This document shows, piece by piece, positions 1-64,000 of a DNA stretch of 64,000 bases. A program made the position numbers and the translations under genes. Source of the stretch: Saprospiraceae bacterium (lineage in GTDB: Bacteria; Bacteroidota; Bacteroidia; Chitinophagales; Saprospiraceae); contig JAHBTW010000006.1 of NCBI GenBank assembly GCA_019638385.1, forward strand, positions 1-64,000, read 5' to 3'. The notes beneath the pieces are model-generated. The model did not search any database and had not been told where the DNA came from. It saw only the letters and a program-made list of their open reading frames with translations. How positions within the stretch are numbered: position 1 is the stretch's first letter; every line of letters starts with the position of its first letter.

Positions 1-189
1 ACAGTTGTCAGTAGGCGTGCTGTTGGACGTCCAGCGCAAAGAGGCAGTGTTCTGCCCGATGTTCAGCGTCGTCAAACCCGTAGGGTTCGGACACTGTGCA
101 TTTGCACTCTGGAATCCCGCCAGTCCAAGGACTAAGGTCAATAGACCCAGTACCCAAGACCGGTTCGTTGTAAAACTCGTTCTTTCCAT
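1..189 (-). CDS. Secreted FN3-domain protein, N-terminal part only
   Basis: The reverse strand from the ATG at 189 reads 63 codons without a stop to the window edge. It begins with a charged N-terminus (MERTSF), a hydrophobic core (WVLGLLTLVLGLAGF) and a likely signal-peptidase site after SANA, so the product is exported. The following residues (CPNPTGLTTLNIG, then ASLRWTS) match the opening of a fibronectin type III repeat. Such proteins in Bacteroidota are usually large T9SS-secreted adhesins or enzymes. The rest lies outside the window, so length, catalytic domain and sorting domain are unknown. Confidence 0.75.
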   Translation of the reverse strand, partial: MERTSFTTNRSWVLGLLTLVLGLAGFQSANAQCPNPTGLTTLNIGQNTASLRWTSNSTPTDNC

Positions 190-836
190 AAGATCACAAT
201 TTGTTAAAGATTAGGAAATATGAATGTTATTAAAAGCCGAAATGAAAGTCAGTTGTGGGTGTCATCCGCCGAAGTATGCGAAGGCGGGTTTGTTGTGGGT
301 TGTCAGTTGTGCAACTTTAACCTTAAAAAGTCCCCGTTCACCGCGCGCCGTCGTCATAGCGGCAGGTGACAACTGAGTATGTTTGTGTGTGTAGGTCGTC
401 GAAATTTTTCTTGTACAAACGAGTAAAAAAGCCTTTCAAAAAAAAACGGATGCAACTTTTTGCATGGCCGGCGTCCCGCAAGGGACTACTTGCATTATAG
501 TGTTACAGTGTTGTTTTGAGCATGAAATTTCCTGCGAAGAGGCAGAGAGAAGGAATGGCAAACGAAAGCTGAAGGGGAAGATGCCTAAAGAGGCAGATGG
601 TTTTGTTCATGGGACGAATTTTCCTTGCAGCCGCAAAGATATGCCCCATTGCTCCATGAAAGCAAGTTTTGGAGCACATTTTTTTTTGCTTGTAGATAAT
701 TGCCTTCTCTTTTAATCTCACAAAGGTAGTTATTAACAGAGACAAAAATAGTTGATAGTACTTAGCGCGACAAAGATAGGGGCTGGAGGTGTTTATTATA
801 TACCCTTTTCACGGTATTTTTTTGAAAAATTTGCTT
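190..836. other. Intergenic region between divergent ends, no gene seen
   Basis: About 650 bases without a convincing gene. Two overlapping short frames on opposite strands look like chance. Visible structure includes a CCGCC...GGCGG hairpin near 269-290, the word GTCAGTTGTG repeated near 248 and 299, and a GTCCC-GCAA-GGGAC hairpin near 473-486. The left part should contain the promoter of the FN3 protein. The right part lies downstream of the glycerate kinase gene. Confidence 0.5.
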
Positions 837-2201
837 TTATTGCAGCAAACCGGCATCGTAACATTTTTTTATGAGCAATGCCACGTTACTGACCCCTATT
901 TTCCGCATGATGTTTTTCCGATGCACGCTCACGGTTTGGCTGCTGATAAAGAGCTTCCCGGCGATTTGATTGTTGCTGTTCCCTTTTGCAATGAGCAACA
1001 TTATTTCTTCTTCCCGCTTCGTGAGCGGAAGAGCGGTCGTGGGTTTTATTTGGGGATGAGCGCCTTCGGGCATGGCAAAGCGAGCGGCCGCAACGGAAAA
1101 AGCTGTTTGTTCCAAATCGAACGCGGTATTGGAAATAGCCTCCTGTAAAGAAGCCGGCCGGGACAGAATAGAAAATGCGGCGGTGATGCCCATTTGTTGG
1201 AGTTCTCTTGAGGTTGTATCCACGGCGCCGCACAACGCTATGACCGGGATGCCTGCCGCCCGCGCCAATTGACTAATGCCCGACAAAAGTTTGCCCTCCA
1301 CCGTTTGGCGGTCTAAACGACCTTCACCGGTGATGACCAGGTCTGCTTGCTGCAGGGCTTCGGCAAAGCCGGATAAGTGCAGAACGGTCTCCGCACCGGG
1401 CAACAATCGGGCGCCGAGGAAGACGAGTGCGCCTGCGCCCAATCCGCCCGCTGCACCGGCGCCTGGCAGGTCGGCAACTTTTTGGCCCAGTTCTTCTTCC
1501 ATCAAAACAGCCAAATGCCGGGCGCCTGCTTCCAATAGCAGCACGGCTTGTTCATCTGCGCCTTTTTGCGGCGCAAAAATATGTGCTGCGCCTTTGGGGC
1601 CGATGAGCGGATTGACCACATCGCAAAGCACCTCCACGGTCGCTTCTGCCGGATCGAATCGGAGCGCGGAGGCATCCATGTGAGCGATGCGGCTCAGGTT
1701 TTCGCCGGTGGGACTGACCGGTTGACCGCCTGCATCTACAAAAGTGTACCCAAGCGCCTCGGCCATGCCGGCGCCGCAATCATGCGTAGCGCTTCCGCCT
1801 ATACATAATATAAGGTGTCGGGCGCCGCAGCGCAACGCATCGAGTATCAACTCGCCGGTACCGTAAGTGGTGGTAAAAAGAGGGTTGCGTTCGGACGGCG
1901 ACAACCGTTGCAAGCCGGATGCCTGCGCCATTTCAATAAAAGCAGTGCGGCCGTCCTCGGATAAACCATACCGGGCGCTGATGTCGCGAAAGAGAGGGTC
2001 TTTTACCTGCGTCTCCACCATCCGGCCGCGGGCATGGCGGGTGAGTATTTCGGCAGTGCCTTCGCCGCCGTCTCCAAGCGGAAAAACGACTGTATGAGCA
2101 TTGGGGAGGGCCGTGCGCACGCCGCGTTCTATCGCAAGGCAAGCCTCTTGAGCAGTCAGGGCGTCTTTGAAAGAATCGGTAGCGATGAGGATGTTCGGCA
2201 T
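837..2201 (-). CDS. Glycerate kinase fused to a LuxR-type HTH domain
   Basis: Predicted 454 residues. Residues 1-378 form a glycerate kinase of the GlxK/GarK family: MPNILIATDSFKDAL at the start, LGDGGEGT near 42-49, and ITGEGRLDRQTVEGK near 290-304. This family phosphorylates glycerate with ATP and usually ends near 380 residues. Here a short linker leads into a complete LuxR/GerE helix-turn-helix at about 393-452 (LTKREEEIMLLIAKG, then ISSQTVSVHRKNI). The reading frame is uninterrupted. The ATG at 2201 is preferred over an upstream in-frame start at 2294, because the family N-terminus begins there, GGAG lies just upstream, and the longer form would overlap the neighbouring gene. The fusion suggests a metabolite-responsive regulator or a moonlighting kinase; this is inference. 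Confidence 0.88.
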   Translation of the reverse strand: MPNILIATDSFKDALTAQEACLAIERGVRTALPNAHTVVFPLGDGGEGTAEILTRHARGRMVETQVKDPLFRDISARYGLSEDGRTAFIEMAQASGLQRLSPSERNPLFTTTYGTGELILDALRCGARHLILCIGGSATHDCGAGMAEALGYTFVDAGGQPVSPTGENLSRIAHMDASALRFDPAEATVEVLCDVVNPLIGPKGAAHIFAPQKGADEQAVLLLEAGARHLAVLMEEELGQKVADLPGAGAAGGLGAGALVFLGARLLPGAETVLHLSGFAEALQQADLVITGEGRLDRQTVEGKLLSGISQLARAAGIPVIALCGAVDTTSRELQQMGITAAFSILSRPASLQEAISNTAFDLEQTAFSVAAARFAMPEGAHPQIKPTTALPLTKREEEIMLLIAKGNSNNQIAGKLFISSQTVSVHRKNIMRKIGVSNVALLIKKCYDAGLLQ

Positions 2202-2211
2202 GTATCTCCGT

Positions 2212-2991
2212 CTAATATCCTTTAAATATCGGTTTGCGTTTTTCCAAAAAAGCCTGTACGCCTTCCTGGAAGTCTTCGGTTTGGCCGGCAGCAATTTGGA
2301 GGACTTCTTCCAATTGGAGTTGCGCGCTCAGGTCATTGCCAAGGGAGGCATTGAACGCGCGCTTGGTAAGCCCCAGGCCCTTAGTCGGCATTTGCGCCAG
2401 CATTTGAGCCATGCGCAACGCTTCGGTTTCCAGCGCTTCCTCCGGGAGGACTTTGTAAATCATGCCCATTGCCTGCGCCTCGGAAGCACTTACCCGATCG
2501 CCGAGCAGGGCCAGCGCCAAGGCTTTTTGAAAACCGATGAGGCGCGGCAGAAAAAAGGTGCCCCCGCTGTCGGGAATGAGGCCGATTTTGCTGAACGCCT
2601 GAATGAAGGATGCCGATGCCGCCGCAAGGGTGATATCGCAGGCCAGTGCGATGTTGGCGCCGGCGCCCGCCGCTACGCCGTTGACGGCACACACGACCGG
2701 TTTTTCCAAGGCCCGGATGCGGGAGATAATGGGGTTGTAATGTTCTTTGAGGATGTTGGCGAGTGAAGGGCCGGCGGGGTCCACTACCTCCTGAAGGTCT
2801 TGTCCGGCACAAAATGCCTTGCCGGCGCCCGTCAACAAAACGGCGCGTATGCTGTTGTCCGACGCGCATTCATCCAATCGCTCAATGAGCAGAAACGCCA
2901 TAGCGCGGTTGAAACTGTTGTAAACTTGCGGGCGGTTGAGGGTGATGCGGGCAACGCCGTCCTCTGTTTGAAAAAGAATGGGAGCATCCAT
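2212..2991 (-). CDS. paaG: Enoyl-CoA hydratase/isomerase, PaaG-like
   Basis: This 259-residue crotonase-fold protein has full family length. The oxyanion-hole segments are visible (AFCAGQDLQEV, then VNGVAAGAGANIALACDI), as is the region SFIQAFSKIGLIPDSGGTFFLPRL. The GxGAN and FSKIGLIPDSGG wording is characteristic of PaaG, the 1,2-epoxyphenylacetyl-CoA isomerase of phenylacetate degradation. No other paa genes are present in the window, so the substrate is uncertain and a general enoyl-CoA hydratase is the alternative. The gene lies between a flippase (23 bases upstream) and the glycerate kinase fusion (10 bases downstream), which suggests one minus-strand transcript. Confidence 0.82.
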   Translation of the reverse strand: MDAPILFQTEDGVARITLNRPQVYNSFNRAMAFLLIERLDECASDNSIRAVLLTGAGKAFCAGQDLQEVVDPAGPSLANILKEHYNPIISRIRALEKPVVCAVNGVAAGAGANIALACDITLAAASASFIQAFSKIGLIPDSGGTFFLPRLIGFQKALALALLGDRVSASEAQAMGMIYKVLPEEALETEALRMAQMLAQMPTKGLGLTKRAFNASLGNDLSAQLQLEEVLQIAAGQTEDFQEGVQAFLEKRKPIFKGY

Positions 2992-3014
2992 ATAAGCACA
3001 TCATTTGGTTGGTA

Positions 3015-4433
3015 TCAAGTGTTAAAGATAGCTCGTTTTTTGAAAACAAACAGGTGGATCAGCAAATATACCGCCCCGGCAATCCAGAGCGCGACAGCAG
3101 GAAAATATTGGTTTGTATATATATATATGGTGTAAGCAGGTAAAAGCACAATAGCGCCAATCAGCACCTCCCGCAGCGGTACCCGGAGGTAGGAGGAAAA
3201 TCTGATTTTCAATTCCGGTTTCATTAAATAAACAAAAAACGGGTACTGCACAGCGGCCGCCAATACGACCTGCGCTGCTGCCACGCCGGCCAGCCCCCAA
3301 TGGCTTCCGATCAGGTATGCCGGTATGGAAACAACGGCCAGTACGATATTTGCGTAAGCCAATCGCTGAATCTTCCCCACGGCCAGCAACAGACCGTCTA
3401 ATGGATGCAACAGCGCATTGATGCTCAAACTGATCACCAGTAATTGAAACGCCATCGCTTCTTCCGACCAGGCGGCGCCGGTCAATTGCTCCAAAACCGG
3501 CACGGCAAACACCGCCCCGAACCACGCGAAAGGCGCCAGCAGGGCGCTGAGCAGCCGCAGGTTGCCCACATACAAGGCTGTCAACTCGCTACGGTCGTGC
3601 CGAACGCGGGCCATCAACGGGAAAGCAAAGCGGTCAATCCACTCGCCGACCAGTGCGGTGGGTCGCGCCACGAGCCGTTTGAATACATCATACACACCGA
3701 GCAACTCCGTGCCCAGCAACTTGCCGATGAGCAGGGTGTCCCAGTTGGCATTGAGGTACATGGTGAGGCGCTCCCCGATTTGGGCTTGCGCAAACCGGAC
3801 ATGCGGGTGCAGCGCTTCCCGGTTCCAAACCAATGCCGGGCGAAACTGCTTCCAACCGGCAGCCATATACCACAGGTATTCCGCTGCGTACTTCGCCACG
3901 ACCTGCCCCACCAAAGCCCAATACCCGAATCCAGAAACGGCTAAGTACAGCGCCGCGCCCGATCCGGCAAAAAAAGCAAACAACTCGGCGCCCGCTGTTT
4001 GGCGGTAGTGCAAGTCGCGCAGTTGAATGCTTTTGTAAATAGCGCCCGCAGCAGACAAGATCGGCAACAAGGCCAACACGCTCAGCACATCCGCCAGGCG
4101 ATCCTCTTCAAAAAAAACGGCCAGCGGCCGGCTCAGCGCGAACAGCAGCAGAGCGCCCAAGCCCCCCAACACCATATTGATCCAAAACAAACCCGACAGC
4201 GCTTCCCGCGATCGCTCCTGCCGGAAAATGACAGCGCCGGGCAGGCCGTTTTGCAAAAACAACTGCACCAGCCCCAACGCGGCCACGCCCAGCGCAGGCG
4301 CGCCGAAATCGGCGGGCTGCAACAGCCGTGCCAACACGAGCAGCACCACGAGATTGCCCCCACCTACCGTTGCCGTGATGAATCCTGACCAGCGCACGCT
4401 GTGGGCTAAAGGGCGCTCTTTTTCTGCATCCAA
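3015..4433 (-). CDS. Oligosaccharide flippase, Wzx/MATE superfamily
   Basis: The 472-residue polytopic membrane protein has about a dozen hydrophobic segments spread along its whole length. It resembles polysaccharide-export flippases of the MOP superfamily (TuaB/WzxC type). The N-terminal segment LVVLLVLARLLQPADFGAPALG is the family's typical first-helix signature. Such proteins move lipid-linked glycan units across the inner membrane. The gene is divergent from the FAD oxidoreductase gene with only 37 bases between starts, so both promoters must share that gap. The neighbouring plus-strand genes also look like surface-glycan functions, which supports the role. Confidence 0.85.
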   Translation of the reverse strand: MDAEKERPLAHSVRWSGFITATVGGGNLVVLLVLARLLQPADFGAPALGVAALGLVQLFLQNGLPGAVIFRQERSREALSGLFWINMVLGGLGALLLFALSRPLAVFFEEDRLADVLSVLALLPILSAAGAIYKSIQLRDLHYRQTAGAELFAFFAGSGAALYLAVSGFGYWALVGQVVAKYAAEYLWYMAAGWKQFRPALVWNREALHPHVRFAQAQIGERLTMYLNANWDTLLIGKLLGTELLGVYDVFKRLVARPTALVGEWIDRFAFPLMARVRHDRSELTALYVGNLRLLSALLAPFAWFGAVFAVPVLEQLTGAAWSEEAMAFQLLVISLSINALLHPLDGLLLAVGKIQRLAYANIVLAVVSIPAYLIGSHWGLAGVAAAQVVLAAAVQYPFFVYLMKPELKIRFSSYLRVPLREVLIGAIVLLPAYTIYIYTNQYFPAVALWIAGAVYLLIHLFVFKKRAIFNT

Positions 4434-4470
4434 TGTTTTTACCTATTTTTAGCGGCTCAAATATCGAAAA

Positions 4471-6021
4471 ATGCCCCGCCATCCGAAACGAACCGTTCTC
4501 ATCATCGGCGCCGGCCCGGCAGGACTCACGGCGGCTTATGAGTTGTTGCGGCAAAACAGCGAGCTTCACGTCATTTTGGCGGAAGCCGACAAACAGGTGG
4601 GCGGCTTGTCGAAAACAGTGCTGTACAAAGGTAACCGGATGGACATCGGCGGGCATCGCTTTTTTTCCAAATCAGATAAGGTGATGGACTGGTGGCTGCA
4701 TTTCCTGCCCTTAGAAAAAGAGGCCGGCAACGCTGTGCTGACGTATCATGGGCAACATACCGCATTGCCTGACGCCTCGCAGGTCCCGGACCCTGACAAT
4801 GTAATGCTGCTGCGCCGCCGGCAATCGCGCATTTATTTCCTGAATCGTTTTTTTGATTATCCGCTCTCGCTGTCGTGGAGCGCGCTGCGCCAACTCGGCC
4901 TATGGCGCACCGTTCGCATCGGATTGAGCTATGCGTACCGCTCTGTGTTTCCCAAACGACCGGAAGAACACTTGGAGGCTTTTTTCATCAACCGATTTGG
5001 CGACGAGCTGTATCACACCTTTTTTAAAGCTTACACCGAAAAAGTGTGGGGTATTCCCTGTCGGGAGATTTCGGCCGCATGGGGCGCTCAACGCATCAAA
5101 AAGCTGTCTGTCCTGCGCGCATTACTGCACGCGATCCGACCGAAAAAAAATGATTCGTATCTCCAAAAAGATACCGATACCAGTCTCGTGGAGCAGTTTT
5201 TATACCCCAAATACGGCCCTGGACATTTATGGGAAACCGTGGCAACAGCGGTGACCGAACTCGGCGGCGAACTGCGCCTTGGAACAAGGGCCGTGGATTT
5301 GCGGCACAACGGCAAAAAGGTGGAAGCCGTGGTGTTGAAAGATATAAAAACCAGGCGGCTGGAACTTGTGCGCGTGGACTTTGTGCTTTCTACCATGCCG
5401 GTGAAACAACTCATAGAATATTTGGAACCGCCTGCCCCCAATGCCATCGCCGCCATTGCCGAAGCGCTGCCTTACCGGGCCTTCATCACGGTGGGCGTGC
5501 TGCTAACGCGGTTCGGCGGCGCCGGGGCGCCCATAGCCGACAACTGGCTCTACATACAGGACGGCGGCGTGCAGGTGGGCCGCATTCAGGTTTTTAATAA
5601 CTGGAGTCCCGCTTTGGTGAAAGACCCCGAAACCTGGTGGATCGGTATGGAGTACTTTTGCGACGAAGGCGATGCGCTGTGGCAATTGGACGACGCCGCC
5701 ATGACCCGGCTGGCGGTGGAAGAATTGGAGCGCCTGCAACTCGCGCACGCCGGCGACGTGCTCGACCACACCGTGGTGCGCGTGCCGAAAACGTATCCGG
5801 TTTATTCTGGCGCTTACAGTCGGTTTAGCGAATTGCGTACCTGGTTGGACGCATTTGAAAACCTCTTCCTCATCGGTCGCAACGGCATGCACAAGTACAA
5901 CAATCAGGATCACTCCATGCTCACGGCCATGCAGGCAGCCGGGCATATCCTGAACGGGACGACCGATAAAAGCGATATTTGGGCCATCAACACGGAGGAA
6001 GATTACCATGAAGAAAAATAG
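4471..6021 (+). CDS. FAD-dependent oxidoreductase of the amine-oxidase/UGM type
   Basis: The 516-residue protein begins with a Rossmann FAD-binding motif ([17 protein letters not shown] at about 9-25). A second conserved stretch, [22 protein letters not shown], is typical of protoporphyrinogen-oxidase-like and UDP-galactopyranose-mutase-like flavoproteins. The C-terminal motif [23 protein letters not shown] closes the FAD site. Relatives are common in polysaccharide loci. The exact substrate cannot be read from sequence; a sugar-nucleotide or polyprenyl substrate is plausible. The gene overlaps the next membrane-protein gene by 14 bases, implying translational coupling. Confidence 0.83.
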
Positions 6022-7528
6022 CAAAATCTGGCTTCCATGGGCCGCGCTCATCGTCGGGTTGGCCTTGTACAACATCGCATTTCCGTTGCCGGCCAGCAAC
6101 GACTTCCCCGGCATGGCGCTGCATTCCATGTTGGTGAAGCAGGAAGGGTGGAAATATTTGGTCAACAACAACACGGGCTTTGCGCATCTCGGCCTGCTGA
6201 GCCTCCTCACCGAAGTGTGCGGCAACATGCTGATTGCGCAGCGCATAGCGACCGGCGTGTTTTGCATCCTCGGGTTTTGGTTGATCCTCAAAATCAGTTT
6301 CGAGACATTGAATCTGCCGCTCGACCGGGTGACCGTCATTGGCTTGCTGCTGCTCGCATCGAGCTATTTTTTTATGGAATTGGCGCTCATGCCGCATTTA
6401 GACATCATTCCCATTTGCATGGTATTGTACGGTATATGGCGGCTGCTCAAAGGGATTTCAGCGGGTGGCGCTTTGGCGGCGGGCATTATGGCAGGAGCGG
6501 CCTATTGGTTTCGATTTCATTTTATCGGATACGCTTTTTTCTTTCCGGTGCTCGTGTGGGCACTGTCTGAAAACCGGCGTTGGACAAAAAGCCTGCTCGC
6601 ACTCGGCGGCATGGCAGCGGCGTATTGGGTACCGCATGCGCTCACGTATGCCGCTTTCGGCGTCTTCAGTATTACCAATCAAAAGGCCGTATTGTACGAA
6701 TTGATCAATCGGGATCGCATTGACTGGAGCTGCGATGTTCAGCAAAGGCTATTGCAACTGCCGTATTCCGAAATTTTGAAAGATTTTCAGCTCGCCGATA
6801 CGCTGCGTCGATTCTTTGCTGATTTGGGGTATCTGCCGGAAATCTCCATGCCCCTGCTCATCCTGCTCACTTTTTTCTTTTTGAATATAAAAAAACAGCC
6901 GGGCAAAGGCTGGAGCGTCGGGAATGCCACCGACAAAAAAGTCCTCCTGACCGGAGCGTATTGCGCGGCGAGCATTTTGCCCTTCCTGTACCTGCGGGGC
7001 GACCCGCCGCGATTGATGGCGGCTCTGGTGTTGCCCGTATTTCCCCTTGTTTTGTATGCCGTTCGGCAACAACTTCGCATCTATGCCGCCATGATTTTGC
7101 TGTTGGCCTTTGCATTTTGCTGGCGGTTCGCAACCAATTTTTCCATTCACCGGAACAACACGCTGCGGTTGGCAGCCATCCGGCAATTGGCAGAAGCCAC
7201 CCTGCCGAAAGAGGCGTTAAGAGCAGAGCAAAGCACCATAGCCGCTACCGGAGAGTTCTACCTCCCCTACCGCAAGTATGCCATTGCCTATCCGGCCATT
7301 ACCTGCTGCTGGCCCTGCCGGTACGAGCCGTTTTTTCAGCATTTCCAACGGTTGGAAATTCCCATACCGGAATCCAACCCCATCAAAAACCGCCTGGAGT
7401 ATGTTATCTTTACCCATCCGCAGGAACCCGGCGCCGGCTTTCCCATTCAAGATATGGACGCGTGGCTGCGGCAAGCCGAAAAAATAGCAGAAAACGAATA
7501 TGCCTCCATTTATCGCATCATCCGGTAA
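6008..7528 (+). CDS. Polytopic membrane protein, possible GT-C glycosyltransferase (paralog 1)
   Basis: The 506-residue protein has roughly ten transmembrane segments. A conserved first periplasmic loop has an acidic-aromatic DF pair followed by [13 protein letters not shown]. It is clearly paralogous to the gene at 9793-11322, sharing the DF pair, GWKY.VN.N.GFA, WFRFHF.G.A, PH.L....FG.FS..NQ.AV and FPL blocks. Length, topology and loop acid resemble GT-C transferases that use lipid-phosphate sugars (ArnT/PMT class), but no diagnostic family motif was identified. It overlaps the upstream flavoprotein gene and is followed after 9 bases by an acyltransferase gene. Confidence 0.7.
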
Positions 7529-7537
7529 AATTGCAAT

Positions 7538-8503
7538 GTGAGCACCGAATCGCAACAGCACTACCGTGAGCATAGTGCAGCGCTCAACCTGCCGCTCTAT
7601 TTTCAGCCTTTGTGGCTGGATGCGGTGGCCGGTGAAACCGGCTGGGATGTTGCGCTCGCGTTCGATCCGGAGGGACACATCAGCGGGGTGTGGGTGTATT
7701 GTCTTACCAAGCGATGGGGTTTGCCGGTCATTTCCATGCCGCCGCTCACTGCTTATTCCGGCCCCCGGCTGTACTATCCGCCGCACGCCGAGACACCCCG
7801 AAACCGCTATGCCTTTGAAGCGAAGGTGATGAACGAACTGATGGAACAACTGCCGCCCGCGGCTTTTTTTTATCAGGAATGGCACCCCGACCTCACGAAC
7901 TGGCTGCCGGCGTATTGGCGCGGGTTCAAACAAACGACCCACTACACCTACCAACTCGATGACCTGAGCGACCCGGACGCTTTGTTTACAGGCTTTCGCC
8001 AAAATGTGCGCACCGATATTCGCAAAGCGGAAAAGGAACTGCGCGTATTGGAATCCGGCAATATGGAAGATTTGTTCCGGCTCTACGACCTGTCTTTCCG
8101 GCGGCAGGGCAAGACGCCTTCCGTATCGCTTCCGGTATTGCAGCAGGTAGAAAAAGCCATGCGCCTGCAAGGACAAGGCCTTATCTTACTGGCAGAAGAC
8201 GAGGCCGGTCGGCTGCATGCGGGTTTGTATTTGGTGTGGGATGCGCACACGGGTTATGCGCTGCTCAGCGGCGCCGATCCAAATTTGCGCAGCAGCGGGG
8301 CCATGTATTTGTTGATGTGGTATGCCTTGCAATGGTGCGGACGCCGGGGCTTGCGCTACGATTTTGAAGGCAGTATGCTGGCGCCGGTGGAACGGGTATT
8401 GCGGGGCTTCGGCGGGCAACTGACTCCACATCATAAAATATTCCGGGCGCACAATCGCCCGCTACAGGCGGCTGCGACCTTGCTGGGGAAGAGCGGGTTT
8501 TGA
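7538..8503 (+). CDS. FemAB-like / GNAT acyltransferase
   Basis: This 321-residue soluble protein resembles the FemAB-like GNAT group (Acetyltransf_6) found in capsule and exopolysaccharide clusters. Visible segments are FRQNVRTDIRKAEKE, a central RLYDLSFRRQGKTPSV, and DFEGSMLAPVERVLRGFGGQLTPHHKIFR near the end, which fits the acceptor side of the fold. Translation most likely begins at a GTG (7538), because a TAA lies in frame 12 bases upstream and no ATG precedes the conserved region. It probably adds an acyl or aminoacyl group to a glycan or lipid carrier; the precise acceptor is unknown. Confidence 0.75.
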   Translation: MSTESQQHYREHSAALNLPLYFQPLWLDAVAGETGWDVALAFDPEGHISGVWVYCLTKRWGLPVISMPPLTAYSGPRLYYPPHAETPRNRYAFEAKVMNELMEQLPPAAFFYQEWHPDLTNWLPAYWRGFKQTTHYTYQLDDLSDPDALFTGFRQNVRTDIRKAEKELRVLESGNMEDLFRLYDLSFRRQGKTPSVSLPVLQQVEKAMRLQGQGLILLAEDEAGRLHAGLYLVWDAHTGYALLSGADPNLRSSGAMYLLMWYALQWCGRRGLRYDFEGSMLAPVERVLRGFGGQLTPHHKIFRAHNRPLQAAATLLGKSGF

Positions 8504-8519
8504 AAAATGTTAAATACCC

Positions 8520-9542
8520 ATGCAAAACCACATTCTACAAGATACCCTCCACTGGCTGCAACGCAGCATTGCCGTGCATGGCGGGCGCGGCTCGGCAGGA
8601 TATTACCACCTGTGGCGGGGCTGGTCGGTAGCCTACCCCGAAACCACGGGCTACCTCATCGAAACGCTTTGGGACTATTACCACGCCACCGGCGATGCGA
8701 CGCTACGCCGCGACGCGCTCTCCTGTACCGATTGGCTGGCCGATATTCAGCGCTCCGACGGCGCCTGGCCCGGCGGTCTGGGCGGCGTGCTTCCGCCCAT
8801 CGTATTCGATACCGGCATGATTTTGTTCGGGATGGCGCGCAGCTTTGCCGAAACGGGCGAAGAGCGGTATTTGGAATCGGCGCGGCGCGGCCTGCAATGG
8901 CTGCTCAATCTGCTCGATCCCGACGACATCTGGCGGCAAGCCTCCTATGTGCCGGGTTACACCCCGCGCTATTACACCTGTGTGGTGTGGGCGGTACTCT
9001 ACGCCAACCGGCATGTACGCCTGCCCGGCGTGGAGGAACGGATGCGCGCCTGCCTTGTAGGGATGGTATCCCTTCAAGGGATACCATCCCTATCTTCCCT
9101 GCGGGCAGGCGAACCGGCCCTCACACACACCATCGCGTACGAATGGCGGGGTATGCTGGAGTCAGCGCTGCTACTTGGCGATGACATCGGAGTGGAACAG
9201 GCGAGCGCATTCGGCCATTGGGCGGTAGCGCAGCGCGCTGCCAACAAACGCTTGGCCGGCACTTATGACGAGGCCGGAAAGGGCGACTACTCCTTCACTT
9301 GCGTGACCGGCAATGCGCAATTGAGCGTGCTCCTCCAGCGCCTCCATCAGGTGACGGGAGAACCTGCCTTTCGGCAAACGGCCCGGCTCTTATATGAAGA
9401 TGCGGAGGCTGCCGTGTGGCGACGGGGCCTGCCGGGGATGCGCGGCGGCGTGCCGGGGTCTCAACCGATTTGGGGCAAATATCAGTCGTTCCGGTTCCCG
9501 AACTGGGCGGCGAAATTTTTTTTGGATGCGGGAGGGGCTTAA
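8520..9542 (+). CDS. Alpha/alpha-toroid (six-hairpin) glycan-locus protein
   Basis: The 340-residue protein is made of regularly spaced helical hairpins with aromatic and glycine turns: ETTGYLIETLWDYYHATGD, SDGAWPGGLGG, FDTGMILFGMARSFAETGEERYL. This is the pattern of six-hairpin glycosidases, polysaccharide lyases and terpenoid-cyclase-like toroids. No signal peptide is seen. Relatives occur beside glycosyltransferases in polysaccharide loci, but the catalytic residues could not be assigned. Oddly, residues near 180-193 (VGMVSLQGIPSL) are encoded by a perfect 35-base palindrome, which looks like an in-frame insertion. It lies 16 bases after the acyltransferase gene. Confidence 0.65.
   Translation: MQNHILQDTLHWLQRSIAVHGGRGSAGYYHLWRGWSVAYPETTGYLIETLWDYYHATGDATLRRDALSCTDWLADIQRSDGAWPGGLGGVLPPIVFDTGMILFGMARSFAETGEERYLESARRGLQWLLNLLDPDDIWRQASYVPGYTPRYYTCVVWAVLYANRHVRLPGVEERMRACLVGMVSLQGIPSLSSLRAGEPALTHTIAYEWRGMLESALLLGDDIGVEQASAFGHWAVAQRAANKRLAGTYDEAGKGDYSFTCVTGNAQLSVLLQRLHQVTGEPAFRQTARLLYEDAEAAVWRRGLPGMRGGVPGSQPIWGKYQSFRFPNWAAKFFLDAGGA
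9058..9092. repeat. Perfect 17-bp inverted repeat inside a coding region
   Basis: Left arm TAGGGATGGTATCCCTT (9058-9074), one central C, and right arm AAGGGATACCATCCCTA (9076-9092) are exact reverse complements. The element lies wholly inside the toroid gene and keeps the frame, adding a low-complexity loop. It starts with the TGTAG word also seen at the palindromic array near 25756. Confidence 0.9.
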
Positions 9543-9598
9543 ATTTACATGTTACACCTATTGAATAATGACGTATTTTTGCATAAAAAAGAATTACC

Positions 9599-9787
9599 AT
9601 GCAATTCCAACATATTATCAGTGATCCGAAAATATTAGGTGGAAAACCGATTCTTAAAGGTACAAGGATCAGCGTAGAATTCATTATTGAATTGGTCGCC
9701 TCCGGCGGCTCGGTAAAAGATATAGTTAATAAATACCCCCACCTCAAAGAAGAGGCTGTTCGCGAAGCTATTCTATTTGCAGGATAA
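9599..9787 (+). CDS. DUF433 antitoxin-like protein, orphan
   Basis: The 62-residue protein matches the small DUF433 (VapB-like) family: ISDPKILGGKPILKGTRISVEFIIEL, then SGGSVKDIVNKYPHL. Family members usually pair with a DUF5615 PIN-like toxin encoded immediately downstream. Here the next gene, 5 bases later, is a large membrane protein and no PIN-like gene is in reach, so this antitoxin-like gene is alone. Its codons are AT-richer than both neighbours, which suggests it was acquired separately from the glycan genes. It could act as a DNA-binding regulator; this is inference. Confidence 0.85.
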   Translation: MQFQHIISDPKILGGKPILKGTRISVEFIIELVASGGSVKDIVNKYPHLKEEAVREAILFAG

Positions 9788-9792
9788 TATCC

Positions 9793-11322
9793 ATGCCCAA
9801 TTCCCCACAGCGCTTCTTTACGCCCGCCAATCTCTCTATGGCATTGGCGGCGCTGCTCCTTCTCCTCATCAACGGTTTGATACCCTACCCTGCCGAGCCT
9901 ACCGATTTTTCCCGGTTGGGCATGAACTGTCTGCTCATAGAGCAACAGGGCTGGAAATACGCCGTGAATGACAATTGGGGTTTTGCGCTGCCTGCGTTGA
10001 GCTATGCCCTCACCGGTATCACAGGCGATCTGTTGTGGGCGCAGCGGTTCGTGAGCGGCGGGTTTGCGCTGTTGGCTTATTGGTTGATTTTGCAAATTTT
10101 CATCCGACGGCTCGGCGGCACGTTTCATTGGCCGGCGTTTGCGGGCGCCTTGCTGCTGCTGTTCAATTTTACTTTTTTCATCGTTGTCATTTCCTGTCAT
10201 TGGGACATTATCCCCATCACGGCGGTGCTGTTCGGTATTTGGAAATTGCAAAAACTGAACCCGCGAAACGCTTTTTGGATCGGCCTGGCGGTGGCCGTCG
10301 GATATTGGTTCCGGTTTCACTTTTTGGGCTTTGCGCTCCTGTATCCGATGCTGGCGTATGTGCTGCGCGAGGACCGTTCATGGAAAGTGCCTGCACTCGT
10401 TGCGTTGGGCTGCGCGGCCGGCATCGCGCTGCCGCACGGACTTTCGATATGGGCATTCGGGCAGTTCAGTTTGTCCAATCAGGCGGCGGTGATTTCGGAG
10501 ATGTTTACCAAAGTCAATTACGACTGCGACTATGAGCGTAGCATAAAAGAAATGCCCGTCGGCAAGCTGCTTCAAACAGGCGACTGGACGGAAGTGCTGA
10601 GAACGTTTTACAAAGACCTTACTTTCTATTTGGAAATAAGTCTCTTTCTCATTGCCTTCATTTCCTTCTTGTTTGCCTCATTGGTAAAAAAAACTCGCCT
10701 GCAATGGCGCTTTCGGAGCAGCACGGCCAAGCAGATTGTATGGATTGCCGTGTATGTGAGTGTCTGCACTCTGCCTTTCATCTTGTTGCGCAATATGACG
10801 GGGCGACTGTTGGCCGCTTTTTTGCTGCCTGTTTTCCCGTTGTTTTTGTGGCTTATGTGCCGCTATGGTCGCCTCATGGCGGGTATTACCCTCGCGCTGA
10901 TCCTCATCCTGCCGCTGCGCCTCAGCAGTCACTACTCTTATTACCGCAACTATGCGCGGCAACATCGGCAGGACTTTGATATGGTGTCAAAACACATTTC
11001 CAAAACGGTTTTCAGAGATACGCCCGAGCGCGTATTGATAACGGAGTATGAGTTCTTTCTCAATCCGCTGCACCGCTATTGGTTGGCGGCGCCGGCATTG
11101 ACCATCGGTATTAGTTGCCGCTACGAGCCTTTTCATGTGTTTTTTGATCGGATTAAATTAGAAGACCTGGCCAACCCGGAACGCATGAGCTGCTATGATT
11201 ACCTCATCACGCCATCGCCGTTATGGAAGGAAAGCTACTGGTCCTTCGATACCATACAGCAATATGTCTTTTGTCCTTTGACCGCCCGCAATGAGCACAT
11301 TGCGATCTTTCGGTGTGACTGA
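9793..11322 (+). CDS. Polytopic membrane protein, possible GT-C glycosyltransferase (paralog 2)
   Basis: The 509-residue multi-pass protein is the second copy of the family seen at 6008-7528. It keeps the first-loop acidic DF pair, GWKYAVNDNWGFA, the WFRFHFLGFALLYP helix and a PHGLSIWAFGQFSLSNQAAV segment. Its C-terminal soluble part contains YRYWL-like and CRYEPFHVFFDRI segments matching [13 protein letters not shown] in paralog 1. The two probably arose by duplication and may transfer different sugars to the same acceptor class. No gene-family name was recognised with certainty. It begins 5 bases after the DUF433 gene. Confidence 0.68.
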   Translation: MPNSPQRFFTPANLSMALAALLLLLINGLIPYPAEPTDFSRLGMNCLLIEQQGWKYAVNDNWGFALPALSYALTGITGDLLWAQRFVSGGFALLAYWLILQIFIRRLGGTFHWPAFAGALLLLFNFTFFIVVISCHWDIIPITAVLFGIWKLQKLNPRNAFWIGLAVAVGYWFRFHFLGFALLYPMLAYVLREDRSWKVPALVALGCAAGIALPHGLSIWAFGQFSLSNQAAVISEMFTKVNYDCDYERSIKEMPVGKLLQTGDWTEVLRTFYKDLTFYLEISLFLIAFISFLFASLVKKTRLQWRFRSSTAKQIVWIAVYVSVCTLPFILLRNMTGRLLAAFLLPVFPLFLWLMCRYGRLMAGITLALILILPLRLSSHYSYYRNYARQHRQDFDMVSKHISKTVFRDTPERVLITEYEFFLNPLHRYWLAAPALTIGISCRYEPFHVFFDRIKLEDLANPERMSCYDYLITPSPLWKESYWSFDTIQQYVFCPLTARNEHIAIFRCD

Positions 11323-11454
11323 GAGTGTGGAGAAAAATACCGCCAACCATCAATTATTACACAAACCCCATCTTTTATTGCCAAAATTGCAACATCATTT
11401 GGTTTTTTTAAATACCTGTTCAAAAAAACGGCAAAAAATTTGTATCCCCGAATA

Positions 11455-11571
11455 ATGCACATGACTTTTGCCGCCATTCAAAAACGCACAGCGATTATGC
11501 TCGGGTCTTTCTTCTCCATCGGTATTTTTATTGTAGTCGTCATTCGGCGCCTGACGGGGGGATGGACTTAA
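11455..11571 (+). CDS. Putative branched-chain amino-acid leader peptide
   Basis: A 38-codon frame begins with ATG at 11455 (or the in-frame ATG at 11461) and stops at 11571. Its second half is loaded with regulated residues (FSIGIFIVVVIRRL), including consecutive Val-Val-Val-Ile codons at 11533-11544. This is the hallmark of ilv leader peptides, where ribosome stalling at scarce Ile/Val/Leu codons controls a downstream hairpin. It ends 19 bases before a long hairpin and 84 bases before ilvD. A small membrane protein is the alternative reading, because the same residues would form one transmembrane helix. Confidence 0.6.
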   Translation: MHMTFAAIQKRTAIMLGSFFSIGIFIVVVIRRLTGGWT

Positions 11572-11590
11572 ACCGGTAATGATTGCCGAC

Positions 11591-11628
11591 CGACAAGAGC
11601 CGTTCTCCCGCGAGAGCGGCTCTTGTCG
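11591..11628 (+). terminator. Long hairpin before ilvD, possible attenuator
   Basis: CGACAAGAGCCG (11591-11602) pairs perfectly with CGGCTCTTGTCG (11617-11628), and the stem continues inward with one wobble to a CCGC loop. A poor T-rich tail (TATTAACCTTGTT) follows. An alternative pairing, CGGGGGGA (11555-11562) with TTCTCCCG (11603-11610), gives 8 pairs including two wobbles and would break the upper stem. That arrangement fits an attenuator between leader peptide and ilvD. Confidence 0.6.
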
Positions 11629-11655
11629 TATTAACCTTGTTGAAAACGCGAAAAA

Positions 11656-13329
11656 ATGGAAAAATGGAACCGGCATAGCCGCACCCTCACCGAAGATGAA
11701 AGCCTGCCCGGCGCTCAGGCCATGCTGCACGGCATCGGGCTGACGGAGGACGACTTTCGCAAAGCGCAGGTGGGCATTGTGAGTACCGGGTGGGAAGGCA
11801 ACCCCTGCAACATGCACCTCAACGGCATCGCCGCACAACTCAAACAGGAAGTGCAGGCGCAGGGCCTGATCGGTCTCGTCTTTCACACCATCGGCGTGAG
11901 CGACGGCATCTCTATGGGCACCGACGGCATGCGCTACTCCCTGCCCTCCCGCGAAATCATAGCCGACTCCATCGAAACGGTGGCCGGCGCACAGTGGTAC
12001 GACGCCGTGGCGGCCGTGGTCGGCTGCGACAAAAACATGCCCGGCGCTATGATGGCCTTAGCCCGGCTCAACCGGCCCGGACTACTCGTGTATGGCGGCA
12101 CCATACGCCCCGGGTTTTACGGCGAACGCAAATTGGACATTGTATCGGCCTTTGAAGCCTACGGGCAGAAGTCGGCCGGCGCTATTTCCGAAGAGGAATA
12201 CCGGGAGGTCATTCGCCGCTCCATACCCGGCCCCGGCGCCTGCGGCGGCATGTACACTGCCAACACCATGGCCTCTGCCATAGAAGCGCTGGGCATGAGC
12301 CTGCCCATGAATTCCTCGCTGCCCGCCGCTTCCGATGAAAAAGCCTCCGAACCGGCGCGGGTAGCCGCCGCGCTGCGCCGTCTGCTCGAACTCAACTTGC
12401 GCCCCCGCGACATCATGACCGCCCCGGCTTTTGAAAATGCCATCACCGTATTGACCGTGCTCGGAGGCTCCACCAATGCCGTGCTGCACCTCATCGCTAT
12501 GGCCAAAGCGGCCGGCGTGCCCCTCACCATTGACGACTTCCAGCACATCAGCGACAAAACGCCCTTCCTGGCCGATCTCAAACCCAGCGGGCGTTATGTG
12601 ATGGAAGACCTCTACTTGGTGGGCGGTGTGCCCGCTGTGATGCGCATGTTGCTGGACAACGGCTACCTGCACGGCGACTGCCGCACCGTGACCGGCAAAA
12701 CCATTGCCGAAAATCTCGCCGATGCGCCCACGCTCTCTCCCGGCCAGGATGTGGTGCGCCCGCTCGACCGCCCCATAAAAGCCTCCGGGCACATACAAAT
12801 CCTCTACGGCAATCTCGCGGAAGAAGGGGCAGTGGCCAAAATAACCGGCAAAGAGGGCGAAGTATTCAGCGGCCCGGCCCGCGTATTTGATGGCGAATCG
12901 GCTGCCAATGAGGCCATTGCGGCCGGCGGCATACAGCCCGGCGATGTAGTTGTGATTCGCTATTGCGGCCCCAGAGGCGGCCCCGGCATGCCCGAAATGC
13001 TCAAGCCCACTTCCGCCATCATCGGCGCCGGGCTGGGCGACAGCGTGGCGCTCATCACCGATGGGCGATTTTCCGGCGGCACCCACGGGTTTGTGGTAGG
13101 GCACATCACCCCCGAAGCGCAAAGCGGCGGCCTCATCGCCTTGCTTCAGGATGGAGACCCTATTCGCATTGACAGCATCCAAAACCGAATAGAAGCGCTC
13201 CTGCCGCCCGAAACCATACAACAGCGCCGCGCCGTATGGCAACCGCGCCCCTTACCAGTGTCTTCCGGCTATCTTGCCAAATATGCAAAAACGGTGTCAT
13301 CGGCCACGGAAGGCTGCGTCACCGATTAG
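11656..13329 (+). CDS. ilvD: Dihydroxy-acid dehydratase
   Basis: The 557-residue enzyme converts dihydroxy-acids to 2-keto acids, the third common step of valine, leucine and isoleucine synthesis. Iron-sulfur and signature regions are clear: [12 protein letters not shown] near 132-143 and [15 protein letters not shown] near 192-206. Further conserved blocks are [10 protein letters not shown] and [11 protein letters not shown]. Length is normal for the IlvD/Edd family, and IlvD is favoured over Edd by the flanking ilv genes. It is first in the operon ilvD-ilvB-ilvN-ilvC. Expression is likely controlled by the leader and hairpin just upstream. Confidence 0.96.
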
Positions 13330-13357
13330 TCAATCATTTGTATAAAAATGAATTGCC

Positions 13358-15130
13358 ATGCTAAAGACGAAAAGCATTCATCAAAATGGGGAAAAGGGTA
13401 AAACCCATTCAACCCACGCCACCGATTCCGTCAACTCCGGCAAAACCGTAAGCGGCGCCGAGGCGGTGCTGCTGTGCCTGTTGGAAGAAGGCATTGACAC
13501 CATTTTCGGCTATCCAGGCGGGGCCATTATGCCGGTATATGACGCTTTGCACTATTACGAAGACCGCATCCGGCACATCCTGCCCCGGCACGAGCAGGGC
13601 GCCATCCATGCGGCGGAAGGGTATGCGCGGGTAACCCGCAAAACGGGCGTGTGTATGGCTACCTCCGGTCCGGGCGCTACCAATCTGGTAACCGGCCTGT
13701 CGGATGCCATGCTCGATTCCACGCCTTTGGTGTGCATCACCGGGCAGGTGGCGGCTCATCTGTTGGGGTCCGATGCGTTTCAGGAAACTGATATCATCGG
13801 CTGCACCACGCCCATTACCAAATGGAACTGCCAGGTCACTACAGCCGATGAAATACCGGAGGCGTTTGCAAAAGCATTTTACATTGCCAATTCCGGCCGG
13901 CCCGGCCCGGTGCTGATTGACATTACCAAAAATGCGCAAATAGAGTTGATGCGCTTTCAGTACCGGCGCAACCCCTACATCCGCAGCTACCACCCCACGC
14001 CCAAGCCCGGCGCGGACGCGATACAAGCCGCTGCCGACCTCATAAACGGCGCTGAACGGCCTATGATTCTGGCCGGGCACGGCATCCAAATTGCACATGC
14101 ACAGGAGGTGTTTCGGGCTTTTGTGGAAAAAACAGGCATCCCGTTGGCTTGTACCATTCACGGCCTGTCGTCCATCCCTTCCGACCACCCGCTGCACACC
14201 GGAATGCTGGGTATGCACGGCAACTACGGCCCCAACATCAAACAGAATGAATGCGACGTACTCATTGCCATCGGTATGCGCTTCGACGACCGGGTGACCG
14301 GCAACCTGGCCCGCTATGCCCGGCAGGCTCAGATTATACACATAGAAATAGACCCGGCAGAAATTAACAAAAATGTGAAAGCGCACATACCGCTGCCCGG
14401 CGACGCCAAAGCTACGCTGGAGGCGCTGCTGCCGTTGGTGCGTGAAAAATCGTACCCCGTATGGCTACAGGGGTTCCGGGATTGCGACCGCATTGAAGAG
14501 GAAAAGGTCATTCGAAAAGATATGTCCGTACCCGCAGACGGCAGTCTGAAAATGGGTCGGGTAGTGAGAGAGGTATCGCGGCAAACGCAAGGCAAAGCCA
14601 TTGTGGCCACCGATGTGGGGCAACACCAGATGATTGCCGCGCGCTATTACGAATACTTGGATACCAACCAGTGGGTGTCGTCCGGCGGAGCAGGCACGAT
14701 GGGCTTCGGGCTGCCGGCCGCATTCGGCGCCAAAATAGCCCGGCCCGACAAAGAAGTGGTAGCCTTCATCGGCGACGGCGGTTTTCAGATGACCATTCAG
14801 GAATTGGGCATGTGCTCGCAGTGGGATGCCGCCGTGAAAATCGTCTTGTTAGACAATGAATTTCTCGGCATGGTACGGCAGTGGCAGCAGTTGTTTTTTG
14901 ATCGGCGCTACTCTTCTGTGGCCTTAAAAAACCCTGATTTTGTAAAAATCGCAGAGGGCTTCGGCGTGGCCGGTCGCAAAATTGACAAACCGGAAGAACT
15001 CGAAGAAGCCGTGGCAGAAATGCTCCGCCACCCCGGCCCGTATCTGCTGCATGTGCGCGTAGAAAAAGAAGAAAACGTTTTCCCAATGGTGCCGAGCGGC
15101 AAAGGCGTGGATGAGATTGTGCTGGAGTGA
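13358..15130 (+). CDS. ilvB: Acetolactate synthase large subunit
   Basis: The 590-residue thiamine-diphosphate enzyme makes acetolactate or acetohydroxybutyrate. The N-terminal domain has [19 protein letters not shown] and the catalytic glutamate in [15 protein letters not shown]. The C-terminal cofactor motif [13 protein letters not shown]...[16 protein letters not shown] binds the diphosphate and Mg2+. About 35 residues precede the conserved core, including a Lys/His/Thr-rich tail that may be dispensable. It follows ilvD by 28 bases. A 195-base structured gap separates it from the small-subunit gene. Confidence 0.96.
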
Positions 15131-15325
15131 GGAAGGAGGGGCAAATGAGCAAGGGGCAAAAGGCGATGCACCGAGCGTAGTCGAGGTGCAAATGAGCGAA
15201 GCGGAGCCGATAAATTGCGAACCACTCCAAGGGCGTGGGAAGCCGATAAACTGCCGTAGGCAGCTTACTACCGAAGGTAGATAAACTGCGAAGCAGATAA
15301 ACATACGCTTACAACTGAGATCAAC
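15131..15325. repeat. Chain of small hairpins between ilvB and ilvN
   Basis: The gap carries several short palindromes. GCACC...GGTGC spans 15168-15189 and resembles a widespread intergenic repeat around CGAGCGTAGTCGAGG. Then come CTGCC-GTA-GGCAG (15251-15263), CTACC-GAA-GGTAG (15268-15280) and CTGC-GAA-GCAG (15286-15296). Several are flanked by ATAAAC. No gene is seen. It may tune processing or relative translation of the two subunits; this is inference. Confidence 0.7.
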
Positions 15326-15862
15326 ATGGAAAAAGAATACACCATCACCGTTTTTTCGGAAAACCAGACCGGGTTGCTGCAACGCATCGTGTCGGTCTTT
15401 ACCCGCAGGCACATCAACATTGAGAGCCTGACGGTATCCAAATCCTCACTGCCGGGCATACACCGCTTTACCATTGTGGTGTTGGTCACGGAGGAAATGG
15501 TACTCAAATTGGTCGCGCAATTGGACAAACAAGTGGAAGTGCTCAAGGCATTTCATTATGAGCGGGAAGGCATTGTTTATCAGGAAATTGCACTGTACAA
15601 AGTACCTACTTCGGCCTTTAGCAACGGGGATCATGTAGAGCGGCTCATCCGGGCGCACAGCGCGCGCATCCTCGTCATTGAGCCGGACTATGTGGTGATT
15701 GAAAAAACCGGGCACGCCCACGAGACCGAGCTACTGCTCCGGGAATTGGAAAAAATCGGCATTTACGAGTTTGTTCGATCGGGCCGCGTGGCCATTGTGA
15801 AAGCGATGGAACGGCTCAACACCTACCTCAAAGACATGGAAATACAACTCGATCACAATTAA
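15326..15862 (+). CDS. ilvN: Acetolactate synthase small (regulatory) subunit
   Basis: The 178-residue regulatory subunit starts with an ACT domain (YTITVFSENQTGLLQRIVSVFTRRHINIESLTVS, about 4-37), the valine-binding feedback site of IlvN/IlvH. The C-terminal half (ARILVIEPDYVVIEKTGH, then LLRELEKIGIYEFVRSGRVAI) matches the large-subunit activation domain. It is slightly longer than E. coli IlvH, as is usual in Bacteroidota. It partners the IlvB encoded upstream and is followed after 22 bases by ilvC. Confidence 0.95.
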   Translation: MEKEYTITVFSENQTGLLQRIVSVFTRRHINIESLTVSKSSLPGIHRFTIVVLVTEEMVLKLVAQLDKQVEVLKAFHYEREGIVYQEIALYKVPTSAFSNGDHVERLIRAHSARILVIEPDYVVIEKTGHAHETELLLRELEKIGIYEFVRSGRVAIVKAMERLNTYLKDMEIQLDHN

Positions 15863-15884
15863 CCACCATAAACAAGACAGAGTC

Positions 15885-16934
15885 ATGGCAAAATTGAATT
15901 TCGGCGGCACGGAAGAGAACGTCGTCACCCGCGAAGAATTTCCGCTTGAAAAAGCACAAGACGTATTAAAAGATGAGGTCATCGGCATCATCGGCTACGG
16001 TGTGCAAGGCCCCGGGCAGGCGCTGAACCTGCGCGACAACGGCTTCAACGTCATCATCGGGCAGCGCAAAGGCTCCTCCACCTGGGACAAAGCCGTGAAG
16101 GACGGCTGGGCGCCCGGCGAAACACTCTTTGAAATAGAAGAAGCCGCACAGCGGGCTACCATTATTCAGTACCTGCTGTCGGATGCGGCGCAAATAGCCG
16201 TATGGCCTGCGCTCAAGCCGCACCTTACGGCCGGCAAAGCGCTCTATTTTTCGCACGGCTTTGCCGTCACCTACAGCGAGCGCACGGGCATTGTGCCGCC
16301 CTCCGACGTGGATGTCATTCTCGTGGCGCCCAAAGGCTCCGGCACCAGTTTGCGCCGTTTGTTTTTGGCCGGCAGAGGGTTGAACTCCAGCTACGCCGTG
16401 GCGCAAAACGCATCCGGTCGCGCTTTCGAGCGGGTCATTGCACTGGGCATCGGCATCGGCTCCGGGTATTTGTTTGAAACCACCTTCCGCAACGAAGTTT
16501 TCAGCGACCTCACCGGCGAGCGCGGCACCCTCATGGGCGCTATTCAGGGTGTTTTTGCTGCGCAATACGACTGTCTGCGCCGCCACGGGCACAGTCCCTC
16601 CGAGGCATTCAACGAAACAGTGGAAGAACTCACCCAAAGCCTCATGCCTTTAGTGGCCGAAAATGGAATGGACTGGATGTACGCCAACTGTTCCACCACC
16701 GCTCAGCGCGGCGCCCTGGACTGGTGGGGCCGCTTCCGCGACGCCGTAGCGCCTGTGTTTGAAGACCTATACAAGAGCGTAGCCGCCGGCGAAGAAGCCC
16801 AACGCTCCATTGACTCCAACAGCAAAAGCGACTACCGCAAACACTTAGAAGAGGAACTGAGCGCATTGCGCGAAAGCGAAATGTGGCAGGCCGGACGCAC
16901 CGTACGGGGGCTGCGACCGGAAGCAGAAAAGTGA
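15885..16934 (+). CDS. ilvC: Ketol-acid reductoisomerase
   Basis: The 349-residue enzyme isomerises and reduces acetolactate with NADPH. The N-terminal Rossmann motif is GIIGYGVQGPGQALNLRDNGFNVIIGQRKGSSTW, where the arginine and serines after the second strand favour NADPH. The metal-binding domain includes DLTGERGTLMGAIQGVF and a glutamate-rich helix (FNETVEELTQSLMPLV). Length is that of the short class I form plus a small C-terminal extension. It is the last gene of the ilv operon. Confidence 0.95.
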   Translation: MAKLNFGGTEENVVTREEFPLEKAQDVLKDEVIGIIGYGVQGPGQALNLRDNGFNVIIGQRKGSSTWDKAVKDGWAPGETLFEIEEAAQRATIIQYLLSDAAQIAVWPALKPHLTAGKALYFSHGFAVTYSERTGIVPPSDVDVILVAPKGSGTSLRRLFLAGRGLNSSYAVAQNASGRAFERVIALGIGIGSGYLFETTFRNEVFSDLTGERGTLMGAIQGVFAAQYDCLRRHGHSPSEAFNETVEELTQSLMPLVAENGMDWMYANCSTTAQRGALDWWGRFRDAVAPVFEDLYKSVAAGEEAQRSIDSNSKSDYRKHLEEELSALRESEMWQAGRTVRGLRPEAEK

Positions 16935-17115
16935 TCTTAGGAATGGGTTCGAAGTAACCTGCCAATTTCAGCGGCATCTGAACCACCTGCACTTCGCGGA
17001 AAATCCTCGCCGCAGCACCACTGCGACTACGGTTTTCCACTCGTCCAGATGGCTCATCTGCTCCCTGAAATTTGACACTTTATTTCGCCCCCACTCCTTA
17101 CTTTTTTTAAAAAAA

Positions 17116-17146
17116 TTTTGACATAGAAAAAACCGGTATATCTTTA
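17116..17146 (+). promoter_or_regulatory. Bacteroidota-type promoter with no ORF behind it
   Basis: TTTTG at 17116-17120, an 18-base spacer, then TATCTTTA at 17139-17146 resemble the Bacteroidota consensus TTTG and TAnnTTTG with one mismatch. No credible coding sequence follows before the hairpin at 17356, so it may drive a small RNA. Confidence 0.45.
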
Positions 17147-17152
17147 CGCCGG

Positions 17153-17394
17153 CGATGCAAATCGCGCACAAAGACAACCGGTCTGTTTTCACCTCCCCCC
17201 ATGAGCAGTTTTCAGGATGTGCATTTCTAATGCATTGCATGGAGTTTTGAGCATACACCACTACGACCAAATGGCGGCCACTCGCCACATCGTCGCAATT
17301 CATACACACTCAATACATTCGGCTTAGACGAATGAAAACACTTGACACATTAAACAAGCAGCGTCCGGCGTACTCCGGGCGCTGCTTTTGTTTT
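17153..17394 (+). ncRNA. Candidate small RNA ending in an intrinsic terminator
   Basis: About 240 bases lie between the promoter-like site and a strong hairpin (AAGCAGCGTCCGG at 17356-17368 pairing with CCGGGCGCTGCTT at 17375-17387, one wobble) followed by TTGTTTT. It contains a TGCATT-TCT-AATGCA stem-loop near 17220. Only tiny frames are present. No known RNA family (SRP, 6S, RNase P, tmRNA) was recognised. It could instead be the leader of the M48 peptidase gene at 17532. Start and function are inferred. Confidence 0.35.
17356..17394 (+). terminator. Rho-independent terminator
   Basis: A 13-bp stem with one wobble and a 6-base loop is followed by TTGTTTT, the clearest intrinsic terminator in this part of the window. 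It lies about 420 bases after ilvC, so it may end the operon or the candidate small RNA. Confidence 0.7.
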
Positions 17395-17531
17395 GGGAAA
17401 GTAGTTATCTTGCACCCGCTTTAACGGATATTTTACAAACAGTAAAGACGCAATCCGTTGGATGCGCGTTAAATGGCCTGTGAACGCGATGCCGCGTTCT
17501 GTTTTTATTCAAACTTCAAAATTTCACCCTC

Positions 17532-18332
17532 ATGCGCAATACCATTTTATTTTCCGTTTTGCTCCTCACGGGCGCCTTGTCATTGCAAAGCTGCGGCTCG
17601 GGCAAAGGCGGCGGCATCAACCTGTTCAGCGCCGAGCAGGACATGGACCTGGGCCGGCAGGTGAATGAGCAAATCCTCAGCGATCCTAAGCAGTTTCCGG
17701 TGTTGCCGGAACGCGGCAATGAAGAACTGTATCGCTATGTGCGCAACATTACAACGAAGTTGCTCCAAACCGGCAAAGTGAGCTACAGCGATAAGTTTTT
17801 GTGGGAAGTGCGTCTTATTGACGACAGCAAAACGCTCAACGCCTTTTGTACGCCGGGGGGGTATATCTACGTCTATACCGGCCTCATTAAGTTTTTGGAT
17901 TCCGAAGACCAACTCGCCGGCGTTATGGGGCACGAGATTGCCCACGCCGCGTTGCGCCACTCCACCCGCCAAATGACGCAGGTATATGGAATCGCCGCGC
18001 TTGCCTCCATCGTCACCGGCAAAGCGCAACCCGGCCTCATCGAACAGATTGTGCAGGGATTGTTATCGCTCAAATTCAGTCGCAACCACGAAACCGAGTC
18101 GGATGAACATTCTGTCATTTACCTCTGTGCCACCGACTATTACGCCGCCGGAGCTGCGGGTTTTTTCAAAAAAATGGATGGCCAAGGCTCCCCGCCGGAA
18201 TTTCTCAGCACTCACCCCGACCCGGGCAATCGCATTGCCAATATCGAAGCCAAAGCAAAGGAATTGGGCTGCACCGGTACCCGAATGAATACGGCTGAAT
18301 ATACGCGCATCAAGAATCTGATCAGGAATTAA
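17532..18332 (+). CDS. M48-family metallopeptidase lipoprotein
   Basis: The 266-residue protein has a lipoprotein signal (LLTGALSLQSC, cysteine 21), so it should be membrane-anchored in the envelope. The zinc motif HEIAH lies at 134-138, and the third ligand is supplied by the NHETESDEH segment. This is the compact M48C/LoiP-BepA-like periplasmic peptidase layout without the extra C-terminal domain of the copy at 45277. Likely role: quality control of outer-membrane or periplasmic proteins. It is convergent with the TlpA-like gene. Confidence 0.9.
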   Translation: MRNTILFSVLLLTGALSLQSCGSGKGGGINLFSAEQDMDLGRQVNEQILSDPKQFPVLPERGNEELYRYVRNITTKLLQTGKVSYSDKFLWEVRLIDDSKTLNAFCTPGGYIYVYTGLIKFLDSEDQLAGVMGHEIAHAALRHSTRQMTQVYGIAALASIVTGKAQPGLIEQIVQGLLSLKFSRNHETESDEHSVIYLCATDYYAAGAAGFFKKMDGQGSPPEFLSTHPDPGNRIANIEAKAKELGCTGTRMNTAEYTRIKNLIRN

Positions 18333-18348
18333 GGTCACTTGAGTGACC
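18333..18348. terminator. Short palindrome between convergent genes
   Basis: GGTCAC-TTGA-GTGACC follows directly on the stop of the M48 gene and lies 16 bases before the stop of the opposing gene. It could act as a bidirectional terminator, but there is no long T-run. Confidence 0.5.
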
Positions 18349-18363
18349 GAGCAGATCCTTCAT

Positions 18364-19386
18364 TTATTTCTTTTGCAAAGCCTTCCGAATAGCCGCATCT
18401 AAGCGCTGATCTATATCCTCTGCAAAGCCCACGATATACTCGGCGATATTGCCTTGCCGGTCTATGACGATATTGGTGGGGTAAGCATTCACTCTATGCC
18501 GGGAAGCAGCGGTGGAGCCGCTGGGAATGATGTTATATATAAACGGCGTATTTTCTAAAAACCGCGCCAGGCGGTACTCATCATCTAAAGCAATTCCGAT
18601 AAACACCACATCTTCGCGGACAGCATGACGGGCGGCCAGCACATTGAGTACAGGGATTTCCTGGCGGCAGGGCGGGCAGGTAGTGAACCAGAAATTGAGC
18701 GCTACCACCTTGCCTTGAAGATACTCGGCATCAATGTTTTTGCCGGAAAGCGTGCGCCCTGTAATGGCCGGTGCAGGTTTGCCGATAAAGAATTTGCTCC
18801 GGGCGTTGTACCTGTCTTCCTTAGGCGGTTTGTAGGGCGTGATCCTGCGGGTGGACAGGTCGAACATGGCGGGAGGAAAATTGCCGGGTTTGAAGCGCAC
18901 GGCCTGATAAGTGACCTCCAGACCGTTAACCGTTTTGGAGTAGTACATGGCAAAGCCCCGGATCGCAGCTATCTGGCAGAAGTCCACCCCGAAGACGTCG
19001 GTGTAGTAGATGTCTATGCTGTCGCCGTCCACAATGGCGATGGCGCGTTTGCAGGGCAGGTCTGCGATGGTAACGGGCGGGTCGTCCGTGTAGATGATAT
19101 CGGTAGCGCCGGTGAACGGTTGCTGTATGGCCTCGTCTTTGCCCCGGCATTGGTACCAGAAGGCATCGCCGGCGGGATGCAGGTCGTAATCGGCAGCCCG
19201 CCCGCCCATGTACTCGCCGCGCACGATCACATCCTTCTCATGAATGCCGATGAAGATGCGCTGCGGCAGGAATTGAAGCATGACCTCGGGCACGTCCTCG
19301 TCCACCAGCAAGGCATACTCTACCTCTATCCCGGCAAAAAGGGGGAGGCAAAAAAGGGAAAGGATAATGGGAAGAAGTTTGCGCAT
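18364..19386 (-). CDS. TlpA-like thioredoxin-fold protein, exported
   Basis: Using the ATG at 19386, the protein has 340 residues with a signal peptide (MRKLLPIILSLFCLPLFAG). The first ~200 residues form a beta-rich domain like those preceding AhpC/TSA modules in Bacteroidota. The C-terminal thioredoxin domain carries the redox motif CPPC in FWFTTCPPCRQEIPVL and the cis-Pro region VNAYPTNIVID. It probably reduces or isomerises disulfides in the periplasm. An upstream start at 19431 would add a charged tail before the signal sequence and is less likely. Confidence 0.87.
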   Translation of the reverse strand: MRKLLPIILSLFCLPLFAGIEVEYALLVDEDVPEVMLQFLPQRIFIGIHEKDVIVRGEYMGGRAADYDLHPAGDAFWYQCRGKDEAIQQPFTGATDIIYTDDPPVTIADLPCKRAIAIVDGDSIDIYYTDVFGVDFCQIAAIRGFAMYYSKTVNGLEVTYQAVRFKPGNFPPAMFDLSTRRITPYKPPKEDRYNARSKFFIGKPAPAITGRTLSGKNIDAEYLQGKVVALNFWFTTCPPCRQEIPVLNVLAARHAVREDVVFIGIALDDEYRLARFLENTPFIYNIIPSGSTAASRHRVNAYPTNIVIDRQGNIAEYIVGFAEDIDQRLDAAIRKALQKK

Positions 19387-19450
19387 AAGATGTAGTTTTT
19401 TGTGGTGGTGAAAATAAGCAATCTCATCCATTTAGTGAAAATGCCGCCAA

Positions 19451-20134
19451 TCATTTTAATCCTTCCGCACGCATCGCTTTAGAAACAATGTCGTCATTTA
19501 CAAAATCATCTCCGGGTTGGAAAGGGATGTAGCAGATTCCGGTGATTTGGGCTTCTTGTAAGGCTTCCACTACGTGGTCTTGCGCCATCCAAAGAAAGGG
19601 TGGGCCGGCAAGGACGAAGAAATCCCATGGAATACTATCGTTAATGTACAAGGCACGAGGCCCTACGCCCCCTTGGTCTATTACTTCTCGTAAGCTCCCC
19701 ACCTTGACCTTCAAGTCCTCATAGGCAGGTTCCCACTTTTCATTAAACCCTGCCGGCTTACAAAAGATGGAACGTTCATAATCTGTAGCAGTGAAATCTG
19801 CGTGTTGCACATAGACATAATATGGAAGCTCCTCGCCCTTTTTACCGATGAGTACGGCGGGCAGTGCGCGGGAGATTGGTACGGTTTTGAATTGCATTAA
19901 AATGTCAAGCAACTTTTGGCCAATAAGAGGTCGTACAGGAGACGTATTAACACTCTGCACTAAATCCGTTAGCTTAGCATGGTGGTGTAGTTTGAATCCT
20001 GGAACTTTAAAATGCTCAGGAACTAGTTCATACAGATATTTAGCCGCATCAAAACGAGCGCTGCATTCAGATTGATTATCCGCATTGCCGATTACATTTC
20101 GGTTGGTTGTTTGGGTAAGTATATACCACTTCAT
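19451..20134 (-). CDS. Imm11-like (DUF1629) immunity protein, copy A
   Basis: The 227-residue protein resembles the DUF1629/Imm11 immunity family in layout: YYVYVQHADF, a central PWDFFVLAGPPFLWMAQDHVV, and VEALQEAQITGICYIPF near the end. It is a tandem duplicate of the next gene upstream (20162-20860), roughly 60% identical by eye. Both follow an AHH-nuclease toxin fragment on the same strand, the usual order toxin then immunity. Tandem immunity duplicates typically protect against diverged versions of one toxin. The family assignment is by pattern and should be tested by profile search. Confidence 0.65.
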   Translation of the reverse strand: MKWYILTQTTNRNVIGNADNQSECSARFDAAKYLYELVPEHFKVPGFKLHHHAKLTDLVQSVNTSPVRPLIGQKLLDILMQFKTVPISRALPAVLIGKKGEELPYYVYVQHADFTATDYERSIFCKPAGFNEKWEPAYEDLKVKVGSLREVIDQGGVGPRALYINDSIPWDFFVLAGPPFLWMAQDHVVEALQEAQITGICYIPFQPGDDFVNDDIVSKAMRAEGLK

Positions 20135-20161
20135 AGAGGTAAGGTTTAATGAAAGCTGCCC

Positions 20162-20860
20162 CTACGGAAAGCCGTCAGAATTAGCCTGTTCAATACGCAG
20201 CGCCTTTCTGACAATGCCCTCATACACAAAATCATCCCCTTGCTGGAAGGGAATAAAGCAAAATCCCGTTACTTCCGCTTCTTGTAAGGCCTGCACTACA
20301 TAGTCTCGCGCCATCCAAAGAAAAGGAGGGCCTGCGAGGACGAAAAAGTCCCATTCGATATTGTTCTTTATGAACAGGGCACGCGCACCGCAACCGCCTT
20401 TATCCAGCACATCTCTCAGGTTGCTTGCTTTTATAGTCAAATCTTCATAAGCAGGCTGATAGTTTTCATCAAGACCGGCCGGTTTGGAAAATATAGAACG
20501 ATCGTAGTCTGTGATATTAAAATCGGCATGCTGTACATATATATAGTAGGGGTACTCCTCTCCTTTTTTGCCAATGAGCGTAGTAGGAAAAAAGCGAGAT
20601 GTGGGCACGGTTTTGAACCGACTTAGGCAATCGAGTAGCTTTTTACTGATGAGCGGATGAAGATAACCTGTAATCAAACTTTGTACCAAATCAGTCAGCT
20701 TGGCGTGATGGTGCAATTGGAAACTCGGTACAGTTAAAGATTGTGGTGGTGGTTCATAAAAGTATTTCGCCGTATCAAGCAGAAAATTAAAATTCGATTG
20801 ATTAGTAGCTTTCCCTCTTACATTCAGATCGGTTGTTCCTGTTAAAATATACCATTGCAT
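20162..20860 (-). CDS. Imm11-like (DUF1629) immunity protein, copy B
   Basis: The ATG at 20860 aligns with the start of copy A (MQWYILTGTTDLNV versus MKWYILTQTTNRNV), giving 232 residues; an upstream in-frame start at 20947 would add an unrelated tail. Shared blocks include LHHHAKLTDLVQS, LIGKKGEE.PYY.YVQHADF and WDFFVLAGPPFLWMA. It begins 83 bases after the toxin fragment and ends 27 bases before copy A, so toxin, B and A form one small minus-strand cassette. Copy B, nearest the toxin, is the likeliest cognate antidote; this is inference. Confidence 0.65.
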   Translation of the reverse strand: MQWYILTGTTDLNVRGKATNQSNFNFLLDTAKYFYEPPPQSLTVPSFQLHHHAKLTDLVQSLITGYLHPLISKKLLDCLSRFKTVPTSRFFPTTLIGKKGEEYPYYIYVQHADFNITDYDRSIFSKPAGLDENYQPAYEDLTIKASNLRDVLDKGGCGARALFIKNNIEWDFFVLAGPPFLWMARDYVVQALQEAEVTGFCFIPFQQGDDFVYEGIVRKALRIEQANSDGFP

Positions 20861-20943
20861 AATCAGACATTTTTTGTTGGCTGCCTCAAATTTAACACTT
20901 TGAGGCAGTCTAATAAAAGAATTGTTTTTTGCGGCGACTAAGG

Positions 20944-21303
20944 TCAAGGGACAAAGGAGATAATCGGCGGCACAATATCATTGATATGAGCCGTTGAGTT
21001 TTGAATTTGAGCTTTAAGGGTTTGTAGCCACTGCCGGACGCTCTTCGCAGCCTGTTCTGGTGTGGCATTAGAATACGTATCTTGCCAAACATTAAGCCGC
21101 TGCTGTATCAAATTGCTATAATTGGGATGGTCTCCACTATGCCTTGAAGTTGGCAGGCTTATCCCATTGAACACCTCATTTGGATGAAATACCTTATCCG
21201 AGCCTGCGGATGCTGCTTTCTGAATTACCTGGTGGTTTGTGGTAGCCCACGGCACAATATGATGTGCTTGCTGCCCGAAGGGTGTTTGTAGAACCCGTTT
21301 CAA
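20944..21303 (-). pseudogene. Detached AHH-family nuclease toxin tip
   Basis: The 119-residue frame carries the AHH signature of an HNH/Endo VII-superfamily toxin domain: QQAHHIVPWATTNHQVIQ at about 11-28, then HPNEVFNGISLPT and SGDHPNYSNLIQQRL. Such domains normally sit at the C-terminus of large polymorphic toxins (Rhs, CDI and others). Here the frame opens just after an in-frame TGA and has no ATG or GTG; the nearest start is TTG at 21303. No Rhs core or delivery module is visible upstream. It is therefore a toxin tip without its body. It may be a displaced cassette for recombination, or it may be weakly expressed from TTG. Confidence 0.75.
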
Positions 21304-21560
21304 CTGTTTTCTGTCACCAAAGTGGATCAGCCCGTTGCCTCAAGTCTTCCCTCACACGTTGTTTTAAGTTTACCCCGCTCGGCGGGGGGTAACTTGAAAC
21401 AACGGGGTTGACTTATTCTTGCGCTCATTCAAGGCAGGGAGACGTGAAGCGGGTCGCAGAATTATCTTCCCCTCTTGCATGGAACTGCATACTGCGGAGT
21501 ATCAGGAGCCATCGGACATAGTCGGGAGGCACCCCTACTCGCCTCCCGACTCAATCTCCC
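21304..21560. other. Non-coding gap with two inverted repeats
   Basis: No frame resembling the missing toxin body was found on the minus strand. An imperfect inverted repeat (GTTGTTTTAAGTTTACCCC against GGGGTAACTTGAAACAAC) spans about 21358-21405. A perfect 10-bp hairpin, GTCGGGAGGC...GCCTCCCGAC, occupies 21521-21550. These could mark the edge of the inserted toxin cassette or the terminator of the lipoprotein gene. Confidence 0.6.
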
Positions 21561-22061
21561 CTAATGACTCGCTTCACAGGGCGATTCGTTACGCTGCTCC
21601 AATAGAACAGATTTACCTTTCCGTTTTTGAGCCCCCAAAAATCTGCCATTCCCCCACTTATAACTAAATATCCCATCATGGTCGATAGAGTAGCTGTCAA
21701 ACGCCCGTGGATTTTCTTGCAGATTTTCCACGTTGGTGATTTCCGACTTTTGGTAAATGCTGATGTAATATGAGTAGTAGTTTTCTATATCCGCAGGCAG
21801 ATTAGCGCAAACAAAACTGTCAATTGCATTATCATGGTCTTGAGAGCCTTTGTATCCCGCCACTAAATAGTAATCCTGTCTAAATGGATAGACTTTGCCA
21901 TCTATTTCCTGGTCTATAATCTTGTTGAACATAGAAAGCGGTTCAATACCGAAGGGTTCGTTCGTCTGCTTCTCGGGGCGAGAACAGGCACTGCATCCCA
22001 GCAGCCATAAAGCGCCCCCTCCTATGAGCATGAGAAGGGGAAATGAAATTTTAATAGTCAT
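21561..22061 (-). CDS. Lipoprotein of unknown function
   Basis: The 166-residue product has a hydrophobic N-terminus and a lipobox (LLMLIGGGALWLLGC), followed by a second cysteine and a polar linker. The rest is rich in Tyr, Asp and Asn (PADIENYYSYYISIYQKSE), typical of small surface or periplasmic lipoproteins. No family was recognised. It lies upstream of the toxin fragment on the same strand, so it may be ancestral context or part of the acquired block. Its AT-rich composition matches the toxin-immunity genes. Confidence 0.65.
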   Translation of the reverse strand: MTIKISFPLLMLIGGGALWLLGCSACSRPEKQTNEPFGIEPLSMFNKIIDQEIDGKVYPFRQDYYLVAGYKGSQDHDNAIDSFVCANLPADIENYYSYYISIYQKSEITNVENLQENPRAFDSYSIDHDGIFSYKWGNGRFLGAQKRKGKSVLLEQRNESPCEASH

Positions 22062-22141
22062 AATCCGATTTTTTGAACGCTTAATATTAATCCGATAATA
22101 GTATCCTTAGGAAAAACCTAATCATAGTCTGTCGCCTCGGC

Positions 22142-24196
22142 TTATCCAATATTTCCTGCAACGGTGGCTTTTATTACAATTTGAGTTCGGAACGGCTTGT
22201 ACCCGCGGGTATGTTGGAGCCGCCACCAAGCAGCGAAGCCAACACCGTAATCTAACGGATCCCTAAGGAAAGGGCGTTGTTGGTAGTTCAATACATCACC
22301 TTGATCCAAACCAAAATGGTCAACTACAATAAAGTACATTGCAGCAGACCAATTCTTTGTTACAGGATCGTATACGAACTCATTGTTGGACATTCTCACC
22401 TTCGTCTCCTCGGTATCATTGATGAGAATTTGATACCCATAATAACGGTCGTATGACCTCTCTTTGTCGGAACAATCTCGATTGAATTTGGGGCGTTGGT
22501 CATTATCCATCTGAACGATAAAATTTGCCTGGCCTCCAGATGCTCTTAAACTATTCTCGAATTGTTTTGCAAAATCCTTGATGTAACGCCTCATCTCTGG
22601 ATGGGTTTTTACTTTTTCACTTAAAGGGATGTACCAATAGAGGCGACCTATGTCATTATTTGTCCTGAAAGTTTCAATAAAATTATATGCTATCCCCCGC
22701 ATAATTGCATCACATTGGGTAGTTGCATCAAAAAGTCTTCTCATTTCCAAAAACAGTTCATCATCAGTATAAGGTCTGGGCGGATTTGAATTGGTTGCTC
22801 CCAGTCTTACCCCCCTGTCATCTCCATTCGTGCGACTGAGCAAGTCTTCTATGTTGCCACGAGGTAAATTGCCGCCAATATTGTATTGGCTCGAATTTGG
22901 CAAAACAGTTTGAGCCGCCTGTATAGAGAGTATAGATATCCCGTTGTAAAGCTCATTGGGTTTATTACAACACAATAATGGATTGTCCTCCAGATTATCA
23001 AACGCTCCATAGTTCTCAAACCACCGATCCATCAGGCTTTCCATTTCTCCATTTGTAAACCCTGATGCTTCAAGGTGCAAAAGAAATGCCACAGCATCTT
23101 CGAGCTTTTGAGTATTCACAGTTAAGTCATTATATTCTTCGGGGCTTAGACTTGCTCTTTCATTCACCCAGTTAACCATACTCCAAAACACACATTGATC
23201 ATACATTGCGTCCTCGCCTCCATCCTCAGGCACATCAGACATCTCCGGGTTAGCAAAACAGGAAGGATTGACAACAAGCATAAGGACATGAATGGGCAAG
23301 CTGATATTATTCCTCACCCGAAACTGCTCCAGCAACTGGGCATGCTCCGCCGTCCAATGAAATATTTGATTGTTAAAATACTGATTGAACGAACCTCCGC
23401 TTTGAGGGCCGGTATCCCCCGGTGGGCCGGGATTTACAACTCCAAAATTACCAAAATCGGGCCAGTCAGGCCCATCATCGCTTCCATCGGTGCCGCCGCC
23501 GGCTTGGTCTTCTTCTTCATAACAATCAAGAATAGCTGAAGTAACAAACTCGCCTATTCCTTCAAAGAATGATGTGAAGTCACGCAACAATCTTCCCAAA
23601 AAGCCTCTGGAAAAAGAATAACATCTACTTGGATCGGGGTCTCTAAAATCAATAGCCTCCCCATTCAAGTCGTTCCTCGCCTGTCGGGTCATTCTTCCGT
23701 TCTGCGTTTGGATAATCCAGGGAACGTCGCCCGACTCATCAATTTGAAAAATGTATCCGGTAAAATCGTTTACGCTAAACTGTGAACGAGGTCTGTCGTA
23801 GCTTTCTGCGGCAATAATTCCCATTATTCTTGTGGCGAACCTTTCCAATCCATGGTCATAGTAGATTACCAAATTAATACTACCACGATTCCCAAGATGA
23901 ATGAGCTTGTTATTCCATTTAAACGGCACCAGTACGATATCTTGCTCTCCTTTATAGCGAGATTCTATAGCGTAGCCCCAAAGCGGAGTTACGTTGTTTG
24001 ACGTCAATATATCATCTTCATCTGATCTAAAAGTTACATACTTTCTAGAGTCCCACCACTTTTTAGCCTGTTGTACCGTCAGCGTTTTACTACTGAGGCC
24101 ATTATCAGGCGTATCCACATCTGTAAGAAGGTCTTTTTCACATCCCGCCAGCGCGAGCAGCGCAAAGGCGATCAATAAAAGGATTCTGTTCTTCAT
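22142..24196 (-). CDS. Large lipoprotein of unknown function
   Basis: Using the ATG at 24196, the protein has 684 residues and a clear lipobox (IAFALLALAGC, cysteine 19). Upstream starts (to 24292) would add an Arg-rich tail that hides the signal. A Gly/Pro/Asp-rich linker near 240-265 separates an N-terminal region from a C-terminal region containing LYWYIPLSEKVKTHPEMRRYIKDFAKQFE and VRMSNNEFVYDPVTKNWSAAMYFIVVDHFGLDQGDV. The ending is rich in aromatics and Arg. No catalytic motif or family was recognised. AT-rich composition suggests acquisition. It is probably exposed on the cell surface. Confidence 0.75.
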   Translation of the reverse strand: MKNRILLLIAFALLALAGCEKDLLTDVDTPDNGLSSKTLTVQQAKKWWDSRKYVTFRSDEDDILTSNNVTPLWGYAIESRYKGEQDIVLVPFKWNNKLIHLGNRGSINLVIYYDHGLERFATRIMGIIAAESYDRPRSQFSVNDFTGYIFQIDESGDVPWIIQTQNGRMTRQARNDLNGEAIDFRDPDPSRCYSFSRGFLGRLLRDFTSFFEGIGEFVTSAILDCYEEEDQAGGGTDGSDDGPDWPDFGNFGVVNPGPPGDTGPQSGGSFNQYFNNQIFHWTAEHAQLLEQFRVRNNISLPIHVLMLVVNPSCFANPEMSDVPEDGGEDAMYDQCVFWSMVNWVNERASLSPEEYNDLTVNTQKLEDAVAFLLHLEASGFTNGEMESLMDRWFENYGAFDNLEDNPLLCCNKPNELYNGISILSIQAAQTVLPNSSQYNIGGNLPRGNIEDLLSRTNGDDRGVRLGATNSNPPRPYTDDELFLEMRRLFDATTQCDAIMRGIAYNFIETFRTNNDIGRLYWYIPLSEKVKTHPEMRRYIKDFAKQFENSLRASGGQANFIVQMDNDQRPKFNRDCSDKERSYDRYYGYQILINDTEETKVRMSNNEFVYDPVTKNWSAAMYFIVVDHFGLDQGDVLNYQQRPFLRDPLDYGVGFAAWWRLQHTRGYKPFRTQIVIKATVAGNIG

Positions 24197-24581
24197 GTCA
24201 ATAGTTGTTTTTGAAAGGTGAAATAATAGGGTTACAGTCCGATGCGGGCATGCGGAACTGAGTCGCACGGGGTACAAACCTCGCGCGAGCAATGAAAATA
24301 CTGTTGCAGATGTATTCGGGCCACGCCGGTACCTGCGCGGGCGGCTCCATCGGAATGCAGAAATTGGAAATCAAAAAACCGAATGATGCGGATCGGGGCA
24401 AGACTGAGGCTCCTTCACCGGGTTTCGGCAGCTTAGTTTAGTGTTGCTATTTTGTGCTGCACAGGGGCAAATTTGAAAAAAAAAAAAAACAGACCATGCA
24501 AGTTTTTCGGCAGGAAATTTTTGTTAAAGTTTTTTTTCGGAGTAAATAAGTCACTTCGGGGTGACTTCCTCGCTTGGCCGT
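24197..24581. other. Intergenic, low-complexity A/T tracts and a hairpin
   Basis: No convincing gene. A run of 12 or more A residues near 24476-24489 and T-rich tracts near 24525 are present. AAGTCAC...GTGACTT near 24547-24566 can form a hairpin just after the rhodanese gene on the minus strand and may end the kdsA transcript. The left part should hold the promoter of the large lipoprotein gene. Confidence 0.5.
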
Positions 24582-24929
24582 TCATCCTTCCACCCAGCCG
24601 CTTTCCAGATTGTACACATTTCCGAAGCCGGAATTTTTCATCAGCGTACACACGCGCAGGCTGCGCCGGCCGGTACGGCAATAGACTAAATAAGTGGCCT
24701 CCCGATTGAGGGTTTCCAACTGATCTAAAAAATCGGGGTGCAAATAGTCCAGATGTTGCGCGCCGGGATAGCCGCCCTGTGTGCATTCGGAGGACGTGCG
24801 TACATCAAGCACCACGGCGCCCGGCCATTCGCGGGCAGCGTGCAGAAATTCCTCTTTCGACAGGTGCCGCAACTCCCTTTTGAGGCGTTGCCAGAGGCCG
24901 GGGGTACAATATATTTCTTTCACCATCAT
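24582..24929 (-). CDS. Rhodanese-like domain protein
   Basis: The 115-residue single-domain protein has the rhodanese fold: VVLDVRTSSECTQGGYPGAQHLDYL and the active-site loop YLVYCRTGRRSLRV with the catalytic cysteine. The ATG at 24929 overlaps the kdsA stop by one base (TGATG), so the two genes are translationally coupled. The longer frame reaching 25160 is an artefact of reading through kdsA in another frame. Likely role: sulfur transfer or redox handling; the link to KDO synthesis is not obvious. Confidence 0.87.
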   Translation of the reverse strand: MMVKEIYCTPGLWQRLKRELRHLSKEEFLHAAREWPGAVVLDVRTSSECTQGGYPGAQHLDYLHPDFLDQLETLNREATYLVYCRTGRRSLRVCTLMKNSGFGNVYNLESGWVEG

Positions 24930-25741
24930 CAACGAATGGCCTGCCGGATGCGCAACAGCCGCTCCAGCAGCGCTTCCATGCGGTCCAGCGGCAACATGTT
25001 GGCGCCGTCCGATTTGGCTTCCGCCGGATTGGGATGCGTTTCGATAAAAAGCCCGTCGGTACCCACGGCGATGCCCGCGCGGGCAATGGTTTCGATGAGC
25101 GCCGGTTGGCCGCCGGTGACGCCGCTCGCCTGATTGGGCTGTTGCAGAGAGTGGGTGCAATCCAAAATAACCGGCACGCCAAACGACTGCATGGTCGGGA
25201 TGCCCCGAAAATCCACCACCAAATCCTGATAGCCGAAGGTTGTTCCGCGGTCTATCAACATGACCCGGTCGTTGCCCGATTGCACTACCTTGTCCACAGC
25301 AAAGTGCATGCTCTCCGGGCTAACGAACTGTCCTTTTTTCACACTCACCACTTTGCCGGTTTCGGCGGCAGCCACCAAGAGGCTCGTTTGCCGGCACAGG
25401 AAGGCCGGAATTTGCAACACTTCCACATATTCGGCGGCCATGGCAGCTTCTGCGTCGGCATGTATGTCGGTGGTGACAGGCACCTTGAACGTCTCGCCCA
25501 CTTTCCGCAAAATGCGCAGCGCTTTCTCGTCGCCGATCCCGGCAAAAGAATCCAATCTCGAGCGGTTGGCTTTGCGGTAGGAACTTTTGAAAATAAAGGG
25601 AATGCGCAGCCGGTCGCAGAGGGCTGCCAGCTTTTCGGCGGTTTCCATCACAATGGATTCGCCCTCCACGGCGCACGGCCCGGCAATGAGGAAAAAATTG
25701 CCCGAATCTCCGTGGCGCAATTGGGGAATGGGAATGGTCAT
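24929..25741 (-). CDS. kdsA: KDO-8-phosphate synthase
   Basis: The 270-residue enzyme condenses arabinose-5-phosphate and phosphoenolpyruvate to KDO-8-phosphate for lipopolysaccharide core. Signatures are FIFKSSYRKANRSRLDSF, VLQIPAFLCRQTSLLVAAAETGKVVSVKKGQF and GTDGLFIETHPNP. The GPC motif (cysteine 23) points to the metal-dependent class, unlike the E. coli enzyme, which has Asn there. The ATG at 25741 is chosen; upstream in-frame starts come from translating the palindromic array (25756-25914) and are spurious. It is coupled to the rhodanese gene downstream. Confidence 0.94.
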   Translation of the reverse strand: MTIPIPQLRHGDSGNFFLIAGPCAVEGESIVMETAEKLAALCDRLRIPFIFKSSYRKANRSRLDSFAGIGDEKALRILRKVGETFKVPVTTDIHADAEAAMAAEYVEVLQIPAFLCRQTSLLVAAAETGKVVSVKKGQFVSPESMHFAVDKVVQSGNDRVMLIDRGTTFGYQDLVVDFRGIPTMQSFGVPVILDCTHSLQQPNQASGVTGGQPALIETIARAGIAVGTDGLFIETHPNPAEAKSDGANMLPLDRMEALLERLLRIRQAIR

Positions 25742-25755
25742 TTTGTTTTTTTTGT

Positions 25756-25914
25756 CTGTAGAGAAAGGGCATGCCCTTTCTCTACAGGAATACAAACAGG
25801 GCATGCCCTTTCTCTGCAGGAATACAAACAGGGCATGCCCTTTCTCTACAGGAATACAAACAGGGCATGCCCTTTCTCTACAGGAATACAAACAGGGCAT
25901 GCCCTGTCTTTTCA
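25756..25914. repeat. Palindromic 32-bp tandem array upstream of kdsA
   Basis: The core GGGCATGCCC occurs at 25767, 25799, 25831, 25863 and 25895, spaced exactly 32 bases. The unit is the core, then TTTCTCTACA, then GGAATACAAACA, with only one substitution (ACA to GCA) in the second copy. The first copy with its left flank forms a perfect 32-bp palindrome at 25756-25787. The array fills the gap between the cytochrome-b-like gene and kdsA. It is not a CRISPR, because the intervening sequence is also repeated. Confidence 0.95.
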
Positions 25915-26352
25915 ATACCAATTCCCGTTCAGCCCGCTGCGGAAGGGCCAGGGAATGGAGGCCAGAATGAGGACTAATCCAATGAGGTAAAAAATGAAAA
26001 TCGTTTTGCCTTTGGCGGCATCCGAAGCGGCTTTTTTGGCCCGGCTGTAGCCCGCCGTAATCAGGGTGATGGCGATGATCATCATAGTGATGTGTTCTAC
26101 GGTGTAAAAGCGCAGCAGGGGGTCTTTCATAATGCCCGCCTCAAACCGTACGTAAGGGCTGAGGAACCAGTACAGTACCATCCCCAGCAGCAACTGTACA
26201 TGTACGAAAATGAGGGCGTACAAAGGCAACTTGGAAGCGCCGCTGCGTCCGCCTTTCCAGGCTTGAAAAGCCCATACAATGGCTGCCAGCAGCAGCAACA
26301 GCACGACCCAGCGAAGGCCGGAATGTGCGCGATCGAGTATTTGGTAGAGCAT
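25912..26352 (-). CDS. Small four-helix membrane protein, cytochrome-b-like
   Basis: The 146-residue protein has four transmembrane segments. Histidines are placed as in small haem-binding membrane proteins: RAHSGLRWVVLLLLLA in helix 1, IFVHVQLLLGMVLYW in helix 2 and VEHITMMIIAITLIT in helix 3. Similar Bacteroidota proteins are often labelled cytochrome B, though haem binding is mostly untested. Its stop codon falls in the last unit of the palindromic array. Confidence 0.75.
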   Translation of the reverse strand: MLYQILDRAHSGLRWVVLLLLLAAIVWAFQAWKGGRSGASKLPLYALIFVHVQLLLGMVLYWFLSPYVRFEAGIMKDPLLRFYTVEHITMMIIAITLITAGYSRAKKAASDAAKGKTIFIFYLIGLVLILASIPWPFRSGLNGNWY

Positions 26353-26462
26353 ATTGGGTCAGATTAATGGATGAGTTGGATAAGTTTGCGAAACAAACCG
26401 AATCGTTTCGCAGGCAAAAATCTGTAATTAATGCCGGATCGGAAAGGTTTTCGGAGTTTAGG

Positions 26463-26492
26463 TTTTGAAATTAAGAAAATTGCATAGTTTTG
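26463..26492 (+). promoter_or_regulatory. Promoter of the acyl-CoA ligase gene
   Basis: TTTTG at 26463-26467, a 17-base spacer, then TAGTTTTG at 26485-26492 exactly match the Bacteroidota TTTG / TAnnTTTG pattern. The predicted transcript starts about 40 bases before the ATG at 26543. Confidence 0.7.
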
Positions 26493-26542
26493 TTGGCGTA
26501 GTATTACCATCATCAACCTAACATAAGCAAAACCGAAACAAC

Positions 26543-28219
26543 ATGACAGACGAGAGACCTTGGCTCAAATTGTACCCTTCCGGCGTTCCCGCCAATGTGG
26601 ATGTTGACGCATATCCCAACCTCACGACTATGCTCGACGAAACGTTCAAAAAATTTCGATCCAAACCCGCGTTTACCTGCATGGGCAAAACGATGACCTT
26701 CGAGGAGGTGGATCGCCTTTCCGCGCAGTTCGGCGCTTACCTGCATTCGCGGGGTTTGGAGCCGGGCGACCGCGTAGCCCTCATGATGCCCAACATGCTG
26801 CAATATCCCGTCGCTATGTTCGGCGTATTGCGGGCCGGTTTGGTCATTGTGAACACCAACCCGCTCTACACGCCGCGCGAAATGCTCCATCAGTTCAACG
26901 ACTCCGGCGCCAAAGCCATCGTTATTGCGGAGAATTTTGCGTCCAACTTAGAGAAGATATTGGGCCAAACGCAGATCAAAACCATCATCCTCGCCAGTAT
27001 CGGCGAGATGTTGGGTTTCCCCAAAAGCGCTATCGTCAATTTTGTGGTGCGCTCCGTGAAAAAGTTGGTACCCAAATACACCCTGCCCAATACCGTTTCC
27101 TTCAAACAGGCATTGGAAGGCGGACGCAAATTCAAATTGCCGCAATTCACCAGTACCCCCGATGATGTGATCCTGCTGCAATACACCGGCGGCACCACCG
27201 GCGTATCGAAAGGCGCCATGCTTACCAACCGCAACCTCGTGGCCAACATGGTACAAATGAAAGCCTGGATGCAGCCCTTCCTCAAAGAAGGCGAAGAAGT
27301 GGCGCTGTGCCCCTTGCCGCTGTACCACATTTTTGCCTTTTCAGTCAACTGTCTGGCGCTGATGGCGCAAGGGGCCGAAAACGTGCTCATCACCAATGCG
27401 CGCGACATCCCTTCGCTCGTCAAAGAATTGAAAAACAGGCCGGTATCGCTCATTTCGGGCGTTAACACCCTGTTCAACGCGCTGCTCAACAATCCCGAAT
27501 TTGCCTCTGCCGATTTCAGTCGCCTGAAGATCACAGTGGGCGGCGGCATGGCCGTGCAAAAGCCGGTAGCGGAGCGTTGGCAGCAGGTCACCGGCTGTTT
27601 TCTCAGCGAAGGTTACGGCATGACGGAATCCTCGCCGGTCATCACCGCCAACCCTTTTGACGGCAGCGGACGGCTCGGCACCATCGGCCTGCCCTTCCCT
27701 TCCACCGATGTGCGCATCGTCAATGAAGTGGGGAGCGTAATGGGCGTGGGAGAAATCGGCGAAATTCAGTGCAAAGGTCCGCAGGTAATGAAAGGCTACT
27801 ACAACCGCCCCGAATCCACTGCTGATACCATCCAAAACGGCTGGCTCTGCACCGGCGACATCGGCCTGATGGAAGCCGACGGCTACTTCCGCATCGTAGA
27901 TCGCAAAAAGGACATGATCCTCGTATCGGGGTTCAATGTGTATCCCAATGAAATAGAGGAAGTGGTGGTGAGCCACCCCAAAGTACTCGAAGCCGCCGCC
28001 ATCGGCATTCCCGACGAAAAATCGGGTGAGGTGGTCAAGCTCTTTGTGGTGAAAAAAGATCAATCCCTCACCGAAAACGAGGTCATCAGCTATTGTCGCG
28101 AAAATCTCACCGGCTACAAAATTCCAAAAACCGTGGAATTCCGCTCCGACCTGCCCAAAACTAATGTGGGCAAGATTCTGCGACGGGAGTTGCGGGATGA
28201 GACGGTGGGGAAGGGGTGA
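26543..28219 (+). CDS. fadD: Long-chain fatty acid-CoA ligase
   Basis: The 558-residue AMP-forming enzyme activates fatty acids with ATP and CoA. Motifs in order: the phosphate-binding loop YTGGTTGVSKGAML, the adenine-binding GYGMTESSP, and the hinge and fatty-acyl signature WLCTGDIGLMEADGYFRIVDRKKDMILVSGFNVYPNEIEEV. The C-terminal catalytic lysine lies in LPKTNVGKILRRELRD. Length and motifs match FadD. It is preceded by a good promoter and ends 6 bases from the convergent symporter gene. It would feed beta-oxidation or phospholipid synthesis. Confidence 0.93.
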   Translation: MTDERPWLKLYPSGVPANVDVDAYPNLTTMLDETFKKFRSKPAFTCMGKTMTFEEVDRLSAQFGAYLHSRGLEPGDRVALMMPNMLQYPVAMFGVLRAGLVIVNTNPLYTPREMLHQFNDSGAKAIVIAENFASNLEKILGQTQIKTIILASIGEMLGFPKSAIVNFVVRSVKKLVPKYTLPNTVSFKQALEGGRKFKLPQFTSTPDDVILLQYTGGTTGVSKGAMLTNRNLVANMVQMKAWMQPFLKEGEEVALCPLPLYHIFAFSVNCLALMAQGAENVLITNARDIPSLVKELKNRPVSLISGVNTLFNALLNNPEFASADFSRLKITVGGGMAVQKPVAERWQQVTGCFLSEGYGMTESSPVITANPFDGSGRLGTIGLPFPSTDVRIVNEVGSVMGVGEIGEIQCKGPQVMKGYYNRPESTADTIQNGWLCTGDIGLMEADGYFRIVDRKKDMILVSGFNVYPNEIEEVVVSHPKVLEAAAIGIPDEKSGEVVKLFVVKKDQSLTENEVISYCRENLTGYKIPKTVEFRSDLPKTNVGKILRRELRDETVGKG

Positions 28220-28225
28220 TTACCC

Positions 28226-29719
28226 CTACTCCTCCGCCTCCCAATAAGAAATGGCCAGCAGGCCGAGGAACGTAAGCAATCCATTGAGGGCGATGGTGAG
28301 GAAGCCGAATTTGAATCCGGCCAGGATTTGCTCAGAGTAAAAGTCTAATAAAAACGTGAGTACGGGCGCCAAGAGGCATACCGGGAGGACCAAGTGATCG
28401 CGCACTTTGAGCTTGGTGGCCATGCCGAATACGAACAGCCCCAGCAGGGGGCCGTAGGTGTAGGCAGCTACCTGAAACAGGAGGGTAATAACCGCCGAAT
28501 TGCTCAGCGCGTTAAAGACCAATATCATCAAAAACAATACGCCTGTGACGCCGAGGTGAACGAAGATGCGGGTGCGCTTCAATTGAGATTCGGGCACTTC
28601 GGTTTTCTTTTCAAAATTGAGAAAATCCACACAGAAGGAAGTGGTGAGCGCCGTCATGCCGGAATCGGCGCTGGAGTAGGCGGCGGCGGTAAGTCCCAGC
28701 ACGAACAGCACACCCACGATGGGCGACAGGTGTTCAAGGGCAATGCCCGGATAGAGTTCGTCGGTTTTGGCGGGCAGCTCTACTCCGAAGTTGGCCGCAT
28801 AGATATACAACAGCGCGCCCAGCATCAGAAACAACAGATTGACGACCACCAATACCGAACTGAAGCTGAGCATGTTCTTCTGCGCATCGCGGAGGTTGCG
28901 GCAACTCAGGTTTTTTTGCATCATGTCCTGATCCAAGCCCGTCATAGTGATGGTAATGAGCGCGCCGCTGAGGAACTGTTTGAAGAAGTTGTTGGGGTCG
29001 CTCCAGCCGCCCTCAAAGTAGAAGATTTTGGAATATTGGCTGTTCGACACCATCTCAATCATACCGCTGATGTTGGTATCCAATGCCTGTCCGATGAAAA
29101 TGACCGTAAGAACGACAGCCGATAGCAGAAAGGCCGTTTGCAGCGCGTCTGTCCAGATGATGGTTTTCAATCCGCCCCGGAAGGTATATATCCATATCAG
29201 TGCGAGGGCCATGAATACAGTCAGCCAAAACGGAACTCCCAGGGGCTGCATCACAAAACGGTGAATCACGATGGAGACCAAAAACAGCCGCAGTGCAGAG
29301 CCGATGCTGCGGGAGAGCAAAAAATAAGCCGCGCCGGTTTTGTACGAAAAAAAACCGAAGCGCTGCTCCAGATAGCCGTAGATGGAGGTCAGTTGCAGGC
29401 GATAATACAATGGCAACAACACAAATGCAATAACCACATACCCCAGCAAATACCCCAATACCACCTGAAAATACGAAAATGCCTCATTGGCAACCCCGGC
29501 GCCGCCTACCGCTCCCGGCACCGATATGAACGTGATGCCCGATATGGTGGAGCCGATCATCCCGAATGCCACCAAGGGCCAAGGCGCCTGCCGGCCGGCG
29601 AGAAAGAAGTTGATGTTAGAGGTTTTTTTCCGGCTGGTAAACCAGGAAACGATTATCAACATAAGGAAATACCCGAGCAAAATGCCCAGTATGATGAGCG
29701 GCGTGAGTTTCTGGATCAT
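28226..29719 (-). CDS. Sodium:solute symporter (SSS family)
   Basis: Using the ATG at 29719, the protein has 497 residues and about 13 transmembrane helices. Family features include ILLGYFLMLIIVSWFTSRKK at the N-terminus, FGMIGSTISGITFISVPGAVG in helix 2, and GLTAAAYSSADSGMTALTTSF near 350-370 (the sodium-site serines). The substrate is not readable; proline, sugar or pantothenate-like solutes are typical. An upstream start (29779) would add a polar 20-residue tail and is rejected. Confidence 0.9.
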   Translation of the reverse strand: MIQKLTPLIILGILLGYFLMLIIVSWFTSRKKTSNINFFLAGRQAPWPLVAFGMIGSTISGITFISVPGAVGGAGVANEAFSYFQVVLGYLLGYVVIAFVLLPLYYRLQLTSIYGYLEQRFGFFSYKTGAAYFLLSRSIGSALRLFLVSIVIHRFVMQPLGVPFWLTVFMALALIWIYTFRGGLKTIIWTDALQTAFLLSAVVLTVIFIGQALDTNISGMIEMVSNSQYSKIFYFEGGWSDPNNFFKQFLSGALITITMTGLDQDMMQKNLSCRNLRDAQKNMLSFSSVLVVVNLLFLMLGALLYIYAANFGVELPAKTDELYPGIALEHLSPIVGVLFVLGLTAAAYSSADSGMTALTTSFCVDFLNFEKKTEVPESQLKRTRIFVHLGVTGVLFLMILVFNALSNSAVITLLFQVAAYTYGPLLGLFVFGMATKLKVRDHLVLPVCLLAPVLTFLLDFYSEQILAGFKFGFLTIALNGLLTFLGLLAISYWEAEE

Positions 29720-29844
29720 TGGCGTATCCCGGTTTTCGTATGCTTGAGGGGTAAAGGTAGAAAAAACGTTGGAATGCAAAGGCGATACACCGGGTTTACG
29801 CGGTATGGCTACCGTCTCAAGTGCGGAGGATAGTGGGTCTATCC

Positions 29845-30780
29845 TTATCCTTTCCCGTGCTCTTTCAGTATGCGAACCACCTCAGCTTCATCCAGTCCGG
29901 TGATGTCGGCTATTAATGCCTGAGAGAGATTGTTGGAGTATGCATTTAAAACGACTTCAATTTTTCCTTCAATTTTTCCTTCAATTTTTCCTTCAATTTT
30001 TCCTTCAATTTTTCCTTCTTCCTTGATTGAAGTGTAAGTACTCATAACCTGTTCTCTGACCGACGTAGAGGGAATCTGCTGAATGGTTTCCATAATTTTT
30101 TCTTTTGATAACTTGGTAACACTAAGGATGTAAACGGACACGGCAACCAAAAAGTTTTTCTGAATGTACGGCTCTAAGCTGCTTGATATTTGAATGAAAT
30201 AACGGAGCAGCCCCTCCGTATCGTAGCGGTAACGCTGTACCATAAGTGCCGCACTCAACAGTGCATTGCCCAAATGGATGATTTGGTCTTCTGATAAATC
30301 GAACAGACTGACGAAGATGGTGTCAAAGCCTGGAAGATAGGGCTGCAAAGCGATTGGCAAGTCATTAAAATAGTCCTTTATCTGACGCAGTTTCCATTTC
30401 TGCTTGCCTTGATAATAAACGCACGATACAATCGGGTGGAGCTTTCCACCCTGTTTTATCTGTGTAGCATAACCGCCGGCCAGATAGCTCAATATTTGAA
30501 ACATGGCATATTTCTCCGGCGTGGACTTGGCCTCCAATAGCACCGAAACAAAGGCATGATCAGATTTCCCAATGAACGGAATCCGAACTACTATATCCGC
30601 AAACGTCTCTTCCAACTCCGGCGAAATGAAGCTGGTGTTGGCATATTCCATGCGGGGGATATCAAGGAGGACGGAAACATCGCGGGGCAAGTATGCCTGA
30701 AGAAATTCAATAGCCAACTCCCGATCGGAAAGCATTTCCTTGACAAACTTGTCGTGCGGATTATTGACGGATTTAGCCAT
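29845..30780 (-). CDS. Rpn-type PD-(D/E)XK nuclease / transposase-like protein
   Basis: The 311-residue protein belongs to the Rpn family (Transposase_31, PF04754), whose E. coli members promote recombination and cut DNA. The N-terminus HDKFVKEMLSDRELAIEFLQAYLP is the family hallmark. Catalytic residues appear as D62 (TFADIVVRI) and E83-x-K85 (SVLLEAKST). Near residue 255 a coding minisatellite gives five consecutive GKIE units before the C-terminal helix. The gene stands alone between the symporter and lspA. Such genes are multicopy and mobile in Bacteroidota. Confidence 0.88.
   Translation of the reverse strand: MAKSVNNPHDKFVKEMLSDRELAIEFLQAYLPRDVSVLLDIPRMEYANTSFISPELEETFADIVVRIPFIGKSDHAFVSVLLEAKSTPEKYAMFQILSYLAGGYATQIKQGGKLHPIVSCVYYQGKQKWKLRQIKDYFNDLPIALQPYLPGFDTIFVSLFDLSEDQIIHLGNALLSAALMVQRYRYDTEGLLRYFIQISSSLEPYIQKNFLVAVSVYILSVTKLSKEKIMETIQQIPSTSVREQVMSTYTSIKEEGKIEGKIEGKIEGKIEGKIEVVLNAYSNNLSQALIADITGLDEAEVVRILKEHGKG
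29955..30014. repeat. 12-bp coding minisatellite, five copies
   Basis: Five perfect tandem copies of CTTCAATTTTTC on the plus strand encode GKIE repeats on the minus strand. Any change in copy number keeps the frame, so the Rpn protein can vary in length by 4 residues per unit. Confidence 0.95.
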
Positions 30781-30822
30781 AAGGACAAATTAGTGACCAA
30801 TCATATACTACAAGCTCGGCGA

Positions 30823-31347
30823 CTAATGCTCCTCTGTTTTCGACGCTTCCGCGCCTTGATCCGGCGCCGGCTCTTTTTTAGAAGACTTGAACATGTACGG
30901 CAGCATCATAAACAAACCGGCCATGATGGCCATATCGGCCACATTGAAAATGCCGGTGCGCAGCGAGCCGATCCCCATGAGCAGAAAGTCCACCACCTTG
31001 CCTTCCATAATGCGGTCGTAGAGATTGCTCAGCCCGCCGCCCGAAATGAGGCTGAATGCCGCGATCTGCCAGGTATTCATGCCTTTCCCGAAAAGGGTAT
31101 AAATAAACAGTCCGACCAAAAGTATGGCCGGCAAAATCGTGAGGGCTATCAGGCGAAGCGCATCCGGGAAGTTGGCGCCGAAACTGAGAAACGCGCCTTC
31201 GTTTTCCACGAAGATGAATTGTAAATACTCCCCGACCACATCCTGTATGGGTTGGCCTTTGAGGTGGCGCAGCGCCAACATTTTCGTCCAACGATCGAGG
31301 CCGATGCTGATGATCACCAGCGATAAAACCAATACTGTTCTTTTCAT
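30823..31347 (-). CDS. lspA: Lipoprotein signal peptidase
   Basis: The roughly 174-residue, four-helix aspartyl protease removes signal peptides from prolipoproteins. The active-site motifs are present: GGGLSNLYDRIMEGKVVDFLLM with one catalytic Asp, and FNVADMAIMAG with the other. The usual GN pair before the first aspartate reads SN here, a minor variation. A charged, Pro/Glu-rich tail of about 20 residues follows the last helix. The ATG at 31347 is favoured over 31359. Many lipoproteins in this window would be its substrates. Confidence 0.93.
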   Translation of the reverse strand: MKRTVLVLSLVIISIGLDRWTKMLALRHLKGQPIQDVVGEYLQFIFVENEGAFLSFGANFPDALRLIALTILPAILLVGLFIYTLFGKGMNTWQIAAFSLISGGGLSNLYDRIMEGKVVDFLLMGIGSLRTGIFNVADMAIMAGLFMMLPYMFKSSKKEPAPDQGAEASKTEEH

Positions 31348-31436
31348 AATGGGTAGCAATAGGCCGGAAAATTAGGCATTTTATCACAAATCGCTACCTT
31401 TAAGCCTTTCTTGAACCTGAAATTGCCCTGCTGCGC

Positions 31437-32825
31437 ATGAAACCATTCTTTACCAACGACGCCATTGTTCTCGGCATTCTCCTTGCGGTACTCGCTTTTG
31501 TCTTTGTCAGCTCCGGCAGCAAAGCCTCTGTCTGGCAACGGTTTTACCGCATTTTTCCGCCGCTGTTGCTGTGTTATTTTTTGCCCGCATTGCTGCATTG
31601 GCCGTTGGGGATTATCGCCAACGACTGGTTCGACATCAAGCTCTGGGACGAACTCCGCAATATGGGCCTCGACCCGCCCGCCAAGGCTTCTTTCTCCGAG
31701 ATGGACCGGTTCTTATCGCAGAACAATGTGCCCGAAGAGGTTTCCAAGCCATTCAAGCGAGGCTCCGGATTGTATAATGTTTCTTCCCGGTACCTCCTCC
31801 CCGCCAGCCTCATCCTGCTGTGCCTGAGCATTGACCTCAAAGCGGTGCTCAACCTCGGCCCCAAAGCGCTCATCATGTTCCTCACCGCCACGGCGGGCAT
31901 TATACTCGGCGGGCCGGTAGCGCTCTTGGTCGTCACCACTGCTTTCCCTAACCTCATTGACGTATCTACCGAAGAACTTTGGAAAGGGCTTTCTACCATT
32001 GCCGGCTCCTGGATCGGCGGCGGCGCCAACCAAACGGCCATGCGCGAAATTTTCAACGTGAGCCAAAATCTCTTCGGCACCATGGTCGTGGTGGACATTG
32101 TGGTGGCCAACATCTGGATGGCCTTCCTCCTCTACGGCGCCAACATCCGGGAACGCATTGACAAATCGCTCAAAGCCGATACCAGCGCCATTGACGATCT
32201 CATACAACGGGTGCGCGCTTTCCGCGAAGGCGTCGAACGCATCCCCAACACCACCGATACCTTCAAAATGCTGGCCGTGGCTTTCGGTGGAGTGGCGCTC
32301 GCCCATTGGGGCGCCCAACTCATCACCGGCGCACTCGCGCCGCATCAGGAGCAACTCGTCGCCATGCGCTTAGAGTCGCTCAACTCCTCTTTTTTCTGGA
32401 TCGTGGTCATTGCCACTACCTTCGGGTTGGTCTTGTCTTTCACCCGCGCGCGCAACCTCGAAGGCGTGGGCGCTTCCCGCTGGGGCAGCGTGTTCATTTA
32501 TGTGCTCGTGGCTACCATCGGCATGCAAATGGATCTCGGCGCGGTGTTCAAAAACCTCGGCCTTTTTGCCATCGGCTTCGTATGGATGCTGACGCACGTA
32601 GCGCTGTTGCTCATCGTGGCCAAGCTCATTCGGGCGCCGTTTTTCTTTGTGGCGGTCGGTAGTCAGGCCAATGTAGGCGGGGCGGCATCGGCGCCGGTAG
32701 TGGCGTCGGCATTCGATACGGCTTTAGCGCCGGTGGGCGTGTTGCTCGCCGTACTCGGCTATGCGCTGGGCACTTACGGAGCGCTCCTCTGTGCGTTTTT
32801 GATGAAAATGGCGGCCGGCGGATAA
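31437..32825 (+). CDS. DUF819 family membrane protein, putative transporter
   Basis: The 462-residue protein has about 12 hydrophobic segments and the DUF819 (YjcL-like) conserved blocks: SRYLLPASLILLCLSIDLKAVLNLGPKA, the re-entrant-like GSWIGGGANQTAMREIF, and GSQANVGGAASAPVVASAFD near the end. The duplicated glycine-rich motifs resemble those of bile-acid-sodium-symporter-fold carriers. Substrate unknown. The gene is divergent from lspA with about 90 bases between starts, and TACCTTTA near 31395 may be its -7 box. Confidence 0.85.
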   Translation: MKPFFTNDAIVLGILLAVLAFVFVSSGSKASVWQRFYRIFPPLLLCYFLPALLHWPLGIIANDWFDIKLWDELRNMGLDPPAKASFSEMDRFLSQNNVPEEVSKPFKRGSGLYNVSSRYLLPASLILLCLSIDLKAVLNLGPKALIMFLTATAGIILGGPVALLVVTTAFPNLIDVSTEELWKGLSTIAGSWIGGGANQTAMREIFNVSQNLFGTMVVVDIVVANIWMAFLLYGANIRERIDKSLKADTSAIDDLIQRVRAFREGVERIPNTTDTFKMLAVAFGGVALAHWGAQLITGALAPHQEQLVAMRLESLNSSFFWIVVIATTFGLVLSFTRARNLEGVGASRWGSVFIYVLVATIGMQMDLGAVFKNLGLFAIGFVWMLTHVALLLIVAKLIRAPFFFVAVGSQANVGGAASAPVVASAFDTALAPVGVLLAVLGYALGTYGALLCAFLMKMAAGG

Positions 32826-32840
32826 TTGCAACTCATCGCT

Positions 32841-33578
32841 ATGTATCAGGCGCTCAAGTCCATTCTGCGGCGGGTATTGCCGACGGGTTTTTTGTTGAAA
32901 AACGAACCGGCACTCCGGAGTCTGTATGCCTTATTTTACTTGGGCCGGCAGTTTGAGTGCAACATTTGCGGCACGCAGCTTCGCACGTTTATCAACATGA
33001 AAAACGGAGATAAAATGTGCCCGCGCTGCGGCAGTCTTCAACGCGACCGAAGGCTGTGGGGTTTGTTGCAAACCGGCCTGTTGCGCGACAACATTTCTAT
33101 ATTGGACTTCTCGCCCTCGCGCTGTCTTTACCGAAAATTGAAACAAACAAAAGGCATCCGCTACACGAGTACCGACTTGTCGGGCCATTTTTTTGCCGAC
33201 GAACGGTTCGACATCACCGCGCTCCCGGTCGGCGATGAAACGTACGATCTCGTCATCTGCTTCCACGTTTTGGAACACATCGAAGACGACCGACGGGCGA
33301 TGCAGGAGTTGTATCGCGTGCTCAAACCCAATGGAGCGGCCATTGTACAAACGCCGTTTCGCGAAGGCGACATCTATGAAAATGAGGCGATTAAAACCCC
33401 GGAAGAACGGCTCCTGCATTTCGGACAGGAAGACCATGTGCGCGTCTATTCTGTAGCCGGGCTGCGCGAGCGCCTGCAATCCTGCGGATTTGATGCTCTG
33501 ATTATGGAATATTCGGGCGCCGAAACCCGCTGCGGTTTAAAATCAGATGATGTGGTGCTGCTTGCCGTCAAGCGGTAG
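32841..33578 (+). CDS. SAM-dependent methyltransferase with N-terminal zinc motif
   Basis: The 245-residue protein starts at the ATG at 32841; an in-frame TTG at 32826 is less likely. Residues ~34-70 form a CxxC...CxxC zinc ribbon (ECNICGTQL, then MCPRCGSLQRDRR). A class I methyltransferase core follows: ISILDFSPS near the SAM site, YDLVICFHVLEHIEDDRRAMQELYRVLKPNG, then a variable C-terminal lobe. The acceptor is unknown; relatives modify sugars or lipids. Its TAG stop directly abuts the stop of the convergent fumarylacetoacetase gene (TAGCTA), leaving no intergenic base. Confidence 0.87.
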   Translation: MYQALKSILRRVLPTGFLLKNEPALRSLYALFYLGRQFECNICGTQLRTFINMKNGDKMCPRCGSLQRDRRLWGLLQTGLLRDNISILDFSPSRCLYRKLKQTKGIRYTSTDLSGHFFADERFDITALPVGDETYDLVICFHVLEHIEDDRRAMQELYRVLKPNGAAIVQTPFREGDIYENEAIKTPEERLLHFGQEDHVRVYSVAGLRERLQSCGFDALIMEYSGAETRCGLKSDDVVLLAVKR

Positions 33579-34844
33579 CTACAGTCCCAGCACTTTGCCG
33601 CTCGCTTCTCCGAATCCCACGCGCACGCCGTTGCGCTCGCCCCAGCCGCGCAGTATCACCGTATCGCCGTCGTTGATAAAGGAGCGGGTAGAACCGTCGG
33701 GCATGGGCAGCGGCTTGGTACCGCGCCAGGCCAGTTCCAGCATAGAGCCGTAGCTGCCTTCCTCCGGCCCGCTGATGGTGCCCGATGCGCATACATCGCC
33801 GATATTGAAATTGCAGCCGTTTACGGCGTGATGCGCCAATTGCTGGGCCATGTTCCAATACATGTATTTGAAGTTGGAACGGCATACCCGCGCGGCTTCG
33901 CCGGCTTCGGGCTGTATCCACACTTCGAGGTGGAGGTCAAAATTTTTATTTCCTTCCGATTTCAGATACGGCAGCACCTCCGGTTCCTGTACCGGGCCGG
34001 GCGTCCGAAACGGCTCAAGCGCTTCGAGCGTCACCACCCAGGGCGATACGGTGGAACCGAAATTTTTGCCGAGAAACGGGCCGAGCGGCACATACTCCCA
34101 TTGCTGTATGTCGCGAGCCGACCAGTCGTTGAACAACACCAACCCGAAGATGTAGTCCTCCGCTTCTCCTATTCCGATGGGTTGCCCCAATTCGGTGGGT
34201 TTCCCTACCACAAAGGCCATTTCCAACTCAAAATCCATGCGCGCACTGGGGCCGAACACCGGTTGATCGGCGCCGGGCGGAAGCGTTTGCCCCGATGGGC
34301 GCCGGATGGGCGTGCCCGACACCACGATGGAGGAAGCGCGCCCGTGATACGCTACCGGGAGGTGTCGCCAGTTGGGCAAAAGCGGGTTTTGCGGGTCGCG
34401 AAACATAGACCCCACGTTCGAGGCATGTTCCAGACTGGAATAAAAATCGGTGTAATCGCCTACCCGAACCGGCATCAGCATTTCCACTTCCGACTGCGGG
34501 AACAGGAAAAACGGGGCGAGTTCGCCGGCATCCCACTCTTCAAAATCAGTATCGAGAATGTGCGAAAGCCGGTTGCGCACCGCCGAGGTTTTGGCTTTGC
34601 CGAGCGCCATAAAATCGTTCAGATACGGCTGCGCAAACACTTCGAGCGGAATGCCGAGATCGTCGAAGAATCCGTGCTCGGCCAGCACTTGCAGGTCGGC
34701 GGCCTGCCGGCCGATGGCAGTGGCCAAGCGGGGCGAACCGCCGGCCCGGCGCATGATGCCGAAGGGCAGGTTTTGAATGGGAAAATCGCAACCGGGAGGA
34801 ACATCCACCCAGGAGCGCAATGCAGGATCGTTGGCTCTGGTCAT
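33579..34844 (-). CDS. fahA: Fumarylacetoacetase
   Basis: The 421-residue enzyme cleaves fumarylacetoacetate to fumarate and acetoacetate at the end of tyrosine degradation. The N-terminal SH3-like domain (FPIQNLPFGIMRR) precedes the catalytic domain with PVAYHGRASSIVVSG (catalytic His and Arg), DFELEMAFVVGK (metal glutamates) and FNDWSARDIQQWEYVPLGPFLGKNFG. Length is that of eukaryotic-type FAH. The other tyrosine-degradation genes are not in the window. It starts one base after the stop of the upstream coiled-coil gene. Confidence 0.94.
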   Translation of the reverse strand: MTRANDPALRSWVDVPPGCDFPIQNLPFGIMRRAGGSPRLATAIGRQAADLQVLAEHGFFDDLGIPLEVFAQPYLNDFMALGKAKTSAVRNRLSHILDTDFEEWDAGELAPFFLFPQSEVEMLMPVRVGDYTDFYSSLEHASNVGSMFRDPQNPLLPNWRHLPVAYHGRASSIVVSGTPIRRPSGQTLPPGADQPVFGPSARMDFELEMAFVVGKPTELGQPIGIGEAEDYIFGLVLFNDWSARDIQQWEYVPLGPFLGKNFGSTVSPWVVTLEALEPFRTPGPVQEPEVLPYLKSEGNKNFDLHLEVWIQPEAGEAARVCRSNFKYMYWNMAQQLAHHAVNGCNFNIGDVCASGTISGPEEGSYGSMLELAWRGTKPLPMPDGSTRSFINDGDTVILRGWGERNGVRVGFGEASGKVLGL

Positions 34845-34845
34845 T

Positions 34846-36060
34846 TTATACTTCGGTTTCTCGTCCGCCTTTTAGTTGTTCCTGATATTCTTGCAGCAAT
34901 GCCCAATCGCCGTTGGCGGCGAGGCGGGCTTGCGCCGGCCAAGTGCCGGGGGTATGAATGCGAAAGCGCCCGCCGGCTTCTTCGAGTATTTGCTCCAATC
35001 GCTCCACGGGGGTTTCCGCGAGGTCGTCCCAGGTCATAATGTTTGCGTTGTGCAGGAGTTCTTCTATTTTGGGGCCGATGCCCTCTATCAATTTGAGGTC
35101 GGTTCTTTCCGGCGCCGGGCCTGATTTGAGTTCAAATGCTTCCGGGTTTTCGCGTTTGAGGCGGGCCAGTTCGGCGGCCTGTCCAACCCAGTTATCGCGT
35201 TCGATGCGGCCGGGAAAATAGCCGATAGCGTCTGTGATCTGCCCGATTCCGGAGGCGTCCCATTCGCTGATTTGCCGGTAAGTGAATACGCCGGCTTCGT
35301 TGAGTTTCTGTGCCAGAAAAGGGCCCACGCCTTCAATGCGGGTGAGGTCGTCCTGATCTGTTTCAGCGCCGGGCATGGCGATTGTCTCGTGCAGTACGCT
35401 TTTGTTTTGTTGGAAAATCAATTCCGGCTCTTCCGGTTCCGGCGCTTCGAAGGTTAGCGAGGAGAGCACGGCCGGCGCGGGCGTCGTTTCCAATTTGGCC
35501 AGCGCCTCGGCCAATGCCGCTTTCAAGCTGTTGTTTTCAGCTTCGGTTCGGCTCAATTTATCTACCAATACTTCCAGACGGCTGATGCTGTCATCTATGC
35601 CCGATTGGTTGAGTGTTGACGCCTGTTCCATCGCGGCAGAGCGTTCGCCGTTGCGCATTTTCAGCCCCAGAATCTGATGATTGAGGTCTTCGATGTTGGA
35701 ACCATAAGCGGCATTGGCAGCCTGCAGGCGTTCTACCTCGGCATTGAGGGCAAACATCTCGTTGTATTGGCGGGTATTTTCCTCTTCGAGGCGGGCCGCG
35801 CGGGCTATTTGTTCCTCCGCTTCAAACATGGCTTTTTTCAGATCTGCGTTGAGCAGGTCCAATTGCTCTTTGAGCGCGAGCACCTGCGCCTGCGCCTCGG
35901 CGGTAGCCCGTTCACTGTCTTCCAGCGCTTTGCGCAATTGAGCAATCCGGCGGCTCCGCAGCAAATAGCCGATGATCAGGCCGAACAAAAACGATACGAG
36001 CAAAAAGAACAGAATGGCGATGCTTTCCTGCGAGTTGAATTGGGCAAAGAAATTATCCAT
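34846..36060 (-). CDS. Membrane-anchored coiled-coil protein with two HhH-like modules
   Basis: The 404-residue protein has one N-terminal transmembrane helix (SIAILFFLLVSFLFGLIIGYLL) and a long coiled coil at about 30-190, rich in Glu, Ala and Leu. Two related modules follow: DDLTRIEGVGPFLAQKLNEAGVFTYRQISEW at about 240 and TDLKLIEGIGPKIEELLHNANIMTWDDLAE at about 320. IEGxGP is the helix-hairpin-helix signature seen in DUF4332-like proteins of Bacteroidota. The function is unknown; a structural or envelope-nucleoid role is possible. It lies between the OmpA gene and fahA with tight spacing. Confidence 0.8.
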   Translation of the reverse strand: MDNFFAQFNSQESIAILFFLLVSFLFGLIIGYLLRSRRIAQLRKALEDSERATAEAQAQVLALKEQLDLLNADLKKAMFEAEEQIARAARLEEENTRQYNEMFALNAEVERLQAANAAYGSNIEDLNHQILGLKMRNGERSAAMEQASTLNQSGIDDSISRLEVLVDKLSRTEAENNSLKAALAEALAKLETTPAPAVLSSLTFEAPEPEEPELIFQQNKSVLHETIAMPGAETDQDDLTRIEGVGPFLAQKLNEAGVFTYRQISEWDASGIGQITDAIGYFPGRIERDNWVGQAAELARLKRENPEAFELKSGPAPERTDLKLIEGIGPKIEELLHNANIMTWDDLAETPVERLEQILEEAGGRFRIHTPGTWPAQARLAANGDWALLQEYQEQLKGGRETEV

Positions 36061-36079
36061 TGGTATGGTAGTTTTTTGA

Positions 36080-36958
36080 TTATTCGAGAATAAAGTTGAC
36101 CCGACGGTTTTTTTGGCGGCCCTCGTCCGTCTCGTTCGTAGCTACGGGTTTCCGTTTTCCCTCCGATAAGGTTTTGATTTCTCCCGTCACGCCGAGCCGC
36201 TGAAAATACCCCTTTGCACTTTTGGCCCGGCGCAAACCGAGGTCGAGATTGTACTTGTCGGAGCCTTTGTCGTCGGTGTGACCTACAATCGAGAGGCTGC
36301 GGTCGGGGTTGAGCTGGAGGTAGGTTTTTACCGAATCGGCATACGCCACAAACGCTTCGCCGGGATTGAACTCATCTGAATTGAAAGCAAAATTGGCATC
36401 CGAAAAGGTCATGTTGGTAAAAGAAAACTGCACCTTTTCGTACCCTTCGGGGATACCGGCGGCATCGTAAAAAAAGGAAAAAAGTATCGGCTCCCGCAGC
36501 AGAGAGTCGCTGCTCAGGTTGTGATCCAAGCTGATGCGGGTCTCTTCGACGCCGCGGCTTACGAGCAGGCGGCGCAATTCATCGGCGCGGGCCGTGCCGT
36601 AGTTTTCAAAAAAACCGTAAGATTTTCCCCGTTCCTGCGGAGCGTACAGCCCGGTGACGGTGAGCCGGCGGCCGGGTACAGCGAGGAGCAACGCGGCCAC
36701 GGAGTCTAAAAAGGCGTTGTTGTTGTCGTTGAGACGGGGTTGAACGAAGCCTTCCGTGTAAGCAAACTGGTCGTAATCCTTCAGTAGCACCGTATCGCCC
36801 GACAGGAGGCGCAGGTTCCTGAGCCGGATGTCTTCCTCCGGTTCGGCGACCTCCGGCGCCGGTGCGCGCCCGCAAAGTCCTTTCATTTCGCACACATAGT
36901 ACCAGCGCACGGTAAGGGCATACGCCAAAAAGAAAAGAAAAAGAATTAGTGCTCTCAT
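36080..36958 (-). CDS. OmpA-family peptidoglycan-binding protein
   Basis: Using the ATG at 36958, the protein has 292 residues. A hydrophobic N-terminus (ALILFLFFLAYALTV) acts as a signal or anchor. Two stretches resemble BON/OmpA-like repeats. The C-terminal OmpA domain is clear: FNSDEFNPGEAFVAYADSVKTYL, then SLSIVGHTDDKGSDKYNLDLGLRRAKSAKGYF with the TDxxG...LSxxRA-type motif, and RQKNRRVNFI at the end. It should tether the envelope to peptidoglycan. It is 19 bases upstream of the coiled-coil gene. Confidence 0.88.
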   Translation of the reverse strand: MRALILFLFFLAYALTVRWYYVCEMKGLCGRAPAPEVAEPEEDIRLRNLRLLSGDTVLLKDYDQFAYTEGFVQPRLNDNNNAFLDSVAALLLAVPGRRLTVTGLYAPQERGKSYGFFENYGTARADELRRLLVSRGVEETRISLDHNLSSDSLLREPILFSFFYDAAGIPEGYEKVQFSFTNMTFSDANFAFNSDEFNPGEAFVAYADSVKTYLQLNPDRSLSIVGHTDDKGSDKYNLDLGLRRAKSAKGYFQRLGVTGEIKTLSEGKRKPVATNETDEGRQKNRRVNFILE

Positions 36959-37111
36959 CCCGTCATTGCTTTGTCGGCAATAAAAGTACACATCTTGCGC
37001 ATAATGGCAAATTTTTGCTCATTTCAAAAAATGCCCAATGTGCAATGTCCAAGTGTACATGCCTTTGTGCATTGGAACTTGCGCATTGACACCTGTCAGC
37101 GACAGCGGCCC

Positions 37112-37414
37112 TTACACCACTTCCAGTAACGTGCGAAATGCCACATAGCGATCTTGATAGCGGGCGGCGTGCTCGGCTTGCAGGCGGGGGGCGTGTAGTT
37201 GTTGGTATTGCGTAAAGGTTTCCAAATCGGAGCAGGCGTATTGTACGGCGTAGGTGACGCCGTGCGCATCGTCATCGCCGAGTACTTTGCACAGGCGGTG
37301 GCTCTCAAACAGGCCGGTGGCCATCACATCGGGAATGTGTATGTCGCGCATCCAGCGGAGCCAGTCCTCCTGAACGTCGTGTTCTATTTTTACGGTTACG
37401 TTGTAGAGTAGCAT
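37112..37414 (-). CDS. DUF4286 family protein
   Basis: The 100-residue protein matches DUF4286, a small Bacteroidota family with a ferredoxin-like fold: LLYNVTVKIEHDVQEDWLRWMRDIHIPDVMATGLF, then SHRLCKVL and YAVQYACSDLETFTQYQ. Function unknown; the fold resembles dimeric alpha-beta barrel proteins. It follows murA after about 76 bases containing A-rich near-repeats (AAAAAGTAAAAGG). Confidence 0.85.
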   Translation of the reverse strand: MLLYNVTVKIEHDVQEDWLRWMRDIHIPDVMATGLFESHRLCKVLGDDDAHGVTYAVQYACSDLETFTQYQQLHAPRLQAEHAARYQDRYVAFRTLLEVV

Positions 37415-37490
37415 GGGTTTTCTTTTTGACTACGAGCTATATCAAAAGAAGTAAGAAGTAAAAAGTAAAAAGGTAAAAGTAAAAAGTACC

Positions 37491-38801
37491 TCAGATTCTG
37501 CGGATATCTGCGCCGATGGCGCGCAGGCGCTCGTCAATGAACTGGTAGCCCCGGTCAATCTGGTTGATGTTGTAAATGACACTTTTGCCTTTTGCCGATA
37601 AGGCGGCGATGAGCAGGGCCACGCCGGCGCGTATGTCGGGAGAGGTCATCTGGATGCCGCGCAGCGGAAAGCGGCGGTTGAGACCGATGACGGTGGCGCG
37701 ATGCGGATCGCAGAGGATAATCTGCGCCCCCATGTCAATGAGTTTATCTACAAAAAACAAGCGGCTTTCAAACATCTTTTGGTGTACCAATACGCTGCCT
37801 TTGGCTTGTATGGCCGTGACGAGCACAATGCTCATCAGGTCGGGGGTGAACCCGGGCCAGGGGGCATCATATACGGTGAGGATGGAGCCGTCAATGAAGG
37901 ACTGGATTTCGTACTCCTTCTGCGCCGGAATGAAGATATCGTCGCCCCGAAACTCCATTGCGATGCCCATGCGCTCAAATACGCGGGGGATGATGCCGAG
38001 TTCGGGAATGTATGCGTTGCGAATGGTAATTTCTGATTGGGTCATGGCTGCCAGACCGATAAAACTGCCCACTTCGATCATGTCGGGCAGCAGGCGGTGT
38101 TCGGCGCCGCGCAGGCCGCTCACGCCTTCAATGCGGAGCAGATTGGAACCGATGCCTTCAATGCGGGCGCCCATGCGCTCCAGCATCCGGCACAACTGCT
38201 GCACATAAGGCTCGCAGGCAGCATTGTATATCGTGGTGATGCCCTGAGCGAGCACCGCGGCCATGACGACATTGGCGGTGCCGGTCACCGATATTTCATC
38301 CATCAACAAATAAGTACCGCGCAAAACCGGCGCCTGTATGCGATAGAGACTGCGATCGGGATCGTATTCAAATTGGGCGCCGAGGGTTTCCAGGCCGAGC
38401 AGGTGGGTGTCTAATCGCCTGCGGCCTATTTTGTCGCCGCCGGGTTTGGGCAGCAGGGCCTTGCCGAAACGGGCCAGCAGCGGGCCGAGCAGCGTCACGG
38501 AGCCGCGAATGCGGGAGGCGGTTTGGTAATACTCCTCGGTATAGAGGTAGTCAATGTTTACTTCGTCCGCCTGAAAGACGCAGGTATCCGGCGCGGGTTG
38601 TTCCACCTTTACACCCAAGCCGCGCAGCAGGTCAATGAGCAGGATTACATCGCGAATGGCGGGGATGTTGGAAATGGTAATTTTTTCCGGACTGAGCAGC
38701 ACGGTGCATATTACCTGTAGCGCTTCGTTTTTGGCGCCCTGCGGATGCAGTTCTCCGGAGAGGGGAGCGCCGCCCGTAACTTCAAAAGCGTCTAAGTTCA
38801 T
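37491..38801 (-). CDS. murA: UDP-N-acetylglucosamine 1-carboxyvinyltransferase, Asp at the fosfomycin site
   Basis: The 436-residue enzyme adds enolpyruvate to UDP-GlcNAc, the first committed step of peptidoglycan synthesis. Lys24 in PQGAKNEAL and the PEP loop are present. At the position of E. coli Cys115 the loop reads PKPGGDKIGRRRLDTH, so the catalytic acid is Asp123 instead of Cys. This change, known in mycobacteria, chlamydiae and other groups, keeps activity but prevents fosfomycin alkylation. The gene lies 3 bases after the DUF4290 gene, a common Bacteroidota pairing. Confidence 0.94.
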   Translation of the reverse strand: MNLDAFEVTGGAPLSGELHPQGAKNEALQVICTVLLSPEKITISNIPAIRDVILLIDLLRGLGVKVEQPAPDTCVFQADEVNIDYLYTEEYYQTASRIRGSVTLLGPLLARFGKALLPKPGGDKIGRRRLDTHLLGLETLGAQFEYDPDRSLYRIQAPVLRGTYLLMDEISVTGTANVVMAAVLAQGITTIYNAACEPYVQQLCRMLERMGARIEGIGSNLLRIEGVSGLRGAEHRLLPDMIEVGSFIGLAAMTQSEITIRNAYIPELGIIPRVFERMGIAMEFRGDDIFIPAQKEYEIQSFIDGSILTVYDAPWPGFTPDLMSIVLVTAIQAKGSVLVHQKMFESRLFFVDKLIDMGAQIILCDPHRATVIGLNRRFPLRGIQMTSPDIRAGVALLIAALSAKGKSVIYNINQIDRGYQFIDERLRAIGADIRRI

Positions 38802-38804
38802 GGG

Positions 38805-39497
38805 CTACTTTCTCTTCCAGTTTTTGTTTTTGTTGCTGCGCTGCTGTTGCCCGCCTCCCTGCCGTTTCCCGCCCTGATTGTTGCGGTGTTGCTGCTGCTG
38901 TTGCGGCGCATTGCGGCGTTGGTTGGGATTGGGGTTGAGGTTTTCAATGGCCACTTCGTCGGGCAGCGACAACTTGCCGTCAGAGAGTGTGAACAGGTCG
39001 CCTTTGATGAGGTCGTCGCTCACAAAGTGTTCTCTGTTCCAGGTTCTGTAAGCCAATTTCATATAAGAACTGATAGCGGCCACCATGCCTTCTTTCACCG
39101 GGCCGTCTTCTAATTCCATAGCCTTTTTCATCAGCAACTGAACGTAGTGACCGTAGTGCCGGAAGCGGGCTTCCGAGGCCGAATACGGTACCTGCTCCGG
39201 CTTTTTTTTGTCTTTTGCCGGATCGGGAATCGGGCCGTGTGTGGGGATAATGCCCTCCAGATCGTACCCTGCAATGCGAAAAACGTGCTTCCAGAGCCGC
39301 TCGCGATAGTCTTCCACATTGCGGCTTTGGGGGTTCATGATGTACATGAGGTCCACTATTTTTTCAATAAAAGCCTGCCGGCGATCGAGGTCAGTCAGGG
39401 TTTTGGCATGTTCTATCATCAATTGTACGTGACGGCCGTATTCGGGCATAACCAACTCATTTCGAGAGGTATTATACTCTATCTCCATCTTTCTCAT
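38805..39497 (-). CDS. DUF4290 family protein
   Basis: The 230-residue protein matches DUF4290: MEIEYNTSRNELVMPEYGRHVQLMIEHAKTL and RHYGHYVQLLMKKAME, two similar helical repeats. The last ~45 residues are low-complexity Gln/Asn/Arg/Gly/Lys (QQQQQHRNNQGGKRQGGGQQ), strongly basic and possibly nucleic-acid or polyanion binding. It sits directly upstream of murA, suggesting co-expression with cell-wall synthesis. Function unknown. Confidence 0.88.
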   Translation of the reverse strand: MRKMEIEYNTSRNELVMPEYGRHVQLMIEHAKTLTDLDRRQAFIEKIVDLMYIMNPQSRNVEDYRERLWKHVFRIAGYDLEGIIPTHGPIPDPAKDKKKPEQVPYSASEARFRHYGHYVQLLMKKAMELEDGPVKEGMVAAISSYMKLAYRTWNREHFVSDDLIKGDLFTLSDGKLSLPDEVAIENLNPNPNQRRNAPQQQQQHRNNQGGKRQGGGQQQRSNKNKNWKRK

Positions 39498-39530
39498 AAA
39501 GCCTGTATTTTCAAATTTTTGGATTGTATT

Positions 39531-41372
39531 TTATTCAACAGTAACCGACTTGGCCAGGTTTCTGGGCTGATCTACATTGCATCCGCGCATCAAAGCGATG
39601 TGGTAAGACAGCAATTGCAGCGGAATGACCGACAACAGCGGTGTAAACGGCTCCTCTGTATTGGGTATTTCAATTACATAATCGGCCATGCCGCTGATGA
39701 CTTCATCTCCTTCCACCACCACTGCCACCACCATACCTTTGCGCGCTTTCACCTCCTGAATGTTGCTCACTATTTTGTCGTAAGCGCTCTTGTTGGTGGC
39801 AATCACGATCACCGGCATGTTTTCATCAATGAGGGCAATGGGACCGTGCTTCATTTCGGCAGCCGGATACCCTTCGGCGTGTATGTATGAAATTTCCTTA
39901 AGCTTGAGCGCGCCTTCCAGCGCCACCGGGAAGTTGTAGCCCCTGCCGAGATACAACGCATTGGACCGGTCTTTGATTTCGCCCGCAATGTACTCGATTT
40001 TGGCATTGGATTCGAGCACCTTAGCTACTTTTTGCGGAATTTCCGACAGTTCCAAAACGAGCCGGCGGAAATACGACTCTGTAATTGTGCCGCGCCGGTG
40101 CGCCAGGGTGAGCGCCATCAGCGCCAGCAAAGTCACCTGCCCGGTAAATGCCTTGGTGGAAGCCACGCCGATTTCCGGGCCGGCGTGGATGTAGGAGCCG
40201 CAGTGCGTGAGCCGCGCAATAGACGAACCGACCACATTGACGATGCCATATACCAGCGCGCCTTTTTCCCGCGCCAGTTCTATGGCGGCAAGGGTGTCGG
40301 CTGTTTCGCCCGATTGCGAAATGGCAATCACCACGTCTTCTTCGGAAATGATGGGATTGCGGTAGCGCAACTCGGAGGCGTATTCCACCTCTACCGGAAT
40401 GCGGGCGAGGTCTTCGATGAGGTACTCTCCGATGAGGGCCGAGTGCCAGGAGGTGCCGCAGGCGGCAATGATGATGCGCCGGGCCTGCACCACGCGATTG
40501 AGATAATCATCGAGGCCGCCGAGGCGCACCCAGCCTTGTTCCACGTTGAGGCGGCCCCGCATACAATCGGCGATGGTGCCGGGCTGCTCGTATATTTCTT
40601 TGAGCATGAAGTGATCGAACCCGCCCTTTTCCAACTGCTCAATCTCCATGTCGAGCACCTGAATGAAAGGCGTTTGCTCTTCATTGTTCATGGTCCGAAC
40701 CTGTGGGCCGTCGGCGAGGGTCACCACGGCTATTTCTTCGTCATTGAGATAAATGACGCGATTGGTATATTCAATGATGGGCGTGGCGTCGGAGGCTAAG
40801 AAATACTCGCCGTCGCCCAAGCCGATGACCAAAGGACTGGCCTTGCGGGCTGCCACCAATTTGCCGGGTTCGTTGCGGTCCATCACCACGATGGCATAAG
40901 CGCCGGTAACGCGTGTGAGCGCGATGCGCACCGCCTCCTCCAGAGAGAGGTCGTCCCGGTTTTGTATTTCTTCGATGAAATGCACCAGCACTTCGGTGTC
41001 GGTTTCGCCGCTGAAGTAATGGCCTTCTTTTTCGAGCGCTTTTTTGAGCAGGGCATAGTTTTCTATGATGCCGTTGTGTACCAGTGCCAGGCGCCGGTCT
41101 TGCGAGATGTGCGGGTGGGCGTTGTTGTCGTCGGGAGCGCCGTGTGTGGCCCAGCGGGTATGGCCGATGCCTTGTGTGCCTTCCCGGTCGGAAAGCGAGG
41201 CCGACTGCACCAACTCCTCTACTTTGCCTTTCTTTTTATAAACTTTCAAAAAATTGTTTTCGAGGAGCGCTACGCCGGCGCTGTCGTAGCCGCGGTATTC
41301 TAAGCGCTGTAAGCCTTTAATCAATATGGGCCAGGCTTGCCGCCGGCCGAGGTACGCTACAATTCCACACAT
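39531..41372 (-). CDS. glmS: Glutamine-fructose-6-phosphate aminotransferase
   Basis: The 613-residue enzyme makes glucosamine-6-phosphate, the entry to amino-sugar, peptidoglycan and LPS synthesis. The N-terminal amidotransferase begins MCGIVAYLGRRQ with nucleophile Cys2, and GHTRWATHG follows. Two SIS domains carry IAACGTSWHSALIGEYLIE and GIVNVVGSSIARLT. The C-terminus has HGPIALIDENMPVIVIA and ends NLAKSVTVE. No glmS ribozyme is apparent in the 29 bases upstream, so regulation must lie elsewhere. It shares a transcript direction with murA downstream. Confidence 0.96.
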   Translation of the reverse strand: MCGIVAYLGRRQAWPILIKGLQRLEYRGYDSAGVALLENNFLKVYKKKGKVEELVQSASLSDREGTQGIGHTRWATHGAPDDNNAHPHISQDRRLALVHNGIIENYALLKKALEKEGHYFSGETDTEVLVHFIEEIQNRDDLSLEEAVRIALTRVTGAYAIVVMDRNEPGKLVAARKASPLVIGLGDGEYFLASDATPIIEYTNRVIYLNDEEIAVVTLADGPQVRTMNNEEQTPFIQVLDMEIEQLEKGGFDHFMLKEIYEQPGTIADCMRGRLNVEQGWVRLGGLDDYLNRVVQARRIIIAACGTSWHSALIGEYLIEDLARIPVEVEYASELRYRNPIISEEDVVIAISQSGETADTLAAIELAREKGALVYGIVNVVGSSIARLTHCGSYIHAGPEIGVASTKAFTGQVTLLALMALTLAHRRGTITESYFRRLVLELSEIPQKVAKVLESNAKIEYIAGEIKDRSNALYLGRGYNFPVALEGALKLKEISYIHAEGYPAAEMKHGPIALIDENMPVIVIATNKSAYDKIVSNIQEVKARKGMVVAVVVEGDEVISGMADYVIEIPNTEEPFTPLLSVIPLQLLSYHIALMRGCNVDQPRNLAKSVTVE

Positions 41373-41401
41373 ATTTTGGCGGTTGTTTTACAGTTTGGCA
41401 A

Positions 41402-42775
41402 TCAGGATTTTGTGAAGGCAACCTTGATGCGCATCCGGTTGTCGGGATGTTTCGGGCCGTTGAGAATGGTGCGGCTGCCGCGCTGTGCCTTTTCCCATAT
41501 TTGGAGATACATGACATTGGGTTCCCGTCCGTTGATCATATCGGCCAATTGGGATGAAATATTCATTCGGTAATAGCTGGGCGCTCCGTCGGTTCCCTCT
41601 ACGAGCACGCCACCGAAAACTTGCCTGCGGCTGCTGAGCGCAAACCGGACATCGGTGATGTCTTCCAACTCCCCATCGCTGTTGAGCGCCCGCAAATACA
41701 CCTCTACAGCCGGCAACAGCTTGCCGGGTTCGTCGCCGGGCAGGGTTCCTATCGGAATTTCCAACTGGGCATAGTTTACAATAGCGCCCTGCATCGCAGC
41801 AATGTGCGGCAGTTCTATTTTTACATTAAAACCGGCCATGCCCTGAATAAATGCCTGGGTTTCGCCCAAAGCGGGATTGTTGATGTACGCCTCCACCGGC
41901 GAGCCGGTATAGTCGTGTTGCAGACTGGAAATGCGCGCGCTCAGTTCATTGATTTCATACTGATATTGGCGCTGCACGTTGGCGCTGTCTTTGTAATACA
42001 TAAAAATACCCGGGCGCAGGCTTTGCCAGTTGAAGGCAACGAGGCCGTCGGCGGCGCCGACAGGTTTGATGTACAATCCTTTAAATATGCGGAGAAAGGT
42101 CGTATCGGAGAGATAGTCGAGCGAATCAAGCTGCAACAGTTCCAGCCCCAACCCCGTGCTGAGCGGAATGCGCAGGTGCGGATAAGAAATAGTATCGGCA
42201 ATGCCGGTAGCGTAGTCTATGGTCTGCACGCTGTCCAAACGGGGAAAAAAAGTACCGCTGCCGATGGGTGTCGGGGAAGTGGCAAAAGATGCATCGGCGA
42301 AGTACCGTCCGGAGGGGTCTATGTCTTCGACGACTCTGTACACCTCCAGGCCGAAGGGCAAAGCAGGCTTGCCGTAAAAGGCGGCGGTGTCTAAGGTGAG
42401 TACCAAAACGAGAGAGTCAAAAACAGCATTTTTGTAGTTGGGCAACACCGATACCAGCGTAGTGCCGAACCGGTCGCGGTCGAGCAGGGGCTGCGCGTAA
42501 ATGCCCGCCGTCACCCGCCCGAAAATGGGGTCGGTAAAATCGCCGAACATAAAGCTGCTCAATTGATCTGCGAAGTTGCTGCCGGAGAACGTCAGTACCG
42601 TGTCAGGCAGGATAGAAGTGACCTCCAACGTGATGGTATCGGTGTAATCCAGCCCCAGACGGTCTTCGTCCAGTAGGTCGGCGCCGATAGCAGTCGGATC
42701 GGTGCAAGCCGACCAGGAAACGAGCAGGGTCAGTCCCAGAAGAACCGACACCAAAAAAACATTTGATTTTTTCAT
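41402..42775 (-). CDS. DUF4270 lipoprotein
   Basis: Using the ATG at 42775, the product has 457 residues and a lipobox-like signal (GLTLLVSWSAC, then TDPTAIGADLL). The conserved opening of DUF4270 follows (ADLLDEDRLGLDYTDTITLEV, then GSNFADQLSSFMFGDFTDPIFGRV). The family is Bacteroidota-specific, made of beta-sandwich surface lipoproteins of unknown role. It is often found between a starch-synthase-like gene and glmS or panC, as here. Confidence 0.88.
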   Translation of the reverse strand: MKKSNVFLVSVLLGLTLLVSWSACTDPTAIGADLLDEDRLGLDYTDTITLEVTSILPDTVLTFSGSNFADQLSSFMFGDFTDPIFGRVTAGIYAQPLLDRDRFGTTLVSVLPNYKNAVFDSLVLVLTLDTAAFYGKPALPFGLEVYRVVEDIDPSGRYFADASFATSPTPIGSGTFFPRLDSVQTIDYATGIADTISYPHLRIPLSTGLGLELLQLDSLDYLSDTTFLRIFKGLYIKPVGAADGLVAFNWQSLRPGIFMYYKDSANVQRQYQYEINELSARISSLQHDYTGSPVEAYINNPALGETQAFIQGMAGFNVKIELPHIAAMQGAIVNYAQLEIPIGTLPGDEPGKLLPAVEVYLRALNSDGELEDITDVRFALSSRRQVFGGVLVEGTDGAPSYYRMNISSQLADMINGREPNVMYLQIWEKAQRGSRTILNGPKHPDNRMRIKVAFTKS

Positions 42776-42877
42776 GCAAATCATCAATTACAACCATTGA
42801 GAGGTTTTGTTCGGGCGCTATGAAAGACATGCGGCCGCGAAAAAGGGTTGGGTGGGCGGAACCCCGGATAAAAGAAA

Positions 42878-43693
42878 TTAAGATACCGGTTCTACCATGA
42901 GTGAATTATAAAAATCAATAAACCCGGCCAGCGGCTCCTCTGCCTGATAGTCCAGCACCGGCTTATCGGATTCTGTCAGCGACTTTTGAACGGCTTCACT
43001 CACTGTTTCGCTGCCCAGAATGATGCCGTCGGCAAAAGCAATGGCGCCCCGGTGCAGGGTGACGCCGGCGCCGTTTTGGTAGGCGTCCAAGTCTTTGGCC
43101 GGCATGTTGTTGATGGCCGCCTTGGAGAAGAAATTGTCCGGCATATTTTCTCCTATCGCATCATTATAAAGGGAGTAAATCACTTTTGCATGTTGAAACA
43201 GCGGCTCGGTTTTGTAAGCCGTTTTCACATACGCCGGAATGAGGCTGGTCATCCAGCCGTGGCAGTGGATGATATCGGGCGGCCAGCCGAACTTCCGAAC
43301 GGTTTCCAACACGCCTTTACAAAAGAAGACCATGCGATCTACATTGTCTTCGTAGGCTTCTCCTGCTTCGTTTTGGAAAACGGACTTCCGACGGAAGAAA
43401 TCGTCGTTGTCTAAAAAATAGACCTGAATACGGGCCTCCGGCATGGAAGCCACCTTGATGATGAGCGGATAATCGTCGTCATCTACGATGATATTCATCC
43501 CGGAAAGCCGCACGACCTCATGAAGCCGGTGCCGGCGTTCATTGATGGTACCGAATTTAGGCATCAGAACGCGAAGTTCCATTCCTTTTTCCTGTACGTA
43601 TTGCGGTAGCTTTCGGGTGAGGTCGGCTAATTCGGAAGGGTCGGTAAAGGGAGACATCTCCTGAGTGACAATCAGCACTTTCTTCTTACTCAT
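42878..43693 (-). CDS. Short glycogen/starch-synthase-like protein (GT5 N-domain only)
   Basis: The 271-residue protein matches the N-terminal Rossmann domain of GT5 glycogen synthases: KKVLIVTQEMSPFTDPSELADLTRKLPQYVQEKG, KFGTINERRHRLHEV and PPDIIHCHGWMTSLIPAYVK. The C-terminal GT-B nucleotide-sugar domain is absent, and the protein ends with a variable tail. The KxGGL-like loop of true GlgA (substrate site) is replaced by DPSELADL. Such short forms next to panC are typical of Bacteroidota. It may not be a glycogen synthase at all; a regulatory or novel transferase role is possible. Confidence 0.8.
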   Translation of the reverse strand: MSKKKVLIVTQEMSPFTDPSELADLTRKLPQYVQEKGMELRVLMPKFGTINERRHRLHEVVRLSGMNIIVDDDDYPLIIKVASMPEARIQVYFLDNDDFFRRKSVFQNEAGEAYEDNVDRMVFFCKGVLETVRKFGWPPDIIHCHGWMTSLIPAYVKTAYKTEPLFQHAKVIYSLYNDAIGENMPDNFFSKAAINNMPAKDLDAYQNGAGVTLHRGAIAFADGIILGSETVSEAVQKSLTESDKPVLDYQAEEPLAGFIDFYNSLMVEPVS

Positions 43694-43719
43694 AACGCCT
43701 GTCAGATTTTCAAAGACTG

Positions 43720-43735
43720 ACCCCGCCTCAGCGGG
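43720..43735. promoter_or_regulatory. GC hairpin in divergent leader region
   Basis: CCCCGC-CTCA-GCGGGG is a perfect 6-bp stem between the starch-synthase-like gene and panC. Read on the minus strand it lies in the leader of the starch-synthase-like gene, about 27 bases before its ATG. On the plus strand it is followed by CTGTTTTA. Its role is unknown. Confidence 0.5.
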
Positions 43736-43826
43736 GCTGTTTTATAATAAAGCGCGCAAATTTAGCAATAACAAACGACTTTTCAGCAAATATCCAACCA
43801 CTTAATACCGCATTAACAAAATCGTC

Positions 43827-43834
43827 TATATTTG
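43827..43834 (+). promoter_or_regulatory. Candidate -7 box of panC
   Basis: TATATTTG matches the Bacteroidota -7 consensus TAnnTTTG 40 bases before the panC ATG. No convincing -33 TTG is found at the expected spacing, so support is partial. Confidence 0.4.
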
Positions 43835-43873
43835 GCCGGCAGTTTCAAAACACCTGCCGCGCCTTTCTCTGCC

Positions 43874-44722
43874 ATGTATGTATTCCAACATTCCGCTCAC
43901 CTGCGCCGCTACCTCGCCCTTTACCGGGCCTCCGGCCGAACCCTCGGCTTTGTTCCCACGATGGGCGCCCTGCACGAAGGGCACCTCTCTTTAGTGCGCC
44001 GTTCGCTCGCTCAAGACGATCTCACCGTGTGCAGCATTTTCGTGAATCCTACGCAATTCAATGATTCCGAAGACCTTAAAAAATACCCTCGCACACCTGA
44101 GAAAGACATAGCCCTGCTGTCCAAGTCGGGATGCACCGCCCTCTTTATGCCGGCCGTGGCCGAGGTATATCCCGATGAGGCGCCGCCGGATACCGAATTT
44201 TCATTCGGGGCTTTGGAGCAGGTAATGGAAGGCGCTTTCCGTCCGGGACACTTCCGGGGGGTGGCGCAGGTAGTGGCCAGATTGCTGACATTGGTGCAAC
44301 CGCAACGTTTGTATTTGGGGCAAAAAGATTTTCAGCAAACGGCCATCGTAGCCGAAATGCTCCGGCAACTACAATCAGACGTAGAACTCAACATCGTACC
44401 TACGATGCGAGAACCCGACGGGTTGGCCATGAGTTCGCGCAATGCACGGCTCAGCCCCGAATTCCGGAAAGCAGCGCCGGCCATTTATAAAGCCCTGCTC
44501 GAAGCGCGCCGCCTGTACCCTCATAGCAGCGCTGCCGACATCAACGCGCAGGCCCTCCAAACCCTCACGGCCGCCGGGCTTCGCCCAGAATATTTCGACA
44601 TTGTGGACGGGCACACTTTGCTGCCGGTGCAAAACGGACGCAAAGCGACCTCTGCCGTAGCCTGCGTGGCTGCCTGGGCCGGCAATGTTCGGCTCATTGA
44701 CAACATGGTGTTGATAGGATAG
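43874..44722 (+). CDS. panC: Pantothenate synthetase (pantoate-beta-alanine ligase)
   Basis: The 282-residue enzyme joins pantoate and beta-alanine with ATP to form pantothenate. The HIGH-like ATP site is PTMGALHEGHLSLVRRS. FVNPTQFNDSEDLKKYPRT is the pantoate-binding region, and YLGQKDFQQTAIV and REPDGLAMSSRNARL complete the signature. The ATG at 43874 places the conserved TMG block at the normal distance; the longer frame from 43832 begins with TTG inside the promoter. It is divergent from the starch-synthase-like gene. Confidence 0.95.
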   Translation: MYVFQHSAHLRRYLALYRASGRTLGFVPTMGALHEGHLSLVRRSLAQDDLTVCSIFVNPTQFNDSEDLKKYPRTPEKDIALLSKSGCTALFMPAVAEVYPDEAPPDTEFSFGALEQVMEGAFRPGHFRGVAQVVARLLTLVQPQRLYLGQKDFQQTAIVAEMLRQLQSDVELNIVPTMREPDGLAMSSRNARLSPEFRKAAPAIYKALLEARRLYPHSSAADINAQALQTLTAAGLRPEYFDIVDGHTLLPVQNGRKATSAVACVAAWAGNVRLIDNMVLIG

Positions 44723-44787
44723 CGCCCGATCCCTTTATCAGAAAATCGCTTTTTCTGCGTTATAGGGGTCGCTAAAAACATATAATA

Positions 44788-45174
44788 ATGATGGCAACAA
44801 GATTCTCATTTCTACTCGTCTTCCTGCTGGCAACCGCTTGCGCACTGCCGCTTGCGGCTCAAACGACTAAAAATCAACCGGCCAAAGAAGAAACTCGCCC
44901 CGCCGAGCCTAAGGGCGTTTTTTCTATATTCAAAAAAAGTGAACCAAACGCTTCCCAAGCTCAGGCCGGCGATGTGAAAGCACGTCATCAGGCGGCCAAA
45001 AAAGAGGTGCGCATCGCCAAACGCGACCGCAAAGCCGCCATCGCCAAAGAACGGGCCGCACGCGCGCGCGCCGAAGCCCTCAAAGCCGAAAAGCGCGCCG
45101 TAGGCGCCGAAAAAAGATCGGACAAGTCAGAGGTGCAGGCAGACAAAACGCGGCAACGGCTGGGGAGGAACTAG
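44788..45174 (+). CDS. Exported Ala/Lys-rich helical protein
   Basis: The 128-residue protein has a signal peptide (FSFLLVFLLATACALPLAAQ). The mature part is a highly charged, Ala/Lys/Arg/Glu-rich helix (KKEVRIAKRDRKAAIAKERAARARAEALKAEK). No lipobox or domain was recognised, and the composition suggests a coiled coil or polyanion-binding tail. It lies 65 bases after panC on the same strand and is convergent with the M48 peptidase gene. Function unknown. Confidence 0.65.
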   Translation: MMATRFSFLLVFLLATACALPLAAQTTKNQPAKEETRPAEPKGVFSIFKKSEPNASQAQAGDVKARHQAAKKEVRIAKRDRKAAIAKERAARARAEALKAEKRAVGAEKRSDKSEVQADKTRQRLGRN

Positions 45175-45194
45175 CTTGCTGTTTAAGTTCAGTT

Positions 45195-45269
45195 AGCTGC
45201 GAGCTTCGAGCCGCGAGCTTCGAGTTGGCTGTGTGGAAACTCGAAGCTCGCGGCCCATAGCTCGCAGCC
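45195..45269. terminator. Large inverted repeat between convergent genes
   Basis: Two 32-base arms (45195-45226 and 45238-45269) are reverse complements except for about five bases in the middle and at one end, with an 11-base loop. Each arm contains the word GCGAGCTTCGAG or its near copy. It probably terminates both converging transcripts. A partial relative (AGCTGCGAGCTACGA) lies at 48806-48820. Confidence 0.75.
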
Positions 45270-45276
45270 TCCCCCA

Positions 45277-46716
45277 CTACTTCCCCACTGTCTTTATCAA
45301 CATTCCTTTTGTTACAGGGTCGGTCAGTTCCATTCCGTTGAGGATGGAGAGTTCCCGGAGCCGGGTGGCGGGCATGCCCGCAGCGCGAAGGGCTTGCTCC
45401 AGGGTACCGCCCTGTTGTACAGTGACAATTTTGACGCGTTCCGGCACGGCGTTCATTTTTGATGTATCGGTCAAAGCCCGGAAGTTGCGCATGGTTTGCT
45501 CGAATGCGCCGGCATATACAAGATGACCTTGCGGGTCCGACAGGCCGAGAAATTGATACACCAAACCGTTGTACTGAATGAAATAAGCGAGTACGCGGAC
45601 CGTCGCATTGGTTTCAGCATTCACCTGATCGGCGAGCAGGCGGAAAGCCGACAGGCCGTTTACCGATACATTGCCGGACTCTACCACTTGCAGGCTTGCC
45701 TGCTCTACGAGTGTCTGCCCGGCTTGCTGCGGCGAATTGCCCTGCGCTACGCTGAGCAGCATGAGAGCTTTGCCGTCTTTGGGCGCCATTTGCACCTGTA
45801 AGGGCGAGTTTTCGGTTTGCCAGTCAAGGGGAATGGGGAATTGGAATTTCAATTCAGGATGATAAAAAACGCCCGCCTCCACATAGCCCTGGCGCGGGTC
45901 TTCGCCATATACCAATCCGTCTATCATGCGCAGGTAGCTGTCGCGGCCCACTTTGTAGTTGTCGGGGCGCGCTGCTTGCCATTTCTTGCTCTCCTCGCCC
46001 ACTTTTTTATTGCGGTCAATCGGGTCGGGGTGCGTGGACATGAACGTAGGCACGCGTCCGCCGCCGTCATCGCTCAGGCGGTGGAGGGTATTGAAAAACC
46101 CGGCCATTTCGTGCGCGTCGTAGCCGATTTTGGTAGAGTATTCCACACCGAGGCGGTCGGACTGAGTTTCGTGATCGCGCCCAAACTTGAGAAAGAGCAT
46201 CCCCATGCCCAACTGCGCTACATCGGAAAACTGGCGAAACTCTTTTGACAACGCCACGCCCAACACCAAGCCGACTTGCGCCAACATTTGGTTGGAGTAC
46301 TGTTGCGCCGAATGCCGCGCCGTGATGTGACCAATCTCATGGCCGAGCACGCCGGCAAATTCAGCTTCGTTGTTGAAGTGCGCCATGATGCCCCGCGTAA
46401 AATACACATAGCCGCCGGGCACAGCAAAGGCATTGATGATGGGCGAATCCACGATTTTGAATTCATACCCCAAATTGGGCCGGTGGGAAATGTTTGCCAT
46501 TTCCGTACCTTTTTCGTTGATAAACTTCTGTAGTACAGGGTCTTCGTATAAGCCCATACTGGCTACGATCTCCGGGTCGGATTGAAGCCCCAATGCTTTT
46601 TCCTGGTCTTCCGACAGGAGGATGAGTTGTTTTTTTCCCGTGACCGGATTTACCGCACAGGAAATTGCGCCGCACAGAACGAGCAGCACCAAAGAAAATC
46701 TGATCAGCCTTCTCAT
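45277..46716 (-). CDS. M48-family metalloprotease with C-terminal domain
   Basis: The 479-residue lipoprotein (LVLCGAISC, then AVNPVTGKKQLILLSE) carries the M48 zinc site VLGHEIGHITARH and the ESD-type third-ligand segment GRDHETQSDRLGVEY. MSTHPDPIDRNKKV marks the end of the protease domain. The C-terminal ~180 residues form an extra beta-rich domain, and the last 50 residues (VKIVTVQQGGTLEQALRAAG) resemble a LysM-like or LPS-assembly helper module. It is BepA-like in layout and may clear stalled outer-membrane proteins. The smaller M48 protein at 17532 is a distant relative. Confidence 0.9.
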   Translation of the reverse strand: MRRLIRFSLVLLVLCGAISCAVNPVTGKKQLILLSEDQEKALGLQSDPEIVASMGLYEDPVLQKFINEKGTEMANISHRPNLGYEFKIVDSPIINAFAVPGGYVYFTRGIMAHFNNEAEFAGVLGHEIGHITARHSAQQYSNQMLAQVGLVLGVALSKEFRQFSDVAQLGMGMLFLKFGRDHETQSDRLGVEYSTKIGYDAHEMAGFFNTLHRLSDDGGGRVPTFMSTHPDPIDRNKKVGEESKKWQAARPDNYKVGRDSYLRMIDGLVYGEDPRQGYVEAGVFYHPELKFQFPIPLDWQTENSPLQVQMAPKDGKALMLLSVAQGNSPQQAGQTLVEQASLQVVESGNVSVNGLSAFRLLADQVNAETNATVRVLAYFIQYNGLVYQFLGLSDPQGHLVYAGAFEQTMRNFRALTDTSKMNAVPERVKIVTVQQGGTLEQALRAAGMPATRLRELSILNGMELTDPVTKGMLIKTVGK

Positions 46717-46826
46717 GTTATTATTTATTATGGTATTTATAAACGTCTATTTAGTGGATGGGGCTGTTTGTAGCTTCACAAAATTACGCAATTATCCTGA
46801 GCAAAAACTAAAATACTTTTACGCGC

Positions 46827-47513
46827 TCATCCTCCTCCGTTTAATTGAAAGCCCACCCCGTGTACGGTTTCGAGTTTGATGTCGGGATCGGCGCCGAGGT
46901 AGCGCCGGAGGCGGGAGATGAATACGTCTAAGCTGCGGCCGAGAAAGTAGTCGTCTTGCCCCCACAGTTTTTCCAAAATGACGGAGCGTTTTACCACTTG
47001 CCCGCGCTGTTGTACCAGCATGAGCAGCAGGTCCGACTCGCGCTGGGTGAGCCGTTTCATGTCGCCGTTGCGCGTCAGCGTGAGGTTGGCGGGATTGAAG
47101 CGGTATTCGCCGATGCGGTAGTCGTCGGGGGCAGCCGGGGCCACGGCTTTGCTGCGGCGCAGGAAAACCTCAATTTTGAGAATCAGCTCTTCGATGCTGA
47201 AAGGCTTGGTGATGTAGTCGTCGGCGCCGAGCTTCAGTCCGTGAATGCGGTCTTCTTTAAGCGATTTGGCAGTGAGAAAGATAATGGGCGTTTGTTGGTC
47301 CAAGCGCCGGATTTCGCGAGCGATGTCGTATCCATCCACTTCGGGCAGCATCACATCGAGGATGCACAGGTCAAAGGAGGTGTGCCGAAGGAGGTCTAAG
47401 GCGTCCCGTCCGTTGTTGCAATGCGTGATGCGATACCCTTTCATTTCAAGGTTGTCGCGGGTCACAAAACCTAAACTTTCGTCGTCTTCAACGTAGAGCA
47501 AATGGGCATTCAT
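46827..47513 (-). CDS. OmpR-family response regulator
   Basis: The 228-residue regulator starts at the ATG at 47513, overlapping the kinase stop by 4 bases (ATGA). The receiver domain has acidic residues in YVEDDES, phosphorylation site Asp53 (CILDVMLPEVDGYD) and Lys103 (YITKPFSIEEL). The winged-helix domain ends RSLDVFISRLRRYLGADPDIKLETVHGVGFQL, a standard OmpR/PhoB DNA-binding end. The frame extending to 47597 overlaps the kinase gene and is rejected. Confidence 0.94.
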   Translation of the reverse strand: MNAHLLYVEDDESLGFVTRDNLEMKGYRITHCNNGRDALDLLRHTSFDLCILDVMLPEVDGYDIAREIRRLDQQTPIIFLTAKSLKEDRIHGLKLGADDYITKPFSIEELILKIEVFLRRSKAVAPAAPDDYRIGEYRFNPANLTLTRNGDMKRLTQRESDLLLMLVQQRGQVVKRSVILEKLWGQDDYFLGRSLDVFISRLRRYLGADPDIKLETVHGVGFQLNGGG

Positions 47514-48787
47514 AAGGCCAAAGGTATAGAAATTTGAATTTCGGTGCCGCCGCCGGAACGGCTCTCCAAGCGGATGCGCCAATGATGGGCCGCACACACA
47601 TTGCGCACATAGTACAGGCCGAGGCCGAAGCCTTTCACATCGTGTACGTTGCCGGTAGGCACCCGATAAAACTTGCGAAACACCCGCCTGCGATTTTCTT
47701 TGGCAATACCGATGCCGTTGTCTTTTATGGAAAGCGTCACCCGGCCGGCGTCACAGCGGGTATGCACTTCGATACACGGTTTTTCGCGGCAATACTTGAT
47801 GGCATTGTCCAAGAGGTTGTTGACCACATTGGTGAGGTGCAGGCGATCGGCGCGAATGAGGCAGCCCGGCGCGTTGAAATGCCCCGTGAGCGTGCCGCCT
47901 TTTTGCTCGGCTTGCATTTGCATGGCGCGGATCGCTTCGTCCAAAAAGGTATCCAGCTCTACGGTCTCCTGCTTGAGGTGAAACTTGCCGCGCTCAATGC
48001 GGGCCAGTTGCAGCACCTTTTCCACCTGATGATTGAGGCGTTCGTTTTGCTCCTTTATGATGCGGGCATACTGGAGCAGGCGCGGGTCGGCCTGCACAGT
48101 GGGGTTGTTGATGAATACCTCGGCGGAGATGCCCATTGTAGAAATGGGGGTTTTGAACTCGTGGGTCATGTTGTTGATAAAGTCTTTCTGCGTTTCCGAG
48201 AGCTGCTTTTGTCGCAGAATAATGGCCATGGAATAGGCGAAAAACACAACCGCCATGAACAGGATAACAGAAAAAATGATGGACAACTGAATGCGGTCGA
48301 GCAGGTAATCGGTGCGAGTGGGAAATTTCACGCCGAAGTAGTAGGTAAACTCGCTGTGTTTGGGCAGTTGGCCGGCGCCTTTGCCGGCGCCGGGCTTAGG
48401 GCTGGGCGAGTAGCTCACATAAGTGCCGTACACCATCTCGTCGGTTTCGCAATCGAATACGGCGTACTCAAAATCAATGTTCAGCGCCAGGGCTTCCAAT
48501 TCGCGCTGGAGGAAAAACTCTAAGTCTTTGGAGTCAATTTCATAAGCGATATTCACCACGAAGTAGTTGCCGCTGCGCTGCCGCACCACATTGCGGGCCG
48601 GCAGGGTGGAGTCGTTGAGGTCAGCCAGGCTGCGGGCCGTGTTGTAGAGCGCGAGATTGACTTTTTTATAAAACTCCTCCTCGTTGAGATTCCAGGAGCT
48701 GAGCACCCAATACGACTGTATGGCAATGATGCCCGCAATGGCCACCACACCGAGCAAAATAACCCTGAAAATGGTACTGTTTTTCAT
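47510..48787 (-). CDS. Sensor histidine kinase
   Basis: The 425-residue kinase has an N-terminal transmembrane helix (VILLGVVAIAGIIAIQSYWVL), a periplasmic sensor of about 140 residues, and a second helix (LSIIFSVILFMAVVFFAYSMAIIL). There is no HAMP domain. The HisKA phosphoacceptor is NNMTHEFKTPISTMG, and the ATPase boxes are NNLLDNAIKYC, SIKDNGIGI and GFGLGLYYVRNV. It pairs with the response regulator encoded 4 bases inside its end. The stimulus is unknown; the sensor contains a Pro/Gly-rich loop. Confidence 0.94.
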   Translation of the reverse strand: MKNSTIFRVILLGVVAIAGIIAIQSYWVLSSWNLNEEEFYKKVNLALYNTARSLADLNDSTLPARNVVRQRSGNYFVVNIAYEIDSKDLEFFLQRELEALALNIDFEYAVFDCETDEMVYGTYVSYSPSPKPGAGKGAGQLPKHSEFTYYFGVKFPTRTDYLLDRIQLSIIFSVILFMAVVFFAYSMAIILRQKQLSETQKDFINNMTHEFKTPISTMGISAEVFINNPTVQADPRLLQYARIIKEQNERLNHQVEKVLQLARIERGKFHLKQETVELDTFLDEAIRAMQMQAEQKGGTLTGHFNAPGCLIRADRLHLTNVVNNLLDNAIKYCREKPCIEVHTRCDAGRVTLSIKDNGIGIAKENRRRVFRKFYRVPTGNVHDVKGFGLGLYYVRNVCAAHHWRIRLESRSGGGTEIQISIPLAL

Positions 48788-49028
48788 GGTTGCGGTTTTG
48801 AAGAAAGCTGCGAGCTACGACCACGCCTGGGCGTGGTGCGAGTCCATGCCGCATTTTAGTACTCTACGGGCACACTCACACTTGTACATTGTACATATTG
48901 AACATTTTGAAATGATGAATGACCATTGAGGAGCGCGCACTTACACATTGTACATTGAAAATTGTACATTGAAAATTTTGAAATGTTCAATGTTCAATGA
49001 CCCCGGCGCCGCTTTTTTCCTGCTCCCG
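48788..49028. repeat. AT-rich intergenic repeats
   Basis: No gene. The words ATTGTACATT and GAA(C/A)ATTTTGAAATG recur two or three times between about 48885 and 49000. CCACGC-CTGG-GCGTGG (48821-48836) forms a hairpin upstream of the kinase gene. Similar short repeats occur near 37020-37085. Confidence 0.6.
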
Positions 49029-49988
49029 TCACCCCCGCATCACCAAGTACACGATATACGCCACATAAGAGGCCGTAAACAAAATACCCGCCGGACGCTT
49101 GATGACCAATTTGCGCCCCACGGCCAGCGCCACAATGACCAAAGCCCCCGAAAACACGACCACCAAAATGTCTATATTGGAAGAAGCATGAAACTTCAGC
49201 GGCCGGATGACACTGCTCAAGCCCAGAACGAGCAGAAGGTTGAATATGTTGGAACCCACCACGTTGCCCACGGCGATGTCGGTGTTCTTTCGGAATGCAG
49301 CTACGGCAGAGGTAACCAATTCGGGCAGCGAGGTACCGATAGCCACGATCGTGAGGCCGACAAACTCCTCGCTCATGCCGAGCGATTTCGACATTTCAAT
49401 GGCGCCCTCTACCACCCATTTTCCTCCGAAAAACAAACCCACTATCCCGGCGCCGGTCAATAACCAGGCCCGCTTAATGGGCAGTACGGCAATGGGCTGC
49501 TCAGCAGCTTCCTCCTGAGCCGAGGGAAGCGTGAATACATACAGCAAAAACAACCCGAAAAAAAACAGAATGATGATGCCGTCGCCCCGACTCAGTCCGG
49601 CTATTTCATTTTCGTTGCCAAATAAGTCGGTATTGGCCAAAAAACCCACCAGCAGCGCTGCCGCCAGCGAAAAAGGAATCTCCGACAACACCGTGTTCCG
49701 GCGTATCGGCAAGCTGTATATGATGGCCGCCACGCCGAGAATGAGCAACACATTGGCGATATTGCTGCCCAGCACGTTGCCGATGGCGATACCGGCGCTG
49801 CCTTCTATACTCGCCATCACGTTTACGATTAGTTCCGGCGCAGAAGTACCCACCGACACAATGGTGAGGCCGATGACGAAATCGCTCAAGCCCATCTGTT
49901 TGGCAATGGCTGAGGAACCGGTCACCAACCAATCGGCGCCTTTGATGAGCGCTGCTAGTCCTACAACAAAAAGTATATATGTGATCAT
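49029..49988 (-). CDS. Calcium/sodium antiporter (CaCA family, YrbG-like)
   Basis: Using the ATG at 49988, the protein has 319 residues with ten transmembrane segments in two inverted repeats. The alpha-repeat signatures are present: GLTIVSVGTSAPELIVNVMASIEG, then GNVLGSNIANVLLILG in the first half, and GLTIVAIGTSLPELVTSAVAAFRKNTDIAVGNVVGSNIFNLLLVLG in the second. The conserved acidic residues carry the transported Ca2+ and Na+. The start at 50015 would begin inside the -7 box and is rejected. Confidence 0.94.
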   Translation of the reverse strand: MITYILFVVGLAALIKGADWLVTGSSAIAKQMGLSDFVIGLTIVSVGTSAPELIVNVMASIEGSAGIAIGNVLGSNIANVLLILGVAAIIYSLPIRRNTVLSEIPFSLAAALLVGFLANTDLFGNENEIAGLSRGDGIIILFFFGLFLLYVFTLPSAQEEAAEQPIAVLPIKRAWLLTGAGIVGLFFGGKWVVEGAIEMSKSLGMSEEFVGLTIVAIGTSLPELVTSAVAAFRKNTDIAVGNVVGSNIFNLLLVLGLSSVIRPLKFHASSNIDILVVVFSGALVIVALAVGRKLVIKRPAGILFTASYVAYIVYLVMRG

Positions 49989-50012
49989 GAAGCCGGTTTG
50001 TCTTTGAGGGTG

Positions 50013-50040
50013 CAAATATACCGCTACAATGAAATATCAA
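50013..50040 (-). promoter_or_regulatory. Promoter of the antiporter gene
   Basis: On the minus strand, TTG (50038-50040), a 17-base spacer and TATATTTG (50013-50020) give a perfect Bacteroidota promoter, the same spacing as at the acyl-CoA ligase gene. It confirms the shorter antiporter start. Confidence 0.7.
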
Positions 50041-50114
50041 CGGCAGTTGTACCGAAAAGAGAAAACTTATACTAAATTGGCCGGGTAAAACGACGAAACA
50101 CTATACAATATATC

Positions 50115-53100
50115 ATGATCGAAATGGAGAAGAACACACTACGACGGCCGTTGAAAAAACGCAATCTGATACTTGCCGCCTGCATCTCGGTATGTTTTAT
50201 GCTCGCATCGGGTACGCCGCCGCAATACCCGGCCTCCGCCCTGCGCGCCGGCCTCGACCCCGCAGAAGACCGCTGGGTGGATTCCATGTTTCAAACCATG
50301 ACTCCCGATCAGCGCCTCGGACAACTCTTTATGATTCGCGCTCACTCCGACAAAGGCGCCGACCACATCGCCGGAGTGGAAAAGCTCATCCGCGATTACC
50401 ATGTGGGCGCGCTGTGCTTTTTTCAGGGCACGCCCGAAAAGCAGGTAGAACTCACCAACCGCTATCAGGCGCTCACTACGCATGTACCGCTCATGATCGC
50501 CATAGATGGAGAATGGGGCCTCGGCATGCGACTTAAGGAGGGAACCATCAGCTTTCCGCGCCAACTCCCGCTGGGCGCTATTCAGGACAATTTTCTCATC
50601 TATGAGTTCGGCAAAGAAGTGGGCCGGCAATGCCGCCGCATCGGCGTACACGTCAACTTCGCCCCCGTGGCCGATGTGAACAACAATGCTGCCAACCCCG
50701 TCATCAATACCCGCTCCTTCGGCGAAGACCGTCAAAATGTAGCCGTCAAAAGCATGCAATATGCCAAAGGTATGCAAGACAACGGCGTGATGGCTTGCGC
50801 CAAACACTTTCCCGGCCACGGCGATACCGATGTGGATTCGCACTATGATCTGCCCGTCATTCGCCACAGCCGCGAACGATTGGACAGCATCGAACTTTAC
50901 CCCTTTCGGGAAATGGCCCGGCAGGGCGTGGGCAGCATGATGATCGCGCACCTCAACGTGCCCGCTTTGGATACCGCCATGAACCGGCCCACCACCCTGT
51001 CGCGCTACACCGTGACCGATCTGCTGCGCAAAGAGCTTCATTTTGAAGGACTGGCCTTCACCGATGCCCTCGAAATGAAAGGCGTGACCAAACACTTCAA
51101 ACCCGGCGAAGTGGAAGCCGAAGCCCTTGCCGCCGGCAACGACATGCTCGTGCTGCCCGAAAACATGGAAGCCGCTTTTCGCGAAATCAAGCGCTACATC
51201 GCCGACGGCCGCATCCTGCAAACCGAAGTGGACGAACATGTGACCCGCGTACTGCGCGCCAAATACCGGCTCGGCCTCACCGCCTTCACTCCCATCTCCA
51301 CCGACAGCCTCCGCCGACAACTCAACACCCCGGCAGCACTGGCCCTCAAAGCCAAACTCTACGAACACGCTCTCACTCTGGTGCGCAATAAAGACAACGT
51401 GCTGCCCATCGATCGCTCCACCGTCAACGCCGCTTCGCTGAGCATCGGCGCCGGCAAAAAGACCGGCTTTCAGGAGCGTTTGGACAGTTACAAAAAAATG
51501 CCCGCGTTCAGCACTGCCCGCGAAGTATCGGCGGCAGAGCGCAGCACGCTCCTGCAGCAACTCGGCCAAAAGGAATTGGTCATCGTGAGCCTGCACGGTA
51601 TGAGTTCCTTTGCCGCACAGGGCTACGGCCTCAGCAAAAGCGCGCTCGAATTGCTCGACGCCCTCAATCGCCGCACCAAAGTGGTGCTGGTTATATTCGG
51701 CACGCCGTACAGCTTAGTCCACTTCGACGCATTCAATCCCGTGTTGGTGGCGTATGAAGAAGACCCCATGGCGCAAGACCTCGCCGCGCAAGCGCTCTTC
51801 GGCGCCATCGGTCTGAGCGGTCGCCTGCCGGTGACGGCCTCCGCCCAAAGCCGCTTCAACACGGGCGTGACCACTGCCCCACTCTTCAAAATGGGCTATG
51901 CCCTGCCCGAAAAAGTGGGTATGAATTCTGCTGCTTTTGACAAAATGGACCGCCTGGCAGAAGAAGCCATTGCCTCCGGCGCTACGCCCGGTTGTGTGGT
52001 GCTTGTGGCCAAAGACGGCCAGATTGTTTACCAAAAAGCATTCGGCCATCACACCTTCAGCAAGAGCCGCGCCGTGCAGCCCGACGATATCTACGATCTG
52101 GCATCCGTCACCAAAATTGCCGGCGGCGCCCTCGCCCTGATGAAGCTCTATGACGAAGGCATAGTGGATTTGGATGCGCCCATCAGTCGCTATCTGCCCG
52201 ATCTGAAAGGCTCCAACAAAGCCGACCTGACCTTGAAAGACATCCTCGCCCATCGGGCCGGCCTCCAACCCTGGCTGCCTTTCTACCGCAGAACGGTACT
52301 CAAAACCAAAACCGATGTCACGCTCAAACCGGAATACTACCGCAGCAGTCCCGATGCCGAATTTTCCATTCCCGTAGCCGAAAACCTATACCTGCGCAGC
52401 GATTACCGGGATTCGGTATGGCAACAAATAGTGGATTCGCCCCTGCTGCCCACGCGCGGCTATAAGTACAGCGACCTGGGTTTTTACATCGTCGCCCGCA
52501 TGGTGCAGCAACTGACCGGCAAGCCTTTAGATGAATATTTGGACGAAACCTTCTTCTGCCCCATGGGATTGGAGCGCGTATGTTACAATCCGCTACAGCG
52601 TTTTTCGAAGGAAGAAATGCCCCCCACGGAAAACGATGCCTACTTTCGGATGCAAAAAGTGCAGGGCCATGTACACGACATGGGCGCCGCCATGCTCGGC
52701 GGCGTGAGCGGTCATGCCGGCCTCTTCGCCGATGCGCCCGATCTGGCCGCCATCCTCCAGATGCTGCTCCAGTACGGCTACTACGGGGGGCGCCGCTACC
52801 TCAGCTCCGCTACTGTGAAAACCTTCACCAGCCGGCACCCCGACAGCAGCCGGCGCGGCATGGGCTTCGATATGCGCCAAACCAACGAGCGCATGTACGC
52901 CAACGTGACCTCTCGCATGTCGGACGAAGCCTTTGGACACGACGGATTCACCGGCACCAGCGCCTGGGCCGATCCCGAAACCGGCACGGTTTTTATCCTG
53001 CTCAGCAATCGCACCTATCCCTCACAAAAAAATTCCAGACTGAACGGCCTGCGCATGCGGCAACGGATGCAAAGCGTGGTGTATAATGCCCTGCAAGCTC

Positions 53101-53174
53101 GCCCCGACGACGAAGAATGGGTGCTGGGCAAAATCCCTCTGGAATCGGAATATCCCGAAGAAGTCGGGAAATAA
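50115..53174 (+). CDS. GH3 glycosidase fused to a beta-lactamase-like serine hydrolase
   Basis: The 1019-residue exported protein combines two enzymes. Residues ~45-590 are a GH3 N-acetylhexosaminidase (NagZ-like), with KHFPGHGDT at 230-238 and the catalytic Asp317 in AFTDALEMKG. Residues ~600-1000 are a class C beta-lactamase/esterase fold, with the SxxK motif SVTK at 664-667, a YSD in place of YSN (YSDLGFY), and HDGFTGT near the end. The signal is LAACISVCFMLASG. This fusion is known in Bacteroidota and is thought to act in peptidoglycan turnover or recycling. It stands alone between the antiporter and a DinB-like gene. Confidence 0.92.
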   Translation: MIEMEKNTLRRPLKKRNLILAACISVCFMLASGTPPQYPASALRAGLDPAEDRWVDSMFQTMTPDQRLGQLFMIRAHSDKGADHIAGVEKLIRDYHVGALCFFQGTPEKQVELTNRYQALTTHVPLMIAIDGEWGLGMRLKEGTISFPRQLPLGAIQDNFLIYEFGKEVGRQCRRIGVHVNFAPVADVNNNAANPVINTRSFGEDRQNVAVKSMQYAKGMQDNGVMACAKHFPGHGDTDVDSHYDLPVIRHSRERLDSIELYPFREMARQGVGSMMIAHLNVPALDTAMNRPTTLSRYTVTDLLRKELHFEGLAFTDALEMKGVTKHFKPGEVEAEALAAGNDMLVLPENMEAAFREIKRYIADGRILQTEVDEHVTRVLRAKYRLGLTAFTPISTDSLRRQLNTPAALALKAKLYEHALTLVRNKDNVLPIDRSTVNAASLSIGAGKKTGFQERLDSYKKMPAFSTAREVSAAERSTLLQQLGQKELVIVSLHGMSSFAAQGYGLSKSALELLDALNRRTKVVLVIFGTPYSLVHFDAFNPVLVAYEEDPMAQDLAAQALFGAIGLSGRLPVTASAQSRFNTGVTTAPLFKMGYALPEKVGMNSAAFDKMDRLAEEAIASGATPGCVVLVAKDGQIVYQKAFGHHTFSKSRAVQPDDIYDLASVTKIAGGALALMKLYDEGIVDLDAPISRYLPDLKGSNKADLTLKDILAHRAGLQPWLPFYRRTVLKTKTDVTLKPEYYRSSPDAEFSIPVAENLYLRSDYRDSVWQQIVDSPLLPTRGYKYSDLGFYIVARMVQQLTGKPLDEYLDETFFCPMGLERVCYNPLQRFSKEEMPPTENDAYFRMQKVQGHVHDMGAAMLGGVSGHAGLFADAPDLAAILQMLLQYGYYGGRRYLSSATVKTFTSRHPDSSRRGMGFDMRQTNERMYANVTSRMSDEAFGHDGFTGTSAWADPETGTVFILLSNRTYPSQKNSRLNGLRMRQRMQSVVYNALQARPDDEEWVLGKIPLESEYPEEVGK

Positions 53175-53187
53175 AACGGGCGAAAAA

Positions 53188-53223
53188 GAAAAGCGACCCC
53201 GATTTCACTCGACGCCGCTTTTT
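53188..53223 (+). terminator. Weak hairpin after the GH3 gene
   Basis: AAAAGCG (near 53189-53195) can pair with CGCTTTT (53216-53222) across a 20-base loop just after the stop. The T-run follows in the right arm (CTTTTTCATTTTG). Support is modest. Confidence 0.4.
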
Positions 53224-53414
53224 CATTTTGTCCTGGCGCGCTCTGTTTGGGTAGATGTACACCGGAGGACTTCCTATGTCTGTGTTTGTTCTCGTTTCCC
53301 CCTCATTGGGAGGAGATTCTCTCATAGTACGCCTGCGTTCAGGACGTGAGCATGAGACGATAACCTGTGAAGAAGTCACTTTTTTATCATATCACCACTT
53401 CAAAATACCGCAAC

Positions 53415-53924
53415 ATGACCAAAGCCGAATTGATCCGCGAGCTTCAATTACGACACCGGGACTTCACCGATCTGCTGCACACCTTCGATGAGCAAAGCTT
53501 CCTCTTTGCCCCCGAAGGCAAATGGTCGGCAGGTATGCAGTTGGATCACCTCCTCCGCAGCGTTGCGCCCGTGGGGTTGGCATTCCGGCTGCCGTGGTTG
53601 GCCCGGCTTCTTTTCGGCAAAGCCAACCGGCCCTCCAGAAGTTATGAAGCTGTAGTGGAAAAATACAAAAGCAAGCTGGCCGCAGGCGGCAGAGCATCCG
53701 GCGCTTTTGTGCCCAAACCGGTTGCCTACCAGGAGCGACAGGCCCGTAGCCAAAAACTCCAACGGGAAGTGGAAAAACTGTGCCGCTCGGTAGAAAAGAT
53801 GCCGGAACACCGATTAGAGACCCTGATCCTGCCCCACCCGCTGCTCGGAAAACTGACCTTCCGGGAGATGGTTTATTTTACGATTTATCATGTACAGCAC
53901 CATCAGGCTTCGGTGGCGAAATAA
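53415..53924 (+). CDS. DinB-like four-helix protein
   Basis: Using the ATG at 53415, the protein has 169 residues. It has the DinB/YfiT layout: WSAGMQLDHLLRS supplies one metal histidine, and YFTIYHVQHHQA near the end supplies the other two, with basic helices between. These four-helix-bundle proteins often act as metal-dependent transferases (thiol or glutathione-like substrates). The in-frame start at 53367 lies in the leader and is less likely. A 240-base gap upstream has no other gene. Confidence 0.8.
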   Translation: MTKAELIRELQLRHRDFTDLLHTFDEQSFLFAPEGKWSAGMQLDHLLRSVAPVGLAFRLPWLARLLFGKANRPSRSYEAVVEKYKSKLAAGGRASGAFVPKPVAYQERQARSQKLQREVEKLCRSVEKMPEHRLETLILPHPLLGKLTFREMVYFTIYHVQHHQASVAK

Positions 53925-53932
53925 GCACATAC

Positions 53933-54592
53933 CTATTTTGCCAGGCCCACTCCAAACCCAATCTCGAAGTAGCGCAGGCGAACGAGATCGAATGCAGGGG
54001 ATCGGGACACATCCAGCAGCCCGTTGGAGTACCTGATGTCCCATGTCAGCAATCGTTGTTTCGGCTTTTTGATTTTCAGAAAAAAACCGCCGGTCAACCC
54101 CGCATCAAAGGTTTTAGTAGCATCATTGCCATATACGGCAGGGCGGTCAGCAAATTTCCATCTATGTGCAAACAGGAATGAACCGTAGGCGCCTAATTGA
54201 ATTCCGAAAGCAACCGTCTTTTTCTTTTGCTCAGATTGATACAACGTGTATTGAGGCAGTACATACAGGGAGGCCGCATACATGGTACGCTGTGCTTTCA
54301 CGCGGTCCCTATCGAGATAATTGTGAATTTTAAACGCATATCCCTTGCGGGCAACCTGGAATTCTGCCATTCCGGCCAGTTTTTCACCCCATGACTTCGT
54401 ATAACTCAATCCGAGCGCATAAGAAGGCAAAACGTCGGTGTATCCTCTTTTGCCGTAGGCATCCCCATCCCAGCCGCTATTCGCATAAGCTCCTCCGAGG
54501 CTGAAACGCAATCCGGCCTGCGCCCCGATGGATGCGGCGCCGACCATCAACAGGCCCAAGACCGGTAATATCTGCAAGGCAATCTTTTGCAT
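53933..54592 (-). CDS. Outer-membrane beta-barrel protein, intact
   Basis: The 219-residue protein has a signal peptide (LPVLGLLMVGAASIGAQ) followed by alternating aromatic/polar strands (YAASLYVLPQYTLYQ, FGIQLGAYGSFLFAH). It resembles PorT-type outer-membrane barrels of Bacteroidota. It sits 2 bases after the frameshifted barrel gene on the same strand, suggesting a gene family with one decaying copy. Specific function unknown. Confidence 0.75.
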   Translation of the reverse strand: MQKIALQILPVLGLLMVGAASIGAQAGLRFSLGGAYANSGWDGDAYGKRGYTDVLPSYALGLSYTKSWGEKLAGMAEFQVARKGYAFKIHNYLDRDRVKAQRTMYAASLYVLPQYTLYQSEQKKKTVAFGIQLGAYGSFLFAHRWKFADRPAVYGNDATKTFDAGLTGGFFLKIKKPKQRLLTWDIRYSNGLLDVSRSPAFDLVRLRYFEIGFGVGLAK

Positions 54593-54594
54593 GG

Positions 54595-55384
54595 TTAGAA
54601 TTTAAATACGGTTTCCATTTTTAGTCCTGCCGCTATGACGATGCCATCGGGAATCCAGACATTCAGTTCGGGCGACTTTTTCAATATACCGGTCAGGAAA
54701 TAGACTGTGGGCTGAAGGTTGAGGTAAAAATTTCGATACAATTGAAATTCATTTCGCCATCCGAATGAAAAATCGGCACGATAGTACCCTTCGTCGAAGC
54801 TGGTTTTCAGAGCATTAAAATAGCTGCCCGGCACGCGGAAAACCTCCATGCGACAACACCCCCCCGCCGAGTGTGCCCTCCCCGGGGCGAATGGTGAATT
54901 CCTCGGCATAGGCATAGTGAAAGACATCTATACCCAGCGTAATTTCCGGCCCGCCTGCATATTCCTCATTACTCAACAATGTAAGCCCGCCCGAAATGCC
55001 GAAAGAGAAGGATTTGGTTTTGAAATGATAATACAGCCCGCCGTAATTCCTTGTAGTATCCGTATTCGGGGCGCCCCTATAATTGAACGCATAAGCAGAA
55101 CGCTGGCCGCGGAGATTTTGGGAAAAGTGCAGCCCGATACTGAGTTTGCCGAATTGCCGGCGGTAGCCTCCACCTATGCTGTGGCTCTGAATGGGGCGAT
55201 TGGCAGGCGCCGTTTCTACAAAATCAATAAATAATCCGGGGTTTGTCTCCAACATCGCCTCAAAAAAAGTCCTCGTGATTTGCGGTGTGTGATGCACATA
55301 GAGTGTATTCCTATCATGCTGCCCATAATGAACGGCCAGACAGGAGAACACAAAAAAGATCACAAGGGCGATTTTGAACTTCAT
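54595..55384 (-). pseudogene. Outer-membrane barrel gene broken at a G7 tract
   Basis: Two overlapping frames (54815-55384 and 54595-54927) read as one protein if one base is removed from the C7 run at 54859-54865 (G7 on the coding strand). The first part has a signal peptide and barrel strands (SIGLHFSQNLRG, YHFKTKSFSFGISGGL) up to EGTLGGG. The second continues EVFRVPGSYFNALKTSFDEGYY and ends MKMETVF-like with a terminal KF. The intact protein would have about 262 residues. The single-base slip in a homopolymer could be a true mutation, phase variation or a sequencing error. Confidence 0.8.
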
Positions 55385-55445
55385 CGAACGGCATGTTTGT
55401 AAACCAATTGGAGAGAAACGAAATTTGGGCGGTAGGTAAATTTAG

Positions 55446-55898
55446 TTAACGTGTCCTATCAAAACAAAGTCCACAACAGCGCCACATCCAGCGCTGCTGT
55501 GTAGGCGAGGTCAGCGTAGTAGGAAGAGGTAAGAGCGAAAACCTCTCATTCAAAACAGGGGCTTGAATCCAGTCGGCGTGAGTGAGCCTGTAGGTGTAAT
55601 AACTCATTCTCTGCACCTTTCCTCTTCGTTGTGCCAAGGCAATGCCCGTCTCCACTGAAAAAAGAGTAAAAACAGGCATTCGAAAGTTCATTCCCAGCAT
55701 TGCTCTGGGTAGAGCATTGGCAGGCTTGGCCTTGTTGGCGAAGCCGTTGCTTAGCAAGTTGGCAGGCGGATGCTCCCAAAAGGAGTCGTTGGCGCCGACC
55801 ATCAGTTGGCCGCTGAACTTGTTGCTATGGTTCTGTGCGTCAAGGGAGCGCATCGCTCCGATGAGCAGGCAGCAAGGGGGGAAGATGGTTTTGTGCAT
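55446..55898 (-). pseudogene. Second outer-membrane barrel gene with a late frameshift
   Basis: The 150-codon frame starts with a signal-like N-terminus and barrel strands (KVQRMSYYTYRLTHADWIQAPVLNERF). It then ends in an unlikely tail (WMWRCCGLCFDRTR). Shifting the frame near 55531-55541 gives SSYYADLAYTAALDVALLWTLF, a typical barrel ending with a terminal Phe and a stop at 55459-55461. So the natural protein probably ends there. With the neighbour, this makes two frameshifted barrel genes in a row. Confidence 0.7.
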
Positions 55899-55937
55899 GG
55901 TGGAGCGTTTTTTAGCGCTAAAACTGCTTCCCCGGCG

Positions 55938-56387
55938 CTACTTAGATAACAGCCAGGTTTCCTCCCTTAACGTTGTTGAAGTCGGTGTAATGGTCGTAGT
56001 TGAATAATGCCAGTCCTGCTTGTTTTTTTCGTTCACACGAACCTCAAAATACTTTGTGGGCCTGAAAAAAGCGCCCGGACCATCTTCGTAGGCAATAATC
56101 ACTTTTTCGGGTGCAAGCTGGTAGTACCACTTATTGGATTCCTGAAAACCCAATGGCGGAGCATAGATGAAAGTGATTGTTTCGTCATCTGTGAAAGTAG
56201 CCTGGAATTTGAAGGTGTCCTTTGATACTGTTGTCAGACCCGGCTCTACAACTTCTTGAAAATTGATGGCTGTAACATTCCAGGTGCCTACAATCTGAGC
56301 TTTTTGTTCGGCAAACAAGTCTGTTTCTTTCTGGCACGAAGCAACCAGAAACACAAAACAGAGCAAAATGAAATAATTGATTTTCAT
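55938..56387 (-). CDS. Lipocalin-like lipoprotein
   Basis: The 149-residue protein has a lipobox (LCFVFLVASC, cysteine 18). The lipocalin/calycin signature GTWNVTAINF follows, near residue 34, and beta strands continue (FKFQATFTDDETITFIY, WYYQLAPEKVIIAYE). Such small lipoproteins are often surface or periplasmic ligand binders. It lies just downstream of the large T9SS protein on the same strand. Confidence 0.78.
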   Translation of the reverse strand: MKINYFILLCFVFLVASCQKETDLFAEQKAQIVGTWNVTAINFQEVVEPGLTTVSKDTFKFQATFTDDETITFIYAPPLGFQESNKWYYQLAPEKVIIAYEDGPGAFFRPTKYFEVRVNEKNKQDWHYSTTTITPTSTTLREETWLLSK

Positions 56388-56421
56388 GGTTGTTATTTTT
56401 TGGTGACAAGTCTAATGCGTA

Positions 56422-59400
56422 TTATTGAATTTTCACGATTTTATGGACAAATGTACTATTCCCGATTTTGACCTCAAGGAAATAGAGTCCGGCAGGGATA
56501 TTACTCCAGGAGTAGGTGAACTTATTTATTCCCTTTACAACCTGTTCATTTTTCTGCCAAAGTATTCCTGCCGTAATATCGTTGAGTTTTAATTGCACCG
56601 CCCCGCCCTCTGCTGTGTTTATCTCAATAGTCAACTCGTTGTTGAACGGGTTCGGATAGAATTTCAAAGAAGTAGTCTCAGAAAAATCATCAAAGTTTGG
56701 CGTCGAATGCTGCACATTCGCATCAGGAGGATTGGCAACATATCTTTCGTTAGAAAGCAAATGTTGATCGGAATCAATCAACTTATTTTCCTTCAGGAAG
56801 TCAGTAGTAGCTACCGGGTCGAACCCTTCAACGCGGTATGTTGTAAGTATTTGTGGCTTGCCATCAATCAAACGCGTCTCAGTTATTTCTTGTTCCCTTA
56901 AAAATCCTGCTCCCTCTCCTCTGCATCCGGAAAGCGAACAAGGGGCACACCCTTCCCAAATAGGGCCGGTTTGTGGTAGTAAACTGCAATACACTCTTTG
57001 ATAACACTGATTTTCACCACAATTGACGTTGTTAAGAGTAGAAATACCCAATCCACTAGTGACTGATCTGACCACAAAAGCATTTCCCAGCGAAGGAAAT
57101 ACACAAAGCTCAAAAGTATGACACCACCAGCATCGGTTGGCGTTATCATATCCTACTTGGTTGACAAACTGTATGGTCCCCTGATGTGTTCTAAACACCT
57201 GGCCTGTCAGGCGGCATCTCTCCACTACCGTGCAATTAGATATATTTACCGGATCTAGTGATGTTCCGACATTCGTACTATTCACAAGTACACCGTCGTT
57301 ACAAAACTCGTCCAATATTCTGCAATCACTTGGTCTGACCTGTGTAAATGAGCCGATATCTTGCTGCTGCACAATGGTTCCGTTGCAGGTGGTAATAAAT
57401 ATACAACCCGATCTTACCGTTATCAACTGATTTAAACCAATGGTAAATGACCGGATTCCCCTACATCCACTTTTATCGGTGACGGTAACAGTATAAACGC
57501 CCGCAGATAAATTCGAAAGGCTTTGAGTTCCTTGGCCGCTGTTCCATCTGAATTTATAAGGAGGGGTTCCACCGGATGCTCCGGCGGAAATGCTACCCAA
57601 AGAATAACCCTGACAGGTGTTTTGCGAGCTTCCGGTCACGGAAATGTTGACCTGCGAGCAGTCCACCAAATCAAAGCAATCTGATGCGCTGGAACATCCG
57701 TCGGTAATCGTGACACAATACCTGCCGATGCGCAGGTTTTCCAAATCCTCTGTTGTACTACTAAAGCCATTCGGCCCCGACCATTGAATAGATATTCTCT
57801 CCGGGTTTCCCCCAAATACATGCAAATTAATACTGCCATCAGAGGCGGATGAAGTAGTTGGAGACGTCACGTCAGAGTCAAAAATATTGATCGGAAGATA
57901 ATAACTCAGGTTGCCACATCTGGGCACGGATTTTATCGGGCCGCTATTGTCCGAGCAGCAACATAATTCAAATTCTCGTGCAGCCGTGCAGCCGGCTGAG
58001 TTTGTAACTGTAACTGTGTATTTGCCAGGGCAAAGCCCGCTGATAAAGTTGGTTCCTGATGCCCCATTTGACCACGTTATCGTGTAAGCCCCTGAATAAT
58101 TGACGCTTATTGCTATGGCTCCGTCTTGAGATGACTGTATGTCTCCACAATTTTCTTTGCGCTCGGTCTCCATACATGTAGTTACATTCGTTAGTTCCGA
58201 CAACATAATGATATTGTTGCCCCCCATCGGTACGCCTAAGTTTCTTCGATCAATGATACAGCCCCTGCTGTCTCTAATGATGACTCTGTACCTGCCGCCG
58301 GCAATATTGCAAAGGTCTTCGCCGCCATCATTGCCTGATATATTAGGGACAGAGCTTACCAATGTTGCTCCGCTGTACCATTCGACCGAATAGGGTGGAG
58401 TACCACCAGCAATGGAAATATCAATACAGCCATCGCTACAATCTACTGAAAAAGCCGGGGTGATATTTATGTGACCCAATACCAGTGTAGCGCACCCGTT
58501 TTGAACATCAAACTCCTCCACCACCTCGCAACACAACCCGTCGGAAACCGTCACGGTATAAGTGCCCGGCGCCAGGCCGGATATATTTTGTGTGGTGGCC
58601 CCGTTTGACCACATATATTGATACTCCACATCGAACAGCCCGGTGACGGTGAGGCTGATGGCTCCGTCGGCGGCGCCGTTGGTAGCGTGCGTCACCATGC
58701 CGTCCACCATGTGGCAGTCCTCTCCGGCCGATATGGTAAAGACCGTTTCATTCTCAGGTGTAAAGAAGCGAGGTCCACAACTCCCGCTCACCTTGTGCAA
58801 CACGTCGCCGCCCGACTGCGAGATGTTGTCGTCGGTCCAGGTGGTAGCCGAGTTTCGCTTGGGAATGCTTACGCAATTCGATGAATTGTCCGTACTGAAA
58901 GCCAGAATGGCGTTGGAGGAGTGGTCGTACCCTCTGAAAGTAAACCTGATTTCGCCGGCGCTGCAAAGCCTCAGCGCATCGTCTTTGTTGATTCTGAATT
59001 TCTGTATCCTACCGTCCTCTTCTGTTTCGTAGGGTTGCAGATCGCTCACGACCGTACCGGCGTCCAGTGTCAGTTGTCCCAGCGGCTCGCTGGCGGTGGC
59101 GGTCACATACATACCTCCCGACAAGTGGGAGTACCCTACCTGAGTGCTGTTCACCATCGGCTGCCCTAGCGTCATGCCCTGGCAGGCAGCGCCGTCGTTG
59201 CAGGTCCAGCCGCGTTCGTAAAAGGTAAGCCCTCCGGCCTGCACTTTTACATGGGCTATGAAAGGCTTGTAGTTGTCAATGGTGAAATCGCGGTCGGCAT
59301 CTGTAAACCCATTCCTGATATCCGTGACTCTTGCTCTCATTTGATACCGTCCATCGTTGTAGCGCGTACTCATGGGGCAGTAGGAGAGCATGGCCGGCGC

Positions 59401-60618
59401 ACCGTCCATGGGGTCGTCCTTGTGGATACGGGTGATGAAGTCGGTGAAGTAGAAGTCGTCGTAGGGGTGACTTGCATACGCAAATGAAGCAATGCCCTGT
59501 CGGGCCATACTTCCCCTCTGGTCGTTCAAGGCCATATAAGTAGGGTACAAATTCGTATTAGGTGTTGCCCCATGAGAAATTTTGCTTTCGAGGGCTGCTC
59601 CCTGAATCAAAGAATAGTCACTTTCATATTGCTTTTTGATCTGAATTTCTACATCGTTAATATTCATTACTACGTTACCGTATCTGGTTGCGGAACCGTT
59701 TTCTCCCAGTTCAATTCCCGTAGTGGCATCGGTTGCACTTCTCATGACCCCTCGTACCCTGAACTTTGTTGCCGATGTGCCCGGATACCTTATAGCCATA
59801 TTTCCAAATGATTGTCCTTCGGTATGGGATTTTACCTCATAGTCTGGTTCATCATGATCAATAACCGTTAGAGGATCCATGCAATTTGTTTCATGGGCCT
59901 CGCTTATGATGGGGTTTGCATTTATATTTCTAAACCTGTACAGGTGAAGATGCACAGGGAATGGGTCATTATTTTGAAATCCTCCGCCTGAACCACCCAT
60001 CGGTGCGATAGCTTGATCGGTTGATTCAATTTCCGTTTCAACAGTATATACTGTTCCGTTAAGAGTTACAGTTCCTTCTTCTTGGCCAATAGCAGTACCA
60101 GTTGTTAAATTGACGATCGCGTAAAGCGGAGGATTTGTACCATCAATAGCCTTTAATGCAAAAGCGCCTGATTGTATCCACGCCCCAGAAGGATTACGAG
60201 AGTTGAAAATATGAGCATAACCCAAATCAATGGGTGTAAAAGGAGGCCGGAAGGTGCCGTCAATAACGATATACTTGTAACCTTGATTTGCTCTGATCAG
60301 AAAAACTGTACCTGTCTCGGCAGCAATGATTGCAGTGCCTCTTCCTCCATCATCGGTACCCGCATACTGAATGGGGCGGTAGTCCACTCCTTTGTGCCAA
60401 TCATAGCCCAAGTATCGAGCGCCGAAATCAGAGGTAATATCCCCACTGTTGTAAGGCAATAAGGGGCCATAAGTGTATGTAGTTGACAGATTGTCTGCTC
60501 CTTCTTGCGTTGAGCAATTGTTACAGATTTGGTAGCGCAACGGTAAATCGCCATTTTGAGAAAGCAGTCCGTACGATGATATAATCGAAATGACTATAGT
60601 GAAGAAGAAATTTCTCAT
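56422..60618 (-). CDS. Giant T9SS surface protein with M23-like N-domain and SprB-like repeats
   Basis: The 1398-residue protein starts with a signal peptide. An N-terminal M23/LytM-like zinc site is visible: H75-x3-D79 in WHKGVDY, and H223-x-H225 in PVHLHLY. The middle holds several SprB-like adhesion repeats of the form SNG..TQNISGLAPGTYTVTVSD. A Cys-rich stretch (~1100-1250) follows. The end (LKFYPNPFNNELTIEI to VHKIVKIQ) is a type-A T9SS C-terminal sorting domain. It is probably exported by the type IX system and exposed on the cell surface. The enzymatic activity of the M23 part is not certain, because the spacing is unusual. Confidence 0.87.
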   Translation of the reverse strand: MRNFFFTIVISIISSYGLLSQNGDLPLRYQICNNCSTQEGADNLSTTYTYGPLLPYNSGDITSDFGARYLGYDWHKGVDYRPIQYAGTDDGGRGTAIIAAETGTVFLIRANQGYKYIVIDGTFRPPFTPIDLGYAHIFNSRNPSGAWIQSGAFALKAIDGTNPPLYAIVNLTTGTAIGQEEGTVTLNGTVYTVETEIESTDQAIAPMGGSGGGFQNNDPFPVHLHLYRFRNINANPIISEAHETNCMDPLTVIDHDEPDYEVKSHTEGQSFGNMAIRYPGTSATKFRVRGVMRSATDATTGIELGENGSATRYGNVVMNINDVEIQIKKQYESDYSLIQGAALESKISHGATPNTNLYPTYMALNDQRGSMARQGIASFAYASHPYDDFYFTDFITRIHKDDPMDGAPAMLSYCPMSTRYNDGRYQMRARVTDIRNGFTDADRDFTIDNYKPFIAHVKVQAGGLTFYERGWTCNDGAACQGMTLGQPMVNSTQVGYSHLSGGMYVTATASEPLGQLTLDAGTVVSDLQPYETEEDGRIQKFRINKDDALRLCSAGEIRFTFRGYDHSSNAILAFSTDNSSNCVSIPKRNSATTWTDDNISQSGGDVLHKVSGSCGPRFFTPENETVFTISAGEDCHMVDGMVTHATNGAADGAISLTVTGLFDVEYQYMWSNGATTQNISGLAPGTYTVTVSDGLCCEVVEEFDVQNGCATLVLGHINITPAFSVDCSDGCIDISIAGGTPPYSVEWYSGATLVSSVPNISGNDGGEDLCNIAGGRYRVIIRDSRGCIIDRRNLGVPMGGNNIIMLSELTNVTTCMETERKENCGDIQSSQDGAIAISVNYSGAYTITWSNGASGTNFISGLCPGKYTVTVTNSAGCTAAREFELCCCSDNSGPIKSVPRCGNLSYYLPINIFDSDVTSPTTSSASDGSINLHVFGGNPERISIQWSGPNGFSSTTEDLENLRIGRYCVTITDGCSSASDCFDLVDCSQVNISVTGSSQNTCQGYSLGSISAGASGGTPPYKFRWNSGQGTQSLSNLSAGVYTVTVTDKSGCRGIRSFTIGLNQLITVRSGCIFITTCNGTIVQQQDIGSFTQVRPSDCRILDEFCNDGVLVNSTNVGTSLDPVNISNCTVVERCRLTGQVFRTHQGTIQFVNQVGYDNANRCWWCHTFELCVFPSLGNAFVVRSVTSGLGISTLNNVNCGENQCYQRVYCSLLPQTGPIWEGCAPCSLSGCRGEGAGFLREQEITETRLIDGKPQILTTYRVEGFDPVATTDFLKENKLIDSDQHLLSNERYVANPPDANVQHSTPNFDDFSETTSLKFYPNPFNNELTIEINTAEGGAVQLKLNDITAGILWQKNEQVVKGINKFTYSWSNIPAGLYFLEVKIGNSTFVHKIVKIQ

Positions 60619-60788
60619 GGTATTATTTTTTTAAGGTTTATTATTTGAAGTCATTTTGTGCAAAAGAAAGCCGCCCAAGGAAAATATCCACGGTTGTCGT
60701 ATTGTGAGCATCGAACTACGTTGGCTCACATAAATACTGTCTATTCAAGAAGATAAAATCTTGCGTGAGCGAGGAATAGTTTAGGTAC

Positions 60789-61757
60789 TCATTGCTTTTC
60801 TATTTCAAGGGTTGTAATTTTAAAATCCTGCTCAAAAAGGAATTCTCTTCGGACCCCATGTTTGGTAAAAATTGCACCGTCATTGGTCCAAACGGGCCTG
60901 TTTTCTTTCTTTTTTTCAAACAATTCAACGTAGTATAGTTTTTCTCGATCCATATCAAAAACCCAATGTCTATTAGGTTGTACATTTCCTCCTATATACA
61001 CGGCGCCCAAGACTCGATTATAGGCTTCTCCAATAGACAATCCGTAGCTCCAACTATCATCCCCCCTAAAGTCGAGTATTATTTGGCCGCTTTTGGATTC
61101 AAAAAACAACAACCCCTCAGGCAGCGGGCCACTTCCACACTCTCCATAGGCGCCGCCGTATTTCACGGCGAGGTATTTCCCATCCTGAGTGACAACAGGT
61201 GTCGAGCCACCCCGACTTGTCTTGATTTCTGAAATAATTTCCCCTTGATCATTGAATATGTAAAACACCCCCAGAATGGCAATTACTTGTCGGTAGCGAT
61301 TACTGAGGTAAAAGTTATAGGCTGCAACTGTAAAATGTTCCATTGTGGGGCCATCAAATACCATAATTTGGCCGTCTGCATACACTGGCACAGGGTCTGA
61401 AATAGACTCGGGCGCCGTCCAGATTCCAATTTTATCTTGCAATTGAGCCAAATCTGCTTTGGATAAATCATACTGTTTAGAACCGTATGGGCCATCAGCG
61501 GAAGGAAACGGCAAGGTGTTGAACGGGTGCATTTTTTCCAGATCAACTGATTTAATCAATTGTCCTGTTTTTTCGCTCCAGAACTCTACACGGTCATAAT
61601 ACTGTCCCGGCACTTTGAAATGAGGTCGGATTTTTTGAAATTTTTGTTCCTTCCCATTACTGTTGGATGCACTGCCTGATTCACTGCGAACCTCTTGAGC
61701 GGCCACATAAATCACAGAGACAGCAATGGCGAAAAAGGTTAGAAGTAATTTTTTCAT
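60789..61757 (-). CDS. Exported protein of unknown function
   Basis: The 322-residue protein has a signal peptide (LLLTFFAIAVSVIYVAAQ). The mature part alternates short beta strands and Gly-rich turns (GQIMVFDGPTMEHFTV, VFYIFNDQGEIISEIKTSRGG, LLFFESKSGQIILDFRGDDSW). This pattern is compatible with a beta-propeller. No lipobox, CTD or catalytic motif was identified. It is upstream of the T9SS protein and AT-rich like it. Confidence 0.65.
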   Translation of the reverse strand: MKKLLLTFFAIAVSVIYVAAQEVRSESGSASNSNGKEQKFQKIRPHFKVPGQYYDRVEFWSEKTGQLIKSVDLEKMHPFNTLPFPSADGPYGSKQYDLSKADLAQLQDKIGIWTAPESISDPVPVYADGQIMVFDGPTMEHFTVAAYNFYLSNRYRQVIAILGVFYIFNDQGEIISEIKTSRGGSTPVVTQDGKYLAVKYGGAYGECGSGPLPEGLLFFESKSGQIILDFRGDDSWSYGLSIGEAYNRVLGAVYIGGNVQPNRHWVFDMDREKLYYVELFEKKKENRPVWTNDGAIFTKHGVRREFLFEQDFKITTLEIEKQ

Positions 61758-62223
61758 AGTCTGATTTTTTTAGTTTTGAATAATAATCACCCCGCCCCCC
61801 TCTCAATAAACCCAACCGACGCAGCATCCCACGCTGCGCGCGACTGGAGTCTAATTAGTGTGCAACGGGTTTCACATTGGCTGCGCTGCCCAAAAGCAGT
61901 AGCAAGGCTTGCCTGTGGCAAAGCATCACCCGACGGCAAAACCGGTATGGTACGACGCACGCATAGTGGCGCGAGGGTACACATACGGCGCAGGCCGCAG
62001 CAGTGTTGTTCATCATGTGTTTGTACAGTCCGTTGCTTTGTAATCTGTTTGCTTTTCAGCAAGTGGCATCCGTAGTCGTGGGATGACGCCGGATGTCTTT
62101 TTATTGTTTTGGTTGCGCTTTTCGAGACGAGGTCTTTTTTCGGTAACTCGAAAAGCATGGAGGCAAATATATAGCAGCAGGAATCAAAATGCAAATATTT
62201 TTTTGTTTTTTTTTTTTCAATGA
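61758..62223. other. Intergenic, inverted repeats, no gene accepted
   Basis: A minus-strand frame (61787-62194) has atypical, Cys/Arg-rich composition and is rejected. A perfect inverted repeat, GCTTTTCGAG (62117-62126) and CTCGAAAAGC (62147-62156), and a GCAGC...GCTGC hairpin near 61818-61834 are present. A T-rich run (62199-62218) precedes the next gene. Confidence 0.5.
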
Positions 62224-62337
62224 CGGTTAAATTTTGCTGACAGGGAAGGGGCCTTCATCAAACACTATAGTGAAGCACCCAAAGGCACTTGCGAGCAACG
62301 CATTCAGCGTCTCAAAGAGGAAATCCCGGAACATCTC

Positions 62338-63144
62338 TTGCTCACCCACCCCGGCTTTATTCCTAAGGAAGACATTGAAAACAACTTCTTGCTCAATCTT
62401 TCGCTCAAAATCAACGAGCAACTGGCCTCGGAGCGGCCCGCTGTTACCATTCGCGAAATATTCGACCACCTGCAGGAAAACGAACACCGCATAGACCCCG
62501 TAAGCCGGCAAAATTTCTACGCTTACCTGCGCAACCTGTGTACCATATTAGTGCAAATGGGCGATGCTTCTTTTGTGGAGTTATTGCATCAAATACAGCG
62601 CGACAATCTCCGCAAGGGATATCTGTTTGTGGACGGCAAACTCACGCCCAGCGCCTATCTGAATATTGTACGAACGGCTGTTCGCGTAGGGCGCCAGGAA
62701 TGGGCCTTGGAGTTTATAGAAGCATACAAAGCGTATTTATTCAACGAAGAAGCTAAACACGACTACGCCGGCCTCACGAAGGCAGAGTGCCTGTTCTCCC
62801 TAAAGCGATACGAGGAAGCGTTGGAGGCTCTGCCCGCTACCTTCACAGATACCCTCTATCTGACTCATTGCCGCCGCCTGGAATTGAAAATATATTACGA
62901 ACTCGGCTCCGATTTGCTCCCCTACAAACTGGATGCTTACAAAATGTTTGTCAGCCGGGCTTCCAAAAAAGTACTGTCGGATACGCTGCGCGAATTTGAA
63001 GGCAATTTTGCCAATTTATTGTTGCAAATCATGCAGTGCCCACCCCGACACCGCGCCAAAAAGGAGAAAATAACCGAGCGAATCAAAGAGAAAAAAAGCA
63101 TCGCCGACCGGGAATGGCTCTTGGAAAAAATAGCGGCGCTCTGA
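62338..63144 (+). CDS. Helical-repeat protein of unknown function, start damaged
   Basis: The 268-residue frame begins with TTG at 62338, but the same frame is open back to 62224 and encodes plausible helix (FADREGAFIKHYSEAPKGTCEQRIQRLKEEIP). An ATG at 62220 would join it if one base were removed near 62227-62235. The body shows paired helices as in TPR-like repeats (ALEFIEAYKAYLFNEEAKHDYAGLTKAECLFSLKRYEEALEAL). No family was recognised. Possible explanations are a sequencing slip, a true frameshift, or an N-terminally truncated copy of a larger protein. Confidence 0.6.
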   Translation: MLTHPGFIPKEDIENNFLLNLSLKINEQLASERPAVTIREIFDHLQENEHRIDPVSRQNFYAYLRNLCTILVQMGDASFVELLHQIQRDNLRKGYLFVDGKLTPSAYLNIVRTAVRVGRQEWALEFIEAYKAYLFNEEAKHDYAGLTKAECLFSLKRYEEALEALPATFTDTLYLTHCRRLELKIYYELGSDLLPYKLDAYKMFVSRASKKVLSDTLREFEGNFANLLLQIMQCPPRHRAKKEKITERIKEKKSIADREWLLEKIAAL

Positions 63145-63236
63145 TAGGGGCGGCGTATGATGCACTAATCCGGATGCTTTCTTGTCTCATCGTTACACTG
63201 CCGTTTTAAGGTTATATTATTACGCATGAGCAGACC

Positions 63237-63946
63237 TTATCGTGCATCACTCCTGCCCAACAAATATGCCCAGGCCGGCGTCACCCGAATTGTCTTCCCC
63301 TCCACCTGGATATGCTCCGTCCGATCCCAGGTTAAAATACGTCCTTCCGGCAAGTCGAAAAATTGCAACGCGGCGACCAATCCTTTGATCTCCCGCTCCC
63401 GGGTGGCCGGCTCGTGGAATTCAAGGCACACATTGACCGGAACCCCATTGTCCCAGTAAAAATCTACCTCCTGTTTTTCAAAAAAATAGTGAGGCGTCAA
63501 TCCTTGCCGACGCAGGTGCAGGAACACCGCATTTTCAAGTACCCGGCCTTTGTCTTCGCTGATACTCATGGCGTATTTGAATGCGGGGTCAATGGCGTAA
63601 AACTTGCTTGGATTGACGGCTTGTACCCTTGCCGAACGGTTCCAGATATCCGCCCTAAACAATACAAAGGCTTCTTCGAGATGCGAAACGTAGTCGAAGA
63701 CGGTGTTTTTCCCAATGGAGTACCCTTGCGATTTGATGTCATTGAATACCTTCGTGATACTGATTGGGTTGGATAAATTTTGCAAAAAAAACTTCAGCAG
63801 GTATTTCAGCAAAACAGGCTGTTTCACCGAAAACCGCTCGGTCAGGTCCCGGTACAGCATCAAGTTAACGCACGGGGCATCACATCCGCTAAAGGCTTTT
63901 CGATGAAGTCGGCTATAATCCTTTTGAAAATGTTCTTTTTATCCAT
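63237..63946 (-). pseudogene. AAA_14/DUF4143 ATPase with the ATPase core deleted
   Basis: An ATG at 63946 opens a 28-codon frame (MDKKNIFKRIIADFIEKPLA, then DVMPRALT and TGA at 63860-63862) that matches the N-terminus of AAA_14 ATPases. Immediately after, in another frame, TTG/ATG at 63863/63860 starts the C-terminal DUF4143 half: LYRDLTERFSVKQPVLLKYLLKFF, KNTVFDYVSHLEEAFVLF and EKQEVDFYWDNG. The Walker A/B region, about 200 residues in intact relatives, is missing. The gene therefore lost its ATPase core by internal deletion. These genes are multicopy and mobile in Bacteroidota. Confidence 0.82.
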
Positions 63947-64000
63947 AACTTGTCTTTGAACGAAAGACAACAATAGTTAAAAGCATCTTTACAGCAAAGA

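Follow-up and report, generated by a model that had tools for sequence, protein, structure and literature searches.

The ilv and trp attenuators of Escherichia coli operate by the same principle as the element described here. Those of the E. coli ilvGMEDA operon, with its ilvL leader, and of ilvBN combine a short leader ORF rich in branched-chain codons with mutually exclusive antiterminator and terminator helices that control the ilv operon. Leader-peptide attenuators have also been predicted in Actinobacteria (PMC1262725). Among the Bacteroidota, a study on Flavobacterium psychrophilum reports "strong clues" for leader-peptide attenuation at amino-acid operons (PMC9723704), short ORFs reminiscent of attenuation leaders have been noted in Bacteroides thetaiotaomicron (PMC7366714), and the Bacteroid-trp motif (RF01692) was listed as a Bacteroidetes cis-regulatory RNA by Weinberg et al. 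(PMC2864571). The view of the first-pass annotation that such attenuators have mainly been described in proteobacteria is thus out of date, given the predictions in Actinobacteria (PMC1262725) and the F. psychrophilum study (PMC9723704). The mechanism itself is not new; it is a classical switch type that is little described in Bacteroidota.

The window, by which we mean the whole stretch of 64,000 nucleotides that was analysed, contains an ilv operon with the gene order ilvD-ilvB-ilvN-ilvC, all in one direction (Table 1). The element located upstream of ilvD is very probably a ribosome-mediated (trp/ilv-type) transcription attenuator by which the levels of charged tRNA-Ile and tRNA-Val are sensed. 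It combines a run of end-product codons, a terminator hairpin, an exclusive antiterminator and the corresponding spacing, and the assignment is based on its conserved anatomy and spacing and on covariation in both helices. The gap between ilvC and the gene for an M48 peptidase (17532) contained a 15-bp hairpin with one mismatch, ACAAGCAGCGTCCGGCGTACTCCGGGCGCTGCTTTTGTTTTGG, at positions 17354-17389, which with its T-rich tail is likely to be the operon terminator. Upstream of the operon, positions 9793-11322 encode a protein of 509 amino acids with many hydrophobic stretches, for which a Pfam search returned nothing at an E-value of 0.001.

Table 1. Positions of the leader elements and the ilv genes in the window.
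Feature	Position	Strand	Evidence
Candidate Bacteroidota promoter: TTTG 11439-11442, 20-nt spacer, GACTTTTG 11463-11470	11439..11470	+	Sequence
ilv leader peptide ORF, MLGSFFSIGIFIVVVIRRLTGGWT (stop), 24 aa	11497..11571	+	Sequence; congener ORF; conserved Ile/Val runs
Possible segment 1, pairing with segment 2 (pre-emptor 1:2 hairpin)	11504..11515	+	Minimum-energy fold only
Control codons Ile-Gly-Ile-Phe-Ile-Val-Val-Val-Ile: 4 Ile, 3 Val, no Leu	11518..11546	+	Sequence
Segment 2 (antiterminator 5' half), GGGGGATGG, overlapping the last leader codons	11557..11565	+	Conserved motif GGAGGATGGTA; covarying pairing with segment 3
Terminator-type hairpin 3:4, 17 bp, loop CCGC, then weak U-tract TATTAACCTTGT	11591..11628	+	Fold; homologous to the AAAAAGCCGTTCTCC...GAGAACGGCTTTTT hairpins of relatives
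Segment 3 (part of terminator 5' arm and antiterminator 3' half), CCGTTCTCC	11600..11608	+	Common to two mutually exclusive covarying helices
ilvD, dihydroxy-acid dehydratase, 557 aa, first gene of the operon	11656..13329	+	PF00920 and PF24877
ilvB, acetolactate synthase large subunit	13358..15130	+	TPP enzyme domains and gene order
ilvN/ilvH, acetolactate synthase small subunit	15326..15862	+	PF10369 and PF22629
ilvC, ketol-acid reductoisomerase	15885..16934	+	PF07991 and PF01450

The 38-codon frame at positions 11455-11571 to which the first-pass annotation had drawn attention, with its run of isoleucine and valine codons, is present in the sequence; the frame is open as far back as 11440 and reads ...AIMLGSFFSIGIFIVVVIRRLTGGWT before the TAA stop at 11569-11571. 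The 38-aa version starting at ATG 11455 was set aside, as the predicted promoter overlaps this codon, and the leader probably starts at ATG 11497 and is 24 residues long. A scan for sigma-70 promoters identified no site near the leader, as expected in a Bacteroidota genome, and the TTTG/TAnnTTTG pattern was therefore used instead. The putative promoter element GACTTTTG differs from TAnnTTTG by one mismatch and would place the transcript start at about position 11477, which is downstream of both ATG 11455 and ATG 11461, so that ATG 11497 would be the first usable start codon. Sequences matching TAnnTTTG with at most one mismatch were located 8 to 60 nt upstream of 38 of 58 leader starts, as compared to 18 of 58 in a shifted control region, and perfect matches were found in 11 cases versus 1 in the control.

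To study the conservation of the leader, 60 upstream regions were retrieved from within the same family with the IlvD protein as a query, and almost every one of these genomes represented a different genus. We also included the 80 best loci in named public genomes (Saprospiraceae, Flavobacteriaceae, Chitinophagaceae and others), of which a few duplicated the first set, and two congeners of the window's genus, G100 and G031. With an Ile/Val run defined as at least 8 Ile/Val in 12 codons, leader ORFs with such runs were identified in 46 of 141 ilvD upstream regions in the sense direction, as compared to 1 of 141 in the antisense direction and 1 of 2820 dinucleotide shuffles. In 59 of the 141 regions, a leader ORF with a U-tract hairpin after it was flagged; a few of these regions were low on Ile/Val, and the window itself was not flagged because its hairpin tail is without Ts. 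The flagged taxa included Saprospiraceae, Flavobacterium, Lutibacter, Dokdonia, Algibacter, Aquimarina, Aurantibacter, Sediminibacterium and an Ignavibacteria bin. The leader, the hairpin and the alternative pairing were retained in roughly half of the relatives from the same family and recurred in Flavobacteriaceae, Chitinophagaceae and Ignavibacteria, and a tail motif was common to distant relatives, being GGWT in the window and GGWY in loci L044, L045 and L054. A lack of conservation of the small frame and its Ile/Val codons had been named as a refutation at the outset; the frame, the codons and the hairpin were all found to be conserved.

Within the genus, congener G100, in which ilvD is 87% identical, contained the leader, the hairpin and the pairing, and its peptide MSVLRSHISNVVVEIIRHREGE (stop) was encoded at the same place (L142). 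The ilvD upstream region in congener G031 (L042), in which ilvD is 83% identical, contained no leader and no hairpin, which indicates that the attenuator can be lost within one genus.

Two additional arrangements were observed in the relatives. Locus L057 had a tandem arrangement about 30-310 nt upstream of its single ilvD, in which one complete Ile/Val attenuator, with MNFNLTIQVVIAIIIIVLR and a hairpin, is followed by another, with MFQSSIRIIVNIIIVVVIIIAILKGG and a second hairpin. Loci L043, L044, L045, L046, L048, L054 and L058 carried a TCGTAAGA / TCGTAACAAT-like element twice between the terminator and ilvD, with a spacing of about 80-100 nt. These copies were located in a long post-attenuator stretch, often with a second promoter-like TTTG site after them, and were absent from the window; they are possibly a repressor site or a second promoter.

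The relatives share the layout leader...GGAGGATGGTATTGA...AAAAAGCCGTTCTCC..loop..GAGAACGGCTTTTTGTTT, in which a 10-bp antiterminator is formed by GGAGGATGGT and the 5' arm GCCGTTCTCC. The corresponding pairing in the window is between 11557-11565 (GGGGGAUGG) and 11600-11608 (CCGUUCUCC), with 9 pairs including G-U, and extends into a duplex of -22 kcal/mol. An 8-bp pairing between 11555-11562 and 11603-11610, as originally proposed, does exist, but the pairing that is conserved is shifted by one to two bases and is longer.

Covariation in the 2:3 helix was examined in 27 sequences, in which the segments were anchored by motif rather than by pairing. In total, 84.4% of the cells were paired as compared to 80.8% in the shuffles, none of which reached the observed value (0/500), although the absolute percentage is raised because the motif used to anchor segment 2 is similar to the complement of segment 3; the shuffles keep the shared ancestry. 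Five pairs had changed on both sides, the covariation score was 0.305 versus 0.230 (0/500), and the pairing fell to 34-52% when the partner was slid. For the terminator helix 3:4, 92.3% was paired and 9 pairs contained double changes, with 0/500 on every measure. A separate script applied to 34 loci gave 5/2000 and 0/2000. The 2:3 antiterminator shares the 5' arm of the terminator 3:4, and the 2 helices are thus mutually exclusive and both covary, in agreement with the suggestion that an alternative pairing competes with the hairpin. Together with the leader, hairpin and pairing conserved in the relatives, these 2 exclusive helices support the attenuator reading of the first-pass annotation.

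The spacing of the segments was also similar across loci. In 28 loci, the distance from the last Ile/Val codon of the run, counted from its first base, to the start of segment 2 had a median of 15 nt (range 6-24), and in all of the 28 loci measured segment 2 started within -12 to +12 nt of the stop codon; in the window and its congener the former distance was 15 nt in both. With this spacing and the size of the ribosome footprint, a stalled ribosome would leave segment 2 open, whereas a ribosome at the stop codon would cover it. The predicted fold of the RNA from 11556 to 11610, in which segment 4 has not yet been made, was 2:3 (-22.6 kcal/mol), and 3:4 was predicted once segment 4 was present. 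At equilibrium, the terminator in the segment 11556-11640 had an energy of -39.6 kcal/mol versus -29.3 kcal/mol for a forced 2:3 helix, which implies that switching must depend on folding during transcription.

From this anatomy we infer a course of events that runs from the promoter through translation and stalling to termination. RNA polymerase would start at about 11477, and a ribosome would translate the leader of 24 amino acids. If Ile-tRNA or Val-tRNA is scarce, the ribosome would stall on the Ile/Val run, leaving segment 2 free to pair with segment 3, in which case the terminator would not be formed and ilvDBNC would be transcribed. If both Ile-tRNA and Val-tRNA are plentiful, the ribosome would reach the stop codon and cover segment 2, segments 3 and 4 would form the 17-bp hairpin, and transcription would stop before ilvD. 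The switch thereby probably lets the cell raise the expression of the operon when isoleucine or valine runs short. Counting against an attenuator are the poor U-tract, the missing element in one of the two congeners (G031) and the equilibrium energies, which favour the terminator.

The long hairpin noted between the small frame and ilvD was found to consist of 17 uninterrupted pairs, with an energy of -32 kcal/mol when positions 11589-11632 were folded alone. The 179-nt leader RNA (11477-11655) had a predicted energy of -64.4 kcal/mol (z = -3.8; 0/200 dinucleotide shuffles). The hairpin was missed by a generic terminator scan because its tail, UAUUAACC, or UUGUCGUAUUAACC with the outer stem opened, is without Ts and contains no proper U-tract. 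The T-tail measure (nT) of d'Aubenton-Carafa was 3.5 for the window and 3.6 for the congener, where the hairpin is followed by UUGUUGUAUAUAAA; the relatives, a set selected for T-rich tails, scored 4.1-6.6. The U-tract is thus present in relatives that were chosen for having one and interrupted in the window and its congener, and good U-tracts were found after other hairpins in the 284-kb stretch of the same contig that was surveyed. Since the U-tract is broken, termination is probably weaker in the window's genus than in the relatives, and the weak tail may represent a leakier terminator, early decay or assisted termination.

The last of these would mean that the genus has shed the U-tract and kept the hairpin and the antiterminator, with 3:4 stopping the polymerase by a non-standard route such as stem-driven pausing or the help of a Rho/NusG factor. 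This is a variant of the attenuator explanation rather than an exclusive alternative to it, and is consistent with a conserved stem and a lost U-tract in 2 species, but the involvement of a factor is conjecture and U-tract terminators exist in the same genome; we consider it unlikely. Decay, in the sense of an ancestral Ile/Val switch that is still recognisable and regulates little because of its broken U-tract, would explain the weak tails in the window and its congener as well as the complete absence of the element in the second congener. Nevertheless, the hairpin has retained its 17 pairs without a mismatch, the outer A/U pairs of the stems in the relatives have been replaced by CAAG/CUUG in both species with the stem kept, and the Val-Val-Val block and the pairing potential persist, all of which makes decay quite unlikely.

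Another argument against decay comes from the trpE leader of the same genome, the tail of which resembles that of the ilv leader with a better U-tract, UUGUCGUUUUAGG. The region upstream of trpE (L159 reverse strand, 941-1110; G000:C20) contains a promoter-like TATATTTG followed by the peptide MILSLHTNAWWWHIHSEFRVR with three consecutive Trp codons, and then a 16-bp hairpin, ACAATCGGC...GCCGATTGT, followed by CGTTTTAGG, which is the same layout as in the ilv element. It thus represents a probable second attenuator in this genome and also speaks for the attenuator reading of the ilv leader. The trpE leader had no match in Rfam. Inspection of hisG and thrA in the same genome revealed no candidate leader, and a search of this genome for the LeuA_dimer domain did not identify any, suggesting that attenuation is not universal for its amino-acid operons. 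The missing LeuA_dimer domain would fit a leader responding to Ile and Val and not to Leu.

The remaining explanations were weighed against the conservation and covariation data. It is very improbable that the ORF encodes a small membrane protein with a function of its own and a hydrophobic Ile/Val stretch serving as a membrane helix; this stretch has the length of a helix in some relatives, but apart from Ile/Val the leader is not conserved in sequence, nor in length (13-40 aa) or at its ends, and the same pairing segments and hairpin accompany the ORF from relative to relative. A chance combination of a hydrophobic ORF with either an unrelated inverted repeat or the upstream gene's terminator would account for a hairpin tail that is not T-rich, and single short ORFs are frequent by chance, but this is contradicted by the conservation, the controls and the covariation, and 269 nt separate the end of the upstream gene from the hairpin, so that coincidence can hardly be maintained. 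A metabolite-binding riboswitch, a T-box or a protein-binding leader is an extremely improbable explanation for this structured leader before a biosynthetic operon, since the window contained no Rfam match at the gathering threshold, including Bacteroid-trp (RF01692), Thr_leader (RF00506) and Phe_leader (RF01859), and a permissive scan of the region gave chance-level matches only; sub-threshold matches to Thr_leader and Phe_leader were obtained in relatives, several of them on the wrong strand.

The comparative evidence for the attenuator thus indicates that classical Ile/Val attenuation is widespread at Bacteroidota ilvD operons. Earlier comparative work may already list ilv attenuators in Bacteroidetes, and the present analysis adds the breadth of the distribution, the covariation and a consensus for the antiterminator. 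The consensus, GGAGGATGG:CCGTTCTCC, falls outside any Rfam family and provides a simple way to annotate such leaders, which also offer a testable system for transcription-translation coupling in a phylum whose promoters and translation starts are unusual.

The element differs from the E. coli ilv attenuators in that its control codons are for Ile and Val, with Leu only at residue 2, outside the run, and residue 19, in its gene order, ilvD-B-N-C, and Bacteroidota-type promoter, in the U-tract that is broken in the genus, and in the overlap of segment 2 with the last part of the leader ORF. The F. psychrophilum candidates belong to the same phylum and likewise consist of leader peptides before amino-acid biosynthesis operons, but the main text of that study names no ilv leader and describes no antiterminator covariation (PMC9723704). 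Bacteroid-trp is also a Bacteroidetes cis-regulatory RNA, tied by name to trp genes (PMC2864571), but even a permissive threshold yielded no match to it in the window or in this genome's trpE leader. The leader and attenuator of Corynebacterium ilvBNC similarly place a leader peptide and a terminator before an ilv operon outside the Proteobacteria (PMC1262725, PMC11857589, PMC10272879), but in another phylum and with another gene order, and the likeness is one of layout.
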